This document shows positions 1 to 64,000 of a DNA stretch of 64,000 nucleotides, piece after piece (the stretch's first letter is position 1; the number at the start of each line of letters is the position of its first letter). The stretch comes from Antiquaquibacter metalliresistens. GTDB taxonomy: Bacteria > Actinomycetota > Actinomycetes > Actinomycetales > Microbacteriaceae. A model generated the notes under the pieces. The model made no database searches and was not told where the DNA came from. It saw only the letters and a program-made list of their open reading frames with translations. The DNA lies in assembly GCF_029211225.1 (NCBI RefSeq), contig NZ_JARGEM010000003.1:248001-312000 (forward strand), written 5' to 3'. A program made the position numbers and the translations under genes.

Positions 1-279
1 GAGTTTCTCTACTACTGGGTCCAGCAGCATAGATCTCGATTCGTCTCTCGCGCCGCAGGAAGCACCTTTCTGGAGATCAGCGGTTCCAAGGTAGCAACGA
101 TCGAGATTTTGGCACCTGCCGCCGATGAGCAAGCAGCGATCGGCGCGGTACTTTCGGATGCTGACGCTGACCTTCGGGGCCTGCAGCTGCGCCTAACGAA
201 GGCGCGGAACGTCAAGCAAGGCATGATGCAGCAACTCCTAACCGGCCGCACCCGCTTGCCTGTGGAGGCTGCGGTATGA
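1..279 (+). CDS. hsdS: Type I restriction-modification specificity subunit HsdS, C-terminal part (cut by window start)
   Basis: This is the open 3' end of a gene that begins before the window; 92 codons are visible. HsdS recognises the DNA target and holds the HsdM and HsdR subunits. The visible part ends in the typical HsdS tail, with a coiled region of the type LRGLQLRLTKARNVKQGMMQ followed by QLLTGRTRL. Its stop codon overlaps the start of the next gene (ATGA, 276-279), so it is part of the same operon as hsdR. An hsdM gene, if present, must lie upstream of the window. Confident about family; target specificity cannot be read. Confidence 0.9.
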   Translation, partial: EFLYYWVQQHRSRFVSRAAGSTFLEISGSKVATIEILAPAADEQAAIGAVLSDADADLRGLQLRLTKARNVKQGMMQQLLTGRTRLPVEAAV

Positions 280-1004
280 GCAGCATGGATCGGGACTGGG
301 CCATCGAACAGCTCGACGCGTTTATCCACATGACCGCATATGTGGCTTCAAGTACGCCTGGTGTCATCGGTTCCTTCATCCGGGGTAAACCGGATGAGAT
401 CGCCGGCCAAGCGCAGGTAGTGGAACAGATTCTCGAACGAGCGACTCCGGGTTGGCGGGCACGACTCCGTGAGACGTCTCGGAAGTGGGATGGCTTGCGC
501 GAGGCCGCCAGCCGTGGACGGACTCAGCTCGAGCGAGAGCAAGAGCTGCGCGAAAAGCTCGGCGAGAACGCTCCAGAAATCTCGGCAGCCAACCTGCACC
601 CATGGATCTGGAGCGGTGCGCGTTCGCTGTGGCAGTCGGGCCACTTCGTCCAGGCTGTACGCGACGCCGCGACGAAGCTGAACGCCGAGACGCAGAACAA
701 GGTTAGCCGTCGGGACGTCAGCGAGACGGATCTCTTTAAGCAGTCGTTCTCACTCGATGAAGCGAAGCACGGGAAATCGCGGTTGCGGCGGATGCTGCCC
801 GAAGACAGCGACACCTACCGGTCGCTGCAGCGCGGGGCGATGGCGTTTGCCGAGGGGGTTTTTGCCGGCATCCGCAACCCGCTCTCGCATGAGGCTGATC
901 AGGAGCTTTCCGAGCAGGTGGCGCTTGAGTACCTGGCAGCGCTGAGCGTGCTCGCGCGCTGGGTAGATGAATCAACAGTGGAGCACGCAGGGGGCGCGTC
1001 ATGA
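276..1004 (+). CDS. TIGR02391/Ymh-like (Abi-associated) protein
   Basis: 242 residues. The C-terminal half carries the pattern known from the TIGR02391 (Ymh) family: a LFKQSFS segment, then GAMAFAEGVFAGIRNPLSH near residues 188-206, and a closing helical AALSVLARWVD segment. Members of that family occur next to restriction systems, phage and plasmid genes, and their biochemical role is not established. The N-terminal half is helical and not recognised. The start overlaps the hsdS stop by 4 bases and its stop overlaps the hsdR start by 4 bases, so it lies inside the type I operon and is translationally coupled to both. A modulator of restriction or an abortive-infection factor is possible but unproved. 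Confidence 0.7.
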   Translation: MSSMDRDWAIEQLDAFIHMTAYVASSTPGVIGSFIRGKPDEIAGQAQVVEQILERATPGWRARLRETSRKWDGLREAASRGRTQLEREQELREKLGENAPEISAANLHPWIWSGARSLWQSGHFVQAVRDAATKLNAETQNKVSRRDVSETDLFKQSFSLDEAKHGKSRLRRMLPEDSDTYRSLQRGAMAFAEGVFAGIRNPLSHEADQELSEQVALEYLAALSVLARWVDESTVEHAGGAS

Positions 1005-4000
1005 GCACAGTAGGACAGATCGAAAAGAAGACACAGGATCGCATCGTGAGGCTGTTCACGGAGCAGCTTAGCTACGAGTACCTCGGAGACTGGCACGACG
1101 GCAACCGGACGAACGGCATCGAGGTCGATCTCCTCAGTCAGAACCTGCGCGCTCGGAACTACGACGATGCTCTCATCACTCGCGCGGTTGAGCAGCTCGA
1201 GAAGGCGGCCGCCGTTGGTGTCGGCCACAACTTGTACGAGGCGAACCGGGACGTCTACCAGCTACTTCGTTACGGCGTGAAGGTCAAGGCAGCTGCTGGT
1301 GAATCAACGCAGACGGTTTGGCTCATCGATTGGCAGACTCCGTCCGCCAATCACTTCGCGCTAGCTGAAGAGGTCACGGTGCTCGGCCACCACTCCAAGC
1401 GCCCGGACATCGTCCTCTACGTCAACGGGCTGGCACTCGGCGTCATCGAGCTGAAGCGCTCCAAGGTGTCCCTTACCGAGGGCATTCGCCAGTCCATCGG
1501 CAATCAGAGCAAGGACTTCATCCGTCCGTTCTTCTCAACCGTCCAGTACCTGTTCGCCGGCAACGACGCCGAGGGGCTTCGATACGGCGTCATCGACACG
1601 CCTGAGAAGTACTGGCTCGAGTGGAAGGAAGAGTCGGAAGTCGACTCGCCACTGGATCGCGCGCTCCTGCAGATGTGCGGGAAAGACCGCTTCCTTGAAC
1701 TGATCCACAACTTCATTGTGTTCGATAAGGGCGTCAAGAAGGGGCCGCGCCACAACCAGTACTTCGGCGTCAAGGCGGCGCAGAAGCGCATCGCACAACG
1801 AGAGGGCGGCATCATCTGGCACACCCAAGGTTCGGGCAAGAGCCTGACGATGGTGTGGCTGGCAAAGTGGATCCGCGAGTCGCAAGTCGGCACCGATCCA
1901 CGCGTGCTCATCATCACTGACCGCACCGAACTCGATGATCAGATCGAGAAGGTCTTCAAGGGAGTCAACGAGTCCATCTATCGAACCAAGAGCGGTACCG
2001 ATCTCATCTCGACGCTGAACACGTCGGAAGAGTGGCTCATCAGCTCGCTCGTTCACAAGTTCCGCGACAGCGGTGACAACATGGACGCCGATACCGACGA
2101 CTACATCGCGGAACTCAGCGCCGCACTTCCGAAGGACTTCCGAGCCAAGGGCAACATCTTCGTCTTCGTCGATGAGGCTCACCGTACCCAGTCCGGCAAG
2201 ATGCACCGCGCTATGAAGCAGCTCTTGCCCGACGCAATGTTCATCGGCTTCACCGGCACGCCGCTCTTGAAGGCTGACAAGGCGACCAGCATTGAGACCT
2301 TCGGGTCATTCATCCACACGTACAAGTTCAACGAGGCGGTGAGCGACGGCGTCGTACTTGACCTCCGCTACGAAGCGCGCGACATCGATCAGGACCTGAC
2401 TTCGCCAGCACACGTCGATAAGTGGTTCGAAGCAAAGACGAAGGGCATGACCGACCTGTCCCGCGCCGAGCTCAAGAAGCGCTGGGGCACCATGCAGAAG
2501 GTCGTCTCCAGCAAGTCTCGCGCGGAGCAGATCGTCGCCGACATCCTGCTCGACATGGAGACGAAGCCGCGGCTCATGGACCGCCGCGGCAACGCGATGC
2601 TCGTCGGCGCCAGCATCTATCAGGCATGCAAGTTCTACGACCTGTTCGTCAACGCAGGCTTCAAAGGCAAGTGCGCGATCGTCACGAGCTATCAGCCCAA
2701 CGTTACGGAGATCTCGAAAGAGGATGCGGGCGCGGGCAAGACCGAGAAACTTGCGCAGTACGACATCTATCGCCGCATGCTGGCCGACTACTTCGACGAA
2801 TCCGAAGACGCTGCCATGGGACGCGTAGAAGAGTTCGAGGCTGCAGTCAAGAAGCAGTTCATCGAGGAGCCGGGACAGATGCGGCTGCTCATTGTGGTGG
2901 ACAAGCTCCTCACAGGCTTCGACGCGCCGAGCGCCACCTATCTCTACATCGACAAGAAGATGCAAGACCACGGGCTGTTCCAAGCGATCTGCCGCGTGAA
3001 CCGCCTCGACGGCGACGACAAGGACTACGGCTACATCGTCGACTACCGGGACCTGTTCAACTCACTCGAAAGCGCCATCAATGACTACACCTCGGGCGCA
3101 CTCGAGGGGTATGAGAAGCAAGACATCGAGGGATTGCTGACAGACCGCATCGACAAGGCTCGGGATGATCTTGACGATGCCCTGGAGCGGATCCGTGCTC
3201 TCTGCGAGCCGGTGCTCCCGCCCAAGGGCACGGATCAGTACCGTGCGTATTTTGTCGCGAAAGACGCGGGCAGCGCCGATCAGATTAAGGCCAACGAGCC
3301 GAAGCGCGTCGAACTCTATAAGGCGGTCTCGGCGGTCACGCGCGCCTTCGCAAACATTGCCAACGACATGGCGGAGGCCGGCTACAGCCCTGCAGACGTC
3401 GAGAAGATCAAGAAGGAAATCGCGCATTACAGTGACGTGCGTGCCGAAGTGAAGCTCGCCGCTGGCGAAGACGTCGACTTCAAGGCCTACGAAGCCGACA
3501 TGCGCTTCCTGCTCGACACCTACATCAAGGCCGGCGCGTCGGAGGTGGTGTCAAACTTCGAAGACACCGGACTTATCGACCTGATCGTGAAGCTCGGTCC
3601 TGCGGCGATCGACAAGCTCCCGCCCGGCATCAGGAAGAGCAAGGACGCGGTCGCCGAGACCATCGTCAACAACATGCGCAAAGTCATCATCGACGAGCAC
3701 GCGCTGAATCCGAAGTTCTACGACCGGATGAGCGAACTGCTCGACGCGATCCTCGAAGAACGACGCAAACAGGCGCTCGACTACGAGGCCTATCTCGCCA
3801 AGATCCTCGATGCCGCGCAGCAGCTCGGCAACAAGGAATCCGGCAAGAGCTACCCGACGTGGGTGAAACACGGTGGGCAGAGGGCGCTTATCGACACGCT
3901 TGACGACGACGCCGACCTCGCGTTCGTGATCGATTCCGCTGTGCGCAACGTGAAGAAGCACGACTGGGTCGACAATCCGATGAAGCGGAAGCAAGTTAAG

Positions 4001-4087
4001 CAAGCCATTGCCCGCTCGCTGCCCGACGGCGATGCCCGGGTCGAGGCGGTCTTTGATCTCATGAGGTCGCGCGATGAATACCGCTAG
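1001..4087 (+). CDS. hsdR: Type I restriction enzyme, R (translocase/endonuclease) subunit HsdR
   Basis: 1028 residues, the usual HsdR length. The N-terminal PD-(D/E)xK nuclease is visible: Asp136 in RPDIVLYVNG and Glu150-Leu-Lys152 in GVIELKRSK. The SF2 translocase follows with Walker A HTQGSGKS at 274-281, DEAH at 391-394 and motif III FTGTPLL. The long C-terminal helical part should bind the methylase complex. HsdR cuts unmodified DNA after ATP-driven translocation. All catalytic motifs are intact, so the subunit should be active provided hsdM exists upstream. It starts inside the previous gene (ATGA) and its end overlaps the next start by 14 bases. Confidence 0.96.
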   Translation: MSTVGQIEKKTQDRIVRLFTEQLSYEYLGDWHDGNRTNGIEVDLLSQNLRARNYDDALITRAVEQLEKAAAVGVGHNLYEANRDVYQLLRYGVKVKAAAGESTQTVWLIDWQTPSANHFALAEEVTVLGHHSKRPDIVLYVNGLALGVIELKRSKVSLTEGIRQSIGNQSKDFIRPFFSTVQYLFAGNDAEGLRYGVIDTPEKYWLEWKEESEVDSPLDRALLQMCGKDRFLELIHNFIVFDKGVKKGPRHNQYFGVKAAQKRIAQREGGIIWHTQGSGKSLTMVWLAKWIRESQVGTDPRVLIITDRTELDDQIEKVFKGVNESIYRTKSGTDLISTLNTSEEWLISSLVHKFRDSGDNMDADTDDYIAELSAALPKDFRAKGNIFVFVDEAHRTQSGKMHRAMKQLLPDAMFIGFTGTPLLKADKATSIETFGSFIHTYKFNEAVSDGVVLDLRYEARDIDQDLTSPAHVDKWFEAKTKGMTDLSRAELKKRWGTMQKVVSSKSRAEQIVADILLDMETKPRLMDRRGNAMLVGASIYQACKFYDLFVNAGFKGKCAIVTSYQPNVTEISKEDAGAGKTEKLAQYDIYRRMLADYFDESEDAAMGRVEEFEAAVKKQFIEEPGQMRLLIVVDKLLTGFDAPSATYLYIDKKMQDHGLFQAICRVNRLDGDDKDYGYIVDYRDLFNSLESAINDYTSGALEGYEKQDIEGLLTDRIDKARDDLDDALERIRALCEPVLPPKGTDQYRAYFVAKDAGSADQIKANEPKRVELYKAVSAVTRAFANIANDMAEAGYSPADVEKIKKEIAHYSDVRAEVKLAAGEDVDFKAYEADMRFLLDTYIKAGASEVVSNFEDTGLIDLIVKLGPAAIDKLPPGIRKSKDAVAETIVNNMRKVIIDEHALNPKFYDRMSELLDAILEERRKQALDYEAYLAKILDAAQQLGNKESGKSYPTWVKHGGQRALIDTLDDDADLAFVIDSAVRNVKKHDWVDNPMKRKQVKQAIARSLPDGDARVEAVFDLMRSRDEYR

Positions 4088-4799
4088 CGCGTACCTCAGC
4101 GTCCGCGGCCTCGACATCGACATCATCCGCAAGGACATCAAACATCTTCACGTCGGCGTCTACCCGCCCGCGGGTCGAGTTCGCGTAGCTGCGCCGTTGG
4201 GCTTCGATGACGAGCACATCCGGCTGGCCGTGATTCAGCGCCTTGCTTGGATTCGACGTCAGCGCAAGGAGTTGCAGAGCGCCGCACGCCAATCCGTTCG
4301 CGAGATGGTTACGGGCGAGTCGCACTACGTGTGGGGGCTCCGGAAGCGGCTGAAAGTAGTCGAACGACCCGGACGCGCGCATGTTGAGGTCGACGGTGAT
4401 CGGCTCACGCTGTACGTCGCGCCAGACGCCTCAGTTGAGCAGCGCCGCACCTATCTCGAACGGTGGTATCGCGATCAGCTTCGCTCCGCTTTGCCTGGTT
4501 TGATCGTTAAGTGGGAGCAGCGCCTCGACGTGACTGTCCCAAGGTGGACCATCCGAAAGATGAAGACGAAATGGGGCTCGTGTAACCGTGAAACCCACGG
4601 CCTCTGGTTCAACGTCGAGCTTGCAAAGAAGCACCCGGATTGCCTTGAGTACATCGTGGTGCACGAGCTCACGCACTACTTCGACGGTAGCCACGGTGCG
4701 CGCTTCGCAGCCCTGATGGACCGTAGTCTGCCGGACTGGCGATCGCGCCGCGACGAGCTCAATGGCGCGCCGCTTGCGGAAGAGGATTGGTACGCGTGA
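4074..4799 (+). CDS. YgjP-like (DUF45/M48-type) zinc metallopeptidase
   Basis: 241 residues. The zinc site is HELTH at residues 197-201 with a third histidine at 207 (FDGSHGARFAALM), the arrangement of the YgjP/DUF45 family. Upstream lie the family features KMKTKWGSC and a TRP-rich WFNVELAKK stretch. Such proteins are often encoded directly after hsdR, but their substrate is unknown; turnover of the restriction subunit or of another operon product is a guess. The start overlaps the hsdR end by 14 bases, which indicates coupled translation. Length is normal and the metal site looks intact. Confidence 0.85.
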   Translation: MNTASAYLSVRGLDIDIIRKDIKHLHVGVYPPAGRVRVAAPLGFDDEHIRLAVIQRLAWIRRQRKELQSAARQSVREMVTGESHYVWGLRKRLKVVERPGRAHVEVDGDRLTLYVAPDASVEQRRTYLERWYRDQLRSALPGLIVKWEQRLDVTVPRWTIRKMKTKWGSCNRETHGLWFNVELAKKHPDCLEYIVVHELTHYFDGSHGARFAALMDRSLPDWRSRRDELNGAPLAEEDWYA

Positions 4800-6616
4800 A
4801 GAAGGCGAAGGTCTCAGCCAAAGCGAAGACGGCTGCGCACGAGGCGCTGTTTGCGCAGCCAACGGTGCATTTCACGCTCACGACACACCTCGGCCGCGAC
4901 CTTGATCTACGGACTGCGGTGCGACGGCTTCTTGGGGATGACGTAGCGGTCTCTGCGGCCTGGCCCTCAGAGTTAGGGATCCGTGTAACGCCGTCGATGC
5001 GAAAGCTCGCGCGCACGTTGGAGCGGACAAGACGGCTGAAGGACGACGCGGATCTGTATCGACGGGAGCGCACTGCGAGGTCCTTGATGCGCTTCGTGCT
5101 GAGGCATCCGCTGATCATGTGGAGGGGACTCGCTCGAAGCAGCGGGTCTACTGAAGAGCTGGAATCCAGCAGCGGTGATGGGTCGATCGATGAAGCACTC
5201 GAGTTTGGCCAAGAAGTCATTCTCAACGCACAGAAGATATCGGCCGTCGAGCGAGAGATGGACGCACGGCTGTTTGGTGGACAGAGTCGCGACTTCGACC
5301 GCTTCGTGCGTCTGAATCTCCGCGGCTCGTACCACGATATTCGGTTGCCTGCGTCGTCAGAAACCGCACATGTCGTCTTCGAACCACGTCTCCTACTACA
5401 TTCATCGGGCGTCTTACAACTCACCATCGCAGTGCCGCTCCACGCCAGTCTTACGACGTCTCAACTGATTCATTTGTCTCGATCGGACAGGATGGCGGTT
5501 GCGGCATCGCAAGTCCCGGAGCCCCTCCTTGCGCTACAGGCCGAAGGGACGTGGACAGACGACCTAGATGCTGGTGCGCGTCTGTTCGCGCGAGATGCGG
5601 GCGAGGGACTGACACTCGCAGACCTTATTCACGAGCATTTGCTTGTGGTTCGCAAGGCCCTCAAGCGCATGGGTAGTGCGCAGTGGAACATCCACGCAAC
5701 GGTCTTTGCGTCCGCAGGAGCGTGTTGCAGGGAGCACGACTCTTGGCGCAACGTACACCCGAACGATGCTGCTCAAGTGGCCGCGCGGTATCAGCCCAAC
5801 GGAGGTTTTGACCGTAAACGCCTGCGAGGCATCAATCTCGCGCTGGAGACCGATCGTTTGCTGACGACGAATATCGGCTCGACTACGCTGATTGACTTCA
5901 TCAGTGATGATCGCGAGCCGTTCCACGAACTCAACACGGTCTTGCTCGTCGAGCACGTCATGCTTCAGTACGCTCGACTGCAAGACATCGAGGGTCGTGT
6001 GGCTAAGCCGCGTCTCTACGGAAAGAAGCTCACACGGCTTCAGCGAGACAGCGTTGACGTCTTCACCGACATGCGGCAACACGAGTTGCGATACGGCTCG
6101 GCCCGTGAGATCGCGACGCGTCTGCTCAACGAACTCGGTGCCCAGGACATGCGGCGCACGATCGAAACTGCTTTAGGCCTGGCGTCACAGAGTGATGCAA
6201 CTCATCAGGCGACGATCCAATCTCGCCGATCCATGGTGCTGACTGTGATCGCCACAACCCTCGCAGTGCTGGTCGCGATACCTGCACTTCAGGATCTGCT
6301 CACCCTGGCTTCGCACACTCCAGACCTCGCGCAGGCCCCCTGGCTTCTCGCGCCGTTCAAGTGGTTTGCGAGCCTCGGTGGGTGGGGGCCCTGGATGATC
6401 ATCGCCGTGATCCTCGCTGCTGTCGTTGCCTGGTGGCTTTTCCGCAAGGTCTGGTGGGCGTTGCGGTTCCTGGTGATCGTTCTTGGGATACTCGTCGGCC
6501 GTCGAGGACCACTTGTGCCTCAGAACCTGACCTTGATGGCGGACCTACGGGAGAGTACCGACTCGGCTATTGATGAAGAGAAGGAACCTGGGCTTGAAGC
6601 AGGAGGCCGTCGATGA
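4796..6616 (+). CDS. Unknown defence-island protein with C-terminal membrane segments
   Basis: 606 residues from the GTG at 4796, which makes a GTGA overlap with the previous stop; a TTG at 4787 would add three residues. I do not recognise a family. About 480 residues are soluble, with charged helical stretches (RKLARTLERTRRL; AQKISAVEREMDARLF). Hydrophobic segments follow at roughly 480-498, 533-549 and 555-570, then a short acidic tail. A soluble N-terminus with two or three membrane spans at the C-terminus is the layout of a membrane effector, and is loosely CorA-like in topology only. It lies between the metallopeptidase and the Gabija-type pair and overlaps both neighbours, so it is made with them. 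Function unknown. Confidence 0.75.
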   Translation: MKKAKVSAKAKTAAHEALFAQPTVHFTLTTHLGRDLDLRTAVRRLLGDDVAVSAAWPSELGIRVTPSMRKLARTLERTRRLKDDADLYRRERTARSLMRFVLRHPLIMWRGLARSSGSTEELESSSGDGSIDEALEFGQEVILNAQKISAVEREMDARLFGGQSRDFDRFVRLNLRGSYHDIRLPASSETAHVVFEPRLLLHSSGVLQLTIAVPLHASLTTSQLIHLSRSDRMAVAASQVPEPLLALQAEGTWTDDLDAGARLFARDAGEGLTLADLIHEHLLVVRKALKRMGSAQWNIHATVFASAGACCREHDSWRNVHPNDAAQVAARYQPNGGFDRKRLRGINLALETDRLLTTNIGSTTLIDFISDDREPFHELNTVLLVEHVMLQYARLQDIEGRVAKPRLYGKKLTRLQRDSVDVFTDMRQHELRYGSAREIATRLLNELGAQDMRRTIETALGLASQSDATHQATIQSRRSMVLTVIATTLAVLVAIPALQDLLTLASHTPDLAQAPWLLAPFKWFASLGGWGPWMIIAVILAAVVAWWLFRKVWWALRFLVIVLGILVGRRGPLVPQNLTLMADLRESTDSAIDEEKEPGLEAGGRR

Positions 6617-8220
6617 AACTGACTCGAATCAAACTTGAGAACTATCGCCGACTCGAGGATACGGAAATCGAGGTCCGGGACCACCTCGTCCTCGTGGGTG
6701 CGAACGATGTCGGCAAGTCATCGCTACTGCGCGCGATCGACCTCGTGCTGGGCGCCAGCACGGCCCAGCTGTACGCGAATCTGAGCGTAGACGACTTCCG
6801 CGATCCAGAGCAGGAGCTCCGCTTCGAGGTTGAGCTTGTCGACTTCAGCCCCGACGAGAAGACGTTGTTTGCCGACGAGATCTTCGTCGACCCTGTGACG
6901 AACGACCGGTCGCTCACGATTCAGCTGACGGCCTCGGTCGACGCGAGTGAGTCGCTCAGTATCGCGAGAATTGGGCCGCATGCCGGCACTGGGCGTCAGC
7001 TGTCCCGCGATCAAATCACGGGGCTCGGGTGGAAGTTCCTCAGCGCAACGGCTCAGACGCGGGATCTTCGAGAGGACCGGCGCTCTGCACTTGACGACAT
7101 GTTGCGCGCGGTCGAACTTGGCAGGGAAAAGGCGGATTTTGACGCAATCGCCACGAGCTTTCAGAACGCACTCAACGAGTCGGATACGCTCGGCGACCTT
7201 CGTAAGCAGCTAGCTCGTCAGCTTTCGAAAGCTCTGCCCGAGAAGCTCAGGAAGAAGGACCTTTCGTTTGTCAGCGGCGCTTCTGCTGACGATGACGTAC
7301 TCAGCGATGTCCGACTCAGAGTCACAAAGGGCGGGGTTGAGCACGAGCTTTCCGAGCAGTCCGACGGTACGCGCGCCTTGTATGCGATTGCTCTATACGA
7401 CCTTATGAGCGCGGGCGCAAACGTCGTAGGGATCGATGAGCCAGAGATTCATCTGCACCCCACGTCTCAGCGCAGCCTGGCGCGATTGCTCCGGGCCAGC
7501 AGCAACCAGAAAGTGCTGGCGACTCACTCTTCGGATATCGTCGGCGCGTTCGATGCGGACTCGATCGTCGTGGTCCGTCCGGGCGGCAAGATCGTCCAGC
7601 CCGATGCTGGCTTCCTTGCGGCGGATGAGCGAACATTCGTCAAGTGGTGGGTCAGAGACAAGCTGGAGCCGCTCACCGCGACTCACGTCGTCACGGTAGA
7701 GGGGCTCTCGGATCGCATCATCCTTGAGCGTGTCGCCGACCTTACGGACCGCAACCTTGACCGCCTCGGCGTTTCAGTAATCGAAACGGACGGCGCGAGT
7801 GAGATTCGGCCGATTGCCAAGCTCTTCGGCCCGACCGGCTTCAACCTGGCGGTCTCGCGCCTCATAGATCTCGACGCGGAGCAGGAACTGGCAGACACGC
7901 TCGGCGTTGCCGTCGGTGACCTCCGCTCCTACTCGGTCCATACCTCGCAACGAGATCTCGAGGATGAATATGTCCGAGCACTCGGCGGCGCGAACGTCCA
8001 CACCGCGCTGGTAAGCGGCGGGCACTTCTCGAAGAACGAACTCAGCAACTGCGTGCCGACCGGTGATGGAGGCGCATTCACGGATGAAGACGTTGCGTCC
8101 TTCTGCCGCGTCAACAAACGCAAGGTGCGAGCGGCGCTCTCCGTGCTCCCGGTCTTGACTGCGTCGAATGCGTCCGCGATAACGAGCATCGATGACCTCC
8201 TCACGGAGATCGCGCTGTAA
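6613..8220 (+). CDS. gajA: OLD-family ATPase/TOPRIM nuclease, Gabija GajA-like
   Basis: 535 residues. An ABC-type ATPase comes first: Walker A GANDVGKSS at 29-37, signature-like QSDGTRALYA, Walker B GIDEPEIHLHP near 272-282, and the switch LATHSSDIV. A TOPRIM nuclease domain follows with Glu363 in VEGLSDR and Asp419/Asp421 in LIDLDAEQE. This is the GajA arrangement; the enzyme nicks DNA and is controlled by nucleotides in the characterised system. It is somewhat shorter than the Bacillus cereus protein (about 578 residues from memory). It starts by an ATGA overlap and its stop is directly followed by the helicase start, the canonical gajA-gajB order. A non-Gabija class 2 OLD nuclease is the alternative. 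Confidence 0.8.
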   Translation: MKLTRIKLENYRRLEDTEIEVRDHLVLVGANDVGKSSLLRAIDLVLGASTAQLYANLSVDDFRDPEQELRFEVELVDFSPDEKTLFADEIFVDPVTNDRSLTIQLTASVDASESLSIARIGPHAGTGRQLSRDQITGLGWKFLSATAQTRDLREDRRSALDDMLRAVELGREKADFDAIATSFQNALNESDTLGDLRKQLARQLSKALPEKLRKKDLSFVSGASADDDVLSDVRLRVTKGGVEHELSEQSDGTRALYAIALYDLMSAGANVVGIDEPEIHLHPTSQRSLARLLRASSNQKVLATHSSDIVGAFDADSIVVVRPGGKIVQPDAGFLAADERTFVKWWVRDKLEPLTATHVVTVEGLSDRIILERVADLTDRNLDRLGVSVIETDGASEIRPIAKLFGPTGFNLAVSRLIDLDAEQELADTLGVAVGDLRSYSVHTSQRDLEDEYVRALGGANVHTALVSGGHFSKNELSNCVPTGDGGAFTDEDVASFCRVNKRKVRAALSVLPVLTASNASAITSIDDLLTEIAL

Positions 8221-9903
8221 ATGATCAAACCGACACCCTCTCAGACCGCGATCCGGGACGCAGCTGCTCGGGACCTCCTGGTCATAGCCCCTGCCGGTTG
8301 CGGCAAGACCGAGGCATTGGCCCTGCGCATCCAGGGGCTCCTTCAGCGCGGCGACGTGAGCGCTCCGCAGAGAATTCTCGTGACCACGTTCTCGAACCGT
8401 GCACGAGACAACATCCGCGAGCGTCTGCAGGATTACCTCCCGAGCGCGACCCTTCGTGATCGCGTCACCATCACCAACTTTCATGGGCTCGCGGCTCGTC
8501 TCTTCCGGGCACACGCCAACGTCATCGGGCTTGACCCGTCGATGATCATTCCGGACGGAGATTGGGTCGGCGCACAGTGCCGTGCCCAGGGGTTCGACTT
8601 CAACACGTCGGCCGCCGTGCAGACGACGCTGCGAAAGGCTAAGCAGGAACCCCGAACAGATGAAGAGGTGGAAGCCTATCTCAGCGCACCTGGGCGAGAA
8701 GCCGCGCTCGCAATCGAACGACTACGCGTCACCGAAGGACGGCTGACGTACGACGACCTCCCACGGTTGGCAGAACTAATCCTCGCGAACGACCTCGTGG
8801 CGGACCTGTACCAGGCACATTTCGGGAGCGTCGTCGTTGATGAGTTCCAGGACCTCACTCCGCAGCAACTGCGCATCGTGAACCGAATCGGGTACAAGAA
8901 GACCACCTACGCGGGCGACCTGGCTCAGGGCATCTACGGCTTTGCCGGCGCGAAACCGACCGAGATTGATGCCGCAATCCGAGCCGAATGCACCAAGGTG
9001 ATTGAGTTCTCGGAGTCGCATCGTTCGTCGCCCGCGGTGCTGGCGATGGTGAATGCCATGACAACGCTGACAGCCGGAACGCCGCTCACAGCAGCCGACC
9101 CTGCCTCATGGCCCAGCGGAGGGCTCGCGGCCTCCGTGGCGCACTCCACAGCGGACGCGGAGGGAACATGGGTGGCACAGGTGGCCAACGCGCTGGTTGC
9201 TCGTGTACCCGGCCAGAGAGTGGGAATCATCGCAAGGACGCTCGGTCGACGCCGCTTCGTAGAGGACGCCTTGACCATCGCTGGCGTTGCCTTTTATCGC
9301 TGGGACGATGGTGTCCTCGACACGGATACGGCCCGCACGATGAAGTCCATGCTCGCGCGGTTCGACGCTCGAGGGTATGACGCAGCGGGCGACAAGATGA
9401 CGTTCCTTCGCGACGCGGCCGGGTTCGAATCAGTCACGGATCCGGCGGGGCGGGAGAGCCTACTTGGTGCCCTGCATTGGTGCCATGACCTTCTTCGTGA
9501 CGGGGCAACAGCGGCCGATATCCGTTCCCGGATCCAAGTCGGTGATGCGAACACGTTGATTACGGCGTCCGGAGTCCATCTGCTGACGGGTCATGTTGGC
9601 AAAGGCCAGCAGTTTGACTGGGTCGTAGTGGTGGGTCTTGAAGAAGGCGTCATTCCCGACTTCCGTGCGACGAGTGCAGAAGAGAAAACCGAGGAAGCGA
9701 GAGTGCTCTCAGTGATGCTCTCTCGCGCGCGTCACGGAGTTGTCGTCAGTCGGGCGGCGTCCGTGCCGACGAATGCTGGCCGTCCGATGAATCGGACGCC
9801 GTCCTCATTCCTTACCAAAATCGCGGCGGCGAGCCCGCTGAACGACACAGGCCTGGTCGAGTGGTTCAACGCGGCTGATTGGGCGGCGATCGCGGTCCGA
9901 TAG
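8221..9903 (+). CDS. gajB: UvrD-like superfamily 1 helicase, Gabija GajB-like
   Basis: 560 residues. Motifs in order: Q-motif TPSQ at 5-8, Walker A APAGCGKT at 23-30, TFHG-equivalent TNFHGLAARLF, Walker B VVDEFQDL with Asp207-Glu208, motif III AGDLAQGIYGFAGA, and the C-terminal HVGKGQQFDWVVVVGLEEG and LSVMLSRARHG. These are all intact SF1A motifs. It begins on the base after the OLD nuclease stop, which supports a GajA-GajB pair. In Gabija, GajB binds the GajA complex and helps sense or process nucleic acid; that role is known for the family and not shown here. Confidence 0.82.
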   Translation: MIKPTPSQTAIRDAAARDLLVIAPAGCGKTEALALRIQGLLQRGDVSAPQRILVTTFSNRARDNIRERLQDYLPSATLRDRVTITNFHGLAARLFRAHANVIGLDPSMIIPDGDWVGAQCRAQGFDFNTSAAVQTTLRKAKQEPRTDEEVEAYLSAPGREAALAIERLRVTEGRLTYDDLPRLAELILANDLVADLYQAHFGSVVVDEFQDLTPQQLRIVNRIGYKKTTYAGDLAQGIYGFAGAKPTEIDAAIRAECTKVIEFSESHRSSPAVLAMVNAMTTLTAGTPLTAADPASWPSGGLAASVAHSTADAEGTWVAQVANALVARVPGQRVGIIARTLGRRRFVEDALTIAGVAFYRWDDGVLDTDTARTMKSMLARFDARGYDAAGDKMTFLRDAAGFESVTDPAGRESLLGALHWCHDLLRDGATAADIRSRIQVGDANTLITASGVHLLTGHVGKGQQFDWVVVVGLEEGVIPDFRATSAEEKTEEARVLSVMLSRARHGVVVSRAASVPTNAGRPMNRTPSSFLTKIAAASPLNDTGLVEWFNAADWAAIAVR

Positions 9904-9931
9904 ACCGCACCACTGAAAGGGAGGTCAGCTC

Positions 9932-10744
9932 GTGGCTTTGACGCTCGGACCGATCCTGCTCGACGCAGGCATCGACCTGTCGGACGCGCTGGTGATCCGT
10001 CATGCATATGTGCGTGAGCATGAGGACAGCGGGATCTCGGGCATTCATGCGGACTCGACGGACGCGGAGATTCTCGAGTACACGCGCAACCAGTCGGCGA
10101 ACCCGCGGCGCTTCCCGGCCGACCCACCGCGCTTCTGGGTGGTCTTCATCCGGGAGGGAGGCGACCAAGCTCGGCTCTGGGCAGTGGTCGAGAACCGCAG
10201 CGAGATCGCGAACGACGGGGTACGCCGCATCTTCGACATGGCCGTCTCCGAACACATGGCGGATCTGCGTGGGCGTCTAGTCATTGGTTGGCGGTCCCCA
10301 CGCACCTGGTGGATGCGTGCCAGTACCGCCGCGAGCTACCCCGTGATGGGCATCGCCGATGCCGAGCCGGTGCCCTTCCCCGGCTTCGATCGACTCGTGC
10401 TCGACTACTCGCAGCTGCAGGCAGTCATGCGCGAGCATCGCTACGCCTCGTGGCGCACGGCGCTCTCGTCTGTCGTGGGTATCTATCTGATCACAGACAC
10501 TCGCGATGGGCGTCACTACGTTGGCAAGGCGGATGGAGAAGAGAACATCCGTCAGCGCTGGACCGTCTATGCGACGAACGGTCACGGCGGCAACGTTGAA
10601 CTGAGGGGACTCGATCCATCGACGTTCCGCTACTCGTTGCTGCGCGTGTTCGATCCGTCGACGCCGACATCGGCGATTGACGCGTCGGAGAGCCATTTCA
10701 AGGTCGCGCTCGACTCGCGGCGGCACGGATTGAACCGCAACTAG
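9932..10744 (+). CDS. GIY-YIG domain protein with unknown N-terminal domain
   Basis: 270 residues from a GTG, with a strong ribosome site (AAAGGGAGGT, 9916-9924) seven bases before it. The C-terminal third is a GIY-YIG nuclease-type domain: GIY at 183-185, YVG at 196-198, an Arg-rich RQRW segment near 208, and NVELRG with a candidate metal-binding glutamate near 221. The first 180 residues, rich in Trp and Arg, are not recognised and may be a recognition module. It lies 28 bases after the helicase, in the same direction, and is probably cotranscribed. Whether it is an accessory nuclease of the neighbouring system or an independent gene is open. Confidence 0.75.
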   Translation: MALTLGPILLDAGIDLSDALVIRHAYVREHEDSGISGIHADSTDAEILEYTRNQSANPRRFPADPPRFWVVFIREGGDQARLWAVVENRSEIANDGVRRIFDMAVSEHMADLRGRLVIGWRSPRTWWMRASTAASYPVMGIADAEPVPFPGFDRLVLDYSQLQAVMREHRYASWRTALSSVVGIYLITDTRDGRHYVGKADGEENIRQRWTVYATNGHGGNVELRGLDPSTFRYSLLRVFDPSTPTSAIDASESHFKVALDSRRHGLNRN

Positions 10745-10801
10745 GTTCCCCTTGGTGTCGGTGCGACCCGATAGGTTTGCTCGTGACTGCGAAGGGATCG
10801 A

Positions 10802-12019
10802 ATGATGGCTGGGGAAGTTGAGATCGTCAGCGACGGCGATGGTGCCATTATCGCGGGCAAGCGGTCCGCAGTTGAGCGGTACCTCAAGCAGCTTGGACTG
10901 CTTGATCGTGCGCAGGACTTCAGCCTGAGCAAGCTGGGGCCGATCCTCAAGACAGGTTCCAATCTCGCGGCATCAGTCTCGCAGGTCGCTGAACAGTCGG
11001 CGATGTACCTAAAGCTCACGCCGGAGTCCGCGAAGCGACTCAAGGATGCCGATGGTCTGATGAAGACGAAGACCAAGGGCGTGAGCCACGCGATGCTCGG
11101 TCAAACGGGCAAGGACTCGCTGAAGTGGCTCCAAGTCGAGGACGGCGCTGGTGCTCTTCTGACTAATCCAGCGGTACTCGCAGGTGTGGGCGGTCTCATG
11201 AGCCAGTTCGCGCAGCAAGCGGAGGCTCGGGAGCTGCAAGAGCTGTTGGTCCGCATCGATGAGAAGCTCGACGATGTGCGCCGCGCGCAGCGTGATGCCG
11301 TGCTCGCCAGGATGAAAAGCTCCGCAGCCGCAATCGAGGAAGCGATGATTCTCCGCGCGGAAGGTGGAGACCCCCTAACCATCTGGGACAAAGTGAGCGG
11401 CGTCTCCAAGTGGATTCCGAACGTCGAGGAAGAAGCGCTTCTCGCGCTAGGCGCCCTTGCCGACAAGGTCGAAGGCAAGCGCAAGGCTGGCGAGCTGAAG
11501 AAGGCGACCCAAGAGATCGAGCGAGAGGTCGCACTCCACCTCGCCGTACTGGCGCGGTGCTTCGAGCTCCAGGATGAGTTTCGTGTGGTCGAGCTGGACC
11601 ATGTGCTCGCAACGGCGCCGGATCGCCTTGAAAGCCATCGTCGGGGCCTGGCCATTGCGCGGGAGAAGCGACGTTCGGTCGTGACAGCGCAGACATCGCG
11701 ACTGATGGCACAGATGGATGCGGCAGGCGGCATCGCGAACGAGAACATCCTGCTTCACGCCGGAGCAGCGCGGGCGGTGGTCGGGTCGCTCAACGCAACG
11801 GCGACGACCCTCGACGACTTTCACGGCCCGCTCGGTATCGAATCTTCTCGCGACGCCATGACGACGATCACGAGGCGCGAGGCGTTCCGCGATCCGCAGC
11901 AGCGGGCGACCGCTGGCAAAGAGATTGGACAGAAGGCCCTGGTCAGTGTTGGCGCGGTCGGGGCCGTGGCGCTGACTGTCTTCGCCGGTGCGAAGGGCGC
12001 CTCCAAATCCAGCACTTGA
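10802..12019 (+). CDS. Unknown helical protein
   Basis: 405 residues with a ribosome site GAAGGG five bases before the ATG. No family recognised. The protein is Ala-, Glu- and Lys-rich and predicted helical; the segment AEARELQELLVRIDEKLDDV looks like a coiled coil near residues 141-160. A short apolar stretch near the C-terminus (LVSVGAVGAVALTVFAGAKG) could be a membrane segment or membrane-interacting helix. It is the last gene of the island on this strand and has its own 57-base leader, so it may be separately transcribed. Function unknown. Confidence 0.7.
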   Translation: MMAGEVEIVSDGDGAIIAGKRSAVERYLKQLGLLDRAQDFSLSKLGPILKTGSNLAASVSQVAEQSAMYLKLTPESAKRLKDADGLMKTKTKGVSHAMLGQTGKDSLKWLQVEDGAGALLTNPAVLAGVGGLMSQFAQQAEARELQELLVRIDEKLDDVRRAQRDAVLARMKSSAAAIEEAMILRAEGGDPLTIWDKVSGVSKWIPNVEEEALLALGALADKVEGKRKAGELKKATQEIEREVALHLAVLARCFELQDEFRVVELDHVLATAPDRLESHRRGLAIAREKRRSVVTAQTSRLMAQMDAAGGIANENILLHAGAARAVVGSLNATATTLDDFHGPLGIESSRDAMTTITRREAFRDPQQRATAGKEIGQKALVSVGAVGAVALTVFAGAKGASKSST

Positions 12020-12070
12020 GCAGGGTGTTGACTTTCTGCTCGATTGCTTCATAATCAGGCGGTGTTGCGC

Positions 12071-12505
12071 TCACCGAACGCGACCGTGTGGATCACGAAT
12101 TGAGACACCGGCTCGCCGAAGATGGGTCGCGATGGTTGCCGCGTTGAAGCCGAGCTTCTCGCCAACCGCCGCAAGCGACAGTCCAGACTGGTAGAGCTGG
12201 CTGGCCGTAGCAACTTGCGCCGAGGAGATCGCGTGAACCCTTGGGAGTTCTCCGTGACGCTTGAGCGCTGCACGAATGGTGGTGCGATGAACGTCATATC
12301 GCCACGCCAGGTCCTTCATCGAAGTCCCGGATCGGTAGCCCTCCAAGATGGCTTGCTGAATCTCAGCGGGAAGCTCTTTCGGTGGTCGAACCCTGGCAAC
12401 GGTTGGTTCTCGCTCGATACGTTCCGCTCGTGCTTTCTCGATCAGAGACTGAACTTGACGGGTTGTCACTTTCGTATTCGAGTAAGCGCCCAGGACGCCC
12501 ACCAA
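12071..12505 (-). CDS. Tandem helix-turn-helix protein, probable C-terminal fragment of a recombinase
   Basis: About 143-144 residues from TTG 12505 or GTG 12502. Two HTH units are visible: EIQQAILEGYRSGTSMKDLA followed by WRYDVHRTTIRAALKRHG, and VATASQLYQSGLSLAAVGEK followed by LGFNAATIATHLRRAGV. This is the Hin/resolvase-like C-terminal DNA-binding layout, preceded by a charged linker. No serine-recombinase catalytic domain is present upstream: the frame runs straight into a hairpin at 12506-12543. I read it as a leftover of the enzyme that moved the island; a small intact HTH regulator is the alternative. Confidence 0.6.
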   Translation of the reverse strand: MVGVLGAYSNTKVTTRQVQSLIEKARAERIEREPTVARVRPPKELPAEIQQAILEGYRSGTSMKDLAWRYDVHRTTIRAALKRHGELPRVHAISSAQVATASQLYQSGLSLAAVGEKLGFNAATIATHLRRAGVSIRDPHGRVR

Positions 12506-12543
12506 CGAGAAGAATCCCGGCCGCAAGGTCGGGGTTCTTCTCG
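12506..12543. terminator. Strong hairpin at the right edge of the island
   Basis: Arms CGAGAAGAATCCCG (12506-12519) and CGGGGTTCTTCTCG (12530-12543) pair over 14 positions with one G-T wobble around a 10-base loop. A TTT follows shortly on the + strand. It looks like a terminator; it sits exactly where the HTH fragment begins. Confidence 0.6.
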
Positions 12544-12601
12544 TTTCGTGGTCCGGAGTGCACGGCCGTGCTCGCTGGGGAGACTCGGCTACAGTTGCTC
12601 G

Positions 12602-13369
12602 GTGACCGACCTCAGCCTGCGTCTGCCGAACACGCGCCTTCGCGCGGTGCTCCTCCTCGGCCCGAAGCGGGCGGCGAGCATCACGCTGCCGACCCGGTTC
12701 GCCGCCCCCGATCTCTACGCCGATTGGGATCCCGACGACGGTGTGGCCTCGCTGTTCGTGGAGTACGACGACGGTCAGTTGCACCTGGAGACGCGCGGCG
12801 ACGACATCGTCGACTCCCACTTCCACGACCGTGACGGCGCGGAGAGCGACCGCAGCCCGTGGCCGGTCGACGACACCGCGGTGCTGACGCGGTGGGCATC
12901 CCTGCTGCTGGCGGACTTCCACGCGCTGCTCCCCGGCATCTTCGACGACATCACGGATGCCGCGGCCTGGCACGAGGCGGGCTTCGACCTCTACGTGTGC
13001 GAGGTCGAGGAGCCGGTGCAGCTCGACCTGGTCGAGGTAGAGATCGAGGGCGAGCTCATGACCCTGCCGTGGCTCGGGGCCGGCACGGTGGCGAACGACC
13101 ACGTGGACGGGGAGGGGCATCCGGTCGCGCTGTATTGGGGCGACGGCGCCGGCGAGCCCGACCAGCCCATCGCGGAGGCGCGGCTCGACGCGGAGACCGA
13201 GGAGCCGATCATGCGCGCGGTGCCCGGTGTGGACTGGGATGCCGTGGGCCTGCCCCAAGACGAGGTGCTCGAGTGGTTCGCCAGCATCTACCTCAACCAT
13301 CACGTCATCCCGGCGGCGGAGGGGACGCTGCTCGAGGCCGTGCTGCGCCGCATGGGCGGCCTCGACTGA
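12602..13369 (+). CDS. Conserved-looking acidic hypothetical protein
   Basis: 255 residues from a GTG. A -10 box TACAGT at 12590-12595 lies six bases before the start, so the transcript is probably leaderless. The protein is acidic and soluble, with Trp- and Asp-rich segments (DWDPDDGVASLFVEYDDG) and no signal peptide or membrane span. I do not recognise a family. Codon use is typical for the core part of the window, which marks the return to chromosomal backbone. It is followed by the SOS-controlled alkB-like gene but is not obviously linked to it. Confidence 0.75.
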   Translation: MTDLSLRLPNTRLRAVLLLGPKRAASITLPTRFAAPDLYADWDPDDGVASLFVEYDDGQLHLETRGDDIVDSHFHDRDGAESDRSPWPVDDTAVLTRWASLLLADFHALLPGIFDDITDAAAWHEAGFDLYVCEVEEPVQLDLVEVEIEGELMTLPWLGAGTVANDHVDGEGHPVALYWGDGAGEPDQPIAEARLDAETEEPIMRAVPGVDWDAVGLPQDEVLEWFASIYLNHHVIPAAEGTLLEAVLRRMGGLD

Positions 13370-13378
13370 AAGAAACGC

Positions 13379-13394
13379 TCGAACACACGTTCGA
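13379..13394. promoter_or_regulatory. LexA (SOS) box
   Basis: TCGAACACACGTTCGA is a perfect match to the actinobacterial LexA consensus TCGAAC-N4-GTTCGA, with a fully palindromic outer part. It lies 20 bases before the alkB-like start and just upstream of a -10 box TACGCT (13402-13407), where LexA would block transcription. Confidence 0.85.
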
Positions 13395-13414
13395 ATGTTG
13401 CTACGCTCGATGCC

Positions 13415-14047
13415 ATGAGCATCGCGTTCCAGACCTCGCTTCTCGACGACATCTTCTCCGAGCCCGAACTGCGGCCGCTCGGTGCGATGGTGGAGCGCCG
13501 CACCCTCGACGAGGGCGCCTGGATCGATGTGCGACCCGGCTGGCTGTCGAACTCCGACGCACTGTTCGAGCGGCTCGCGGTGCAGGTGCCGTGGAAGGCC
13601 GATCGGCGCGAGATGTACGACCGCGTGGTCGACGTGCCGAGGCTCGTCTCGTGGTTCGGGGCGGGGATGCCGCTGCCCGACCCCGTGCTCGCGGAGGCGC
13701 AGCACGCGCTCAACGACCACTATGGGCGGCCGCCCGGTCAGGTCTTCGAGACCGCCGGGCTGTGCTTCTACCGCACCGGCGATGACTCGGTCGCCTGGCA
13801 CGGCGACCGGGTGGGCCGCGCGATCGACCGCGACACGATGGTGGCGATCCTCTCGGTCGGCGCGGAGCGCACCCTGTCGGTGCGGCCGAAGGGCGGCGGC
13901 GCCACGATGCGGTTCCCGGTGGGGCATGGCGATCTGGTGGTGATGGGCGGCAGCTGCCAGCGCACCTACGAGCACGCGATCCTGAAGACGAAGAGCGCGG
14001 TCGGGCCGAGGATCAGCATCCAGTTCCGGCCGGTGTGGCCGCGGTAG
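13415..14047 (+). CDS. alkB: AlkB-family 2-oxoglutarate/Fe(II) dioxygenase (DNA alkylation repair)
   Basis: 210 residues, the normal AlkB length. The iron ligands are His129 and Asp131 in WHGDRVG and His187 in YEHAILK; the 2-oxoglutarate-binding arginine lies in PRISIQFR at the C-terminus. Such enzymes remove methyl groups from N1-methyladenine and N3-methylcytosine by oxidation. A -10 box TACGCT ends seven bases before the ATG, suggesting leaderless transcription, and a perfect LexA box lies just upstream, so the gene should be induced by DNA damage. It converges on the antiporter gene with a six-base gap. Confidence 0.88.
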   Translation: MSIAFQTSLLDDIFSEPELRPLGAMVERRTLDEGAWIDVRPGWLSNSDALFERLAVQVPWKADRREMYDRVVDVPRLVSWFGAGMPLPDPVLAEAQHALNDHYGRPPGQVFETAGLCFYRTGDDSVAWHGDRVGRAIDRDTMVAILSVGAERTLSVRPKGGGATMRFPVGHGDLVVMGGSCQRTYEHAILKTKSAVGPRISIQFRPVWPR

Positions 14048-14053
14048 CGCTCC

Positions 14054-15247
14054 TCAGGCCGCGGCTCGCGCCTCGGCCGCCAGGCGTCGCCGCTTGACGG
14101 CGGCCTTGAACCACGCGGCATCCGGGATCCTGGCCAGCAGCGGGCCCGCGATGATCGTGATGAGCACGTAGGCGGCAGCGAGCGGCGCGAGCATCGGTTC
14201 GATTCCCGCGGTGACGGCGAGGCCGGCGATGACGATCGAGAACTCGCCGCGCGGGGTGAGCACGAGCCCGGCGCGCCAACGGCCGGGCACGGCGATGCCC
14301 GCACGCTTGGCGGCGAGGTACCCGGAGAGCACCTTGCTCGCGATCGTGAGGGTCGCCAGCACCGCGGCGGGAACCAGCACCGGCACGATGTCGGCGGGGC
14401 TCGTGGAGATGCCGAAGAACACGAAGAACACGGCCGCGAAGAGGTCGCGCAGGGGCGTGAGCACGCGGCCGGCCTGGTGCGCGACCTGCCCGGAGAGCGC
14501 GATGCCCACCAGGAAGGCCCCGACCGCCGCCGAGACGCTCACCTGCTCGGCGAGCCCCGCGATGAGCATGGTTAGCCCGAGCACCCCCAGCAGGAGCGAT
14601 TCGCCATGGTTGGCGGAGAAGAGCGCCGAGACGATGCGGCCGTGGCGCAGGGCCAGGAAGAGGATCACGACCACCACGCCGACCGCGATCACGACCGTCG
14701 TCGCGCCCTGCAGCAGGCCTGCACCGATGACGAGCGCGGAGAGGATCGGCAGGTAGAAGGCCATCGCGAGGTCTTCGATCACGAGCACCGACAGCACGAC
14801 CGGCGTCTCGCGGTTGCCGAGTCGGCCGAGATCCCGCAGCACCTTGGCGATCACCCCGGATGATGACACCCACGTCACACCCGCGAGCGCGACCGCCGCG
14901 ATCGGGCCCCACCCGAGCAGCAGCGCGAACGCCGCCCCCGGCAGGGCGTTGAGCAGTGCGTCGAGCACCCCCGCGACGCGCGACTGCTTGAGGCTCTGCA
15001 CGAGTTCGGTCGCCGAGTACTCCAGGCCCAGCATGGCCAGCAGCAGGATGACGCCGAGCTGCGAGCCGACCTCGAAGAACTCGGTGCTGGCATCCAGCGG
15101 CAGCAGGCCGCCTTCGCCGACGGCGAGACCAGCGAGCAGGTAGAGGGGAATCGGCGAGAACCCGAACCGCGCGGCGAGGCGACTGAGAATGCTCAAGACG
15201 AGCAGCAGGGCGCCGACCTCGATGAGCAGCACGGTGGTCTCGTGCAT
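14054..15247 (-). CDS. CPA2-family K+(cation)/H+ antiporter, KhtU/KefB-like
   Basis: 397 residues, almost entirely hydrophobic with about a dozen predicted membrane spans. The N-terminus IEVGALLLVLSILSRLAARF and the segment LGLEYSATELVQSLKQSR fit the Na_H_exchanger (CPA2) family. It lacks a cytoplasmic RCK domain; that part is supplied by the separate upstream gene, four bases away, as in the Bacillus KhtT-KhtU system. It should exchange potassium for protons at the cytoplasmic membrane. Ion choice cannot be proved from sequence. Confidence 0.85.
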   Translation of the reverse strand: MHETTVLLIEVGALLLVLSILSRLAARFGFSPIPLYLLAGLAVGEGGLLPLDASTEFFEVGSQLGVILLLAMLGLEYSATELVQSLKQSRVAGVLDALLNALPGAAFALLLGWGPIAAVALAGVTWVSSSGVIAKVLRDLGRLGNRETPVVLSVLVIEDLAMAFYLPILSALVIGAGLLQGATTVVIAVGVVVVILFLALRHGRIVSALFSANHGESLLLGVLGLTMLIAGLAEQVSVSAAVGAFLVGIALSGQVAHQAGRVLTPLRDLFAAVFFVFFGISTSPADIVPVLVPAAVLATLTIASKVLSGYLAAKRAGIAVPGRWRAGLVLTPRGEFSIVIAGLAVTAGIEPMLAPLAAAYVLITIIAGPLLARIPDAAWFKAAVKRRRLAAEARAAA

Positions 15248-15251
15248 GCGG

Positions 15252-15746
15252 TCAGCTCGGCCCGCGGTCGATCAGTTGGGCGAGGGCATCCAGGCCCTTG
15301 CGGGTGCCGACGGCGAGGAGCACGTCTCCCGGCTCGAAGATCACGTCCGGGGTGGGCGATGGCACCGCCTGGGTGCCGCGCGCGATCGCGACGATGGAGG
15401 AGCCGGTGAGCGTGCGCGCCTTCGTGTCGCCCATCGGCCTGCCGATGAACTTGGAGCCGACCGGGAGGGCGATCTCCTCCGTGTAGAGTCCGGTCGCCTT
15501 CTCGCCAAGGCTCGAGAGCCGACTGAGCGTCAGGGATGCGCCGAGCACCTCCGCGAGGGCGGCCGCCTCGTCGTCGGTGAGCGGGATGGAGTCGGTGCTG
15601 GCATCGGGATCGTCAACATCGAAGAGGGCCAGGTCGCGCTCGCCCGAGCGGTGCGACACCACCGCGATGCGGCGACCGCTCGCCGTGATCACGTCGTTGC
15701 GCACGCCGATGCCCGGCAGATCGACCCGCTCGATGCGCACTCCCAC
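15252..15746 (-). CDS. TrkA-C (RCK_C) domain regulator of the antiporter, KhtT-like
   Basis: 164 residues from a GTG at 15746. A -10 box TACCGT on the minus strand lies six bases before it, so a leaderless start is likely and it supports the GTG choice. The C-terminal half is a TrkA-C domain (EEIALPVGSKFIGRPMGD ... IFEPGDVLLAVGTRKGLDAL), which binds nucleotide ligands in KhtT. The N-terminal half is a small regulatory domain. The antiporter gene follows after four bases, so the two form a two-gene operon for potassium and pH balance. Confidence 0.82.
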   Translation of the reverse strand: MGVRIERVDLPGIGVRNDVITASGRRIAVVSHRSGERDLALFDVDDPDASTDSIPLTDDEAAALAEVLGASLTLSRLSSLGEKATGLYTEEIALPVGSKFIGRPMGDTKARTLTGSSIVAIARGTQAVPSPTPDVIFEPGDVLLAVGTRKGLDALAQLIDRGPS

Positions 15747-15831
15747 GGGGCTACGGTAGCAGTGCGCGGCGCTCGGCTCCGCACGTGCTGCGGCCGGAAC
15801 CCAGCCCGATCCCGCGGGCGACGAGGCGTGT

Positions 15832-16626
15832 CTAGGCCGCGACCCCGTACTTCTTCATCGCCGTCTCGACGATGGTGAGCCCCTCGAGCCCCGGCATGCG
15901 GGAGATGTGCTCGTCGAGCTTGCGGATCTCGCGCATCCCTTCCTCGCCGGAGAAGATGTGGCCCATCACGAAGTTGACCTCGACCGGGCCCATCACGCTC
16001 GAGCCGACCGGGCCCCACGCGTTCTTGAGCGCGAAGCGTGCGAGCACCTGGGCCTTCTTGCTGCCGGCGAGCCGCTCGCGCGCCTGGGTGGCGTAGAACG
16101 CGACGTGCCGCGCCTCCTGCTTGGCGATACGGCGCAGCAGTTCGGCGAGCACGGGGTGGTTCTCGAGGTCGGCCAGCCGGTTGTAGGCCGCGACGGCCGA
16201 CCACTCGTTCGCGGCGCCCCAGATCATGTGCACCGCGATGAAGTCCTTGCCGACGATGTTGCCCAGCAGCGACTGCTTGATCGGGTCGAGGCGGTCCTTC
16301 CAGCCGAGCTTGAGGCGGGTGGCCTTGAGCTCGTCGAAGTCCATCGTGATGCCGTGGGCGGCGAGCACGGCGGCGAGCGCCTCGCCGTGCCAGAACTCCT
16401 CGCGATTCCACATCGTCATGAAGGCCGAGACGTCGGCCTCCTTGTGGGACGGGGTGACCAGCAGGTCGCGCAGGTAGCAGACCGTGTGGTACTCGATCTC
16501 GGCCATGTAGCGCAGCGCGCGCAGGGTGTCGGGCGGCAGCGGATGCTCGGCGAAGTCCCCGAAGTCGAGATCCTGCCAGGCGACCTTCGTCGAGGTGCTC
16601 GTGTACTTGTCGATGTCAAAGGCCAT
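15832..16626 (-). CDS. Ferritin-fold diiron protein, acyl-ACP-desaturase-like, all ligands present
   Basis: 264 residues from ATG 16626. Two ExxH motifs are visible: NREEFWHGEAL (Glu77, His80) and KQEARHVAFY (Glu171, His174), plus Glu45 in helix 1 and Glu141 in ANEWSA. These six ligands match the soluble diiron fatty-acid desaturase pattern (EENRH and EKRH types). It could desaturate or oxidise an acyl or alkyl chain using O2. It lies 16 bases downstream of the acyl reductase-HAD gene and is paralogous to the product of the first gene of the same operon. In this context a lipid chain-modifying oxidase is likely; formation of the vinyl-ether bond of plasmalogens is one hypothesis. Confidence 0.72.
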   Translation of the reverse strand: MAFDIDKYTSTSTKVAWQDLDFGDFAEHPLPPDTLRALRYMAEIEYHTVCYLRDLLVTPSHKEADVSAFMTMWNREEFWHGEALAAVLAAHGITMDFDELKATRLKLGWKDRLDPIKQSLLGNIVGKDFIAVHMIWGAANEWSAVAAYNRLADLENHPVLAELLRRIAKQEARHVAFYATQARERLAGSKKAQVLARFALKNAWGPVGSSVMGPVEVNFVMGHIFSGEEGMREIRKLDEHISRMPGLEGLTIVETAMKKYGVAA

Positions 16627-16642
16627 GGCTACCGAAGCGGCG

Positions 16643-18970
16643 TCAAGACGCCCGCTCGACTCCTTCCGTGACGCTCGGGGTTTCGGGTGTGGAGCTGGTT
16701 GCACGAGGCGCCGGGGCGGGTCGGCGCTTCCAGTCAAGCACGTTCCAGTGCTTCTCACGCGCGTGTCGATAGAGCTGGATGTCCGGGTTCACGGCGTTCG
16801 GATGCCCGAGCAACTGCAGCCACACCAGATCGGCGTGACTGTCGCCGTAACCGTAGGAGTGTGCGAGGTCGTAGCCGTGCTGCGCCGCGTAGTGCCGCAG
16901 CCAGGCGGCACGTGCCTCGTCGACGAGCGGGGGGTCGGCGAGGAAGCCGGTGAGCACGCCATCGCGCTCCTGCATGCGGCCCGCGACCACCTCGTCGAAG
17001 AACGGCAGGAAGGGGGTGACCATGAGGTCGATCGAGCCGGTGACGAGGATGGTGCGGTGGCCGGCATCCCGGTGCTCCTGCACGCGCGCGAGCGCCTCGG
17101 GCAGGGCGCGGCGCAGCATGGCGCGCCCGAACCCGCCGCGCACCTCGCGCTCGATCTCGGCCACCTTGAAGCCCTGGTAGCGACGCATGAAGGTGCGGAT
17201 GAACTCGCCGCGGTCCCGACGTTCGGCGCGCAGGTACTTGCGCAGCGAGAACGCGAAGTTGGCGAGGTCGTGCGCGACCCGTGAACGCGGCACGGTGCCG
17301 GCCCACAGCGTGAGGTATTGCTTGACGAGGTTCGACTCGAGCACGGTGCCCTCGAGGTCGAAGACGGCGACGACATCGGATCGCGCGGGCAGCATCCGCG
17401 CGCCCCGCGCCTTGGCCGCGGGCCGCTTGCCGAACGCGCGGGTGAGGGTGGTGACGGCGGGGAAGTGGATTTGCTGGAAGTAGTGCTCCCAGTCGATCTC
17501 GAGCACGTCGAAGCCCTCGTCGGCGCGCACCTCGGGGGAGAGGGTCGCCAGCAGCGCCCTGGTGTTGGTGTCGTCGAAGATGATCTCGGTCTGCACGTAG
17601 GCGCGGTAGAGCTCCGTGAAGGCGCGCAACTGCTGCAGCCCGTGCTGGCCCTTGACTAGGGTGTCGAGCCAACGCCGGGTGCGCGGGGTGGTCGGCAGCT
17701 TCTCGACCCAGCGCTGGGCGCGCGCGGCCTGGCGCTCACGCTGCGTGAGCGCCTTCTCGACCTTCTGCCCACCCGGGAAGCGCCACTTCGGCACCCGGAT
17801 CTCGCCCTTCTCGTCGGGCAGAGGATTCGCCGTGAAGTAGGTGTGCACGTTCTCGTACATGCGGTGGAACGGCAGCGGATTAGTCTTGCCCGAGACCACC
17901 TGGAAGTACTTCGGTTCACGCGGCACGGCCGTGCGGGCGGCGACCGCGAGGGCGGCGTTGACGACGAAGTCGACGGGGATGACGTCGAGCACCGAATCGG
18001 GCAGGCCCGGGAAGTCGGGCAGCTGTCCGCGACCGTAGGCGATGATGAGCGGGTCGGCGACCTTGAAGCCGTCGATCCACCCCGGGAAGGGGTGGTGCAG
18101 CGCGCTCTCGATGATCGAGGGGCGCACGACCGACAGTCGGTGCCCGGCGTCGGCCCAGAGCTCTTCGGCCGCGCGCTCGGCGAAGGCCTTCGTGAGCGTG
18201 TAGACGTCGGTCCAGCCGAGGCTCTCGGCGCGGGTGCGGCCGTAGTCCACGAGCCGCTCGCGCACCCACTCGGTGCGCGCGGTCTCCGCGAAGGCGGCGA
18301 CCGCCTGCGGACCGGTCTTGCCGTGCCGCGCCTTCGCCCGCTCCAGCTGGCGGCGCAGCGCCTCCGGCTGCCGGGACTCGAGCTCGACGCGCACGCGGGC
18401 CGACTTCGCGGCCTCGTACTCGGCCCGCCAGTCGACGTCATGGGTGAGGGATGCCTCGGGCGCGATGCCCTTACGGATGCCGCCGACGTACGCCGTGGAG
18501 ATGTGCACGACGTGCGGGTCGCTCTTCGAGGCCAGGAGCGCCCCGTAGACGCCGTGCGCGCCGCCGACGTTGGTGTCGAACGCCTCGTCGATGGGCGGGT
18601 CGAACGAGACGGTGGATGCACTGTGCAGCACGACGTCGATGTCGTCGGGCAGGGTGCCCACGTTTGAGAGCGAGCCGTCGTGGGCGACGACGCGACGGGC
18701 CCACTGGCGCTTGGCCTCATCCTCGCCGACCCGTTCGATCCAGGAGGCGAACACGGGCTTGCGCAGCATGTTCGTCAGGCGCGCCGCCGGGCTCAGGCTG
18801 CCCTTGCCGCGCACGAGCACGGTGATGCGGGTGTCGGGATGCGACGACAGCAGTCGCTCGAGAATCGCCTGCCCGAGAAACCCGGTGCCGCCCGTGAGAA
18901 ACACGTGCTCGTTCGTGAGCACGGGCGCGTACTCGCTGTTCGCGGGGCTCACGATCTTCTTGGGACTCAC
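16643..18970 (-). CDS. Fatty acyl reductase (extended SDR) fused to a HAD-IB phosphatase-like domain
   Basis: 775 residues from GTG 18970, whose GTGA overlaps the previous stop. The N-terminal part is an NAD_binding_4 reductase: TGGTGFLG at 26-33, DVVLHSAS, STAYVGG, and catalytic Tyr257 and Lys261 in YTLTKAFAE. A Sterile-like C-terminal region follows. From about residue 530 a HAD-IB domain begins: DLEGTV with Asp538, LVTGSIDLMV, and YGYGDSHADLVWL. The reductase half is of the kind that reduces acyl-CoA or acyl carrier thioesters to aldehyde or alcohol; the HAD half may remove phosphate. Neighbouring alkyl-DHAP synthase would consume a fatty alcohol, which fits. The substrate of the HAD domain is unknown. 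Confidence 0.82.
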   Translation of the reverse strand: MSPKKIVSPANSEYAPVLTNEHVFLTGGTGFLGQAILERLLSSHPDTRITVLVRGKGSLSPAARLTNMLRKPVFASWIERVGEDEAKRQWARRVVAHDGSLSNVGTLPDDIDVVLHSASTVSFDPPIDEAFDTNVGGAHGVYGALLASKSDPHVVHISTAYVGGIRKGIAPEASLTHDVDWRAEYEAAKSARVRVELESRQPEALRRQLERAKARHGKTGPQAVAAFAETARTEWVRERLVDYGRTRAESLGWTDVYTLTKAFAERAAEELWADAGHRLSVVRPSIIESALHHPFPGWIDGFKVADPLIIAYGRGQLPDFPGLPDSVLDVIPVDFVVNAALAVAARTAVPREPKYFQVVSGKTNPLPFHRMYENVHTYFTANPLPDEKGEIRVPKWRFPGGQKVEKALTQRERQAARAQRWVEKLPTTPRTRRWLDTLVKGQHGLQQLRAFTELYRAYVQTEIIFDDTNTRALLATLSPEVRADEGFDVLEIDWEHYFQQIHFPAVTTLTRAFGKRPAAKARGARMLPARSDVVAVFDLEGTVLESNLVKQYLTLWAGTVPRSRVAHDLANFAFSLRKYLRAERRDRGEFIRTFMRRYQGFKVAEIEREVRGGFGRAMLRRALPEALARVQEHRDAGHRTILVTGSIDLMVTPFLPFFDEVVAGRMQERDGVLTGFLADPPLVDEARAAWLRHYAAQHGYDLAHSYGYGDSHADLVWLQLLGHPNAVNPDIQLYRHAREKHWNVLDWKRRPAPAPRATSSTPETPSVTEGVERAS

Positions 18971-19773
18971 AGTCGCGCGGCCTTCCGGATCAGCCCGAGG
19001 CTGGCCTGGCCGGGCAGCGTGTCCACGCGGGCGTCGAGCGCGGCGACGAGCTCCGGTGCGGAACGGAACAGGGTGTCGAAGAAGAACTCGGTCTCGTGGG
19101 CGGGCTCGGCCTTCGCGCCGATCGGCCACGGCGTCTTGGCGAGCCGCCGACGCACCAGGCGCTGCGAGCGGGGGGCGTCGGTCAGCCGGAACCGGGACTG
19201 CGCCTCGAAGAAGTCGAGCTGACGCTGCTTGATGGTCAGCAGCTCGGCGATCGTGGCCGACAGTCGCGCGTTGCCGGCGAGTTGCTCGATGCGCGTGTAG
19301 GCGGCCATGTTGAGCCATTGGTCGACCGTGCCGAGCGTCATGTGCACGGTGATCATCGGCAGGCCGATGATGTTGGCCACGATCGACTCCCGGATCGTGC
19401 GTTCCTCGGGGGTGGTGAACGGGGCGCGGTCGGGTTGTGTGCCTTCCGGGGCATGAACGAGCTGGATCTGCTCGAGCGCGTCCGCGATCCAGTACTTCTC
19501 GAACGCCCAGGTGGTCAGGAATGCGGTGATGCGCGCATCCTTGTGCGTCGCCGTCACGAGCACGCTGCGCAGATGGGTCATGGTGGCGCGTTCGACGATC
19601 TGCAGATAGCGCAGCAGGCGCAGCACGTCCGCGCTGAGCGGCGTTGCCCGGTAGGCGTCGAGTCCGAGCTGCTCGCGGTGCGTGCCGGCGGCGGTGCGCG
19701 CGTACTCCCGCACGTCGAAGTCGGGGGCCGGGAAGCGCATGATGTCGACGGGCGCCTCCTTCTGCTCCGGCAT
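18967..19773 (-). CDS. Ferritin-fold paralogue with degenerate metal site
   Basis: 268 residues from ATG 19773, chosen because GGAGGA stands directly before it; ATGs at 19785 and 19806 are possible. It aligns over its length with the downstream diiron protein, sharing LRYL, TWxxExYW, VHM and FxxxQxRxRL. In numbering from 19806, only Glu72 of the six ligands remains; the others are Lys104, Ile107, Gln163, Lys193 and Gln196. It is therefore very unlikely to hold a diiron centre. First gene of a three-gene operon with the reductase-HAD and the catalytic paralogue; a structural partner or regulatory subunit is the likeliest role. Confidence 0.72.
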   Translation of the reverse strand: MPEQKEAPVDIMRFPAPDFDVREYARTAAGTHREQLGLDAYRATPLSADVLRLLRYLQIVERATMTHLRSVLVTATHKDARITAFLTTWAFEKYWIADALEQIQLVHAPEGTQPDRAPFTTPEERTIRESIVANIIGLPMITVHMTLGTVDQWLNMAAYTRIEQLAGNARLSATIAELLTIKQRQLDFFEAQSRFRLTDAPRSQRLVRRRLAKTPWPIGAKAEPAHETEFFFDTLFRSAPELVAALDARVDTLPGQASLGLIRKAARL

Positions 19774-19821
19774 TGATTCCTCCATGGCTGCGTCGCTGAT
19801 TTTCACGAGTCTAGCCGCCTG

Positions 19822-19842
19822 ACGCTACGGGGCCCGTAGCGT
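19822..19842. promoter_or_regulatory. 21-bp palindromic operator between divergent lipid genes
   Basis: Arms ACGCTACGGG and CCCGTAGCGT flank one central G, a perfect inverted repeat. It fills the spacer between a -35-like CTGACG (19819-19824) and a -10 TAAGCT (19842-19847) for the rightward gene; a leftward -10 TAGACT lies at 19813-19808. A repressor here would silence both arms. The TetR gene adjoining the end of the rightward operon is the obvious candidate. Confidence 0.75.
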
Positions 19843-19854
19843 AAGCTCAGCGTC

Positions 19855-20667
19855 ATGGCAACGGCTCTGATCACGGGCGGAACCTCCGGCATCGGTGCAG
19901 AGTTCGCCCGCCAGCTGGCTGCCGAAGGGCACGATCTCGTGCTCGTGGCGAGGGACGCGGCGCGTCTCGAGACGAGTGCCGCCCAACTCCATGCCGCGTA
20001 CGGCATCAATGTCGAGAGTCTTCGCGCCGATCTCGGCGATCGTGCGGATGTCGCCCGTGTCGCAGCCCGCATCGGCGACGCCGCGCGTCCCATCGATGTG
20101 CTCGTCAACAGCGCCGGGTTCGCGGTGCACGCCCCGCTCGCCTCGGCGGACACGGCCCAGCATGAACATGCCTTCGAAGTCATGTGTCGCGCGATTCTGG
20201 TGCTCGGCGGCGCGGCGGCCCGGGCGATGCGCGGTCGTGGTGGCCGCATCATCACCATCTCCAGCCTGCAGAGCTTCCTCGCGACCGGCTCGTACGCGGC
20301 GATCAAGGCCTGGGTCACCGCATACAGCCAGAGCTTGGCCGTCGAACTGCGCGGCACCGGCATCACGGTGACCGCCGTGTTGCCGGGGTGGGTGCGCACC
20401 GAGTGGCACGAGCGCTCCGGCGGCCGCCGCAGCAACCTGCCCGGGTTCCTGTGGACGCAACCGCAGGCGGTGGTGCGCATCGCCTTGCGCGATTCGCGCC
20501 GCGGCAAGGTGGTGTGCATACCCACGGTTCGGTACCGAGTGCTCGGATGGTTTGCCCGGCACCTTCCGCAACGCACGATCCGGTGGGTCTCGGCCGGTAT
20601 CTCCTCATCCGGAAGGGCGGGCGGCTCCGAACAGCAGGATGTGACCCCCGCGAAGGCCCGACCCTAG
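19855..20667 (+). CDS. Short-chain dehydrogenase/reductase, likely ether-lipid or acyl-lipid keto reductase
   Basis: 270 residues. Classical SDR features: nucleotide motif TGGTSGIG at 7-14, NSAG at 85-88, ISS before the active site, and Tyr147 with Lys151 in SYAAIKAW. The -10 box TAAGCT ends seven bases before the ATG, so a leaderless transcript is likely, with an operator palindrome on top. The next gene begins on the following base. In the context of an alkyl-DHAP synthase it may reduce alkyl- or acyl-DHAP to the glycerol-3-phosphate form; that step is inferred, as SDR substrate cannot be read from motifs. The C-terminal 25 residues look disordered. Confidence 0.82.
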   Translation: MATALITGGTSGIGAEFARQLAAEGHDLVLVARDAARLETSAAQLHAAYGINVESLRADLGDRADVARVAARIGDAARPIDVLVNSAGFAVHAPLASADTAQHEHAFEVMCRAILVLGGAAARAMRGRGGRIITISSLQSFLATGSYAAIKAWVTAYSQSLAVELRGTGITVTAVLPGWVRTEWHERSGGRRSNLPGFLWTQPQAVVRIALRDSRRGKVVCIPTVRYRVLGWFARHLPQRTIRWVSAGISSSGRAGGSEQQDVTPAKARP

Positions 20668-21360
20668 ATGCCCACGTACGACCGGTTCACTTCGCGGACG
20701 ATGGCGACCGCGCGGTTCGTCGCGCAGCGCGGGCTGCTCAAGCCCCTCGTCTGGCGGCTCACCAGGGTCTCGGTGCACGGGCTCGACGACATCGCCGCGC
20801 TGGACGCACCGTTCATCGTGGTCGCCAACCACTCCAGCCACCTGGATGCGCCGTTGATCATCGGGGCGCTGCCGCGGCGCAAGGCCCGGTACCTCGCCGC
20901 CGGTGCCGCCGCCGACTACTTCTTCGACGTCCGCTGGCGCAAGTGGCTCACGACCCTCTTCTTCAACGCGTTCGCGATCGAGCGCAATTCCGAGGGCAAG
21001 CGCACCGGGTCATCCCGTTCGCTGCTCGAGCGCGGGGTGCCGCTGCTGATCTTCCCGGAGGGCGGGCGTTCGAAGACCGGGCAGCTCGGTCGCTTCAAGC
21101 CGGGAGCCGCTGCGCTGTCGATCGCGACGGGCGCGCCCTGCCTGCCGACGGCGATCGTGGGAGCGAGCACCGCGATGCCGCGTGGCGTGAACTGGCCGAA
21201 ACGCGGCAGACTGCCGGTGGCCGTGGTGTTCGGGGCGCCGATGACGCGCGCCGAGGGCGAAACCGCGGAAGAATTCACCCACCGCATCCACGACGCGGTG
21301 CAGATACTGCACGAGAGGATCCTGCCGCTGCCGGCCGGATCGCACCGAGGTACCCGATGA
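20668..21360 (+). CDS. PlsC-family 1-acyl(alkyl)-glycerol-3-phosphate acyltransferase
   Basis: 230 residues. The acyltransferase motifs are NHSSHLD (His55, Asp60) and FPEGGRSKTG at 129-138, followed by LPTAIVGA. Such enzymes add an acyl chain to position 2 of lysophosphatidate-type substrates at the membrane. It begins directly after the SDR stop and its stop overlaps an ATG in the next gene's frame, so the three genes form one unit. In this setting the acceptor may be 1-alkyl-glycerol-3-phosphate. Confidence 0.88.
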   Translation: MPTYDRFTSRTMATARFVAQRGLLKPLVWRLTRVSVHGLDDIAALDAPFIVVANHSSHLDAPLIIGALPRRKARYLAAGAAADYFFDVRWRKWLTTLFFNAFAIERNSEGKRTGSSRSLLERGVPLLIFPEGGRSKTGQLGRFKPGAAALSIATGAPCLPTAIVGASTAMPRGVNWPKRGRLPVAVVFGAPMTRAEGETAEEFTHRIHDAVQILHERILPLPAGSHRGTR

Positions 21361-21371
21361 CAGGAGCAGGC

Positions 21372-23042
21372 ATGACCGACGTCAAGCACATGAAGTGGTG
21401 GGGCTGGGGCCTCGACGGGGTGGGGTTCCACCACGAGGACAAGCCCGGCTTCGCGCCCTTCGTGCTCGAGGCCGTCGGCCTCGACCTGAAGACGGCGACC
21501 ACCGCGGTCGAGCCCTCGTTCGACGAGCTCGAGGTGCCGAAGTCCAAGGCGTCGGCGGCGTTCGTGAAGGCGCTCACCGCCATCGTCGGCGCCGAGCACG
21601 CGACCACCGACGACATGGTGCGCGTCATCCACACCTATGGCAAGTCGCTGCGCGACCTGGTGCGCATTCGCGGCAACATGATCCTGCGTGCGCCCGACGT
21701 CGTGGTGTACCCGGCCGACGAGGCCCAGGTGCAGGCGATCGTGGATGCTGCGGTCGCCGCAGACGCGGTCATCATCCCGTTCGGCGGCGGCAGCAACATC
21801 GCCGGCAGCCTCGAGCCGATCCCCGCGGAGAAGCGCACCATCGTCTCGCTCGACCTCGGCCGGCTGCGCGAGGTCGTCGACATCGACGCCGATTCGGGCC
21901 TCGCCCGCATCCAGGCCGGCGCACAAGGGCCGGACCTCGAGGCCCAGCTCAAGGCCAAGGGGTGGACCATCGGTCACTTCCCGGACTCCTTCACGCACTC
22001 GACCGTCGGCGGCTGGGTCGCGACGCGCTCGAGCGGCATGCAGTCCGACAAGTACGGCGACATCGCCGACATCGCGCGCGGCATGCGCGTGGTGCGTCCC
22101 GGCGGCGTGCTGGTGCTGCGTCCGCTGCCGAGCACGTCGAGCGGACCGAGTGTGCGCGAGATGATCCTCGGCTCGGAGGGCCGCCTCGGCGTCATCACCG
22201 AGGTCACCGTGCAGGTGCATCGCATCCCGGCCAAGCGCGACGTCTACGCCTACTTCTTCCCGAACTGGAAGGCCGGCATCGCCGCGATGCAGGAGATCAG
22301 CGAGTCGGATGCCACGCCATCGATCACCCGCATCTCCGACTCCAACGAGACCGGCTTCTCGCTCGCGACGAGCAAGGACCGCAAGGGCTTCGACAAGTTC
22401 CTCGCGGGCACGGTGCTGCCCGGGCTCATGAAGTCGAAGGGCTGGAACCTCGACGACATCTGCTTGAGCTTCATCGGGTACGAGGGCAGCGTGTCCCACG
22501 CCAAGCGTCAGAAGAAGCTCGTCGATGCGATCGTCAAGAAGCACGGCGGCATGGGCGTGGGCACGGGCCCCGGCATCCTCTACGACCAGAAGAAGTTCGA
22601 CACCCCCTATCTGCGCGACTTCCTGCTCGACCGGGGGGCGGCCGGCGACGTCTCGGAGACCGCGGCGCCGTGGTCGAAGCTCATCGCCGTGCACGAGAAC
22701 GCCTACGCCGCGGCCCAGGGCGCCTACGACCAGCTCGGCATCAAGGGCTGGATCATGTCGCACCTCTCGCACTCGTACCACTCGGGGGCGTGCCTCTACT
22801 TCACCTTCGCCTTCGTGTTCGACAAGGATCCGATCGCCGAGTACAACCTGGTGAAGAACGCGATCCAGCAGTCCTTCGTCGACAGCGGCGCGACGATCTC
22901 GCACCACCACGGCGTGGGCGTCGAGCATTCGCCGTGGCTGTCGCAGGACATCTCCGAGCAGGGCGTGGTCGTGATGCGCGCGCTGCTCGAGGGTGCGGAT
23001 GCCGGGGCCAACTTCAACCCGGGCAAGGTGCTGCCGCGCTGA
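21372..23042 (+). CDS. FAD-dependent alkyldihydroxyacetonephosphate synthase-like oxidase
   Basis: 556 residues from ATG 21372, chosen because AGGAG (21362-21366) precedes it; ATG 21357 would overlap the previous stop. The vanillyl-alcohol-oxidase type FAD domain shows PFGGGSNIAGSL near 137, the family segment SFTHSTVGGWVATRSSGM, and SEGRLGVITEV. The C-terminus has the triple-histidine HHHGVG (His511-513), characteristic of alkyl-DHAP synthase, which exchanges the acyl group of acyl-DHAP for a fatty alcohol to form an ether bond. Context with an acyl reductase, SDR and PlsC supports ether lipid synthesis. The gene ends one base before the convergent TetR gene. Confidence 0.85.
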   Translation: MTDVKHMKWWGWGLDGVGFHHEDKPGFAPFVLEAVGLDLKTATTAVEPSFDELEVPKSKASAAFVKALTAIVGAEHATTDDMVRVIHTYGKSLRDLVRIRGNMILRAPDVVVYPADEAQVQAIVDAAVAADAVIIPFGGGSNIAGSLEPIPAEKRTIVSLDLGRLREVVDIDADSGLARIQAGAQGPDLEAQLKAKGWTIGHFPDSFTHSTVGGWVATRSSGMQSDKYGDIADIARGMRVVRPGGVLVLRPLPSTSSGPSVREMILGSEGRLGVITEVTVQVHRIPAKRDVYAYFFPNWKAGIAAMQEISESDATPSITRISDSNETGFSLATSKDRKGFDKFLAGTVLPGLMKSKGWNLDDICLSFIGYEGSVSHAKRQKKLVDAIVKKHGGMGVGTGPGILYDQKKFDTPYLRDFLLDRGAAGDVSETAAPWSKLIAVHENAYAAAQGAYDQLGIKGWIMSHLSHSYHSGACLYFTFAFVFDKDPIAEYNLVKNAIQQSFVDSGATISHHHGVGVEHSPWLSQDISEQGVVVMRALLEGADAGANFNPGKVLPR

Positions 23043-23043
23043 G

Positions 23044-23613
23044 TCAGCGTGCCTCGAACGCCGGCCAGATCAAGCCGAGCACGGACTCGACCCAGGCGTC
23101 GTCGGTCTCCCGTCCACGGATGAGCTCGGCGATCACCACGCCGAGCAGCATGCTCATCACGAGTTCGATGTCGATCTCGTCGGGGATCTCGCCGGCCTCG
23201 ACCCGGGCACGCAGCGTGTCGCGGAGGGGGCGGGTGGAGGTGCGGATCATCTCCAGCAGCAGGGTGGTGAACTCCGGGTCTTCGTTGGCGAGCACCGCGG
23301 CGACCGTACCGCGGCCGATCACCTGCTCGATCGTGTCGCTGGCGTTGCGCAGCACCCAGCCGAGCGTCTCACGGGTCGTCAGGTCGGTGGGGATCGCGAC
23401 GGCCGCCGACGCCGAGGTCACCACCCCGGTCAGCAGCGAGGCGCGGTTGGAGAACCGGCGGTAGATCGTGGTCTTGGCGACACCGGAGGCGGCGGCCACG
23501 GATTCGACGCTCACCGCGAGCGGCCCACGACTGCGCAGAATGTCGAGCGTCGCCGCGACGATGCGCTCGTCCGCCTTGGAGCGGCGAGCGGGCTGCACGA
23601 GCGGGCTCGTCAT
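23044..23613 (-). CDS. TetR-family transcriptional regulator
   Basis: 189 residues. N-terminal HTH: SVESVAAASGVAKTTIYRRF, the typical TetR recognition region, followed by a helical ligand-binding domain. A minus-strand -10 TATCAT (23625-23620) lies six bases before the ATG and overlaps the end of the upstream TetR gene, so it can be transcribed on its own. It converges with the ether-lipid operon with a one-base gap. It is the best candidate to bind the 21-bp palindrome at 19822-19842, possibly in response to a lipid. Confidence 0.88.
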   Translation of the reverse strand: MTSPLVQPARRSKADERIVAATLDILRSRGPLAVSVESVAAASGVAKTTIYRRFSNRASLLTGVVTSASAAVAIPTDLTTRETLGWVLRNASDTIEQVIGRGTVAAVLANEDPEFTTLLLEMIRTSTRPLRDTLRARVEAGEIPDEIDIELVMSMLLGVVIAELIRGRETDDAWVESVLGLIWPAFEAR

Positions 23614-23617
23614 GTGC

Positions 23618-24223
23618 TCATGATACGGGCGACGGGTCCGCGAGCATCGCGTCGAGGGCTGCGCGAGCGGTCGCGACGACGGCGGCGCGGCGACGGGTGA
23701 GACGGCCGGGGTCGGGCCAGGTCATCCCCGTGTACAGGCGGTCGAGATTCGGCAGCGCCTGATACCCGTCGGCGAGGGTCAGGATCGTCAGCAGTAGTTC
23801 TTCCGCCTGTTCGCGAGTCAGCGCGGGAACGGCGTCGAGCACGCGCTCCACCTTCACCGTCGAGCGCTCGCGTCGGGACTCCTCGTCCACCGGGGTGCCG
23901 AGTTCGAGGCCCTCCCAGAAGGTGAGTCTGGCCAGCTCGGGATGCGCGCACTGGTAGTCGAAGACCCGCGCGGCATAGTCGGTGATCGCTTCGATCCCGT
24001 GCCCGGTGATCGGCACGGCATCCATCACGAGCGCGAGCTGGTTGGAGAGCACGGCGCCGAAGAACTGCTCCTTGTTGCCGAAGTACTGGTAGATGCGTTC
24101 CTTGTTGACACCGGCGGTCGCGGCGATGCGGTCGACTCGGGCGCCGGCGAGGCCGCGCGCGCTGAACTCGGCGGTGCCGGCGTCGAGCAGCCGCTGCTTC
24201 GTGCGTTCGATGTCCCAGGCCAT
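23618..24223 (-). CDS. TetR-family transcriptional regulator
   Basis: 201 residues from ATG 24223; a -10 TACCAT six bases upstream on the minus strand indicates a leaderless start. HTH: RVDRIAATAGVNKERIYQYF, then a helical C-terminal domain. It is divergent from a small membrane protein gene, and the 88-base intergenic region has two inverted repeats of the same type (CAAC-N6-GTTG), one just behind its own -10. Autoregulation plus control of the neighbour is likely. A second TetR gene follows four bases downstream. Confidence 0.87.
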   Translation of the reverse strand: MAWDIERTKQRLLDAGTAEFSARGLAGARVDRIAATAGVNKERIYQYFGNKEQFFGAVLSNQLALVMDAVPITGHGIEAITDYAARVFDYQCAHPELARLTFWEGLELGTPVDEESRRERSTVKVERVLDAVPALTREQAEELLLTILTLADGYQALPNLDRLYTGMTWPDPGRLTRRRAAVVATARAALDAMLADPSPVS

Positions 24224-24243
24224 ATCGCCATGGTACGCGATTC

Positions 24244-24257
24244 CAACCGAATAGTTG
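24244..24257. promoter_or_regulatory. Candidate TetR operator, site 1
   Basis: CAAC-CGAATA-GTTG inverted repeat. It lies just behind the -10 of the leftward tetR gene, at its -35 position, and overlaps the -35-like TTGCAG (24255-24260) of the rightward promoter. Confidence 0.6.
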
Positions 24258-24283
24258 CAGATTCGCGACACCGGCGGTATGGT
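24255..24283 (+). promoter_or_regulatory. Promoter of the small membrane protein gene
   Basis: TTGCAG (24255-24260) and TATGGT (24278-24283) are separated by 17 bases. The two inverted repeats bracket it, so binding at either would interfere with transcription. Confidence 0.55.
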
Positions 24284-24287
24284 TTTG

Positions 24288-24303
24288 CCAACCAGACAGT
24301 TGG
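24288..24303. promoter_or_regulatory. Candidate TetR operator, site 2
   Basis: CCAAC-CAGACA-GTTGG, a perfect 5-bp inverted repeat with the same 6-base spacer as site 1. It covers the transcription start region and the ribosome site GGAG of the small membrane protein gene. Confidence 0.6.
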
Positions 24304-24311
24304 AGAACAGC

Positions 24312-24578
24312 ATGACCGAACTCGAAACACCCCAGCGTGCCGCCGCGCCGTCGTCGCCAGCCGCCCCGCCTTCCGTGCACGTGCGCGCGCTGATCACCTG
24401 GCTCGCGATCTTCCCGCTCGTGGCCGTCGGCCTCAGCGTCATGGCCTCGTTCGCGTCCGAGTGGCATCCCGTGCTCCGCGCGCTCGTGCTCACCGCCGTG
24501 GTGGTGCCGACCGCCGTGTACATCGTCGTGCCGAGGCTCCTCGCCCTCTACGTGAGACTGCGCGCCGGCCGTTCCTGA
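24312..24578 (+). CDS. Small membrane protein
   Basis: 88 residues from ATG 24312 with GGAG eight bases upstream. Two hydrophobic segments are seen, ALITWLAIFPLVAVGLSVMA and ALVLTAVVVPTAVYIVVPRL, separated by a short WHP-containing turn; the tail is arginine-rich. The layout suggests two membrane spans with both ends in the cytoplasm. No family assigned. Its divergent position to a TetR gene and the paired repeats between them suggest it is the target of that repressor; a role in membrane stress or small-molecule export is only a guess. Confidence 0.75.
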   Translation: MTELETPQRAAAPSSPAAPPSVHVRALITWLAIFPLVAVGLSVMASFASEWHPVLRALVLTAVVVPTAVYIVVPRLLALYVRLRAGRS

Positions 24579-24626
24579 GCCGCGCGCCCGTTACCGAACT
24601 GCGCACCCCCCGAACGGGGCTAGACC

Positions 24627-24632
24627 TTGACA
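24627..24632 (+). promoter_or_regulatory. Possible -35 box of the ice-binding-like gene
   Basis: TTGACA is a consensus -35 hexamer about 110 bases before the start. No good -10 is seen at the normal distance, so this is weak. Confidence 0.3.
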
Positions 24633-24699
24633 TCTACCGGTGCGGAGCGCAGCCTGGGCACAGGATCAGTTGGCACGAACCGAGGGACGCACATCCCGC

Positions 24700-24732
24700 T
24701 GATCATGAACGGTGCGACCGAACTCATGATCA
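24700..24732 (+). promoter_or_regulatory. Inverted repeat in the leader of the ice-binding-like gene
   Basis: TGATCATGA (24700-24708) and TCATGATCA (24724-24732) are a perfect 9-bp inverted repeat around 15 bases, ending three bases before the ribosome site. In RNA it forms an AU-rich hairpin; in DNA each arm is itself built of overlapping TGATCA and TCATGA palindromes. Either a temperature-sensitive leader or a repressor site would fit. Confidence 0.55.
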
Positions 24733-24744
24733 AAGCAGGTGCAA

Positions 24745-25680
24745 ATGCTTCTTCGTCCAACCCTTCTCCGCGCATCCGGGGTGGCACTGCTCGCCGGTGC
24801 CCTCACCTTCGCAGGCACCGCCGGCGCGGCGCACGCTGCGCCTGGCGACGTCGGATTCCTCGGCACCGCTGAGACGTTCTCGGTGCTTGCCGGCTCGAGC
24901 GTGACCAACTCCGGTGCAGGCACCTTCCTCCCCGGCGACCTGGGCGTCAGCCCGGGCACGGCGCTCGTTGGCTTCGTTCCGGCGAACCTCGGTGGGGCAT
25001 CCTATTCGGCCGGACCGGTGGCGCTCACGGCGCAGGACGACGTGACCACGGCGGCCAACGCGCTCATGGCCGTGCCGAACTACGACGTCGGCTCCGCGAA
25101 CCTCGGCGGATTCACCTACACCTCCGGTTCGTACTCGTCGGCGACCTCGCTCGACCACACCGGCACCATCACCCTTCAGGGCGACGAAGACGACGTGTTC
25201 ATCTTCACCGCGGTGAGCTCGCTCACCTCCGGCGCGGGCGCGGACTTCGCGTTCATCGGCCCCGTGCAGGCCTGCAACATCTTCTGGCGAGTCGGCAGCT
25301 CCGTCTCGATCGGCACCGGTGCCGCATTCGTCGGCACCGCGATCGCACAGGCGAGCGCGACCGTGGGCACGAATGCGACCATCGAGGGGCGCCTCTTCGC
25401 CCAGACCGCGGCCGTGACGCTGCTCGACAACGTCTTCACGACTCCGGGTTGTTCCGGCGGTGGCGACGGCACGACCATCGGAACGGCGATCGCGCCGCTC
25501 GACACCGCCACGGGCGTTCCCCGAGCCGTGGTCACGGCCGATACCGGCACCGCGGCCGCCCCCGGGCTTCCCGCGACCGGGGAGACCACATCCCTCGCAC
25601 TGGGTGCCTTCGCAGTCGCCGTGCTCGCGCTCGGCGGCGTCTTCCTCGGCCTCCGGAGTCGACGACCGCGTCGTTCATAG
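24745..25680 (+). CDS. LPXTG-anchored ice-binding-like protein (DUF3494)
   Basis: 311 residues from ATG 24745 (GCAGG five bases before); GTG 24739 is an alternative. A signal peptide spans about 1-31 (cleavage after AHA). The central domain has the DUF3494 ice-binding features: FSVLAGSSVTNSGAG, GDLGVSPGTA, SSLDHTGTITLQGDEDDVFI and GAAFVGTAIAQASATVGTNA. The C-terminus has the sortase signal LPATG at 275-279, a hydrophobic span and the basic tail RSRRPRRS. The product should be linked to peptidoglycan and face outward. DUF3494 proteins bind ice or aid adhesion; activity here is not proved. It points to a cold-exposed organism. Confidence 0.88.
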   Translation: MLLRPTLLRASGVALLAGALTFAGTAGAAHAAPGDVGFLGTAETFSVLAGSSVTNSGAGTFLPGDLGVSPGTALVGFVPANLGGASYSAGPVALTAQDDVTTAANALMAVPNYDVGSANLGGFTYTSGSYSSATSLDHTGTITLQGDEDDVFIFTAVSSLTSGAGADFAFIGPVQACNIFWRVGSSVSIGTGAAFVGTAIAQASATVGTNATIEGRLFAQTAAVTLLDNVFTTPGCSGGGDGTTIGTAIAPLDTATGVPRAVVTADTGTAAAPGLPATGETTSLALGAFAVAVLALGGVFLGLRSRRPRRS

Positions 25681-25685
25681 GCGCT

Positions 25686-25709
25686 CGCCCGCAGTCGGGT
25701 TCGCGGGCG
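25686..25709 (+). terminator. GC-rich hairpin after the ice-binding-like gene
   Basis: CGCCCGC (25686-25692) pairs with GCGGGCG (25703-25709), starting five bases after the stop codon. No U-tract follows, which is common for actinobacterial terminators. Confidence 0.5.
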
Positions 25710-25811
25710 CGAATGGGATGCCGGGGGGCATCCGTAGCACGGGGTCGAGACCACCAGAGGGGTACGCGGGTCTCGGCTCCGGGGGAAGTCCCTGCTCGCT
25801 AGGCTCCTGCC

Positions 25812-26450
25812 ATGGATTCGATCAGCGCCCCTTCGCTCGTCACCGGCGCCATCGCCCTGTTCACGATCACGAATCCGATCGGCACGTTGCCGATCTTCCT
25901 CGAACTCACCAAGGACATGCCGCCCGCGAAGCAGCGGCGCACCGCCGTGCTCGTCGCGATCGCCGTCGTGGTGGTGCTGGTGGTGGCCCTCGTCGGCGGC
26001 ACCTTCGTGCTCGACGCCTTCGGCATCGACATGACCGCGTTCAAGATCGCCGGCAATCTGCTCGTCGCCTCGATCGGCTGGGCGATGCTCACCGCGAAGT
26101 CCGATCCGGTCGCCGTCGAGCCGGGCCAATCGCCGGTCGTCGTGCCGCTCGCGATTCCGGTGCTCGCCGGTCCTGGTGCGATCGCGCTCGTGATCACCTT
26201 CGCGCACGAGTACACCGGCCTCGTCGACTACCTGCTCGGCATCGCCACCGTCATCGTGATCGGCGCCGCGGTCGCGCTCGTCTACGCCGCGGGGCCCTGG
26301 GTGGCGCGGGGGCTCAAGTCCACGGGGATGAGCGTGCTCACCCGAGTGTTCGGGTTGCTGCTGCTGGCCATCGCTCTGCAGGCGATCCTCGCCGCGCTTG
26401 CACTGGCGTTCCCGGCCTGGGCGGGGTCCGCTCCGACCTCAGGGTCGTGA
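25812..26450 (+). CDS. MarC-family (UPF0056) integral membrane protein
   Basis: 212 residues with six hydrophobic segments. The family signature is present: FTITNPIGTLPIFLELT near the N-terminus and PLAIPVLAGPGAIALVIT in the middle. A -10 TAGGCT (25800-25805) six bases before the ATG indicates a leaderless transcript. MarC proteins are inner-membrane proteins of unsettled function, with proposals of transport. The 3' end overlaps that of the opposite small gene by 12 bases. Confidence 0.88.
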   Translation: MDSISAPSLVTGAIALFTITNPIGTLPIFLELTKDMPPAKQRRTAVLVAIAVVVVLVVALVGGTFVLDAFGIDMTAFKIAGNLLVASIGWAMLTAKSDPVAVEPGQSPVVVPLAIPVLAGPGAIALVITFAHEYTGLVDYLLGIATVIVIGAAVALVYAAGPWVARGLKSTGMSVLTRVFGLLLLAIALQAILAALALAFPAWAGSAPTSGS

Positions 26451-26636
26451 TTGCGGTGGCGGTGGCACCGGCTTCGCCGCGATGACGTCGGCGATCGCGA
26501 TCGTCTCCACGCCGCGCTTGCCGTCGACCACGAGATGCGACTCGTCCGCGGTCAGCAGCATCCCGAGCGCGTCGGTGGCCCGTCCGTCGGGCAGCCGGTA
26601 GCGCACGACCACGCGCATTCCGGGCAGCAGGTTCAC
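26439..26636 (-). CDS. Standalone small SH3-like domain protein
   Basis: 65 residues from GTG 26636, whose GTGA overlaps the stop of the SDR gene, so it is translated with it. The sequence GMRVVVRYRLPDGRATDALG and the end TIAIADVIAAKPVPPPP resemble the N-terminal SH3-like barrel found in Rv0428c-type GNAT acetyltransferases, here with no acetyltransferase domain attached. A protein or nucleic-acid binding adaptor is possible. Function unknown. Confidence 0.65.
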   Translation of the reverse strand: MNLLPGMRVVVRYRLPDGRATDALGMLLTADESHLVVDGKRGVETIAIADVIAAKPVPPPPQSRP

Positions 26637-28090
26637 CACTGGCCGGGCCGGTAGTCCTTCAGGAACACGCCGAACACGTCTTCGCCGGCCTCGCCGCGCA
26701 CGATCGGGTCGTACACGCGCGCGGCGCCGTCGACGAGGTCGAGCGGGGCGTGGAAGCCCTCCTCCGCGAGGCGCACCTTCGTCGGGTGCGGTCGCTCGTC
26801 GGTGATCCAGCCGGTGTCGACGCTCGTCATGAGAATGCCGTCCGACTCGAACATCTCGCGCGCGCTCGTGCGGGTGAGCATGTTCACCGCGGCCTTGGCC
26901 ATGTTGGTGTGCGGATGCCCCGGCCCCTTGTACCCGCGACCGAACACCCCCTCCATCGCGCTCACGTTGACCACGTACTTTCGACGGGCCGCGGACGCAC
27001 GCATCGCAGGCCGCAGCTTGGAGATCAGGATGAACGGCGCCGTCGAGTTCGCCAGCTGCACCTCGAGCAACTCGATCGGTTCGACCTCGTCGACCTTCTG
27101 CGTCCACGAGTTCACGTCGTGCAGGTCGGGCACAAGCCCGCCCGCGTCGATCGCGGTACCCGCCGCGAGGCGCTCGAGCGAACTCGACCCCGCGGCCATC
27201 GCCTGCTCGGTGAGTTCCTCGGCCTTCGCCGCCGCGGCGGCGAGGATGGGGTGCGCCGTCACCGAGCGGGCGAGCGCGAGCGGGTGGGCGTCGTTGGTGT
27301 GACCGAAGGTGACCAGCTCGGGCAGGGGACCGTCTGGCAGCGGGGCGAGCTCGGCATCCACGAGCGGCTGGTAGGCGCCGGGGGAGCGGCGCACCGTCTG
27401 GGTGGCGTTGTTGATGAGGATGTCGAGGGGGCCGGCGGCCGCGACATCTTCGGCCAGTCCGATCACCTGGGCGGGGTCGCGCAGGTCGATGCCGACGACC
27501 TTGAGGCGGTCGATCCACTCGGGGGAGTCGGGCAGGCTCGTGAAGCGGCGCACGGCATCCCGGGGAAAGCGCGTCGTGATCGTGGTGTGTGCGCCGTCGC
27601 GCAGCAGCCGCAGCGCGATGTACATGCCGATCTTCGCGCGGCCGCCGGTGAGCAGCGCGCGCTTGCCGGTGAGGTCGGCGCGGGCGTCGCGCTTGGCGTG
27701 GCTCATCGCCGCGCAGTCCGGGCAGAGCTGGTGATAGAACGCGTCGACGACCGTGTACGGCTGCTTGCAGATGTAGCAGGCGCGCGCCTTGATCAGGGTG
27801 CCCGCGGTGGGCGCGCTGATGCGCTGTTCGAGGGGGATGCCGCGGGTCTCGTCATCGATGCGGTCCGGTGCACCCGTGGCGGTCGCGGCCACGACCGCCC
27901 GATCGGCATCGGCGACGACCGCCCGCAGTTCGAGGCGGCGGGCCTTCTTGACGGCCTTGAACATCTTCGCGGTGGCCTGGCGCACGGCCACGAAGTCGGG
28001 GTGTTCCTCATCGAGCTCGGCCATGCCGCGCAGCACTCGGAGGGTCGCCTCCAGATCTGCGGGATCGATGGCGGGGGTCTCGGAGGTCAC
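26633..28090 (-). CDS. Zinc-ribbon-containing atypical SDR oxidoreductase
   Basis: 485 residues from GTG 28090; a -10 TACAAT on the minus strand five bases before it supports a leaderless start. An N-terminal helical region is followed by a zinc ribbon with Cys105, Cys108, Cys123 and Cys126 (CYICKQPYT ... CPDC). The SDR domain begins with LLTGGRAKIG, then NNATQTVRR. At the active site the usual YxxxK is replaced by TNMAK in HPHTNMAKAAV, so the catalytic tyrosine is missing at that place. Substrate unknown; an unusual SDR mechanism or a non-catalytic role is possible. Confidence 0.8.
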   Translation of the reverse strand: MTSETPAIDPADLEATLRVLRGMAELDEEHPDFVAVRQATAKMFKAVKKARRLELRAVVADADRAVVAATATGAPDRIDDETRGIPLEQRISAPTAGTLIKARACYICKQPYTVVDAFYHQLCPDCAAMSHAKRDARADLTGKRALLTGGRAKIGMYIALRLLRDGAHTTITTRFPRDAVRRFTSLPDSPEWIDRLKVVGIDLRDPAQVIGLAEDVAAAGPLDILINNATQTVRRSPGAYQPLVDAELAPLPDGPLPELVTFGHTNDAHPLALARSVTAHPILAAAAAKAEELTEQAMAAGSSSLERLAAGTAIDAGGLVPDLHDVNSWTQKVDEVEPIELLEVQLANSTAPFILISKLRPAMRASAARRKYVVNVSAMEGVFGRGYKGPGHPHTNMAKAAVNMLTRTSAREMFESDGILMTSVDTGWITDERPHPTKVRLAEEGFHAPLDLVDGAARVYDPIVRGEAGEDVFGVFLKDYRPGQW

Positions 28091-28264
28091 AGAAGATTGT
28101 ACCCGGGCGACCCGTGAGCTCACGGGATGTGAGTTCTTCTCTCCAATACTCTTGACGCGGTGGATGCACAGCTTGTTGACTGTGGCCCGTCGGGGCGGCG
28201 CTGGGTTGCGGGGCCTTGACTGCTGGGTCGCTGGTGGGTAAGTCGAGAAGGGCATCTGGTTTAG

Positions 28265-28585
28265 GTGGAATCTGAGGGTGCGCCCCAGAGGGCCGACGTC
28301 GAGCGCGTCTGGATGGGCATGATTGCTGGGGGCACGACACGTGGTGAGGGGCATCAATGGGCTGCCCAATGGGTGGAGCGTAGTGTCGAGCCACGGGAAC
28401 TCATGGTTATGCGCGGCCTGCAGTACATCCACGGCTACGAGGTGCTGCGCAAGTCTGATCTCGAGATGAGGCAGGACTTCGAACGGTGGAAGGCGGACTG
28501 CGCAGCATACGATTGCGATCCGAAAGGTTGGCTTCGAGGCCGCCTCGAGATTGCCCGACGGGCGGTGGCTGAAGGAAAGGCCTGA
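28265..28585 (+). CDS. Small hypothetical protein
   Basis: 106 residues from GTG 28265; AAGGG lies about a dozen bases upstream, which is a weak site, and an ATG at 28313 would shorten it. The protein is Trp-, Arg- and Glu-rich and helical (SDLEMRQDFERWKADCAAYD). No family recognised. Its base composition is less GC-rich than its neighbours, as in the first 12 kb, which may mean recent acquisition. Reality of the gene is moderately supported. Confidence 0.5.
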   Translation: MESEGAPQRADVERVWMGMIAGGTTRGEGHQWAAQWVERSVEPRELMVMRGLQYIHGYEVLRKSDLEMRQDFERWKADCAAYDCDPKGWLRGRLEIARRAVAEGKA

Positions 28586-28691
28586 TGCAGTCGTGAGAAC
28601 GCCGGCGCCGCAAGCGGTCCGTAGACGGAGCTCACAACTATCTTGCGGAGCGGTCCTTGCGGTCGTCCGATTCATCTGACTGGTTGACCCC

Positions 28692-29003
28692 GTGAACATC
28701 CTGTTCCTCTGCAGCCGTAACCGCCTGCGCAGTCCGACTGCCGAGCGTGTGTTCGCCGACCATGCCGAGACGGATTCGGCGGGCCTCGCACCCGACGCCG
28801 AGCTGCGTCTCTCGGGCGACCAGGTGCAGTGGGCCGATCTCATCGTTGTGATGGAGAAGTCGCACCGATCGAAGCTGAAGCGGGCGTTCCCGCGACAGTT
28901 GGCGGGCAAGCGGGTCGTGTGTCTCGACATCCCAGACGACTACACGTTCATGCAGCCCGAGCTCGTCGAGTTGCTCGAGAAACGGATGGCGAAGTACCTC
29001 TAG
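28692..29003 (+). CDS. Low-molecular-weight phosphotyrosine phosphatase-like protein (COG4551)
   Basis: 103 residues from a GTG. The phosphatase loop CSRNRLRSPTAE near residues 7-18 has the CX5R(S/T) pattern. The normal DPY/F motif of larger LMW-PTPs is replaced by a short C-terminal DIPDDYTFMQPELVELLE, the form of the compact COG4551 group. It could remove phosphate from protein tyrosine or arsenylated substrates; targets are unknown. It is followed by an unrelated transporter gene with its own promoter. Confidence 0.78.
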   Translation: MNILFLCSRNRLRSPTAERVFADHAETDSAGLAPDAELRLSGDQVQWADLIVVMEKSHRSKLKRAFPRQLAGKRVVCLDIPDDYTFMQPELVELLEKRMAKYL

Positions 29004-29043
29004 CGCGCCACCACCCCGCCCGCCGACATGGCACGCTGTCACT

Positions 29044-29931
29044 GTGATCCTCACCCTCTCCCTCGCCTTGGCCTGCGCTCTCGCCTACGGCGTCTCCGAC
29101 TTCTTCGGCGCGGTGGGCGCGCGTCGCCTGCGCGTGCTGCCGGGCACGACCATCACCTACGTGATCGCGCTGCTGACCCTCCTCGTGGCGCTGCCGATCG
29201 TCGGCGGGGCGTGGTCGGGCGAGACCGTGTTCTGGGGCGCGCTCGCCGGGGTCGTTGCGATCCTGGGGTTCCTCGCCTTCTACGCCGCGCTCGCGGCCGG
29301 ACCCATCAGTCTCGCAGCACCGCTGATCGCCGTGCTCGGTTCCCTCGTGCCGGTGGTCGTCGCGGTTGTGCTCGGCGAGCGACTGTCCCCGCTCGCGTGG
29401 GTCGCTGTCGTCGTCGCGCTCGCCGGCGCCGGGTTGATCTCGGTGACGCGCCCAGGTGCGAAGTCCAGCATCCCGCCCAAGACGATCGTGCTCGGCGTGC
29501 TCGCGGGCGTGATGCTGGGGCTCTCGATCGTCTTCCTCGACCAGGCACCGCGAGAGTCGGGGGTCACATCGGCGGTCGTCGAGATCACCGTCGGGGTGGT
29601 GCTGCTCGGTGTGCTGCTGCTCGTCGTGCGCCTGCCTGCCGGACGCCGCCTGCTGGGCATGCTCGACGAGCCGCACGATGGCCCGCAGCCGACGGTCGCT
29701 CGCGCGCGAGTCGCGAGCGCGCTCGGCGGCGTGCTGCTCGGCTGCGCGAACGCGTTCCTGCTGGCCGCGCTGCAGTCGGGCAGCCTCGCGATCGTCTCGG
29801 TGCTCGTCGGGCTCTACCCGGTAGCGACCATCGTGCTCGCGAGGTTCGTGCACCACGAGCGACTCGCCCCGGTGCAACTGATCGGCGTCGTGCTCGCGAT
29901 CGGTGCGTGCGTGCTGCTGGCGTTGGCCTGA
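29044..29931 (+). CDS. EamA/DMT-family transporter
   Basis: 295 residues with ten hydrophobic segments in two EamA-type halves, each ending in a conserved GERLSP / HHERLAP element before the last helix. A -10-like CACGCT (29032-29037) lies six bases before the GTG start. The family exports metabolites at the cytoplasmic membrane; the substrate is not predictable. The stop overlaps the first base of the methyltransferase start (TGATG), so they are coupled. Confidence 0.85.
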   Translation: MILTLSLALACALAYGVSDFFGAVGARRLRVLPGTTITYVIALLTLLVALPIVGGAWSGETVFWGALAGVVAILGFLAFYAALAAGPISLAAPLIAVLGSLVPVVVAVVLGERLSPLAWVAVVVALAGAGLISVTRPGAKSSIPPKTIVLGVLAGVMLGLSIVFLDQAPRESGVTSAVVEITVGVVLLGVLLLVVRLPAGRRLLGMLDEPHDGPQPTVARARVASALGGVLLGCANAFLLAALQSGSLAIVSVLVGLYPVATIVLARFVHHERLAPVQLIGVVLAIGACVLLALA

Positions 29932-30668
29932 TGGCGAGCATCGTCGAACGACTGCGCGCCGCCGGCTGCGTCTTCGCCGAAGATGAGGCGGCGCTGCTCG
30001 AGGCGGCGACGGATGACCCCGCCACCCTCGAGGCGATGGTGCAGCGACGCGCCCAGGGCACACCCCTGGAGGTCGTGCTCGGTTGGGCGGAGTTCGCTGG
30101 CCGTCGCATCCTGATCGATGACGGCGTCTTCGTGCCGCGGCCGCGCACCGAGGCGCTCGTGGCCGCTGCGATCGAGCGGGGTCGGCCGGGCGGGGCGGTG
30201 CTCGACCTGTGCTGCGGTTCCGGTGCGGTCGGGCTCGTCGTCGCCGGGGCGCTCGGCGGCACCCTCGCCGCCACCGACCTCGACCCCGCCGCGGTCGCGT
30301 GCGCACGCCGCAACGGCGTCGATGCTCTGCTCGGTGACCTCTACGCGCCCCTGTCGCCCGCGCGGTTCGACGTGATCACCCTCGTCGCGCCCTACGTGCC
30401 GACCGACGACATCCGGTTGCTGCCGCGCGAGGCGCGACTGTTCGAGCCGCCCGTCACCCTCGACGGCGGGGCGGACGGCCTCGACGTGGTGCGGCGCGCG
30501 GTGGCCGGGGCGCCCGCGTGGCTTGCCTCCGGCGGCTGGTTCGTGACCGAGGTGAGCGAACGGCAGGCGGATGCCGTGGCCGCCGCCATCGAAGTGGCCG
30601 GGCTCGTGGCATCCATCGTGCGCGACGACGAACTCGATACAACGGTGGCCGTCGGACACTACGTTTGA
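29931..30668 (+). CDS. PrmC/HemK-like class I methyltransferase
   Basis: 245 residues. A helical N-terminal domain (RRAQGTPLEVVLGWAEFAGR) and VPRPRTEALV are PrmC-like. The SAM motif is LDLCCGSGAVGL and motif II is AATDLDPAAVACARRNG. The catalytic NPPY of glutamine methyltransferases is replaced by VAPY, so it is probably not the release-factor methylase but a relative of altered specificity. Coupled to the EamA transporter gene by a one-base overlap. Confidence 0.82.
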   Translation: MASIVERLRAAGCVFAEDEAALLEAATDDPATLEAMVQRRAQGTPLEVVLGWAEFAGRRILIDDGVFVPRPRTEALVAAAIERGRPGGAVLDLCCGSGAVGLVVAGALGGTLAATDLDPAAVACARRNGVDALLGDLYAPLSPARFDVITLVAPYVPTDDIRLLPREARLFEPPVTLDGGADGLDVVRRAVAGAPAWLASGGWFVTEVSERQADAVAAAIEVAGLVASIVRDDELDTTVAVGHYV

Positions 30669-30671
30669 GCC

Positions 30672-31604
30672 ATGGCCCGCAAACTGATTCTCGACTGCGA
30701 CCCCGGTCTCGACGACGCCCTCGCGCTGCTGCTCGCGCACGGTGACCCGGCGCTCGAGCTCGTGGGGGTGACCACGGTCGGCGGCAACGTCAGCCTCGAG
30801 AACACCACGCGCAACGCGCTCGAACTGCGGGAGTATCTGAAGTTTCCGACGGTGCCGGTCTCCGCGGGTGCCGATCGCCCGCTCGTGCGGGAACCCGTCG
30901 ACGCCTCGCACGTGCACGGCGAACGTGGACTCGGTGACATCGTGCTGCCCGCGGCGACGCTGCAGGACACGGGGGAGCACGCTGCCGACTTCATCGTCGA
31001 GGCACTGCGCAAGACCCCGGGTGCGATCGATCTCGTCGCGACCGGGCCGCTGACGAACATCGCCCTCGCCCTGCAACGCGAACCGGCGATCGCCCGCTGG
31101 GTGCGCTCGTTCACGATCATGGGCGGGTCCGCGACGCGCGGCAACGCGACGCCCGCGGCCGAGTACAACATCTACGCCGACCCGGAGGCCGCCGCGATCG
31201 TCTTCGCCGCAGACTGGAACGTCACCATGATCGGCCTCGATCTCACGCTGCAGGCGCAGGCCAATGACGCGGTGATCGAACGGATGAAGCGGCTCGGCGC
31301 TCTCGCGGACGAGCTCATCGTGCCCCTGGCCACCTTCTTCTCGAACCCCGACGATCCGGCGTGGGACGGCCAGTCGGTGCACGACGTGTGCGCCGTGGCG
31401 TACGTCAGCCGTCCCGACCTGTTCGAGCTGCGTCCCGCGCGCGTCGACGTGGAACTGAAGGGCCAGTTCACGACCGGCATGACCGTCGTCGACTTCGACC
31501 CCCTCATCCCGAACGCGAACGTCGCGGTGCGCCTCGAGGTCGCCGACTTCTGGGCCTATGTCGAGTACGCGTACGCGAGGGTCGCGGCCGAGCACACCGC
31601 CTGA
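30672..31604 (+). CDS. Inosine-uridine-type nucleoside hydrolase
   Basis: 310 residues. The calcium-binding signature DCDPGLDDA has Asp8, Asp10, Asp14 and Asp15. Further family motifs are DLVATGPLTNIALAL, MGGSATRGNATPAAEYNIYA and DGQSVHDVCAV, with the C-terminal His-Asp. The enzyme splits ribonucleosides to base and ribose in purine or pyrimidine salvage. A -10 TACGTT (30660-30665) within the end of the previous gene and six bases before the ATG suggests its own leaderless transcript. Confidence 0.93.
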   Translation: MARKLILDCDPGLDDALALLLAHGDPALELVGVTTVGGNVSLENTTRNALELREYLKFPTVPVSAGADRPLVREPVDASHVHGERGLGDIVLPAATLQDTGEHAADFIVEALRKTPGAIDLVATGPLTNIALALQREPAIARWVRSFTIMGGSATRGNATPAAEYNIYADPEAAAIVFAADWNVTMIGLDLTLQAQANDAVIERMKRLGALADELIVPLATFFSNPDDPAWDGQSVHDVCAVAYVSRPDLFELRPARVDVELKGQFTTGMTVVDFDPLIPNANVAVRLEVADFWAYVEYAYARVAAEHTA

Positions 31605-31607
31605 GGC

Positions 31608-32042
31608 TCAGCCCGTGATGAGGGCGTTGCAGTCGGTCTCGGTCGACGGGTCGACGATGAAGATCTGCACGCCCTCGGCCTCCAGGCTTCCCCACGCGAT
31701 CTGGCAGTTGCCGATCAGGTCCGACTCGCCGAGCGCGCTCGGGAACTCGAATCGCACCGTCATCGCGTCGAGGAACTCCACGGTCGGGCGCGGGTCGCGG
31801 CCCTTCGCGTAGGTCTCGGCGAGCAGCGCCACGGTGCCGCTCGGCAGCTCCCCGCCGATCACGACGACCTCGTCACTGCTCGTGTCGGCCTCGGTCTGCG
31901 TCTCCGCTTCGGCAATGGGTGCGTCCGCGGTACCGGAGTCCGGGGTTGTCGGCGTGCCCGCGCATCCGGTGAGCGCGAGGGCAAGGATGGCTGCGGCGCC
32001 GAGTGCGGCGGCCAGACGGCGGCGAGGTTCGGTGTCGATCAT
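31608..32042 (-). CDS. Small secreted lipoprotein
   Basis: 144 residues from ATG 32042. A lipoprotein signal peptide ends in the lipobox LTGC (LALALTGCAG), followed by a Thr/Glu/Asp-rich linker and a C-terminal domain with FEFPSALGESDLIGNCQIAW. The two cysteines in NCQIAW and TDCNALITG could form a disulphide. Family not recognised; the product should sit on the outer face of the membrane. Convergent with the nucleoside hydrolase (three-base gap). Confidence 0.75.
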   Translation of the reverse strand: MIDTEPRRRLAAALGAAAILALALTGCAGTPTTPDSGTADAPIAEAETQTEADTSSDEVVVIGGELPSGTVALLAETYAKGRDPRPTVEFLDAMTVRFEFPSALGESDLIGNCQIAWGSLEAEGVQIFIVDPSTETDCNALITG

Positions 32043-32155
32043 GGCTCCACCCTGCCCGGGCGGCCCTTGCAGCACCATGAGTGGAAACCACCCAGGAGGC
32101 GCAGCGCGTCGTCCGCGGGTCGGCGATCGCCCCCGCGATGTGGCACGGTTGAGCC

Positions 32156-34645
32156 ATGCCCGGCATCCTCGACCTCGCGCCGAGTCCCTACGACGCGGAT
32201 GCCGCGTACGACGCCTTCGCGGGCTGGGCGGCATCCCGTGGCCTGCCCCTGTATCCCGCGCAGGACGAGGCGCTCATCGAACTCGTCTCCGGCAACAACG
32301 TCGTGCTCTCCACGCCCACCGGCACTGGCAAGTCACTCGTGGCGATCGCCGCCCACTTCATCGCCCTCGCGCAGGGGCAGCGCAGCTACTACACCGCCCC
32401 GATCAAGGCTCTCGTCAGCGAGAAGTTCTTCGCTCTCGTCGACATCTTCGGCGCCGAGAACGTCGGCATGGTCACTGGCGATTCGAGCGTGAATCCGGAT
32501 GCCGCGATCATCTGCTGCACGGCCGAGATCCTCGCCAACCTCGCCCTGCGTCACGGCGCCGACGCCCCCGTGGACCAGGTCGTCATGGACGAGTTCCACT
32601 ACTACGCCGACCCGGACCGCGGCTGGGCCTGGCAGGTGCCGCTGTTGACCCTGCCGCGCGTGCAGTTTCTGCTCATGTCGGCCACCCTCGGGCCGATGCA
32701 GGAGATCGCCGACGACCTCTCCCGCCGCACGGGCCGCGAGACGAGCCTCATCACGGGGGTCGACCGACCGGTGCCGCTGCACTACTCCTACGCGTTGACG
32801 CCGGTGCACGAGACCATCGAAGACCTGCTGCACACCGGTCAGTCGCCGATCTACGTCGTGCACTTCTCGCAGGCGGCGGCCCTCGAACGCGCCCAGGCGA
32901 TGACGAGCACGAAGGTGATCGGCAAGGAGGGTCGGGACGAGATCGCCGAGGCGATCGGCGACTTCCGCTTCACCACCCGTTTCGGGCAGACGCTGTCCCG
33001 GCTCATCCGCTCGGGCATCGGCGTGCACCACGCGGGCATGCTGCCCAAGTACCGCCGGCTCGTCGAGCAGCTCGCCCAGCAGGGGCACCTTCGGGTGATC
33101 GCCGGCACCGACACCCTCGGGGTGGGCATCAACGTGCCGATCCGCACGGTGCTCATGACCGGGCTCACGAAGTTCGACGGCACCAGGATGCGCCAGCTCA
33201 GCGCCCGCGAATTCCACCAGGTCGCTGGCCGCGCCGGCCGAGCCGGCTACGACACCGCAGGCACCGTCGTCGCCCAAGCGCCGGAGCACGAGGCTGAGAA
33301 CGCGCGGCTGGTAGCGAAGGCCGGCGATGACATCAAGAAGGTGCGCAAGATCGTGCGCAAGAAGGCGCCAGAGGGCTTCGTCTCGTGGAGCGAGACCTCG
33401 TTCCAGCGCCTGATCGCAGCCGAGCCCGAACCGCTCGTCTCGCGCATGCAAATCACTCACTCGATGATCCTCAACGTGATCGCGCGCGGCGCGCACCCGT
33501 TCGAAGACGTGCGCGAGCTCATCTTCGGCAGCCACGAACCGTGGGCCAACAAGCTCGCGCTCGCCCGGCGCGCGCTCTCGATCTACCGCACCCTGCGCAC
33601 CGCCGGGGTCGTGCAGCAGGATGCGGACGGCCGCATCACGCTCACGGTCGACCTGCAGCCGAACTTCGCGCTCAACCAGCCGCTGTCGCCGTTCGCGCTC
33701 GCCTCGTTCGAGCTGCTGGATGCGGCATCCCCGACCTATGCCCTCGACATGGTCTCGATCGTGGAGGCGACCCTCGACGACCCGCGGCCGGTGCTCTCGC
33801 AGCAGCAGTTCATGGCGCGCGGCGAGGCTGTCGCGGCGATGAAGGCCGAGGGCATCGAGTACGACCAGCGCATGGAGCTGCTCGAGCAGATCACCTGGCC
33901 CAAGCCCCTCGAGGAGCTGCTGGATGCCGCGTTCCGCACCTACTCCGCGAGCCAGCCCTGGATCGGCGACTTCGCCCTCAGTCCGAAGTCCGTGGTGCGG
34001 GACCTGTTCGAGCGTGCCATGACCTTCGCGGACTACGTCGGATACTACGGCCTGGCCCGCAGCGAGGGCCTCGTGCTGCGCTACCTCTCCGACGCCTACC
34101 GGGCCCTGCGCCAGACGGTGCCCGACGACGCCAAGACCGAGGAACTGCAGGACCTCATCGAGTGGCTCGGCGAGCTCGTGCGGCAGGTGGATTCGAGCCT
34201 GCTCGACGAGTGGGAGAGCCTGCGCTCGCCGGGCGAGGATCCGACCGCGCCGGCGCTGCCGCCGCCCCCGCCGAGCGTGCTCTCGAACCCGCGCGCGTTC
34301 CGCGTGCTCGTGCGCAACGAGCTGTTCCGCCGGGTGCAGCTCGCGGCGCTCGAGAACTGGGCCGCCCTCGGGGAGCTGGATGCCGCATCCGGCTTCGACG
34401 CGGACGCCTGGGCGAACGCCATGGACGGCTACTTCGACGAGCACGGCTCGCTCGGCACCGGCCCGGATGCGCGCGGACCCGCCATGCTCCTGATCACCGA
34501 GGCGCCGGCCCAATGGAGCGTGCGGCAGATCTTCGACGACCCCGCCGGCGACCACGACTGGGGCATCTCCGCGATCGTCGACCTCGAGGCATCCGCGGAG
34601 CAGGGGATCGCGGTGGTGCGCGTCACAGCCGTCGACCGGCTGTGA
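32156..34645 (+). CDS. Ski2/Mtr4-like DEAD/H RNA helicase (DUF3516 type)
   Basis: 829 residues. Superfamily 2 motifs: Walker A STPTGTGKS at 52-60, DEFH at 145-148, MSATLG, and in the second RecA domain GIGVHHAGMLPKYRR, GTDTLGVGIN and QVAGRAGRAGYD. The long C-terminal part matches the DUF3516 region of actinobacterial Ski2-like helicases. It probably unwinds structured RNA in turnover. A -10-like CACGGT ends six bases before the ATG. Confidence 0.9.
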   Translation: MPGILDLAPSPYDADAAYDAFAGWAASRGLPLYPAQDEALIELVSGNNVVLSTPTGTGKSLVAIAAHFIALAQGQRSYYTAPIKALVSEKFFALVDIFGAENVGMVTGDSSVNPDAAIICCTAEILANLALRHGADAPVDQVVMDEFHYYADPDRGWAWQVPLLTLPRVQFLLMSATLGPMQEIADDLSRRTGRETSLITGVDRPVPLHYSYALTPVHETIEDLLHTGQSPIYVVHFSQAAALERAQAMTSTKVIGKEGRDEIAEAIGDFRFTTRFGQTLSRLIRSGIGVHHAGMLPKYRRLVEQLAQQGHLRVIAGTDTLGVGINVPIRTVLMTGLTKFDGTRMRQLSAREFHQVAGRAGRAGYDTAGTVVAQAPEHEAENARLVAKAGDDIKKVRKIVRKKAPEGFVSWSETSFQRLIAAEPEPLVSRMQITHSMILNVIARGAHPFEDVRELIFGSHEPWANKLALARRALSIYRTLRTAGVVQQDADGRITLTVDLQPNFALNQPLSPFALASFELLDAASPTYALDMVSIVEATLDDPRPVLSQQQFMARGEAVAAMKAEGIEYDQRMELLEQITWPKPLEELLDAAFRTYSASQPWIGDFALSPKSVVRDLFERAMTFADYVGYYGLARSEGLVLRYLSDAYRALRQTVPDDAKTEELQDLIEWLGELVRQVDSSLLDEWESLRSPGEDPTAPALPPPPPSVLSNPRAFRVLVRNELFRRVQLAALENWAALGELDAASGFDADAWANAMDGYFDEHGSLGTGPDARGPAMLLITEAPAQWSVRQIFDDPAGDHDWGISAIVDLEASAEQGIAVVRVTAVDRL

Positions 34646-34669
34646 GCCGTCGTGCCTAGACTGACGGGC

Positions 34670-34705
34670 ATGGCGGTCACGCGCGCGGAGCACCCGGCGC
34701 GATGA
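34670..34705 (+). CDS. 11-codon leader ORF before the lipase-like gene
   Basis: A consensus-like -10 TAGACT (34657-34662) puts the transcription start at the ATG 34670, giving a leaderless ORF encoding MAVTRAEHPAR. Its stop TGA (34703-34705) overlaps the ATG of the next gene at 34702. The arrangement suggests that ribosomes enter at the leader ORF and reinitiate at the main gene. Not too short to be real, but unproved. Confidence 0.5.
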   Translation: MAVTRAEHPAR

Positions 34706-35361
34706 GGCGGGCTCCGGCGATCGCGCGGGACTACGCGCTGGCGCTGCGCTGGCGCGCCGCCGCGTTGCGCGGTGGTGCGGCACCGGCGGCGTGGAGCAGT
34801 GGCACGCGGCATCCGGTCGTGCTGGTGCCGGGGGTGTGGGAGCCGTGGCTGTTCCTGCGCGAGCTGGGCCGCCGGTTGCACGAGGCGGGGCACCCCGTGC
34901 ACGTCGTGCCGGAGGTGCGGCGCAACAACGCGCCGATCCCCGCCGTCGCGGCGATCGTCTACGCCGAGATCGAGCGTCGTGGGCTGAGGGGCGTGCGCCT
35001 CGTCGCGCACAGCAAGGGCGGCCTGATCGGCAAGTACATGCTCGCGAATCTGGATTCCGCCGCACGCATCGACCGCCTGATCGCGATCGCGACCCCGTTC
35101 CAGGGCTCCAGCCGCGCGAAGTACACACTGGCGCCCGCCCTGCGTGAGTTCCATCCGGAGAACCCCACCATTCGGGCCCTCGCGGCGCAGACGCAGGTGA
35201 ACGACCGCATCACCTCGATCTTCGGGGCATACGATTTCCATGTGCCAGCCGGAAGCGCGCTCGAGGGCGCAACCAACGTCGAAGTGCCCTACATCGGCCA
35301 TTTCGGGGTGCTCACCGACGAGCGTGTGATCGCCGCGGTGCTCGAGGCGGTGGCGGGATGA
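34702..35361 (+). CDS. Alpha/beta hydrolase, triacylglycerol-lipase-like
   Basis: 219 residues. The fold is marked by VVLVPGVWEPWLFL, the nucleophile elbow LVAHSKGGLIGKYML (Ser in HSKGG), and GHFGVL with the catalytic histidine near the C-terminus. It resembles the lipase class with an N-terminal PGVWE oxyanion loop. No signal peptide, so a cytoplasmic esterase or lipase is likely. ATG 34702 overlaps the leader-ORF stop, and the stop codon overlaps the MFS start by four bases, so leader, hydrolase and transporter are one transcript. Confidence 0.83.
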   Translation: MRRAPAIARDYALALRWRAAALRGGAAPAAWSSGTRHPVVLVPGVWEPWLFLRELGRRLHEAGHPVHVVPEVRRNNAPIPAVAAIVYAEIERRGLRGVRLVAHSKGGLIGKYMLANLDSAARIDRLIAIATPFQGSSRAKYTLAPALREFHPENPTIRALAAQTQVNDRITSIFGAYDFHVPAGSALEGATNVEVPYIGHFGVLTDERVIAAVLEAVAG

Positions 35362-36746
35362 CCCGCGAACAGCGCCTCGTACTGGTGATCGCGATCCTCG
35401 CCTCCTTCGTCGCGTTCCTCGACGGCTCCGTGATCAACGTGGCGCTGCCCGCGATCAGTGAAGAGCTCGGCGGAGGCCTCACGACGCAGCAGTGGGTCGT
35501 CGACGCCTACCTCATCACGCTGAGTTCGCTCATCCTGCTCGCGGGCTCGCTCTCCGACGTCTACGGGCGGATCGTCGTGCTGCGCGCCGGGCTCATCGGG
35601 TTCGGCGTGGCATCCGTGCTCATCGCGGTCGCCCCGACGGCCGAGCTGGTGATCGTGCTGCGCGGCGTGCAGGGCATCGCCGGCGCGTTGCTCGTGCCCA
35701 GTTCGCTCGCGCTGATCATCTCCACGTTCCGCGACGCCGCCCAGTCGAAGGCGATCGGGCAGTGGACGGCGTGGACGAGCGCCTCGTTCCTGGCTGGACC
35801 GATCCTCGGCGGACTCTTCGTCGACCTGCTCAGTTGGCGTCTGGTGTTCGCCATCAACGTGTTGCCCATCGCGGTGACGCTCTGGCTGCTCGTGGTGCTC
35901 AAGCAGCGCGACGTGCGCAGCGACCGTCGCATCGACTACCTCGGCGCGGTGCTGGGGGTGCTCGGCCTCGGCGGTCCGGTGTTCGCGCTCATCGAGCAGG
36001 GCAACTACGGCTGGTCGAGCCCGGCCGTGTACCTGCCCTTCGGCCTCGGCCTGCTGAGCTTCGCCCTGTTCGTGTGGTGGCAGTCGCGGGCCAGAAACCC
36101 GATGCTGCCGCTGGGCATCTTCGCCTCGCGCAACTTCGCCTGGGGCAACGCCTCGACCGTCTTCGTCTACGGTGCGCTCGGCCTCGGCGGCTTCATCGTG
36201 ACGGTGTACCTGCAGCAGGTCGCGGGCTATCCGGCGACGCTCGCCGCGCTCGCCTTCCTGCCGGTGTCGCTGGCCAACGTGTTCCTCTCCGGCATCTTCG
36301 GCACGCTGTCCGGCCGGTACGGTCCCCGCTTCTTCATGACGGTCGGCCCCATCCTCGGCGGCATCGGATACCTCCTCATGCTGACCACGGGCACCGAGGT
36401 GGACTACTGGACGCAGGTGCTGCCCGGCGTGCTCGTGTTCTCGCTCGGCCTGTCGATGACGGTCGCGCCACTGACTTCGGCGATCCTCGGCTCGATCCCC
36501 TCGACGCAGGCGGGCATCGGCTCCGCGGTGAACAATGCGGTCGCCCGCGTCGCTGGGCTGATCGCGACCGCGATGATCGGGGTGATCCTGGCCGGAGAGC
36601 TCGCCGTGGGCAGCTTCCACCGTGCGCTCATCGTCACGGCGGGGCTGCTGATCGCCGGAGGCATCGTCGCCTTCATCGGCATCCGCAACCCGGCGCGGAC
36701 CGCGGTCGAGCCTTCAGGCGACGAGTCGCTGCCCGGCCATCGCTAG
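35358..36746 (+). CDS. MFS drug-efflux-type transporter (DHA2, 14 spans)
   Basis: 462 residues, about 14 hydrophobic segments. Family motifs: FLDGSVINVALPAI (motif D1) in span 1, LSDVYGRIVVLRAG (motif A), and GPILGGLFVDLLSWRLVF (motif C). DHA2 members expel drugs or metabolites by proton antiport. ATGA overlap with the hydrolase gene suggests linked expression, perhaps to export or protect against a lipid-like compound. The 3' end overlaps the opposite UbiA gene by 33 bases. Confidence 0.88.
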   Translation: MTREQRLVLVIAILASFVAFLDGSVINVALPAISEELGGGLTTQQWVVDAYLITLSSLILLAGSLSDVYGRIVVLRAGLIGFGVASVLIAVAPTAELVIVLRGVQGIAGALLVPSSLALIISTFRDAAQSKAIGQWTAWTSASFLAGPILGGLFVDLLSWRLVFAINVLPIAVTLWLLVVLKQRDVRSDRRIDYLGAVLGVLGLGGPVFALIEQGNYGWSSPAVYLPFGLGLLSFALFVWWQSRARNPMLPLGIFASRNFAWGNASTVFVYGALGLGGFIVTVYLQQVAGYPATLAALAFLPVSLANVFLSGIFGTLSGRYGPRFFMTVGPILGGIGYLLMLTTGTEVDYWTQVLPGVLVFSLGLSMTVAPLTSAILGSIPSTQAGIGSAVNNAVARVAGLIATAMIGVILAGELAVGSFHRALIVTAGLLIAGGIVAFIGIRNPARTAVEPSGDESLPGHR

Positions 36747-37538
36747 CAGCGCGACGTCGATGAGGGCGGCGGCGATGATGATCCAGAACACCGCACGCGA
36801 GGCCCGGTCGACCAGCACGAGCACCGCGCACACGACGGCGAGCACGAGACTGATGCCCAGCCCGACCAGGAGCGCGGCTTGCGCACCCGAACCCAGCACG
36901 ATCGCCACGGATGCCGCGGCAAGGCTCACCGCGATCACCAGTCCCGATCCGCGCCGACCCAGGCGGTGCGGCAACCCGTTCACGCCGGTCGCCCGGTCGT
37001 CGACGAGGTCGGGGAGCACGTTGCCGAAGTGGGCGGACACGCCGAGAAGGGCACCCGCCGCGATCGCCCACGGTGCGGCGACCGCCGGTTCCGGGCGCGC
37101 GAGCGTGACGATGAGCGGCAGCAGGCCGAAGCCCAAGTAGGGGAGCACCGAGAACGCGGTGCGCTTGAGCCAGGCGTTGTAGCACCAGCCGGCGGCGATG
37201 AAGGCGGCGTGGGCGAGGGCGGCCGCCCAGCCCAGGGGCAGCATGAGCGCCGCGCCGAGCACGGTCGCGACGATCGCCGACACCCGCACCGCCTCGATGG
37301 GGATTCGGCCGTCGGCGACCGGCTTGTCGCGTCGGCCGACCGCACGGTCGCGTTCGGCATCCAGCCAGTCGTTCGAGAGGCCGACGGCGAGCTGACCGAT
37401 CAGCACCGCGAGACCGAGCAGCACCAGGCGCCAGGGCTCGAGGCCGACGGTGAATCCCATCACGACCGTGATGGCGGTCACGGCGAGGCTCGGCAGGGGG
37501 TGACTGCTGAGCGCGAGCGCGACCAGGATGCGTGGCAT
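36714..37538 (-). CDS. UbiA-family prenyltransferase
   Basis: 274 residues with about eight membrane spans. The first Asp-rich motif is NDWLDAERD, followed by GRRDKPVADGRI; the second is LPDLVDDRATG. These bind the prenyl diphosphate through magnesium. The acceptor (menaquinone precursor, a sugar phosphate or other) is not clear; it is not next to menaquinone genes. A -10 TACGAT six bases before the ATG on the minus strand marks a leaderless start. Confidence 0.85.
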   Translation of the reverse strand: MPRILVALALSSHPLPSLAVTAITVVMGFTVGLEPWRLVLLGLAVLIGQLAVGLSNDWLDAERDRAVGRRDKPVADGRIPIEAVRVSAIVATVLGAALMLPLGWAAALAHAAFIAAGWCYNAWLKRTAFSVLPYLGFGLLPLIVTLARPEPAVAAPWAIAAGALLGVSAHFGNVLPDLVDDRATGVNGLPHRLGRRGSGLVIAVSLAAASVAIVLGSGAQAALLVGLGISLVLAVVCAVLVLVDRASRAVFWIIIAAALIDVALLAMAGQRLVA

Positions 37539-37574
37539 TCCGCCATCGTACGGGGCATGCGGGCGGCGTCATCT

Positions 37575-37586
37575 GCAAGTTCTTGC
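37575..37586. promoter_or_regulatory. Candidate LacI-type operator at the lacI promoter
   Basis: GCAAG-TT-CTTGC inverted repeat, 33 bases before the lacI start; a second CTTGCAAG palindrome lies at 37592-37599. Both are over the promoter (-10 TACCCT, 37607-37612). The same half-sites recur before the glucosidase gene. Confidence 0.65.
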
Positions 37587-37618
37587 GTTGTCTTGCAAGG
37601 TTTGCGTACCCTGGTCGC

Positions 37619-38623
37619 ATGTCGAGACGACTGGCGGAGGTTGCGAGAAAGGTCGGGGTCAGCGAAGCCACGGTCAGCCGGGTGCTGAACGAGAAGCCCG
37701 GGGTTTCGGAGGCGACGCGCCAGGCGGTGCTGACGGCGCTCGACGTGCTCGGCTACGAGCGGCCCACCAAGCTGCGCGGTGAACGCGCGCGGCTGGTCGG
37801 GCTCTTCCTGCCCGAGTTGCAGAACCCGATCTTCCCGGCGTTCGGCGAGGCGATCGCAGCGGGGCTCGTGCAGAGCGGGTACACGCCGGTGCTGTGCACC
37901 CAGACGGCGGGTGGCATCTCCGAGGCGGACTACATCGAATTGCTGATCCAGCAGCAGGTCTCCGGCATGGTCTTCGTCGGTGGTCAATACACGCAGGGCA
38001 GCGCGCCGCACGAGCACTACGCTCGGCTCACCGAACTGGGCATTCCGACGGTGTTCGTCAACGCGCCGGTCGCCGAGCTGCGCTTCACGACGGTCTCGAC
38101 GGATGACGCGGTCGCCATGGAACAGGCCTGGAATCACCTGATCCAGCTGGGCCACACCGGCATCGGTCTCGTGCTCGGGCCGGAGGACCACGTGCCGTCG
38201 CAGCGCAAGCTGGCCGCGGCGCGGCGCGCGGCGGCGGCCTCCGGCATCCCGGTGCAGGTCGCGCACTCGCACTACTCGCTCGAAGCCGGTCAGGCCGCGG
38301 CCACCCGACTGCTGTCGACCGGCGTCACGGCGATGATCTGCATGTCGGACCCGATCGCGCTCGGGGCGATCCGCGCGGTGCGCCGGGCGGGCCTCGACGT
38401 GCCGTCGGACGTGTCGGTGGTGGGCTTCGACGACTCGGCGCTGATGAACGCCACCGACCCTGCGCTCACCACGATCCGGCAGCCCATCGATCCGATGGGC
38501 CGCATGATCATCGAACTGCTGGTCGGGCAGATCCGAGGCTCCGCACCCGTCACCGACGAGTACCTGTTCGAGCCGGAACTCGTCGTGCGTGCCTCCACGG
38601 GACCACCCCCGGCGCGCAAGTAA
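37619..38623 (+). CDS. LacI-family transcriptional regulator of the oligosaccharide operon
   Basis: 334 residues from ATG 37619, six bases after a -10 TACCCT, so a leaderless start. The HTH and hinge are RLAEVARKVGVSEATVSRVL and NEKPGVSEATRQAVL; a periplasmic-binding-protein-like sugar domain follows (LVGLFLPELQNPIFPAFGEA). It precedes the glucosidase and transport genes and inverted repeats with the same GCAAG/CTTGC half-sites lie at both promoters. Autorepression and sugar-induced control of the operon are likely. Confidence 0.92.
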   Translation: MSRRLAEVARKVGVSEATVSRVLNEKPGVSEATRQAVLTALDVLGYERPTKLRGERARLVGLFLPELQNPIFPAFGEAIAAGLVQSGYTPVLCTQTAGGISEADYIELLIQQQVSGMVFVGGQYTQGSAPHEHYARLTELGIPTVFVNAPVAELRFTTVSTDDAVAMEQAWNHLIQLGHTGIGLVLGPEDHVPSQRKLAAARRAAAASGIPVQVAHSHYSLEAGQAAATRLLSTGVTAMICMSDPIALGAIRAVRRAGLDVPSDVSVVGFDDSALMNATDPALTTIRQPIDPMGRMIIELLVGQIRGSAPVTDEYLFEPELVVRASTGPPPARK

Positions 38624-38624
38624 C

Positions 38625-38637
38625 GCAAGTTTCTTGC
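38625..38637. promoter_or_regulatory. Candidate LacI-type operator 1 before the glucosidase
   Basis: GCAAG-TTT-CTTGC, the same half-sites as at the lacI promoter, two bases after the lacI stop codon. Confidence 0.65.
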
Positions 38638-38647
38638 AGTTTGTTTA

Positions 38648-38680
38648 GTTCTTGCATCATTCTGTCAAGAACGCTACTTT
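38648..38680 (+). promoter_or_regulatory. Promoter and second operator of the oligosaccharide operon
   Basis: GTTCTTG (38648-38654) and CAAGAAC (38666-38672) form a perfect 7-bp inverted repeat. It overlaps the -35-like TTGCAT (38653-38658), which is followed after 16 bases by TACTTT (38675-38680). Confidence 0.6.
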
Positions 38681-38737
38681 TCCTGTCGAAGCGCCGAACC
38701 GTGCTGCCGACAACGCCGTTGACAGGAAACCGAACCC

Positions 38738-40429
38738 GTGGACGCACCAGTCCTGACGAACGCCCACCCGGCGCTCGCCCCCTCCAGCACCGATCCGCTG
38801 TGGTGGCGCAGTGCGGTGATCTACCAGCTCTACATCCGCAGTTTCGCGGACGGCGACGGCGACGGCACCGGCGATCTGGCGGGGGTACGCGCGCACCTGG
38901 ACTACCTCAAGCGGCTCGGCGTCGACGCGCTGTGGTTCACCCCCTGGTATGCCAGTCCGCTCGCCGACGGGGGATACGACGTCTCCGACTATCGCGTGAT
39001 CCATCCCGCGTTCGGCGACCTCGGCGAGGCCGAGGCGCTGATCCGCGAGGCGCTGCAGCTGGGCATCCGCACGATCATCGACATCGTCCCCAATCACGTC
39101 TCCCGTGAGCACCCCTGGTTCCAGGCCGCGCTCCAGTCCGCCCCGGGCAGCCCGGAGCGCGCGCGATTCTGGTTCGTCGACGGCGAAGAGCCGCCCACGA
39201 AGTGGGTCTCGAACTTCCAGGGCGGTACCTGGACCCGTGTTCCGGACGGCCAGTGGTACCTGCATCTGTTCGCACCCGAGCAACCCGATCTGAACTGGAA
39301 CCACCCCGACGTGCGCCGCGAGCACGAGGACGTGCTGCGCTTCTGGTTCGATCGCGGGGTCGCCGGGGTGCGCATCGATTCGGCTGCGCTGCTCGTGAAG
39401 GACCCGGCGCTGCCGGAGGTCACCGAGCATCCCGCCCCCGGGCAGCATCCCAATACCGATCGCGACGAGGTGCACGACATCTACCGCTCCTGGCGTGCGA
39501 TCGCCGACGAGTACCCCGGCTCGCGCGTGCTCGTGGGCGAGGTGTGGATGCCCGATCCGGTGCGATTCGCGAACTACCTGCGTCCCGACGAGATGCACAC
39601 CGCCTTCAACTTCGACTTCATGACCCGCCCGTGGAACGCCGGGCAGCTGCGTGAGTCGATCGACGCGATGCTCGCCGCCCATGCACCCGTGGGTGCGCCA
39701 TCGACGTGGGTGCTCTCCAACCACGACGTGACGCGGCCGGTGACGCGCTACGGCCGAGACGACAGCTCGTTCGCCTTCGCGACGAAGCGGTTCGGAACGC
39801 CCACCGACACCGCGCTCGGAACGCGCCGCGCCCGCGCGGCCGCGCTGCTGAGTGCCGCCCTGCCGGGCAGCCTCTACATCTACCAGGGTGACGAGCTCGG
39901 CCTGCCGGAGGTGGAGGACCTTCCGGAGGGAGCCCGCCAGGACCCGATGCACTTCCGCTCCGGCGGCGTGGATCCGGGTCGTGACGGATGCCGCGTGCCG
40001 CTGCCATGGGCCGACGCCGCGGCGCCCTACGGCTTCGGGCCGCCCGGCACCGTGCCGTGGCTGCCGCAGCCGAAGGACTGGGCCGCGTACACGGTCGAGG
40101 CGCAGGAGCGCGATCCCGGATCGATGCTGGCCCTCTACCGCGCCGCTCTGGCGTTGCGGCGCGAGCTCGGCGGCGACGAGCGGTTCGCCTGGGTCGATGT
40201 CCCGGGCGACGTGATCGCATTCCGTCGCTCGCACGACTTCGTCAGCATCACGAACTTCGGCGCCGCCCCGGTGCCCCTGCCGGAGCACGAGCAACTGCTC
40301 CTGGCGAGCGCCGCGCTCGTCGACGGCGAGTTGCCACCCGACTCCACCGCTTGGCTGCGCACGCGGCCGACGCCGGAGAACCCAACCACCGAAGTCCCCG
40401 CAACACCCACCAGAAAGGCAAGACAATGA
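38738..40429 (+). CDS. GH13 family alpha-glucosidase/alpha-amylase-type enzyme
   Basis: 563 residues from a GTG with AGGAAA about ten bases upstream. GH13 motifs: WFTPWYASPLADGGYDVSDY, DIVPNHVS, nucleophile Asp214 in GVRIDSA, acid/base Glu268 in GEVWMP, and Asp330 in SNHDVTR. No signal peptide, so it acts in the cytoplasm on imported oligosaccharides. It resembles oligo-1,6-glucosidase and alpha-glucosidases of actinobacterial sugar operons. ATGA overlap with the binding-protein gene couples it to transport. Confidence 0.9.
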   Translation: MDAPVLTNAHPALAPSSTDPLWWRSAVIYQLYIRSFADGDGDGTGDLAGVRAHLDYLKRLGVDALWFTPWYASPLADGGYDVSDYRVIHPAFGDLGEAEALIREALQLGIRTIIDIVPNHVSREHPWFQAALQSAPGSPERARFWFVDGEEPPTKWVSNFQGGTWTRVPDGQWYLHLFAPEQPDLNWNHPDVRREHEDVLRFWFDRGVAGVRIDSAALLVKDPALPEVTEHPAPGQHPNTDRDEVHDIYRSWRAIADEYPGSRVLVGEVWMPDPVRFANYLRPDEMHTAFNFDFMTRPWNAGQLRESIDAMLAAHAPVGAPSTWVLSNHDVTRPVTRYGRDDSSFAFATKRFGTPTDTALGTRRARAAALLSAALPGSLYIYQGDELGLPEVEDLPEGARQDPMHFRSGGVDPGRDGCRVPLPWADAAAPYGFGPPGTVPWLPQPKDWAAYTVEAQERDPGSMLALYRAALALRRELGGDERFAWVDVPGDVIAFRRSHDFVSITNFGAAPVPLPEHEQLLLASAALVDGELPPDSTAWLRTRPTPENPTTEVPATPTRKARQ

Positions 40430-41784
40430 AGTCACGTAGCAAGTCGCTCATCGCGGGCGTCGCCGCGCTCGGTCTCGTCGCCTCCCTCGCAGCCTGCTCC
40501 GCCGGCAGCGCGAGCGGCAAGACCGAACTGCGCGTCGCCACCTTCCCCCCGGGCGCCGACGCGGCGGCGTACGAGGCGTTCGCGACCCAGGAGGCGCAGT
40601 TCGAGAAACTGAATCCCGACATCGACGTCATCGGGGTCGAGTACGAGTGGACCGGTCCCACCTTCGCGGTGCAGCTCGCCGGCGGCAGCCTGCCCGACGT
40701 GTTCACGGTGCCGTTCACCGACGCCAAGACGCTGCTGGAGAACGGTCAGCTCATGGACGTGACGCAGGAGATCGACGACCTCGGCTACAGCGACAAGTTC
40801 AATCCGATCATCCTCGACGCGGTCACCGGTGCCGACGGCCACCTCTACGGATTCCCGCGCCAGGCCTACGCGATGGGACTGCACTACAACCGTGACCTGT
40901 TCGAGCAGGCCGGTCTCGATCCGGATGCGCCCCCGACCACCTGGGACGAAGTCGCAACCGCGGCCGCAGCCATCGCCGAGGCCACGGGCAAGGCCGGCTT
41001 CATGACGATGACCACCGGCAACACGGGCGGCTGGCAGCTCACGGCGCAGACCGTCGCGCACGGCGGTCGCACCGTGATCGACAACGGCGACGGCACCTAC
41101 ACGGCGGATCTGCAGAACGACGGCACCGTCGCGGCGCTCGAGTTCCTGCAGCGGCTGCGCTGGGACGACAACGCCATGGGCAGCAACTTCCTGTTCGACT
41201 GGGGCAGCATCAACCAGGAGTTCGCGGCAGGCAACATCGGCATGTACACCTCCGGCTCGGACGTCTACACGGCGCTCGTTCGGGACTTCGGCATGGACCC
41301 CGCGCAGTACGGGCTGACGGTCATCCCCACGGATGGCGCCGAGCCCGGCGTGCTCGGAGGCGGCGACATCGCCGTCGTCAGCCCCGCGGTGGACGACACC
41401 ACGAAGGCCGCCGCGGTGAAGTGGATCGACTGGTACTACATGCAGAAGCTGCTGAACAAGGATGCCGCGATCGCCGACGCGGAGGCGCTCGTCGCCGCCG
41501 ATCAGGCCGTCGGCACTCCCGTGCTGCCGGTGCTCGATCAGGCGACCTACGAGGAATCGCGGGAGTGGATCGCGCCGTTCATCAACGTTCCGCTGGACCA
41601 GATGTCCGGATTCTTCGACGGCATCTTCGAGCAGACGCCGGTGGCCGAATCGAAGGGCAAGACGCAGGAGATCTACGCGCTGCTCGACTCAGCCATCCAG
41701 ACGGTGCTCACCGACCAGAACGCCGACATCGAGGCGCTGCTCGCGAAGGCGAACGCGGACGCCCAGGCGCTCCTCGACGAATAG
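40426..41784 (+). CDS. Sugar ABC transporter substrate-binding lipoprotein
   Basis: 452 residues. The N-terminal signal ends in the lipobox LAAC (LVASLAACSAG). The body is a family 1 solute-binding protein (SLPDVFTVPFTDAKTLLENG; GFPRQAYAMGLHYNRDLFEQ; TTWDEVATAAAAIAEATGK). AAAGG before the ATG at 40426; overlaps the glucosidase stop by four bases. It should bind an alpha-glucoside and deliver it to the two downstream permeases. Confidence 0.93.
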   Translation: MKSRSKSLIAGVAALGLVASLAACSAGSASGKTELRVATFPPGADAAAYEAFATQEAQFEKLNPDIDVIGVEYEWTGPTFAVQLAGGSLPDVFTVPFTDAKTLLENGQLMDVTQEIDDLGYSDKFNPIILDAVTGADGHLYGFPRQAYAMGLHYNRDLFEQAGLDPDAPPTTWDEVATAAAAIAEATGKAGFMTMTTGNTGGWQLTAQTVAHGGRTVIDNGDGTYTADLQNDGTVAALEFLQRLRWDDNAMGSNFLFDWGSINQEFAAGNIGMYTSGSDVYTALVRDFGMDPAQYGLTVIPTDGAEPGVLGGGDIAVVSPAVDDTTKAAAVKWIDWYYMQKLLNKDAAIADAEALVAADQAVGTPVLPVLDQATYEESREWIAPFINVPLDQMSGFFDGIFEQTPVAESKGKTQEIYALLDSAIQTVLTDQNADIEALLAKANADAQALLDE

Positions 41785-41798
41785 CCGAACGCCGGTGC

Positions 41799-41830
41799 GT
41801 GCCCGGCCCGGACCCGACCGGGCCGGGCAC
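41799..41830 (+). terminator. Intercistronic hairpin after the binding-protein gene
   Basis: Perfect 13-bp stem, GTGCCCGGCCCGG (41799-41811) with CCGGGCCGGGCAC (41818-41830), around a six-base loop. It would protect or attenuate the message and give more binding protein than permease, as is common in such operons. Confidence 0.7.
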
Positions 41831-41851
41831 CACCCTCACGAAAGCGACTCC

Positions 41852-42820
41852 ATGACCACCCTCCTCGATGATGCGCCGGCTCCACCCCTCGCCGACCGAT
41901 CGGTCCCGACCGTGCGACGATCGCGGCCGCGGCGCACCCCGGCAACCTGGCTGCGCGGCGGCGGGCTCAGCAACCTGGTGTTCCTGGCCCCGATGATCAT
42001 CGTGTTCGGCGTCTTCAGCTGGTCGCCGATCATCCAGTCCTTCATCATGAGTTTCCAGAAGACGAACCTCATCACATCGTCGTGGGTCGGCCTCGACAAC
42101 TTCGTCAACGTGCTGAACGATCCGCTGTTGGGCACCGCGGTGGTCAACACGCTGTACTTCGCCGCGATCGCGCTCGTGTTCGGCTTTCCACTGCCGATCC
42201 TGCTCGCCGTGCTGATGAGCGAGGTACGACGCGGCAAGGGGCTCTACAGCGCGCTCGCCTACCTGCCGGTGGTGATCCCGCCCGTCGTCGCCGTGCTGCT
42301 CTGGAAGTTCTTCTACGACGCGAGCCCGACCGGGGTCTTCAACACCATCATCGGATGGTTCGGTGTTCCACCCCAGCCGTGGATACAGAACGCGGTCTCG
42401 GCCATGCCCTCGCTCGTGCTGGAGGCCACCTGGGCCGGAGCCGGGGGCTCGATCATCATCTACCTCGCAGCGCTGATCAGCGTGCCGCCGGAGCTCTACG
42501 ACGCCGCAGAGGTGGATGGCGCATCGGTCTGGCGCAAGATCTGGCACGTCACGCTGCCGCAGTTGCGCGGGGTCATCTTCGTCATGCTGATCCTGCAGGT
42601 CATCGCGACCGCGCAGGTGTTCCTCGAGCCGTATCTGTTCACCGACGGAGGCCCAGCGAACTCCACGGTCACCGTGCTGCTGCTCATCTTCCGATACGCG
42701 TTCCAGAACAGTCTCGGGGGCAACTACGGCGAGGCGACGGCGCTCAGCGTGATGCTCGCCATCGTGCTCGCCGTGCTCTCCTTCGTGTATTTCAAACTGA
42801 CCGAACGGTGGAACCAGTGA
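41852..42820 (+). CDS. Sugar ABC transporter permease, MalF/UgpA type
   Basis: 322 residues with six membrane spans after a basic N-terminus. The cytoplasmic EAA loop is DAAEVDGASVWRKIWHVTLP, which contacts the ATPase. ATG 41852 follows a hairpin and a short leader. The 3' end overlaps the second permease start (GTGA). Partner of the following gene. Confidence 0.92.
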   Translation: MTTLLDDAPAPPLADRSVPTVRRSRPRRTPATWLRGGGLSNLVFLAPMIIVFGVFSWSPIIQSFIMSFQKTNLITSSWVGLDNFVNVLNDPLLGTAVVNTLYFAAIALVFGFPLPILLAVLMSEVRRGKGLYSALAYLPVVIPPVVAVLLWKFFYDASPTGVFNTIIGWFGVPPQPWIQNAVSAMPSLVLEATWAGAGGSIIIYLAALISVPPELYDAAEVDGASVWRKIWHVTLPQLRGVIFVMLILQVIATAQVFLEPYLFTDGGPANSTVTVLLLIFRYAFQNSLGGNYGEATALSVMLAIVLAVLSFVYFKLTERWNQ

Positions 42821-43761
42821 GCATCCTCACCACCCCGCGACTGCGACCGCGGCGTCGCGAACGAGCGGCCGAGCCGACCGGCGACCGCGGCATCCTCTCC
42901 GGCTTCGACCGGCGGCGGCCCTCGGTGCGCGCCTCGATGACGGTGGTGCACGTCGTTCTGCTCGGCGGGTTCGTGATCGCGGGGCTCGGCCCGATCCTCT
43001 GGCTGGCCAAGGCGGCGTTCACCACGACGCAGGACTCGATCCGTGCGCCGCTGGCCCTGTTCCCGAGCGGCATCGACTGGGGCAACGTCGCCCAGGCCTG
43101 GAACGAGGTGCAGGTCAGCCAGTACTTCCTGAACACCTTGCTCGTGGCCGCCGGCGCGTGGTTCTTCCAGCTGCTGATCGCCACGACCGCCGGCTACGGG
43201 TTGTCCGTGCTCAAACCGCGGTATGCGCCGATTCTCAACGGCGCGGTGTTGGCCACGCTGTTCATCCCATCGGTGGTGCTGCTCGTGCCGCTGTACCTCA
43301 CTATCGTCTCGCCGCCGCTGCTGGGCAGGGATGCTTCGCTGCTGAACAACTACCTCGCGGTCTGGCTGCCGGCAGCGGCCAACGCGTTCAACATCCTGCT
43401 GGTCAAGCGCTTCTTCGACAACCTGCCGCGCGAGGTGTTCGAGGCGGCACGCACCGACGGCGCGGGGCCGTTCCGGTTGTTCTGGTCGATCGTGCTGCCG
43501 ATGTCCAAGCCGATTCTCGGCGTCGTCAGCGTCTTCGCGATCATCGCCAGTCTCAAGGACTACCTCTGGCCGATGCTCGTTCTCCCGGATCCCGCGGTGC
43601 AACCGCTGGGTGTGCGCCTCCCCGCGATTCAGTCGCAGACCGAGCTCGACGTGTTCCTCGCGGCACTCGCGATCTCGACGATCATCCCGATCGTGCTGTT
43701 CCTGGCGTTCCAGCGCGTGTTCCTCAGGGGAGCGGGACTGGGCGGTGCCGTCAAGGGTTAG
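42817..43761 (+). CDS. Sugar ABC transporter permease, MalG/UgpE type
   Basis: 314 residues from GTG 42817, overlapping the previous stop by four bases. Six spans; EAA loop EAARTDGAGPFRLFWSIVLP. A basic N-terminal extension (LRPRRRERAAEP) precedes the first span. No ATPase gene follows, so an MsiK-like shared ATPase encoded elsewhere is expected to energise the system. Confidence 0.92.
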   Translation: MSILTTPRLRPRRRERAAEPTGDRGILSGFDRRRPSVRASMTVVHVVLLGGFVIAGLGPILWLAKAAFTTTQDSIRAPLALFPSGIDWGNVAQAWNEVQVSQYFLNTLLVAAGAWFFQLLIATTAGYGLSVLKPRYAPILNGAVLATLFIPSVVLLVPLYLTIVSPPLLGRDASLLNNYLAVWLPAAANAFNILLVKRFFDNLPREVFEAARTDGAGPFRLFWSIVLPMSKPILGVVSVFAIIASLKDYLWPMLVLPDPAVQPLGVRLPAIQSQTELDVFLAALAISTIIPIVLFLAFQRVFLRGAGLGGAVKG

Positions 43762-43770
43762 GGTCGAAGC

Positions 43771-44244
43771 ATGGGGGAGACGATGGATGTCGGCGCGCTC
43801 CTGCCCGGAACCTGGCGGATCGCGGCGACGAACGTTCCGGTCTGGCTCGACGGCTCGCGGCTCGAGCCCACCTTCACCTTCGAGGTGCTCGAGACGGACC
43901 CGCTGGTGCTCACCGACGACGTGGCATTCCGCACGCCCGACCGCGAGGAGAAGCACATCCTCGGCCGCAACGTGTGGCGCGGCGATGCCTTCCATGCACG
44001 GCGCGGAGGGATCCTGCGACTGGCGCGCGGGCGCTGGACCGTCAGCGGTGCCAGCGCTGACGGCACGATCGCGGCGATTCGCGTGGATGCCTCGACGGTG
44101 CGCGCCGCCGGCGTCGACATCCTCGTGCGCTCCGAGGTCGAGCGACCGGAGCTGCGCACGCTGATCGCGCGGGACACCGCCCGGTATGGGCTCACGCTCG
44201 AGGAGTTCGCCTCGCTGAGCTGGACCACACCGACAGCCGCCTGA
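43771..44244 (+). CDS. Hypothetical protein, possibly lipocalin/FABP-like
   Basis: 157 residues. A -10 TAGGGT (43759-43764), overlapping the permease stop, ends six bases before the ATG, so it can be leaderless and separate from the operon. The sequence is beta-rich with LLPGTWRIAATNVPVWLDG at the start, which recalls a beta-barrel ligand-binding fold, but the assignment is weak. No signal peptide. Confidence 0.7.
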   Translation: MGETMDVGALLPGTWRIAATNVPVWLDGSRLEPTFTFEVLETDPLVLTDDVAFRTPDREEKHILGRNVWRGDAFHARRGGILRLARGRWTVSGASADGTIAAIRVDASTVRAAGVDILVRSEVERPELRTLIARDTARYGLTLEEFASLSWTTPTAA

Positions 44245-44262
44245 CGGCCGCTCGCACGGGGG

Positions 44263-44589
44263 CTACAGCGTCGGGAGCTGGAATCCCTCGAGGTCGGTCT
44301 TGACCTCGACCGGACCGTGACCGGTGAGCTTGACGGTCGCCTCGTTGTCGGCGGCTGCCGCCGGTGGACGGGTAAGCGCTCCACCGACGAACAGCGCGCC
44401 GACGAGAACAGCGAGGATCGATCCGGCGCCGATGCTGATCACCGTTCGGGAGACGCGCACGTGCTTGAGCTTCGCTGCAACGGTCATGCCGACTGCGACG
44501 AGAGCGGTCACCGCGAGGGCGATCGCAACGGCAGTCGGCAGACCATTGTCTGCGCCAGCCTGGGGGGCGGCTGTGAGCATGGAGAACAT
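44263..44589 (-). CDS. Small membrane protein with two spans
   Basis: 108 residues from ATG 44589, with AAAGGAA about eight bases upstream. Two hydrophobic segments: LPTAVAIALAVTALVAVGMT and VISIGAGSILAVLVGALFVG, followed by an exposed tail of about 25 residues. Family not recognised. The message leader contains a hairpin GTTCC...GGAAC that includes the ribosome site, which could limit translation. Confidence 0.68.
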   Translation of the reverse strand: MFSMLTAAPQAGADNGLPTAVAIALAVTALVAVGMTVAAKLKHVRVSRTVISIGAGSILAVLVGALFVGGALTRPPAAAADNEATVKLTGHGPVEVKTDLEGFQLPTL

Positions 44590-44727
44590 GCGCTGCTGTT
44601 CCTTTCGGGTAGGAACCGGGCCTGTCGGGTACAGGACCGTGATCCCAGTGGGTCCTCATTTAGGGGGACTCGCTGGTCAGCGATGCCACGGTAGCAGCGG
44701 CCGCTCATCGCCGTCAATCTCGTGTAT

Positions 44728-44744
44728 ACCCCCCATTCGGGGGT
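44728..44744. promoter_or_regulatory. C5/G5 palindrome, possible CsoR-type operator
   Basis: ACCCCC-CATTC-GGGGGT inverted repeat 139 bases before the small membrane protein gene. A minus-strand -35-like TTGACC (44747-44742) touches it. The pattern recalls CsoR-family copper-repressor operators; no copper gene is present, so this is tentative. It could also act as a weak terminator. Confidence 0.35.
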
Positions 44745-44810
44745 CAAAACGGGCGAAGAGAGCGCTCCCATCGGCCAGCGTGCGCGAATAGCGTTGCCGC
44801 TGGTGCGATA

Positions 44811-46625
44811 TCAGTCGTATCTGGCCGTGTTCATTGCGGAATTCGTAGGTGACTGCGCCGCCGCGATCGCGTCCGCGGCGCGCACCAGCGTGAGGTGCGT
44901 CAGGGCTTGGGGCGTGTTGCCGGCCTGCCGGGCGCCAGCGACGTCATACTCCTCGCTCATCAGTCCCAGATCGTTGGCGAAGCCGACGAGCCTGTCCATG
45001 AGCGTGCGGGCATCCGAGAGCCGATCGGAGCGCGCATACTGCTCCACGAGCCAGAACGAGCAGGCGAGAAACGGATTCTCGCCCTCCGGAAGGCCGTCGA
45101 CGCCGGACTCGGTGCGATACCGCAGCAGCAGGCCGTCGTGGAGCAGATCCTCCTCGATCGCACGCACCGTGCCGAGCATGCGCGGGTCGTCGTAGGACAG
45201 GTATCCCACCTGCGCGAGCTGCAGCAGGGACGCGTCGACGGCGGAGCCGCCGAAGTACTGCACGTAGGTCCCACGCACCGAATCGAAGCCCTCGCGCTCG
45301 ATCTCCGCCGCGATCTCCTCGCGGATGGCCTCCCAGCGCTCTGCCGGACCGTCCATGCCGTACTCGCGCACCGCCCGGATCGCACGATCGAACGCGGCCC
45401 ACACCATCACTCGGGAGTGGGTGAAGTGCCGCCGAGGTCCACGGATCTCCCAGATGCCGTTGTCGGCGCGGTGCCAGTGCTCCTCGATGTACGACATCAG
45501 TGCGCGCTGCAACGGCCAGGAGAACTCCGTCTCCTCGACGCCCGCAGCCCGAGCCGCCTCGAGGGCGATCATCACCTCGCCGAAGACGTCGCCCTGAAAC
45601 TGCGTGTAGGCGGCGTTGCCGACGCGCACCGGCGCCGAACCCTCGTAGCCGGGCAGGGTGGTGAGCTCGCGCTCGGTGAGCCGCCGTTCGCCGGCGAGTC
45701 CGTACATGATCTGCACGTCGGCCGGATCCCCGGCGATGGCGCGCAGCAGCCATCGACGCCAGTCGTCGGCCTCCGTGGTGTAGCCGTGTGCGAGCAGCAC
45801 GTCGAGCGCGAGCGCGGCATCCCGCAGCCACACGTAGCGGTAGTCCCAGTTGCGTCGTCCCCCGAACTCCTCGGGCAGGCTCGTGGTGGCGGCGGCGACG
45901 ATGCCACCGGTCTGCTCGTGGGTGAGGGCGCGCAGCACGAGCAGCGATCGGCGCACCGCATCCGCGTACACGGTGGAACCGGTGGTCGCCGCCGATGCCC
46001 ACTGCCGCCACCAGGCCACGGTGGCCTCGAGGTGCTCGTCGACGGGGCACGGATCCGGAGGCGGCTCGTGCGAGCGGAACCACGTCATCACGAGGTCCAC
46101 CGTCTCGCCCTCGGCGACCTCGAAGTCGGCGGTGTGCACGTGGTCGCTGGCGGTGAGCTTCGGCCCGCGCACGATGACGGCGTCGGGACCGGCGATCCCG
46201 ACGAGGGCATGGCCCTGGAACTCGGGCGTCTGTCTGATCCAGGGGAGGGCATCCGCGTAGTCGAAACGAATCCTGAGGTCCACGTGCATGGTGACCGAGC
46301 CCCGGATGCCGCGCACCCGGCGCACGATGTCGGCGCGCGAGTCGCCATGCGGCATCAGGTCGGTGACCTCGACCTCGCCCTCGTCGGTCACCCAACGCGT
46401 GACGAGCACGAAGGTGTCTTCCAGGTAGGCGCGCGTGCTCGTCGCCTCGGGGGCGAGCGGCGCGAGGCGCCACTGTCCGTGATCCTCGGTGCCGAGCAGG
46501 GCGCCGAAGACCGACGGCGAGTCGAAGCGCGGCAGGCACAGCCAGTCGATGCTGCCGTCACGACCGATCAGCGCCGCGGTGTGGCAGTCGCCGATGACGG
46601 CGTAGTCCTCGATGCGGGAGGCCAT
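44811..46625 (-). CDS. Glycoside hydrolase family 15 (glucoamylase/trehalase-like)
   Basis: 604 residues, the usual length of bacterial two-domain GH15 proteins. N-terminal YAVIGDCHTAALIGRDGSID and WLCLPRFDSPSVFGALLG are the standard start of this group. The (alpha/alpha)6 barrel has NWDYRYVWLRDAALALDVLL, EEHWHRADNGIWEIRG and LPEGENPFLACSFWLVEQYA, with the general acid and base glutamates in the WEIRG and EGENPF regions. No signal peptide; cytoplasmic. Actinobacterial members act as trehalases or alpha-glucosidases; which one cannot be decided. Confidence 0.92.
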   Translation of the reverse strand: MASRIEDYAVIGDCHTAALIGRDGSIDWLCLPRFDSPSVFGALLGTEDHGQWRLAPLAPEATSTRAYLEDTFVLVTRWVTDEGEVEVTDLMPHGDSRADIVRRVRGIRGSVTMHVDLRIRFDYADALPWIRQTPEFQGHALVGIAGPDAVIVRGPKLTASDHVHTADFEVAEGETVDLVMTWFRSHEPPPDPCPVDEHLEATVAWWRQWASAATTGSTVYADAVRRSLLVLRALTHEQTGGIVAAATTSLPEEFGGRRNWDYRYVWLRDAALALDVLLAHGYTTEADDWRRWLLRAIAGDPADVQIMYGLAGERRLTERELTTLPGYEGSAPVRVGNAAYTQFQGDVFGEVMIALEAARAAGVEETEFSWPLQRALMSYIEEHWHRADNGIWEIRGPRRHFTHSRVMVWAAFDRAIRAVREYGMDGPAERWEAIREEIAAEIEREGFDSVRGTYVQYFGGSAVDASLLQLAQVGYLSYDDPRMLGTVRAIEEDLLHDGLLLRYRTESGVDGLPEGENPFLACSFWLVEQYARSDRLSDARTLMDRLVGFANDLGLMSEEYDVAGARQAGNTPQALTHLTLVRAADAIAAAQSPTNSAMNTARYD

Positions 46626-46671
46626 CAGCGCCGCCCCGCGAAGCCTCGCCCGTCGTGGCGAGCGCCCCCGC

Positions 46672-47718
46672 TCATCGTCTGGCCTCCTTGCTCAGCAATC
46701 CCGCTCCGGCGAGCACGCGCGCGAGGCCCGCGCCGTCGGGCGCCGCGAACCACGGCACCGCGGCGTGGGCATCGACCGTGCTGCGCCCACCGGCCAGCAC
46801 GGCCTCGCCCGGCGAGAGCTGCCGAATCGCCACCGCGGCGACGTTCTCGGGATGCTCCTCGGCGAACGTGCCGTAGATGGACTCGTCGTGCTGGCCGTCG
46901 TCGCCGATGAGCAGCCAGCGCATCTGCGGAAACTCGACCGCCAGGCGCTCGAGGTTGCCGCGCTTGTGCTCCCGTCCGCTGCGGAACCACCGGTCATGGG
47001 TCGGTCCCCAGTCGGTGAGCAGCATCACCCCGCGCGGGTAGAGGTTGCGTTCGAGGAAGCGCGTGAGGGTCGGCGCGACGTTCCACGCGCCGGTGGAGAG
47101 GTAGATGACGGGGGCACCGGGATGCTCGCGCGCCAGCCGCTCGTAGAGCACCGACATCCCGGCCACCGGCCTCCGGGCATGCTCGTCGAGCACGAACGTG
47201 TTCCAGGCGGCGAGAAAGGGCCGGGGCAGCGCGGTCACCATCACCGTGTCGTCGACGTCGGACACGATGCCGAAGCGCTCCTGCGGGTCGACGATGAACA
47301 CCGGCGTGGCGATGGGCTCGATGCCCTCGGCGCGCAGCGTGATCTCCTGCCAGCCGGGGTCGAGACGCGCCTCGAGGCGCACGTCCACCACGCCGCCGCG
47401 GTCCGGCGTGACGAGGTGGTCCGTTCCGGCGATCGTGACGGTCACCGCGGCGTCGTCGACCGGGATGCTGAAGAAGCTCCGCCAGCCGCGCACCTTCTCC
47501 GCGCGCTGCTTCGCGGCGCCCTCGGCGCGGGCGAGCACGACGCGGCACAGCACCCGCACCCAGTGCGTGGACCCGTAGCCGGCGTACGGGATGATCGTGG
47601 TGACCAGGCCGCGTCGTCGGCCGCGGCGCTCCCTCCAGCGGTGGTAGAGGTCCTCGAGCTTGGCGGCGCGGTGCACGCGCCGTGCGGGCTGGATCTCGGG
47701 CACGACGGATTCAGCCAT
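46672..47718 (-). CDS. App1-like (DUF2183) phosphatase
   Basis: 348 residues. The central HAD-like motif is GIVSDVDDTVMVT (DxDxT type), followed by VIYLSTGAWNVAPTLTRFL and WLLIGDDGQHDESIY, matching the phosphatidate phosphatase App1 catalytic domain. In yeast this domain dephosphorylates phosphatidate; bacterial substrates are not settled. It lies upstream of the GH15 gene on the same strand with a 46-base gap. No membrane span. Confidence 0.85.
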   Translation of the reverse strand: MAESVVPEIQPARRVHRAAKLEDLYHRWRERRGRRRGLVTTIIPYAGYGSTHWVRVLCRVVLARAEGAAKQRAEKVRGWRSFFSIPVDDAAVTVTIAGTDHLVTPDRGGVVDVRLEARLDPGWQEITLRAEGIEPIATPVFIVDPQERFGIVSDVDDTVMVTALPRPFLAAWNTFVLDEHARRPVAGMSVLYERLAREHPGAPVIYLSTGAWNVAPTLTRFLERNLYPRGVMLLTDWGPTHDRWFRSGREHKRGNLERLAVEFPQMRWLLIGDDGQHDESIYGTFAEEHPENVAAVAIRQLSPGEAVLAGGRSTVDAHAAVPWFAAPDGAGLARVLAGAGLLSKEARR

Positions 47719-47730
47719 GCCCCCATCCTG

Positions 47731-48459
47731 TCATCCGGCGAGCGGCTCCATCAGAGCGGGGGAGTTGTTGCGCACGTTGCCGACGGCGCGGTCCACCTCG
47801 TAGAACTGCATGCGACCGGCCTCGTCGGCGCCGGCTGCGGCGACCTCGTCGAGCAGGTCTTGATCGGCCTCGGTGTGCGGGTCGAGCCAGGCGTCGATGA
47901 ACTCCGGCGGCAGGAACACGGGCATGCGGTCATGGATGCCGGCCAGCTCCCCAGCGGAGTCCCGGGTGAGCACCGTCGTGGAGAGCAGCCACTTGTCCGG
48001 GGCGTCGTCGGCCGCGGCCGGATTGCGCCACCACTCGTACAGTCCGGCGAAGACGATGAGTTCGCCGTGCGGCAGATGGATGAAGTTCGGCACCTTCACG
48101 TCGCCGCGTTGCTGCCACTCGTAGTATCCGGTCGCGGGCACGATGGCCCGTCGCTTCTTCACCGCCGTCGCGAAGTGCGACTTCTCCGCCGCCGACTCGA
48201 TGCGCGCGTTGAACGCGGTCGCGCCGACCTTCGGATCCTTGGCCCAGGCGGGCACGAGACCCCATCGCGCGGCCTCCAGCCGGCGCACGGGTTCGGCCTC
48301 GGCATCCCCGCCCTTGGGGATCGAATCGAGCACGATCGACACCCGATCGGTGGGGGCGATGTTGAATGAGGGCGCGGGCAGATCGTCTCCGACGCGGTCG
48401 ATGTCGAAGAGATCGACGAGTTCGGATGCTGCCGACGCGACCACGAATCTCCCGCACAT
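47731..48459 (-). CDS. SRAP-domain protein (YedK/HMCES family)
   Basis: 242 residues. Cys2 (MCGRFV) is the residue that forms the covalent link to abasic DNA; the other active-site elements are FNIAPTD, ATGYYEWQ (Glu) and GIHDRMPVFLP (His). The family shields abasic sites in single-stranded DNA. A normal-length member with all key residues. It is divergent from a TetR gene; no SOS box was seen. Confidence 0.93.
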   Translation of the reverse strand: MCGRFVVASAASELVDLFDIDRVGDDLPAPSFNIAPTDRVSIVLDSIPKGGDAEAEPVRRLEAARWGLVPAWAKDPKVGATAFNARIESAAEKSHFATAVKKRRAIVPATGYYEWQQRGDVKVPNFIHLPHGELIVFAGLYEWWRNPAAADDAPDKWLLSTTVLTRDSAGELAGIHDRMPVFLPPEFIDAWLDPHTEADQDLLDEVAAAGADEAGRMQFYEVDRAVGNVRNNSPALMEPLAG

Positions 48460-48557
48460 GCATCCACGCTCTCACGATCTACCGACGTGGCACAGCGCAG
48501 ATGGGGGTCGGCGCGATACCATTCCTCACAGAACCGTGATGCTGAGGAGGTGTCCCT

Positions 48558-49211
48558 GTGGATGCACAGGTCATGGAGCGTGCCGACGAGACTCGGATCG
48601 CCTTGCGAAACGAGCCGGTCCAGGCCCGCAGCACCGCCCGACTCACGGCCTTGCTGGACGCAGCGGCGGCGGTCGTCGATGAGATCGGCTTCGAGCGTCT
48701 GACGACGGCGATGGTGGCCGAACGCGCGGGCGCGTCGATCGGCACGGTCTACCGCTATTTTCCGGACCGTATCGCCCTGCTGCAGGCGATCGGCGCCCGC
48801 AACCTCGACCGCCTGTTCACGCGGGTCAGCGACGAGATCGGCGACCCTCGACACGACGACTGGTCCGCCGCCATGGCCGCGGCGTTCGAGATCCTCGTCG
48901 AGTCCTACCGCTCCGTGCCCGGCTTCCGTGGACTCCGGGTCGGCGACGTGCTCGACCTCCGTCCCGCGACGTGCGAGCGCACCTACAACTCGATCGTCGC
49001 CGACCGACTGCTGGATCGCCTGATCGAACGCTTCGGTGTGCAGGACAGCCCCGAGCTGCGCGTGCGCTTCGAGGCCGCGGTCGAGGTCTCGGACGCCCTC
49101 GTGAGCCGAGCCTTCGCACGCGACCCGGAGGGCGACCAGCGCTTCCTCGACACCGCACGCGGCACCGTCTCCGCGATGCTCAAGCCCTTCCTGGGCGAGG
49201 CCGTCGGCTGA
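48558..49211 (+). CDS. TetR-family regulator preceding a compatible-solute transporter
   Basis: 217 residues from a GTG with the strong ribosome site AGGAGG (48545-48550). HTH: TTAMVAERAGASIGTVYRYF. The C-terminal domain is helical. It is followed after 129 bases by an OpuC-type ABC operon on the same strand, making it the likely regulator; that intergenic region has a 15-base palindrome (49230-49244). Confidence 0.88.
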   Translation: MDAQVMERADETRIALRNEPVQARSTARLTALLDAAAAVVDEIGFERLTTAMVAERAGASIGTVYRYFPDRIALLQAIGARNLDRLFTRVSDEIGDPRHDDWSAAMAAAFEILVESYRSVPGFRGLRVGDVLDLRPATCERTYNSIVADRLLDRLIERFGVQDSPELRVRFEAAVEVSDALVSRAFARDPEGDQRFLDTARGTVSAMLKPFLGEAVG

Positions 49212-49229
49212 GTGCCGGTCTCCCCGATC

Positions 49230-49244
49230 GCGTCGAGTCGACGC
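49230..49244. promoter_or_regulatory. Palindrome between tetR and the ABC operon
   Basis: GCGTCGA-G-TCGACGC, perfect 7-bp arms, 18 bases after the tetR stop. Candidate operator for the TetR protein, or a short terminator stem. Confidence 0.45.
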
Positions 49245-49340
49245 TCACGGGGAATGACACCGCCTGCGAATACTGTTGAGCTGATTGAGCAGGGCAAGTG
49301 TCGATACGCGTCCGGGGGCGCGGGGAATGAGCCGGAGTCG

Positions 49341-50162
49341 ATGATCGAGTTCCGTTCCGTCAGCAAGCGCTTCGCCGATGGAACGCTCGCGGTCGAGGAG
49401 TTCGACCTCGTCATCCCATCCCGCAAGACCACCGTGCTCGTCGGCTCGTCCGGCAGCGGCAAGACGACCCTGCTGCGGATGATCAATCGCATGGTGGAGC
49501 CGACCGCGGGCAGCATCGAGATCGACGGCAGCAGCATCCTCGATCGAAACCCGGTGCGCCTGCGCCGCAGCATCGGATATGTCATGCAGAACTCGGGGCT
49601 GCTGCCGCACCTCAAGGTGATCGACAACGTCGCCACCGTGCCGGTGCTGAACGGTGTGCCCCGCAAGCGCGCCCGCGCCGCCGCCCTCGAACTGCTCGAC
49701 GTCGTCGGTCTGGATCGCGCGCTCGCCGGTCGCTATCCCAGCCAGCTCTCCGGGGGCCAGCAGCAGCGCGTCGGGGTCGCGCGGGGCCTTGCGGCCAACC
49801 CCAACATCCTGCTCATGGACGAGCCCTTCGGCGCCGTCGACCCGATCGTGCGTGCGGAACTGCAGCAGGAGACCATCCGCCTGCAGCGCGACCTCGACAA
49901 GACGATCGTCTTCGTCACGCACGACATCGACGAGGCGTTCCTGCTCGGCGATCAGGTCGTCATTCTCGAGAAGGGCGCGAAGATCGCCCAGGTGGGCAGC
50001 CCGAGCCAGATCATCGAGGCGCCGGCGAACGAGTTCGTCGCGAGCTTCATCGGCGCCGAGCAGGGCAAGCGCGCCCTGCGTGAGAAGCGCACAGTGACCG
50101 GTGTCGTGCTCGTGGATGCCGAGGGGCGCACCCAGGGACGTCTCGTCGAGGATCCCGCGTGA
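49341..50162 (+). CDS. ABC transporter ATPase, OpuCA/ProV type
   Basis: 273 residues from ATG 49341, with GGAG seven bases before. Walker A GSSGSGKTT, Q-loop YVMQNSGLLPHL, signature LSGGQQQR, Walker B ILLMDEP, and switch His in VFVTHDIDEA. The osmoprotectant group is indicated by its two permeases and binding protein. It lacks the CBS domains that sense ionic strength in longer OpuA/ProV proteins, so osmotic gating may be absent. Coupled by GTGA to the first permease. Confidence 0.93.
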   Translation: MIEFRSVSKRFADGTLAVEEFDLVIPSRKTTVLVGSSGSGKTTLLRMINRMVEPTAGSIEIDGSSILDRNPVRLRRSIGYVMQNSGLLPHLKVIDNVATVPVLNGVPRKRARAAALELLDVVGLDRALAGRYPSQLSGGQQQRVGVARGLAANPNILLMDEPFGAVDPIVRAELQQETIRLQRDLDKTIVFVTHDIDEAFLLGDQVVILEKGAKIAQVGSPSQIIEAPANEFVASFIGAEQGKRALREKRTVTGVVLVDAEGRTQGRLVEDPA

Positions 50163-50836
50163 ACTGGATCCTCGACAACCTCGACCTGATCGGTCGCCTC
50201 TCGCTCGAGCACCTGCGCCAGAGCGCGTTGCCGATCGTGCTCGGCTTCCTGATCGCGATCCCGCTCGGCTGGCTCGCGTTCCGCTTCCGGCTCACGCGCG
50301 GCCTGCTGCTGAGCCTCGCGGGCATCCTGTACACGATCCCGTCGCTCGCGCTCTTCGCGGTGCTGCCCACGATCCTCGGCATCAGCTTCCTGTCGGAGCG
50401 CAACCTCGTGGTCGCGTTGACCATCTACGCGGTCGCGATCATGGCCCGCTCGGTGGCGGAGGCGCTCGCCTCCGTCGATCCGGATGTGCGGCAGGCCGCG
50501 ACCGCGGTCGGCTACGGCGCGTGGCGGCGGTTCTGGACGGTGGAGTTCCCGCTCGCCGGACCGGTGGTGCTCGCGGGGCTGCGGGTGACGGCCGTGTCCA
50601 CGATCGCGCTCGCGACGGTGGGCATCCTCATCGGTGTCGACAACCTCGGCTACCTGTTCACCAACGGGCTGCAGCGACGGATCGTGCCCGAGGTGCTCGC
50701 CGGGGTCGTCGCGGTGATGGCGATCGCGCTGATCGTCGACGGGCTGCTCGTGCTGCTCGGGCGGGTGATGATGCCGTGGGCGCCGCGGCGGACGGCGACC
50801 CGGCGCATCTCGTCTCGCACCGCGGAGGCAGCATGA
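50159..50836 (+). CDS. ABC permease, OpuCB/ProW type
   Basis: 225 residues from GTG 50159 with about six membrane spans (LPIVLGFLIAIPLGWLAFRF; GILYTIPSLALFAVLPTILG). The permease loop is DPDVRQAATAVGYGAWRRFW. Forms a heterodimer with the next gene's product in the membrane for osmolyte import. Stop overlaps the next start (ATGA). Confidence 0.92.
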   Translation: MNWILDNLDLIGRLSLEHLRQSALPIVLGFLIAIPLGWLAFRFRLTRGLLLSLAGILYTIPSLALFAVLPTILGISFLSERNLVVALTIYAVAIMARSVAEALASVDPDVRQAATAVGYGAWRRFWTVEFPLAGPVVLAGLRVTAVSTIALATVGILIGVDNLGYLFTNGLQRRIVPEVLAGVVAVMAIALIVDGLLVLLGRVMMPWAPRRTATRRISSRTAEAA

Positions 50837-51567
50837 ACCTCTTCGAGCAGGCACTGGCCTGGCTGTTCTCGCCGGACCGCCTCACCGGTTCGCACCCGCT
50901 GCCGCAGGCGATCGGCGAGCATCTCTACTACACGTTCCTCTCCGTGCTCATCGCCGCGCTGATCGCCGTGCCCCTCGGTTGGTTGATCGGGCACACCGGG
51001 CGCGGCCGCGAGCTCGCGGTCGGCCTCTCCGGGGCCGCACGCGCCGTGCCGTCGTTCGGGCTCATCCTGCTGCTCGTGCTGGTCATCGGTGTGCTGCACA
51101 AGCCCGAGGCGGCGGTGACGGCGTTCGTGCTGCTGGCGATCCCCTCGATCCTGGCCGGGGCGTACTCCGGCATCGAGGCGATCGACCGCAACGTCATCGA
51201 TGCCGGGCGCGCCATGGGCATGACCGCCTGGCAGGTGTTCTGGAAGATCGAGGCGCCGCTCGGGCTGCCGCTGCTCATCGGCGGGCTGCGCTCGGCGACC
51301 CTGCAGGTGGTCGCGACCGTGGCGCTCGCCGCCTATGTGGACCTCGGCGGCCTCGGTTTCTACATCATTCAGGGCGTGCCACTGCGCCGCTTCGACCAGA
51401 TACTCGGGGGCGCGCTCGTGATCGTCGCCCTCGCCCTGGTGCTGGACGGGCTGTTCGCCCTGCTCCAGCATCTCGTCGTGCCGCGCGGCGTCACCGCCGG
51501 CCGACCCCCAGAACTCCGCACGAGGCCGACCCGGCGCCGTGCGGTGGTGGAACCACCCACCGCATAA
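50833..51567 (+). CDS. ABC permease, OpuCD/ProW type
   Basis: 244 residues. Membrane spans with SGAARAVPSFGLILLLVLVI and the loop VIDAGRAMGMTAWQVFWKIE. The C-terminal 30 residues are basic and cytoplasmic. Second half of the heterodimeric channel; overlaps the previous gene by four bases and precedes the binding-protein gene by 15 bases. Confidence 0.92.
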   Translation: MNLFEQALAWLFSPDRLTGSHPLPQAIGEHLYYTFLSVLIAALIAVPLGWLIGHTGRGRELAVGLSGAARAVPSFGLILLLVLVIGVLHKPEAAVTAFVLLAIPSILAGAYSGIEAIDRNVIDAGRAMGMTAWQVFWKIEAPLGLPLLIGGLRSATLQVVATVALAAYVDLGGLGFYIIQGVPLRRFDQILGGALVIVALALVLDGLFALLQHLVVPRGVTAGRPPELRTRPTRRRAVVEPPTA

Positions 51568-51582
51568 CCGAAGGATGATGTG

Positions 51583-52491
51583 ATGTTCACAGCGAGGAAC
51601 AAAGGCCGATTCGCTCTCGGAGCGATCGTGGTCGGGGCGGCATTGGCCCTGTCAGGGTGCGCAGCAGGAGATCCCTTGGACCCGGGTACGGATGGCGGCA
51701 GCTCCGACGCGATCGTCGTCGGATCGCAGGCGTACTACTCGAACGAGATCATCGCCGAGATCTACGCGCAGGCGCTCGAGAACGCCGGATTCACGGTCGA
51801 GCGCGAGTTCTCGATCGGCCAGCGCGACGCCTACCTGCCCGCGCTCGAGTCGGGCGAGGTCGACCTCTTCCCGGAGTACACGGGCAACCTGCTGCAGTTC
51901 TACGACCCCGAGACCACGGCGACCACCTCCGACGACGTCTACGCGGCACTCCAGGCGGCGCTGCCCGATGGGCTGACCGTGCTCGACCAGTCATCGGCGA
52001 CCGACCAGGACTCCTACAACGTCACCGCCGCGTTCGCCGCCGAGCAGAACCTGTCGTCGCTGGCGGATCTCGCGAACGCCACCGTGCCGCTGACCCTCGG
52101 CGGGGCGCCGGAGCTGGAGGAGCGTCCGTACGGGCCGAAGGGGCTGCTGGAGAAGTACGGGGTCACGGTCGGATTCAGCGCGACCGGCGACACCACCGTG
52201 GAGGACCTCCTGGCGGGCACGATCAACATCGCCAATGTCTACAGCGCCGACCCGCGCATCCAGACCGATGATCTGGTGACGCTGGCCGACCCGGAGGGGC
52301 TGTTCCTGGCATCCAACGTCGTGCCGCTCGTGAACGCGGAGATCGCCGACGAGATCGCCGACGTGATCAACGCCGTCTCCGCCGCGCTCACCCCTGAGGG
52401 CCTCGTGGCCCTCAACGTGCAGTCGACGGTGGACCAGAAGTCGCCGGCCGACATCGCCACGGCCTGGCTGACCGAGAACGGCCTGATCTAG
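51583..52491 (+). CDS. Glycine betaine/choline/carnitine-type binding lipoprotein (OpuCC-like)
   Basis: 302 residues from ATG 51583 with GAAGGA eight bases before; GTG 51580 is an alternative. Lipobox LSGC (ALALSGCAAG). The body has the OpuCC pattern: VVGSQAYYSNEIIAEIYAQA, EVDLFPEYTGNLLQFY and INIANVYSADPRIQTDDLV. It captures osmolytes at the cell surface for the ATPase-permease complex. Last gene of the operon; a strong hairpin follows. Confidence 0.92.
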   Translation: MFTARNKGRFALGAIVVGAALALSGCAAGDPLDPGTDGGSSDAIVVGSQAYYSNEIIAEIYAQALENAGFTVEREFSIGQRDAYLPALESGEVDLFPEYTGNLLQFYDPETTATTSDDVYAALQAALPDGLTVLDQSSATDQDSYNVTAAFAAEQNLSSLADLANATVPLTLGGAPELEERPYGPKGLLEKYGVTVGFSATGDTTVEDLLAGTINIANVYSADPRIQTDDLVTLADPEGLFLASNVVPLVNAEIADEIADVINAVSAALTPEGLVALNVQSTVDQKSPADIATAWLTENGLI

Positions 52492-52499
52492 TCAGGGGG

Positions 52500-52542
52500 C
52501 CGGTGGTCGAGCGCGTCGGTCTCGACGCCGCTCGACCACCGG
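52500..52542 (+). terminator. Terminator hairpin of the OpuC-type operon
   Basis: A 14-bp perfect stem, CCGGTGGTCGAGCG (52500-52513) and CGCTCGACCACCGG (52529-52542), begins nine bases after the stop. No U-tract. Since the next gene converges, it may serve both strands. Confidence 0.75.
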
Positions 52543-52588
52543 TCACCGGTCCGCCCGTCACCGTCGGCGCGGTCGCGGGTCGACTCGA

Positions 52589-53335
52589 TCAGCGAGGCTC
52601 GACCTCGTCGAGAGTGTTCGCATCGCCGTCCGCCGGCGTCTCCATGTGACGCCGCTCAGTGTGCTCGATGCGCTTCTTGATCAGATAGGCGACGATCGCG
52701 ACGACCGCGACCGCCGCGACGAAGATGTATCCCGCGCCGTGCAGACGATCGGCGAGCTGGCGATAGCTGCCGCCGACGACGCTGCCGACCGTCACGTAGG
52801 CGGTCGCCCAGATCGCACACGCCGGCAGGGTCCAGGCCATGAACTTGCGGTACCGCATCGTGCTCATGCCGACGGTCAGCGGGATCAGCGAGTGCAGCAC
52901 GGGCAGGAATCGTGAGATGAACACCGCGATGCCTCCGCGGCGGTCGAGGTAGTTCTCGGCACGAACCCAGTTGCGCTCGCCCAGTCGCTGACCGAGCCGC
53001 GAGGCCCGGATGCGCGGACCGAAGAACTTGCCGAGCGCGAACCCGATCGACTCGCCCAGGAACGCGCCCAGGATCACCGCGAAGATCAGGGCGAAGTACT
53101 CCAGGGGGTTCGACACGGCCGTGCTCGCGATGATCACGACGGTGTCGCCCGGAATGACGAGACCGACGAGTATCGAGGTCTCGAGCAGGATGCCGACGCC
53201 GGCGAACAGCGTGCGCGGCACCGGCCCCAGGGCGTACACCGTGTCGAGCACCCACGTCAGGATGCCCTGGATCACCGAGTCGACGAACCCGAACGCCCCG
53301 GCGAACCACGCCATCACGTCGCCGATGAACCCCAT
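52589..53335 (-). CDS. DedA-family membrane protein
   Basis: 248 residues with four to five hydrophobic segments. DedA/VTT features: GLVIPGDTVVIIASTA, GAFLGESIGFALGKFFG, FISRFLPVLHSLIPLTVGM. These proteins help move undecaprenyl phosphate and other lipids across the membrane and keep its potential. A leaderless start is likely (-10 TAGGCT, 53347-53342, six bases before the ATG). The C-terminal tail is charged and soluble. Confidence 0.9.
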   Translation of the reverse strand: MGFIGDVMAWFAGAFGFVDSVIQGILTWVLDTVYALGPVPRTLFAGVGILLETSILVGLVIPGDTVVIIASTAVSNPLEYFALIFAVILGAFLGESIGFALGKFFGPRIRASRLGQRLGERNWVRAENYLDRRGGIAVFISRFLPVLHSLIPLTVGMSTMRYRKFMAWTLPACAIWATAYVTVGSVVGGSYRQLADRLHGAGYIFVAAVAVVAIVAYLIKKRIEHTERRHMETPADGDANTLDEVEPR

Positions 53336-53344
53336 GCTGCGAGC

Positions 53345-54139
53345 CTACTGAGCGGGCCTGTGGATGGGCCTGCGCAGCGCGTCGAGGCGCGCGCGCCAGG
53401 CGCCGAGGCGTCCTGGCAGTTCGGCGAGCTGCGGGCCGTCGATCCAGGCGGTCACGATCCGGATGCCGTGCAGCGCACTTAGCGTCCACAGCTCCGTGCC
53501 GTCGAGCTCCGCCGGGGTCACCGCCTCCTCGTGCAGGTCGTGCCCGAGCGCGCGTGCCAGCGTGAGCACCGACCGCGCGGTGACCGAGTCCACCCGGGCG
53601 AACGACGCGGGCGGCGCGCACAGGATCTCGCCGCGCCACCAGAGCAGGGCGGAGTAGGCCCCCTCGACCACGTAGCCGTCCGTCGTCAGCAGCACCGCCT
53701 CATCCGCCCCCTCGGACTGCACGGCGGTGCGCGCCCGGCTGAGGCGCTCGAGATCCGGCCCCTTCACGCGCGGGGTGCGGCGCGGATCGGGGCCGTGCCA
53801 GGTCGCGACCACGGCGGAACGCCGCCGCTCGGGCGCGCTGCGGAGGCGGAAGACGAAGCTCGGCGCCCCCGCTCGCGAGTGCAACTCGACCCGCGGGAAC
53901 CAGGTGCCGGTGTCGGGGATCGCGGCGATCGCGGCATCCCAGAAGTCAGACGCGTTCAGGTCGGGGAACCGAGCGCCGACCGCGTCGAAGAACCGTGCGC
54001 GGTGCAGGTCCAATGCGAGCGTCAGGCCGTCGGTGACGAGCCAGGAGTCCGCCGCCTCGATGAGGGTCGCGGTCATGTCGCAGTAGTCGAGCGCTTCGAG
54101 CGCGCCGTCCTGCCACCGGAAGATCGACGAGACGCTCAT
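53345..54139 (-). CDS. pabC: 4-amino-4-deoxychorismate lyase-like class IV aminotransferase
   Basis: 264 residues from ATG 54139. The PLP-binding lysine is in RTPRVKGPDLERLSRART; EAVLLTTDGYVVEGAYSALL and TPAELDGTELWTLSALHGI are the other class IV landmarks. It releases pyruvate from aminodeoxychorismate to give p-aminobenzoate for folate. It is divergent from the pabB-like gene, whose product makes its substrate. A -10 TACCCT (54152-54147) lies seven bases before its ATG. Confidence 0.82.
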   Translation of the reverse strand: MSVSSIFRWQDGALEALDYCDMTATLIEAADSWLVTDGLTLALDLHRARFFDAVGARFPDLNASDFWDAAIAAIPDTGTWFPRVELHSRAGAPSFVFRLRSAPERRRSAVVATWHGPDPRRTPRVKGPDLERLSRARTAVQSEGADEAVLLTTDGYVVEGAYSALLWWRGEILCAPPASFARVDSVTARSVLTLARALGHDLHEEAVTPAELDGTELWTLSALHGIRIVTAWIDGPQLAELPGRLGAWRARLDALRRPIHRPAQ

Positions 54140-54152
54140 AGGATTCAGGGTA
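54139..54152. promoter_or_regulatory. Overlapping divergent leaderless promoters of pabC and pabB
   Basis: The two start codons are separated by only 12 bases. The rightward -10 TAGGAT (54139-54144) begins on the first base of the leftward ATG, and the leftward -10 TACCCT (54152-54147) ends on the first base of the rightward ATG. Each -10 is seven bases from its own start. Confidence 0.7.
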
Positions 54153-55483
54153 TGCGTCCCCGGCTCCACGTGGCTTCCCTGGGCCGGTGGGTCGACCCGG
54201 CGCTGGCCTACATCGCGCTGTGCGGGGACCGGGATGACGCGTTCTGGCTCGACAGCGGCCCGAACGCCACCACGGGTCACAGCTATCTGGGCCGCGCTGC
54301 CGAGGTCGTGACCGAGTTTCCGCACGGCGTGCTGGCCTTCTTGCGCGGGCTCGAGCGAGATGTGGACACCAGCGCGGCGCCCGACGGCTTCCGACTGGGC
54401 TGGGTCGGCTGGCTCGGCTACGAACTGCGGGCCGAGACCATGGGAGTGCCGGTCGAGCGCGAACTGCGCTACCCGGCGGCGGCGTGGATGCGGGTCGATC
54501 GCGCGCTCGCCTTCGACCACGCCACGGGCGAGGTGCTGCTGCTGAGTCTCGACGACGCCCAAGGGTGGCGCGAGGAGGTCGAGGCCGCTCTCGCCTCGGT
54601 CGAGCCGCACCGGGACCTCGTCCCTCCCGCGTCGGCCGAGCGGAGTGCGGACTGCGCACCCCCCGCGGTCTGGGCGTATTCCGACGAACGGTACCTCGAG
54701 ATGATCGCCGCCTGCCAGGCAGCCATCCGCGAGGGCGACGCCTATCAGCTGTGCCTGACGACCGAGGCGAGCGTGGATGCCACCCCCGACCCGCTCGCGA
54801 CCTATCTCGCCCTGCGGGCCTCCAGTCCCACCCACCACGGCGCACTCCTGCGTGCGGGCGGTGTGAGCGTGCTGAGCGCCTCACCGGAGCAGTTTCTCAC
54901 CGTGAGCCCGGAGGGCGTGATCGAGAGCCGCCCCATCAAGGGCACCCGCCCCCGCGGCGACACCGAGGCGGGGGATTGGCGCCAGCGCGAGCGTCTCATC
55001 ACGAGTGAGAAGGAGCGCGCCGAGAACGTGATGATCGTCGATCTGATGCGCAACGACATCGCGCGCGTCTCCAAGGTCGGTTCGGTCGCGGTGACGAGCC
55101 TGCTCGCGGTGGAGAGCTACGCGCAGGTGCACCAGCTCGTCAGCACCGTGCGCGGCGAGTTGGCCGAGGGCCTCGACCGCGTCGACGTGATCGCGGCGTG
55201 TTTTCCGGCGGGATCGATGACGGGGGCGCCAAAACGTTCCGCGACGCTGATCCTCGATGCGCTCGAGCAGCGGGCGCGCGGCATCTACTCGGGGGCGTTC
55301 GGCTACCTGGGCCTCGACGGTGCGGTGGACCTGGCGATGGTCATCCGTTCGATCGTGCTGGATGCCCGGGGCGCGACCGTCGGCGCGGGCGGCGGCATCA
55401 CCGCGCTGAGCGTGCCCGAGGAGGAGCTCGCCGAGGCCAAGCTCAAGGCGGCAGCGCTGCTCGCCGTGCTCGGCGCGCGGTGA
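54152..55483 (+). CDS. pabB: Aminodeoxychorismate synthase component I
   Basis: 443 residues from ATG 54152. Chorismate-binding motifs: IESRPIKGTRPRG, ENVMIVDLMRNDIARV, and PAGSMTGAPKRSA, with a GGITA-type end (VGAGGGITALSVPEEEL). The pattern of PIKGT with MRND is that of PabB/TrpE; pairing with the divergent pabC gene favours PabB. It converts chorismate with ammonia, supplied by PabA, to aminodeoxychorismate. The glutaminase gene is not in the window. Confidence 0.88.
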   Translation: MRPRLHVASLGRWVDPALAYIALCGDRDDAFWLDSGPNATTGHSYLGRAAEVVTEFPHGVLAFLRGLERDVDTSAAPDGFRLGWVGWLGYELRAETMGVPVERELRYPAAAWMRVDRALAFDHATGEVLLLSLDDAQGWREEVEAALASVEPHRDLVPPASAERSADCAPPAVWAYSDERYLEMIAACQAAIREGDAYQLCLTTEASVDATPDPLATYLALRASSPTHHGALLRAGGVSVLSASPEQFLTVSPEGVIESRPIKGTRPRGDTEAGDWRQRERLITSEKERAENVMIVDLMRNDIARVSKVGSVAVTSLLAVESYAQVHQLVSTVRGELAEGLDRVDVIAACFPAGSMTGAPKRSATLILDALEQRARGIYSGAFGYLGLDGAVDLAMVIRSIVLDARGATVGAGGGITALSVPEEELAEAKLKAAALLAVLGAR

Positions 55484-55501
55484 CGGGTACGCTAGTTGCT
55501 C

Positions 55502-58084
55502 GTGACTGAGCAGGCAGCGACGAGCGAGCGCGACGAGACGCCCGACTACGACATCCACGCCATCGAGGCGAAGTGGATGGCGTACTGGGACAAGGCCAAG
55601 CCGTTCTCCTCGAGCGACCCGACCGACCGGCGTCCCCGCAAGTACATCCTCGACATGTTCCCGTACCCCTCGGGCGACCTGCACATGGGTCACGCCGAGG
55701 CCTACGCCTTCGGCGACATCGTGGCGCGCTACTGGCGTCAGCGCGGATTCAACGTGCTGCACCCGATCGGGTGGGACTCCTTCGGCCTGCCCGCGGAGAA
55801 CGCGGCGATCCAGCGCGGGGCGAACCCGGTGACCTGGACCTACGACAACATCGCCCAGCAGCGGGAGGGCATGCGCCGCTACGGCGTCTCCTTCGATTGG
55901 GACCGGGTGCTGCACACGAGCGACCCCGAGTACTACAAGTGGAACCAGTGGCTGTTCCTCAAGCTCTACGAGCAGGGGCTGGCCTATCGCAAGGAGAGCT
56001 GGGTCAACTGGGATCCGGTGGACCAGACCGTGCTGGCCAACGAGCAGGTGCTGCCGGACGGTACCTCCGAGCGCTCCGGCGCGGTCGTGGTCAAGAAGAA
56101 GCTCACGCAGTGGTACTTCAAGATCACGGAGTACGCCGACCGCCTGCTGGATGACCTCAACCAGCTCGAGGGCTCGTGGCCGGCCAAGGTGCTCGCGATG
56201 CAGCGCAACTGGATCGGGCGCTCGATCGGCGCGGAGGTGGACTTCGAGGTCGAAGGCCTCGATCGCCGCATCTCGGTGTTCACCACGCGGCCCGACACGC
56301 TCTACGGCGTCACCTTCATGGTGGTCGCGCCCGACTCCGAGCTCGCCGCCGAGCTCGCGGCTGGGTCGACGCCCGAGGTGCAGGCCGCGTTCGCGGAGTA
56401 CCTCACCGAGGCGCAGAAGCAGACCGAGATCGAGCGGCAGAACACGGAGCGGCCGAAGACGGGCATCCCGCTCGAGCGCTTCGCCATCAACCCGGCCAAC
56501 GGCGAGCGCATACCGATCTGGACCGCGGACTACGTGCTCGCCGACTACGGGCACGGCGCCGTGATGGCCGTGCCCGCCCACGACCAGCGCGACCTCGACT
56601 TCGCACGCACCTACGGACTGCCCGTGCGGGTCGTCGTGGACACCAATGCTCCGGTGACCGGTGCGATCCCCGTGCTCGAGGTCGACGAGCACGGCCAGGC
56701 CGTGCTGCCGGACGACCTGCCGCCGCTCGATCCGGCCACCACCGGCAAGGCGCTCACTGGTGACGGTCGTCTGATCAACTCCGGCCCGCTCGACGGGCTC
56801 AGCAAGTCGCACGCCATCAAGCGGATCATCGAGCGCCTCGAAGAGGCCGGCACCGGTCGCGCGGCCCGCACGTTCCGCCTGCGCGACTGGCTCATCAGCC
56901 GTCAGCGCTTCTGGGGCACGCCCATCCCGATCATCCACGGCGCCGACGGCGAGCTCATCCCGGTGCCCTACGAGCAGTTGCCGCTCACGCTGCCGCCCAC
57001 CGATGGGCTGGATCTGCAGCCGAAGGGGCAGTCGCCGCTCGCGGCGGCCACCGATTGGATCACCGTGCCCGACCCGCGCGACGGCAGCCCCGCCAAGCGC
57101 GACCCCGACACGATGGACACCTTCGTCGACAGCTCGTGGTACTTCCTGCGCTTCCTCTCGCCGAACGACCCGACCAAGCCGTTCGACACGCTCGAGGCGG
57201 AGAAGTGGGCGCCCGTCGACCAGTACGTCGGCGGTGTCGAGCACGCGATTCTGCACCTGCTCTACGCGCGCTTCATCACCAAGGTGCTGTTCGACCTCGG
57301 CTACGTGAGTTTCACCGAGCCGTTCAGCGCGCTGCTGAACCAGGGCATGGTGCAGATCGACGGCAAGAAGATGTCCAAGCGCAGTCGCGGCAACATCACC
57401 TTCACGGGCGAGGTCGACCGCTACGGCTCCGACGCCATCCGGCTCGCCCTCGTGTTCGCGGGCCCGCCCGAGGACAACATCGACTACGAGGCGATCTCGC
57501 CGGCCGCGGCATCCAAGTTCCTCGCCCGCGCCTACCGGGTCGCCTCCGATGTCACCTCGGCGCCCGAGATCGAGTGGAAGACGGGGGATGTCGCGCTCCG
57601 CCGTCAGACGCACCGCTTCCTGCACGACATGCCCGGCCTCGCCGAGTCGCTCAAGTTCAACGTGCTCATCGCGCGCATCATGGAGCTCGTCAACGCCACG
57701 CGCAAGGCCATCGATTCCGGCCCCGGTGCCGCCGATGCCGCCGTGCGCGAGGCCGCGGAGGTCATCACGGTGGCGCTGAGCCTCATCGCCCCGTTCACCG
57801 CCGAGGAGATGTGGCAGAAGCTCGGCTACGAGCCCTCGGTCGCGTTCGCCGGTCTGCGCAAGGCCGACCCGACCCTGCTCGTCGAGGAGTCGGTGACGGC
57901 GGTCGTGCAGGTCGACGGCAAGGTGCGCGACCGGCTCGAGGTGAGCCCGAAGATCGGCACCGAGGATCTCGAGGCGCTCGCTCGCGCCTCCGCCGCGGTG
58001 CAGCGGGCGATCGGCGACCGGCGCATCGTCAACGTCATCGTGCGCGCCCCTCGCATCGTCAACATCGCCACCAAGCCCGCGTAG
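55502..58084 (+). CDS. leuS: Leucyl-tRNA synthetase
   Basis: 860 residues from GTG 55502, eight bases after the -10 TACGCT (55488-55493), so probably leaderless. HIGH box variant HMGH at 61-64, editing domain [28 protein letters not shown], and KMSKR at 623-627. The C-terminal anticodon and zinc-free domains are intact. Charges tRNA-Leu. First of the leuS-comEA-comEC-holA block. Confidence 0.98.
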
Positions 58085-58141
58085 TCCACCGCGCGGTCTG
58101 CGCCCCGCACGGGCGCGGGCCGCGCGCCTAGCGTCGGCGGG

Positions 58142-58723
58142 GTGGATGCCACGCCCGATGCCTCTCGCGCCCGCGTGCGCGCCCGGGTGGGCGCCGTCGT
58201 GGTGCTCGTGCTCGTCGGGTTGGGCTGCGCCGTGCTGGTCGCTGCGCTCGGCGACCACGGCTCCGCCGCGGAGGTGACGCGTGCCGAGCCGAGCGCAGCC
58301 CCGGTCGCCGGCGGCGCGATCTACGTGCACATCCTCGGCGCGGTCGAACGCCCGGGCCTCTACGAGCTGCGGGAGGGCGCGCGAGCCGTCGACGCGGTCG
58401 CGGCGGCGGGCGGCTTCACCGACACCGCCGACCAGGCGCAGCTGAACCTCGCCCGGTTCCTGGTCGACGGAGAGCAGATCGTCGTGCCCGAGATCGGCGC
58501 GGTCGCGGCTTCCCCGGGCACGGCATCCGACGGCAAGGTCAACCTCAACACCGCGGACGCCGCCGCCCTCGAGACGCTCCCGCGCGTCGGCCCCGCGCTC
58601 GCGGCCCGCATCATCGCCTGGCGGGATGCCAACGGCCGCTTCACCGCCATCGAAGACCTCATGAGCGTCTCCGGCATCGGCGCCAAGACCTTCGACGGCC
58701 TCAAAGACCTCGTGACGGTGTGA
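58142..58723 (+). CDS. comEA: ComEA-like DNA-binding protein
   Basis: 193 residues from GTG 58142, seven bases after TAGCGT (58129-58134). One N-terminal membrane span (VVVLVLVGLGCAVLVAAL), an SLBB domain (IYVHILGAVERPGLYELREG) and a C-terminal helix-hairpin-helix pair (VNLNTADAAALETLPRVGPA; LMSVSGIGAKTFDGLKDL). The protein binds incoming DNA at the membrane. It overlaps comEC by four bases (GTGA). Confidence 0.93.
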   Translation: MDATPDASRARVRARVGAVVVLVLVGLGCAVLVAALGDHGSAAEVTRAEPSAAPVAGGAIYVHILGAVERPGLYELREGARAVDAVAAAGGFTDTADQAQLNLARFLVDGEQIVVPEIGAVAASPGTASDGKVNLNTADAAALETLPRVGPALAARIIAWRDANGRFTAIEDLMSVSGIGAKTFDGLKDLVTV

Positions 58724-60981
58724 ACGTCGACCTGCGTCTGGCGATCCCCGCGGCGTGCGGGTGGATCGCCGCGATCGTGGTCGTCGGCCTGCCCGGTGTC
58801 GAGATTCCCGTCTCGCTGGCGCTCTGGGGCGCGGCGGGAGCGCTCACCGCCTTCGCGATCGCGGGTCGTCACCGCTGGTTCGCCATCGCCGCCATCGCGG
58901 CGGCGGCGGCCGCCCTGTGCTGCACCTCGATCGCCGTGCAGGCCGGGGTGCGGCAACCGGCGGATCTCGTCGCCGCCACGACCGAGGGTCGCACCGTGAC
59001 GGTCGTGGCCGTCACCACCCAGGTGGTGCAGCCCGGTCGCGGGTCCTACGAGGTGGCGCTCGTGCGGGATGGCGGTGCGGTGCCCGTGTTCGTGTTCGGG
59101 GAGGCTCCGGGGGAGCGGCTGGGGATCGGCACGCGGGTGCAGCTGCGGGGCACGCTGGCCGTGGCATCCCCGGGCGACGATCGTGCGTTCCTGATGTTCC
59201 CGGACGAGCCGCCCGAGCAGCTCGCGCCGCCACCGCCGCTGCTGGACTGGGCGAACGGTCTGCGCACGGTGTTCCTGACCGCCACCCAGGCGCTGCCCGG
59301 CGAGGGCGGCGATCTGCTGCCCGGGCTCGCGATCGGCGACACCAGCGCGGTGAGCGACGAGCTCGACGCGGCGATGAAGACCAGCAGTCTCAGCCATCTG
59401 ACGGCGGTCTCGGGGGCGAACTGCGCGGTCGTCATCGGCCTCGTGCTCGCCCTGGGCCGAATCTCCGGGATGCCCCGCCCGCTCCGTCTGATCGTCGCCA
59501 TCGCCGTGCTGCTCGCCTTCGTGGTGCTCGTCACGCCCGAGCCGAGCGTGCTGCGCGCCGCGGTGATGGCCGCGCTCGTGCTGTTCGCCCTGCTCGGTGG
59601 CAGGCCGGTGCGCGGCGTGCCGGTGCTCTCGCTCGCCACGCTTGCGCTGCTCGTGCACGATCCGTGGCTGGCGCGCAACGCCGCGTTCGCGCTCTCCGTG
59701 CTCGCAACCGCGGGGCTCCTGCTGCTCGCGGGTCCCCTCGCGAAGGCCCTGGAGCGCTGGCTGCCGAGCTGGCTCGCGATCGTCGTCGCCGTGCCGGTGG
59801 CGGCGCAGCTGGCGTGCCAGCCGGTGATCATCCTGCTGGATGCCTCGCTGCCCACCTACGGCGTCGTCGCCAACCTTCTGGCCGCCCCCGCTGCGCCACT
59901 GGCGACCGTGGTCGGCTTGGCGGCGTGCGTCGCCGCCACCCTCCTGCCGCTGCTCGGCGCGCTGCTGGCATCCCTGGCCTGGCTTCCGGCGGCGTGGATC
60001 GCGGCCGTGGCCGACTTCTTCGCCGCCGCCCCCGCCGCCCGGCTGCCGTGGCCCGGCGGCATCGCCGGGGCCGCGCTGCTCGCCGTGGCGACGCTCGTGG
60101 CGATCGTGGCGGCACTGGGCCGCCGTCGGTGGGCGTTCGCGGCGGTCGTGCTGGCCCTGGTGGCCTATCTGGGGCTCGTGGGCGGCGGCCGGGTCGCGCA
60201 ACTGGCGGCACGTCCCGCGGACTGGCAGATCGCCGGCTGCGCGGTCGGCCAGGGCGACGCCTTCCTGGTGCGCAGCGCCGGCACCATCGCGCTCATCGAC
60301 ACGGGCCCGGACCCGGCGGCGCTGAAGGCCTGCCTCGACGATCTGGGCATCGCGCGCATCGACCTGCTCGTGCTCACCCACTACGACCTCGACCACGTCG
60401 GCGGCACTCGGGCCGTGCTCGGTCGCGTCGAGCTCGCGCTGGTCGGTCCGACCGCGAGCGCCGACGACGAGCGCATCCTGGCGGATCTCGCGGCCGGCGG
60501 CGCCACCGTGCAACAGGTCGCACGCGGCCCGAGCGGGATGCTCGGCGAGCTTCGCTGGAGCGTGCTGTGGCCGCCGCCCCGGCTGGCGGGCTTCGAACCG
60601 GGCAACGACGCGAGCGTCACGATCGCGTTCGAGGGCGTCGGGGCCTGCGTCGACGGCTGCCTCGATTCGGTGTTCCTCGGCGACCTGGGCGAGGCCGCGC
60701 AGGAGCGGTTGATGTCGGCGACCCGCATCCCCGAGGTCGATGTGGTCAAGGTGAGTCACCACGGCTCGGCTGACCAGTCCGCGGGACTCTACGACCGCCT
60801 GCGAGCGACGGTCGGGGCGATCGGCGTGGGGGAGGGCAACGGCTACGGCCACCCGACCGAGCGGCTGCTCGACATCCTCGCCGCCTCGGGCACGACGCCC
60901 GTGCGCACGGATGAGCAGGGGATGCTGCTGCTGGCGCCCGGCGCCGACGCCGGCACGGTGCGTGTCTGGACCGAACGGTAG
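58720..60981 (+). CDS. comEC: ComEC/Rec2-family DNA transport protein
   Basis: 753 residues from GTG 58720. Several N-terminal spans, the competence domain (SSLSHLTAVSGANCAVVIGL), and a C-terminal metallo-beta-lactamase-like domain with LVLTHYDLDHVGGT and VVKVSHHGSADQ. It forms the channel for single-stranded DNA uptake. The metal-binding HxxxDH and HH motifs are present, so nuclease activity is plausible. Natural competence is not proved since no pilus genes are in the window. Confidence 0.95.
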   Translation: MNVDLRLAIPAACGWIAAIVVVGLPGVEIPVSLALWGAAGALTAFAIAGRHRWFAIAAIAAAAAALCCTSIAVQAGVRQPADLVAATTEGRTVTVVAVTTQVVQPGRGSYEVALVRDGGAVPVFVFGEAPGERLGIGTRVQLRGTLAVASPGDDRAFLMFPDEPPEQLAPPPPLLDWANGLRTVFLTATQALPGEGGDLLPGLAIGDTSAVSDELDAAMKTSSLSHLTAVSGANCAVVIGLVLALGRISGMPRPLRLIVAIAVLLAFVVLVTPEPSVLRAAVMAALVLFALLGGRPVRGVPVLSLATLALLVHDPWLARNAAFALSVLATAGLLLLAGPLAKALERWLPSWLAIVVAVPVAAQLACQPVIILLDASLPTYGVVANLLAAPAAPLATVVGLAACVAATLLPLLGALLASLAWLPAAWIAAVADFFAAAPAARLPWPGGIAGAALLAVATLVAIVAALGRRRWAFAAVVLALVAYLGLVGGGRVAQLAARPADWQIAGCAVGQGDAFLVRSAGTIALIDTGPDPAALKACLDDLGIARIDLLVLTHYDLDHVGGTRAVLGRVELALVGPTASADDERILADLAAGGATVQQVARGPSGMLGELRWSVLWPPPRLAGFEPGNDASVTIAFEGVGACVDGCLDSVFLGDLGEAAQERLMSATRIPEVDVVKVSHHGSADQSAGLYDRLRATVGAIGVGEGNGYGHPTERLLDILAASGTTPVRTDEQGMLLLAPGADAGTVRVWTER

Positions 60982-60990
60982 CCTGGAGTC

Positions 60991-61992
60991 GTGGCATCCC
61001 CCAAGTCCGCGATCCCGCAGCTCGCGTGGAATCGCGTGCGTCCCGCGCCCGTCGTGCTGGTCTCCGGTCCTGAGTCGTTCCTGGCCGACCGTGCGATCCG
61101 CTCGCTGCGCGACCTGCTCAAGGCGGAAGACCCGAGCCTGGAGATCCACGACGTCGAGGCCGACCAGTACGCCCCGGGGCAACTGCTGACGCTCGCGAGT
61201 CCCTCGCTGTTCGCGGAGCCCCGGCTCATCCGCGTCACCAACGTCGAGAAGTGCACCGACGCCTTCATCACCGAGGCGCTCGGCTATCTCGCGAGCCCGG
61301 CCGACGACACCTACCTCGTGCTGCGCCACGCGAGCGGGGTGCGCGGCAAGAAGCTGCTCGACGCGATCCGAGCCGGCACGGGCAACGGCATCGAGATCGC
61401 GTGCCTCGAACTCAAGAAGGACTCCGACAAGCAGGACTTCGCCGCCGCCGAGTTCGCGACCGCCGGGCGCCGGGTCACCGGTGGCGCCATCCGGGCGCTC
61501 GTGAGCGCGTTCGCCGACGACCTCGCCGAGCTCGCGGGAGCCTGCCAGCAGCTGCTGGCCGACGACGCCGACGAGATCACCGAGGTCACCGTCGAGCGCT
61601 ACTACTCCGGCCGCGTCGAGACCAACGCATTCAAGGTCGCGGATGCCGCGATCGCCGGCCGCCAGGGCGAGGCCCTGGTGCTGCTGCGGCACGCGCTCGC
61701 GTCGGGCGCGGATCCGGTGCCGATCGTCGCCGCGTTCGCCGCCAAGGTGCGCACCATGGCCAAGCTCTCGGGCGCCAACGGCCCTTCTGGGCAGCTCGCG
61801 CAACGCTTCGGGCTCGCTCCCTGGCAGGTCGACCGAGCCCGCCGCGACCTGCAGGGCTGGGATGACGCCGGCCTCGGCACCGTGATCGAGACGATCGCCG
61901 ACACCGATGCGCAGGTCAAGGGCGCCGGCCGCGACCCCGTGTTCGCCCTCGAACGGATGATCGGAGTGGTCGCCGCCCGCGGCATCCGCTGA
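60991..61992 (+). CDS. holA: DNA polymerase III subunit delta
   Basis: 333 residues from GTG 60991, six bases after -10 TAGCCT (60979-60984). N-terminal VVLVSGPESFLADRAIRSLR is the HolA start; DLAELAGACQQLLADDADE and DPVPIVAAFAAKVRTMAKLS are later landmarks. It is the clamp-loader subunit that opens the sliding clamp. The place after comEC is typical for actinobacteria. Converges on rpsT across a terminator. Confidence 0.95.
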   Translation: MASPKSAIPQLAWNRVRPAPVVLVSGPESFLADRAIRSLRDLLKAEDPSLEIHDVEADQYAPGQLLTLASPSLFAEPRLIRVTNVEKCTDAFITEALGYLASPADDTYLVLRHASGVRGKKLLDAIRAGTGNGIEIACLELKKDSDKQDFAAAEFATAGRRVTGGAIRALVSAFADDLAELAGACQQLLADDADEITEVTVERYYSGRVETNAFKVADAAIAGRQGEALVLLRHALASGADPVPIVAAFAAKVRTMAKLSGANGPSGQLAQRFGLAPWQVDRARRDLQGWDDAGLGTVIETIADTDAQVKGAGRDPVFALERMIGVVAARGIR

Positions 61993-61996
61993 GACG

Positions 61997-62028
61997 ACGA
62001 ACGCCCCCACCGAGGTGAGGGCGTTCGT
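61997..62028. terminator. Bidirectional terminator between holA and rpsT
   Basis: ACGAACGCCC (61997-62006) pairs with GGGCGTTCGT (62019-62028), extended inward with CCAC/GTGA pairs. It lies between two convergent genes and can serve both. Confidence 0.75.
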
Positions 62029-62099
62029 TCAGCCGGTGATCGAGCGGGTCGATCCGACCGACGGTTCGAGCAGTGCGCCGTGAACGGCGCAGTCGAGAC

Positions 62100-62360
62100 C
62101 TAGAGGGATGCGACCTGCTTGGCGATGGCCGACTTGCGGTTCGCCGCCTGGTTCTTGTGGATGACACCCTTGCTCGCGGCCTTGTCGAGCTTCTTGCCGG
62201 CGAGGGCGAGGGCGGCGGTGGCCTTCTCCTTGTCACCGGCGGAGATCGCCTCGCGCGTGGCGCGAACGGCGGTCTTGACCTCGCTCTTGACGGCCTTGTT
62301 GCGGTCCTGAGCCTTCTTGTTGGTCAGGATGCGCTTGATCTGCGACTTGATGTTTGCCAC
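62100..62360 (-). CDS. rpsT: Ribosomal protein S20
   Basis: 86 residues from GTG 62360. The sequence [20 protein letters not shown] and [20 protein letters not shown] is characteristic of bS20. The ribosome site is weak (GAAAGC) and the start codon is GTG, which in other bacteria serves autoregulation; that is only suggestive here. A hairpin lies in the leader. Confidence 0.98.
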
Positions 62361-62477
62361 GTGGGTGCTTTCTGGTTTGTACGGATGTCGTGCGGCAGCC
62401 GGGTGGATTCCCCGGAGTCCGGCTGCGATTCGCTCGGTCCACGATCGGGACCGCGCGCAAGCCAAGGAGTAACGATA
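62361..62477 (-). promoter_or_regulatory. rpsT promoter and structured leader
   Basis: A minus-strand -10 TATCGT (62477-62472) gives a leader of about 105 bases. It contains a perfect 8-bp stem, GCAGCCGG (62395-62402) with CCGGCTGC (62419-62426) on the + strand numbering. The leader may be the place for S20 feedback control. Confidence 0.45.
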
Positions 62478-62580
62478 CCAGTTCCGGCCCGTCGCGGCCA
62501 CCGCATCCCGAGGTCAACCGGAACGCGATGCGGGGGTTAGCCGGATGGTCGCGGAGCTGCGCGATTTCTAGCGTAGAGGC

Positions 62581-62886
62581 ATGACCACGACCCCAGTTCT
62601 CGAAACCCCCACCACCGAGCCGACGGCACCTGCCGCAGCCCCGACCCAGACGCTCGGCATCGTCAGCCTTGTGCTCGGTATCGCGTCGATCCTCACCGGG
62701 TTCCAGGCGATCCTGGGCATCGCCGCGATCGTGCTCGGCATTCTCGCGCTGCAGCGCGAGCCCGCGAGCCGCTCGTTCGCGATCGCGGGCATCGTCACGG
62801 GCGCGCTGCAGTTCGTCGGGCTGGCCTTCGTCGCGCTCGGCTTCCTCGCGGTGCTGCCCTTCGTGCCGTTCTTCTTCGCCTTCTAG
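62581..62886 (+). CDS. DUF4190-like small membrane protein
   Basis: 101 residues. A Pro/Thr/Ala-rich N-terminus leads to two membrane spans (TLGIVSLVLGIASILTGFQA with ILGIAAIVLGILAL, and a second from AIAGIVTGALQFVG), the layout of DUF4190. A -10 TAGCGT (62569-62574) lies six bases before the ATG (leaderless). Function unknown. Confidence 0.78.
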   Translation: MTTTPVLETPTTEPTAPAAAPTQTLGIVSLVLGIASILTGFQAILGIAAIVLGILALQREPASRSFAIAGIVTGALQFVGLAFVALGFLAVLPFVPFFFAF

Positions 62887-62951
62887 GACGTGAACCCTCG
62901 AGCACCGAGGGGAGCGGATGCGCCCGGCCACATCGGTGACCGGGCGCATCG

Positions 62952-64000
62952 TCACGCGCGCTTCGTGCGTCGGGCGAACAGCCCGATCGCGACACCGGCG
63001 GCCAGGAGTGCGCCACCGGCGATGATCAGCACCGGCGGTTCCGAGGTGCCGGTGGCAGCGAGCTCCAGCACGGTCACCGCGAACCAGCCGACGAGCGCGC
63101 CGGTGATGTCGTAGATCGCGACCTTGTGCACACCCGCCGGCAGACCGCTCGGCAGCGTGATGCTGAGCGATCCGCTGGCGTCGGCGGTGGACCAGCCCAC
63201 GAACGTCGGCGACGAGTAGTGGTAGATCGCGAAGCTCTGGCCGGCGGCGGTGCTGCCGAGCGCCACCTCGTAGGAGGTCTTCTCGCCGGAGACGGCTCCG
63301 GTGGGCAGCTCGTCCTCGACGAGCTCGCCATCGCTGGGCGCGGGCGGCGTCACGGGCGGCTCGCTGCCCGCGCTGGGGGTCCAATCCACCACCTGGCTCG
63401 TGCCGTAGCTGATGTCCGTAAACAGCAGCCCGTCGCTCGCCACGGCGCCGAGGCCGGTGACGAAACCGATGCCGTCCGCACTCGGTGCCGACGGCGAGCC
63501 CTTGAAGTTCAGGCCGCGTGCGCTCTTAGCCTCGCCGTTGACGACCCGGTGGTAGTACTCCCAGGTCGGGATCAGGGCGATCGACGCGCCATCCACGAAC
63601 ACCTCGGTCATGTCGTTGCCGTCGTCGATGAAGTGCGTGATCGTGCGGATGTCGTGGGCGACGGCCGGGTCGAAGGTGCCGAGCACCACCGATCGCCAGT
63701 CGCCCATGGAGGCATCCGTCGCGTCGCTGACGACCCACATCGTGCTCAGCTCGAGCTTGCCGCCCACATGACGGAACTGCAGGATGCCGCCCGCGCGGTT
63801 CGTGCCGTGCCCGACGCTGACCTCCACGTTGATCCCCTCCACGTAGCCCGTGGTCGGGGCGACCACGTAGTCCGCGGTGAAGGTGTTGTTGGTCGCGCCG
63901 GTGCTCGTCTCGCCCGCGGCATCCACCACCTCCAACTGGGGAGAGGTCGCGTGGTTGATGGCGCCGCCGGGGAAGAGCGCGTTGGAGACGCGCAGGCTCG
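62952..64000 (-). CDS. Sortase-anchored surface protein, C-terminal part (cut by window end)
   Basis: The frame is open to the window edge, so the start is outside. Visible parts: a domain with SLRVSNALFPGGAINHATSP, VGHGTNRAGGILQFRH, WEYYHRVVNGEAKSARGLNF; a linker of Pro, Glu and Ser (SEPPVTPPAPSDGELVEDEL); a beta domain; then the sorting signal LAATG, a hydrophobic span (VLIIAGGALLAAGVAIGLFA) and RRTKRA. LAATG is the form cut by class E-type sortases and differs from the LPATG of the ice-binding-like protein. Probably a large exported adhesin or carbohydrate-binding protein. Confidence 0.78.
   Translation of the reverse strand, partial: SLRVSNALFPGGAINHATSPQLEVVDAAGETSTGATNNTFTADYVVAPTTGYVEGINVEVSVGHGTNRAGGILQFRHVGGKLELSTMWVVSDATDASMGDWRSVVLGTFDPAVAHDIRTITHFIDDGNDMTEVFVDGASIALIPTWEYYHRVVNGEAKSARGLNFKGSPSAPSADGIGFVTGLGAVASDGLLFTDISYGTSQVVDWTPSAGSEPPVTPPAPSDGELVEDELPTGAVSGEKTSYEVALGSTAAGQSFAIYHYSSPTFVGWSTADASGSLSITLPSGLPAGVHKVAIYDITGALVGWFAVTVLELAATGTSEPPVLIIAGGALLAAGVAIGLFARRTKRA

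Follow-up and report, generated by a model that had tools for sequence, protein, structure and literature searches.

The window, that is, the whole stretch of 64,000 nucleotides from Antiquaquibacter metalliresistens analysed here, contains a group of genes with the following features:

15832–16626, minus strand: FerA, a ferritin-fold diiron protein of 264 amino acids with six ligands, the predicted catalytic subunit.
16643–18970, minus strand: FAR-HAD, a fatty acyl-CoA reductase (NAD_binding_4) with a fused HAD-IB phosphatase-like domain.
18967–19773, minus strand: FerB, a paralogue of FerA that has lost the diiron ligands, a predicted pseudo-subunit.
19823–19841, no strand: palindrome CGCTACG-N5-CGTAGCG between the divergent operons, a predicted TetR operator.
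19855–20667, plus strand: SDR oxidoreductase, the putative alkyl-DHAP reductase.
20668–21360, plus strand: PlsC-type acyltransferase, presumably acting on DHAP or alkyl-glycerophosphate.
21357–23042, plus strand: AGPS, an alkyl-DHAP synthase orthologue that matches solved ADPS structures.
23044–23613, minus strand: TetR-family regulator, the likely regulator of both operons.

The genes of FerB and FerA lie on either side of the FAR-HAD gene, whereas those of SDR, PlsC and AGPS diverge from FerB, and the TetR gene is the next after AGPS and convergent with it. FerB starts with an ATG at 19773, its stop codon overlaps the GTG start of FAR-HAD (18970) by 4 bp (GTGA), and the PlsC gene begins at the first base after the SDR stop. 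In the Subtercola loci (L054–L061) and the Labedella-type loci L038 and L053, an insert of about 2.5 kb separates FAR-HAD from FerA, which in most of them carries a second, weakly PlsC-like gene.

The AGPS protein (P0003) matches solved alkyl-DHAP synthases (2uuu, E 5.9e-114; 4bby, E 4.9e-82), its best match outside the AGPS family having an E-value of 2.1e-21, and aligns with solved ADPS through both its HHH motif and its stretch of tyrosines, elements with a catalytic role in ADPS. Residues 18–508 of FAR-HAD match the fatty acyl-CoA reductase structure 7eoz (E 3.8e-50), and the reductase, acyltransferase and SDR domains of an aerobic AGPS-type pathway are all present at the locus. The SDR and PlsC proteins fit the roles of alkyl-DHAP reductase and acyltransferase, with presumed substrates. 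The mammalian aerobic pathway, as given in the available part of PMC9131029, comprises reductase, acyltransferase, AGPS and alkyl-DHAP reductase activities.

FerA and FerB are homologous (BLASTP, 28% identity over 259 amino acids, E 1e-37). An earlier note on this DNA had described them as a pair of ferritin-fold paralogues, one of them with intact and the other with lost diiron ligands, and both reading frames and the exact residues have been borne out: FerA of the window carries E45, E77, H80, E141, E171 and H174, and FerB shows E, K, I, Q, K and Q at the aligned columns. In an alignment of proteins from loci of many genera, with rows shorter than 200 amino acids removed and identical rows counted as one, all six ligands are kept in 123 of 123 distinct FerA, and the pattern E...ExxH...E...ExxH is found in every one of these and in none of the 101 distinct FerB (an earlier count was smaller, with 49 FerA and 39 FerB). 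Among the latter, E45 is kept in 99, E77 is replaced by K in 95, H80 by I, L, V or M in 98, and E171 by K or R in 95; three ligands are kept in 56 proteins, two in 32, one in 11 and none in two. The ligand split is not a matter of chance, since all 123 FerA are intact and the replacements in FerB are consistent in 101 homologues, and the recurrence of identical replacements indicates that the lost site seems to be maintained rather than decaying. Judging from the alignment, the split is old. The same consistency rules out a sequencing error or a false reading frame as the source of FerB, and the counts, with no FerB keeping more than three of the six ligands, support the arrangement of a catalytic protein plus a pseudoenzyme that the earlier note proposed. 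Yeast Rnr2/Rnr4 is a diiron heteromer with a non-catalytic subunit, which likewise joins a catalytic protein to a ligand-less paralogue, but in another family and for another reaction, the FerA:FerB complex being a proposed one.

The fold of FerA was modelled on the L038 protein with an alignment of 20 sequences including FerA of the window (mean pLDDT 83.9, with residues 105–124 below 50). The nine top structure matches are plant acyl-ACP desaturases, with Z from 18.4 to 17.2 (castor acyl-ACP desaturase: Z 18.4, rmsd 3.0, 230 aligned residues), followed by DesA2 of M. tuberculosis in tenth place (Z 16.7), the azoxy synthase VlmB (Z 15.8), R2-like oxidases and RNR R2 (Z of at most 15.6) and, below the desaturases, the Kitasatospora aldehyde-deformylating protein 6d9f (Z 15.1). 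A match to the de novo designed bundle 9u78 was regarded as one of composition. Foldseek on the same model gave no match with E <0.001 and ranked acyl-ACP desaturases first. The model of FerB from the window (mean pLDDT 87.6) also finds desaturases first (Z 17.1, rmsd 3.4, 237 aligned residues), with other ferritin-like folds less separated from them. In terms of sequence families, the acyl-ACP desaturase family PF03405 is matched weakly by all 20 scanned FerA (E <0.01, best 2.8e-5), with 19.8 bits for FerA of the window, under the gathering cut-off of 22.7, and 17.4 bits for that of L038; neither FerA nor FerB of the window exceeds the Pfam cut-offs, and FerB has no family match within the limits applied. 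Rubrerythrin, COQ7 and AcsF were discarded as families for FerA, the matches being weak and both the window protein and that of L038 lying below the cut-offs.

In a profile alignment with DesA2, E141, E171 and H174 of FerA are paired with E, E and H. Going by the fold ranking, the PF03405 matches and this alignment of ligands, FerA seems to be a remote sister lineage of the soluble diiron desaturases, and its predicted activity as a diiron desaturase or oxygenase can be held with considerable confidence. The ligand pattern of castor stearoyl-ACP desaturase is E...ExxH...E...ExxH, and FerA shares with soluble acyl-ACP desaturases (PF03405; castor, DesA2) both the fold and these six ligands. However, it is 12–17% identical to them and scores below the Pfam gathering threshold, its gene sits among those for ether lipids, and it is partnered by a ligand-less paralogue.

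The six genes are found together in 60 of 80 relatives' loci, within the stretch fetched for each; these 80 come from the top of a score-ranked list of 234 relatives and therefore do not sample them at random. The same holds for 31 of 40 further loci (L013–L052, two of them from one genome). Gene order varies, with all six genes on one strand in L043 and yet another order in L100; in three Jiangella loci (L133–L135), in L136 (genome G047) and in L138 (G145) the four ether genes are grouped and FerA stands apart, in L138 about 7 kb beyond the other four. Across 299 Microbacteriaceae genomes, FerA (called at E <1e-100) occurs in 91 and an AGPS orthologue in 85, with both in 83, FerA only in eight, AGPS only in two and neither in 206, so that presence or absence is joint in 289 (Fisher p 1e-61, kinship ignored). 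Each of the 91 FerA genomes has at least one second match to FerA among the matches listed. The expectation that the paralogues would always occur together next to alkyl-DHAP synthase thus holds for most genomes, 83 of the 91 with FerA having AGPS, and fails for seven, where the pair occurs without an AGPS orthologue, the eighth (G155) being cut by a contig end. As for the ten exceptions as a whole, G155 and G161 (AGPS only) are such contig-end cuts, in the incomplete genome G149 the four ether genes occur and the pair is missing from their vicinity, and the remaining seven, from genera g47, g79 and part of g101, carry FerA and FerB without an AGPS orthologue.

Pairs of this last kind also come from named organisms: in Leifsonia flava, Leifsonia sp. 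Leaf264 and five Agromyces, AGPS goes unmatched at E 1e-30 although the pair is present, and Glaciibacter flavus has the pair and no AGPS within its locus, which was the extent covered. Such pairs in Leifsonia, Agromyces and the genera named above imply that, at any rate in these lineages, a different substrate may be used. In a tree of FerA built by a quick method, with modest supports and with 20 rows of unknown AGPS state left uncounted, 12 AGPS-less Microbacteriaceae rows fall in one group of 16 (support 91, not starred), which also holds three AGPS-linked rows and is nested in a starred clade of 33; the AGPS-linkage label changes five times overall and three times by starred branches alone. 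The idea that AGPS-less pairs form a separate old family is rejected, given their place among AGPS-linked FerA, which fits a late loss of AGPS or a shift of substrate in those lineages. FerA is whole in L126 (Homoserinibacter gongjuensis), whereas AGPS and FAR-HAD are matched there as several fragments, through either sequencing errors or decay.

Beyond the family, a class sample of 394 genomes (FerA at E <1e-100, AGPS at 600 bits or more) gave 22 genomes with both genes, five with FerA only, 15 with AGPS only and 352 with neither. AGPS orthologues without FerA thus make up 15 of 37, and 13 of them are from genus g146, where the orthologue is 58–60% identical (13 genomes) and, in L171 and L172, is solitary, 19 kb of sequence giving no match to FAR, SDR, PlsC or either Fer protein. 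In four Jiangella genomes AGPS is present and FerA is matched once, whereas FerB is not found at E 0.001; the same pattern is seen in 12 genomes of g148 (search at E 1e-15). FerB is therefore not universal, and the separate occurrence of the paralogues, which the earlier note had counted against its proposal, is seen in Jiangella, where FerA has no detectable FerB. In Haloactinopolyspora alba, FerA is matched once and AGPS not at all at E 1e-30, and remoter FerA (39–56% identity) occur in other families without an AGPS orthologue. On the other side, FerA goes unmatched in five genomes of the window's own genus (G001, G005, G010, G025 and G026), and the AGPS orthologue is missing from all of these as well, the AGPS query reaching 37.7 to 42.4 bits at best. 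In a further genome of this genus, G011, a FerA-like remnant of 39 residues (C1:2663298–2663414, 62% identity to residues 198–236) is possibly the trace of a lost cluster.

The palindrome offers a hint about the regulation of the locus. Matches to CGCTACG-N2-7-CGTAGCG number 39 in a set of 171 sequences (2.3 Mb in total, with certain genomes included twice), and there are none in three base shuffles of them; 33 fall within the gap between SDR and FerB, and the other six lie directly ahead of a TetR1-like gene. Of the FerB/SDR gaps, 33 of 91 (31 of 86 distinct ones) carry the pattern; Plantibacter and two other loci have it ahead of the TetR gene, and no match occurs in the loci of Subtercola and Agreia. 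A TetR1-like gene is found in 43 AGPS-bearing sequences, including the window, and within 300 bp of AGPS in 29 of them. A scan for sigma-70 promoters found none. The palindrome is likely the operator of an ether-lipid regulon, and its occurrence in the shared gap and, elsewhere, upstream of the TetR gene suggests that both operons form one regulon, to which the TetR protein would bind.

Neither the known plasmalogen desaturase nor the marker of the anaerobic route was found in the genomes searched for it. The membrane desaturase CarF (PF10520) is absent, by profile search, from 60 of 60 genomes, the window's own and 59 relatives, which confirms that no CarF/TMEM189-type enzyme accompanies the cluster, as the earlier note had stated, and rules out one elsewhere in the window's genome. 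The absence is meaningful because the model does match elsewhere in the phylum, exceeding its cut-off in 17 of 396 genomes; one of the CarF-negative genomes, G033, carries a FerA (L014) that falls inside the Subtercola clade of the tree. The strong PF10520 matches in those 17 Actinomycetota genomes (L169, L170 and others) are from other families, f69 and f98. Beyond myxobacteria, the available part of PMC9131029 names true bacterial CarF homologues only in Leptospira. A joint occurrence of FerA and CarF was rejected, FerA being absent from all 14 CarF genomes tested (of 18 matched), in a search that held no positive row itself, the same query giving matches in other genome sets. As for DUF2229, the marker of the anaerobic plasmalogen operon, it is absent from 14 of 14 cluster-bearing genomes and matches in four of 14 controls. 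The organism of that operon is a Clostridium. The operon (Jackson et al. 2021, cited in PMC9131029) also makes bacterial vinyl ethers, but differs in being reductive and in starting from an ester, according to the portion of PMC9131029 available. Among the matches listed in a literature search, there is no account of the cluster or of an aerobic plasmalogen desaturase other than CarF.

The comparison with CarF/TMEM189/PEDS1 is closer in chemistry than in protein, since the reaction proposed here is identical, an O2-dependent conversion of alkyl into vinyl ether after AGPS, whereas PEDS1 is a PF10520 membrane protein and FerA and FerB have no PF10520 match and are modelled as ferritin-like helical folds. 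The substrates may also differ: those of PEDS1 are ethanolamine lipids, while the identified polar lipids of the relatives are PG, DPG and glycolipids in the accessible text of PMC5945732 and PMC7033078. Phosphatidylethanolamine is mentioned for two Herbiconiux species in the part of PMC10011130 available.

Dimethyl acetals (DMAs) of relatives, which are tied to the genes through species or genus name alone, provide a further line of evidence; the papers cited for them are used in the portions available. DMAs in Subtercola have been on record since 2000 (as cited in PMC5945732 and PMC7472656), and they are indicative of plasmalogens according to a Kineococcus paper (PMC7472656). Iso-16:0 DMA makes up 11.9–17.0% in S. 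vilae, S. frigoramans and S. boreus and 6.9% in S. lobariae, and Agreia is given iso-15:0 DMA of at most 4%, with major DMAs marked as not detected in the comparison table of the same source (PMC5945732). The cluster is present in S. vilae DB165, S. lobariae and Agreia bicolorata, and in three S. boreus records that are not named as the type strain. In Kineococcus rubinsiae, the peak called "C14:0 2-OH" by MIDI was anteiso-15:0 DMA by GC-MS (PMC7472656). By MIDI, 2OH-C14:0 amounts to 3.9–15.6% in four Subtercola type strains, the same ones with DMAs in PMC5945732, and is given as not detected in S. endophyticus (PMC9287328). C14:0 2-OH is listed at 17.0% in Frigoribacterium faeni and 4.2% in Glaciihabitans tibetensis (PMC7033078), and F. 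adelgis shows a 15:0 anteiso aldehyde/DMA feature, with two other Frigoribacterium species reported there without aldehyde/DMA peaks (PMC12823222); the cluster is found in G. tibetensis and two Frigoribacterium MAGs. Frondihabitans is said to be without DMAs, yet 14:0 2-OH is listed for it (PMC5945732). Lacisediminihabitans profunda has C14:0 2-OH in traces or undetected (PMC7033078), the cluster being present in a different species of that genus. For Herbiconiux (PMC10011130) and Salinibacterium (PMC10713820), the available text names major acids only, with no DMA. The C14:0 2-OH of Subtercola, Frigoribacterium and Glaciihabitans in MIDI profiles may be misread anteiso-15:0 DMA, and plasmalogens could therefore be under-reported in aerobic actinobacteria.

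Taken together, FerA, with FerB as its pseudo-subunit, is the probable converter of alkyl into vinyl ether, and with CarF/TMEM189 not found the pair is the best candidate for the plasmalogen-forming enzyme of these aerobic soil and water bacteria. The strongest alternative would make FerA an acyl-ACP or acyl-CoA desaturase, which feeds FAR or serves ordinary lipids, while an unrecognised enzyme makes the vinyl ether. The fold and the weak Pfam matches do point to acyl-ACP desaturases, one section of the tree has the pair but not AGPS, and unsaturated acids are reported in relatives: "anteiso-C15:1 A" at 1.5–2.7% in two of them (PMC7033078), summed feature 8 (C18:1) at 0.8–76.7% in five Subtercola strains (PMC9287328) and C18:1 or C17:1 in some Herbiconiux (PMC10011130), as far as the parts of these papers available go. 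However, almost no unsaturated acids are given in the accessible text of PMC5945732 for S. vilae and two more of these Subtercola species, so that the C18:1 values are inconsistent between laboratories, and both the joint presence or absence of AGPS and FerA in 289 of 299 genomes and the nesting of AGPS-less Microbacteriaceae FerA within AGPS-linked ones speak against this reading, which is unlikely.

A still more doubtful one sees in FerA an oxygenase, aldehyde-deformylating or other, whose substrate is the FAR aldehyde or alcohol, in alkane formation or hydroxylation, or else an oxygenase that cleaves alkyl ethers. FAR would indeed give aldehyde or alcohol, its gene is flanked by those of FerA and FerB, and 6d9f is among the fold matches, but about 3 Z units lower than the acyl-ACP desaturases; these species are not known to form hydrocarbons, and the dimethyl acetals would stay unexplained. 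Equally improbable is a role of the pair outside ether lipids, for some other lipid or a cofactor, with the genes as mere neighbours. This could be argued from the AGPS-less pairs of Leifsonia and Agromyces and from remote FerA whose genomes have no AGPS orthologue, but the linkage survives several gene arrangements, the FerB stop overlaps the FAR-HAD start, the palindrome is shared, and FerA and AGPS are both absent from the five window-genus genomes. That the FerA/FerB pair belongs to the ether pathway is, in any case, very likely.

The formation of a vinyl ether by FerA with FerB can be drawn as an aerobic plasmalogen pathway encoded at the locus. The homology, ligand split, fold, linkage, co-occurrence and shared palindrome were computed; the reaction, the stage of the substrate, the electron donor, the heteromer and the binding of TetR are inferred. 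FAR-HAD would produce the fatty alcohol, and PlsC, AGPS and SDR would lead to 1-alkyl-glycerol-3-phosphate by the DHAP route. FerA would then use O2, together with two electrons supplied by a general ferredoxin or reductase, to introduce the 1'-2' double bond of the vinyl ether. In soluble desaturases, a peroxo-level oxidant removes hydrogens from acyl chains; likewise, diferrous FerA would react with O2 to give a peroxo-level oxidant, which may take hydrogens off C1' and C2' of the alkyl chain. FerB, with its fold kept and its metal site lost, would be a stabilising, docking or membrane-recruiting partner, and the two lysines that replace glutamate ligands may form salt bridges that fill the empty metal cavity.

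A last point concerns the place of this pathway among aerobic bacteria, from which plasmalogens are usually said to be absent except for myxobacteria, the described O2-dependent desaturase being CarF/PEDS1 (both in the available part of PMC9131029). A soluble FerA resembling acyl-ACP desaturases would do, together with a pseudoenzyme, the job of the unrelated membrane protein CarF/PEDS1 in myxobacteria and animals, and we lean slightly towards the whole of this broader proposal, that is, a third independent plasmalogen route in aerobic Actinomycetota, with FerA plus AGPS predicting the producers and part of the "C14:0 2-OH" being misread anteiso-15:0 DMA. The DMAs of Subtercola have been reported without genes found for them, and the locus offers a complete candidate pathway. 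If true, the pair would add a soluble plasmalogen desaturase with a pseudoenzyme partner to compare with the human membrane enzyme, and the presence of FerA and AGPS would indicate which aerobic actinobacteria make plasmalogens.
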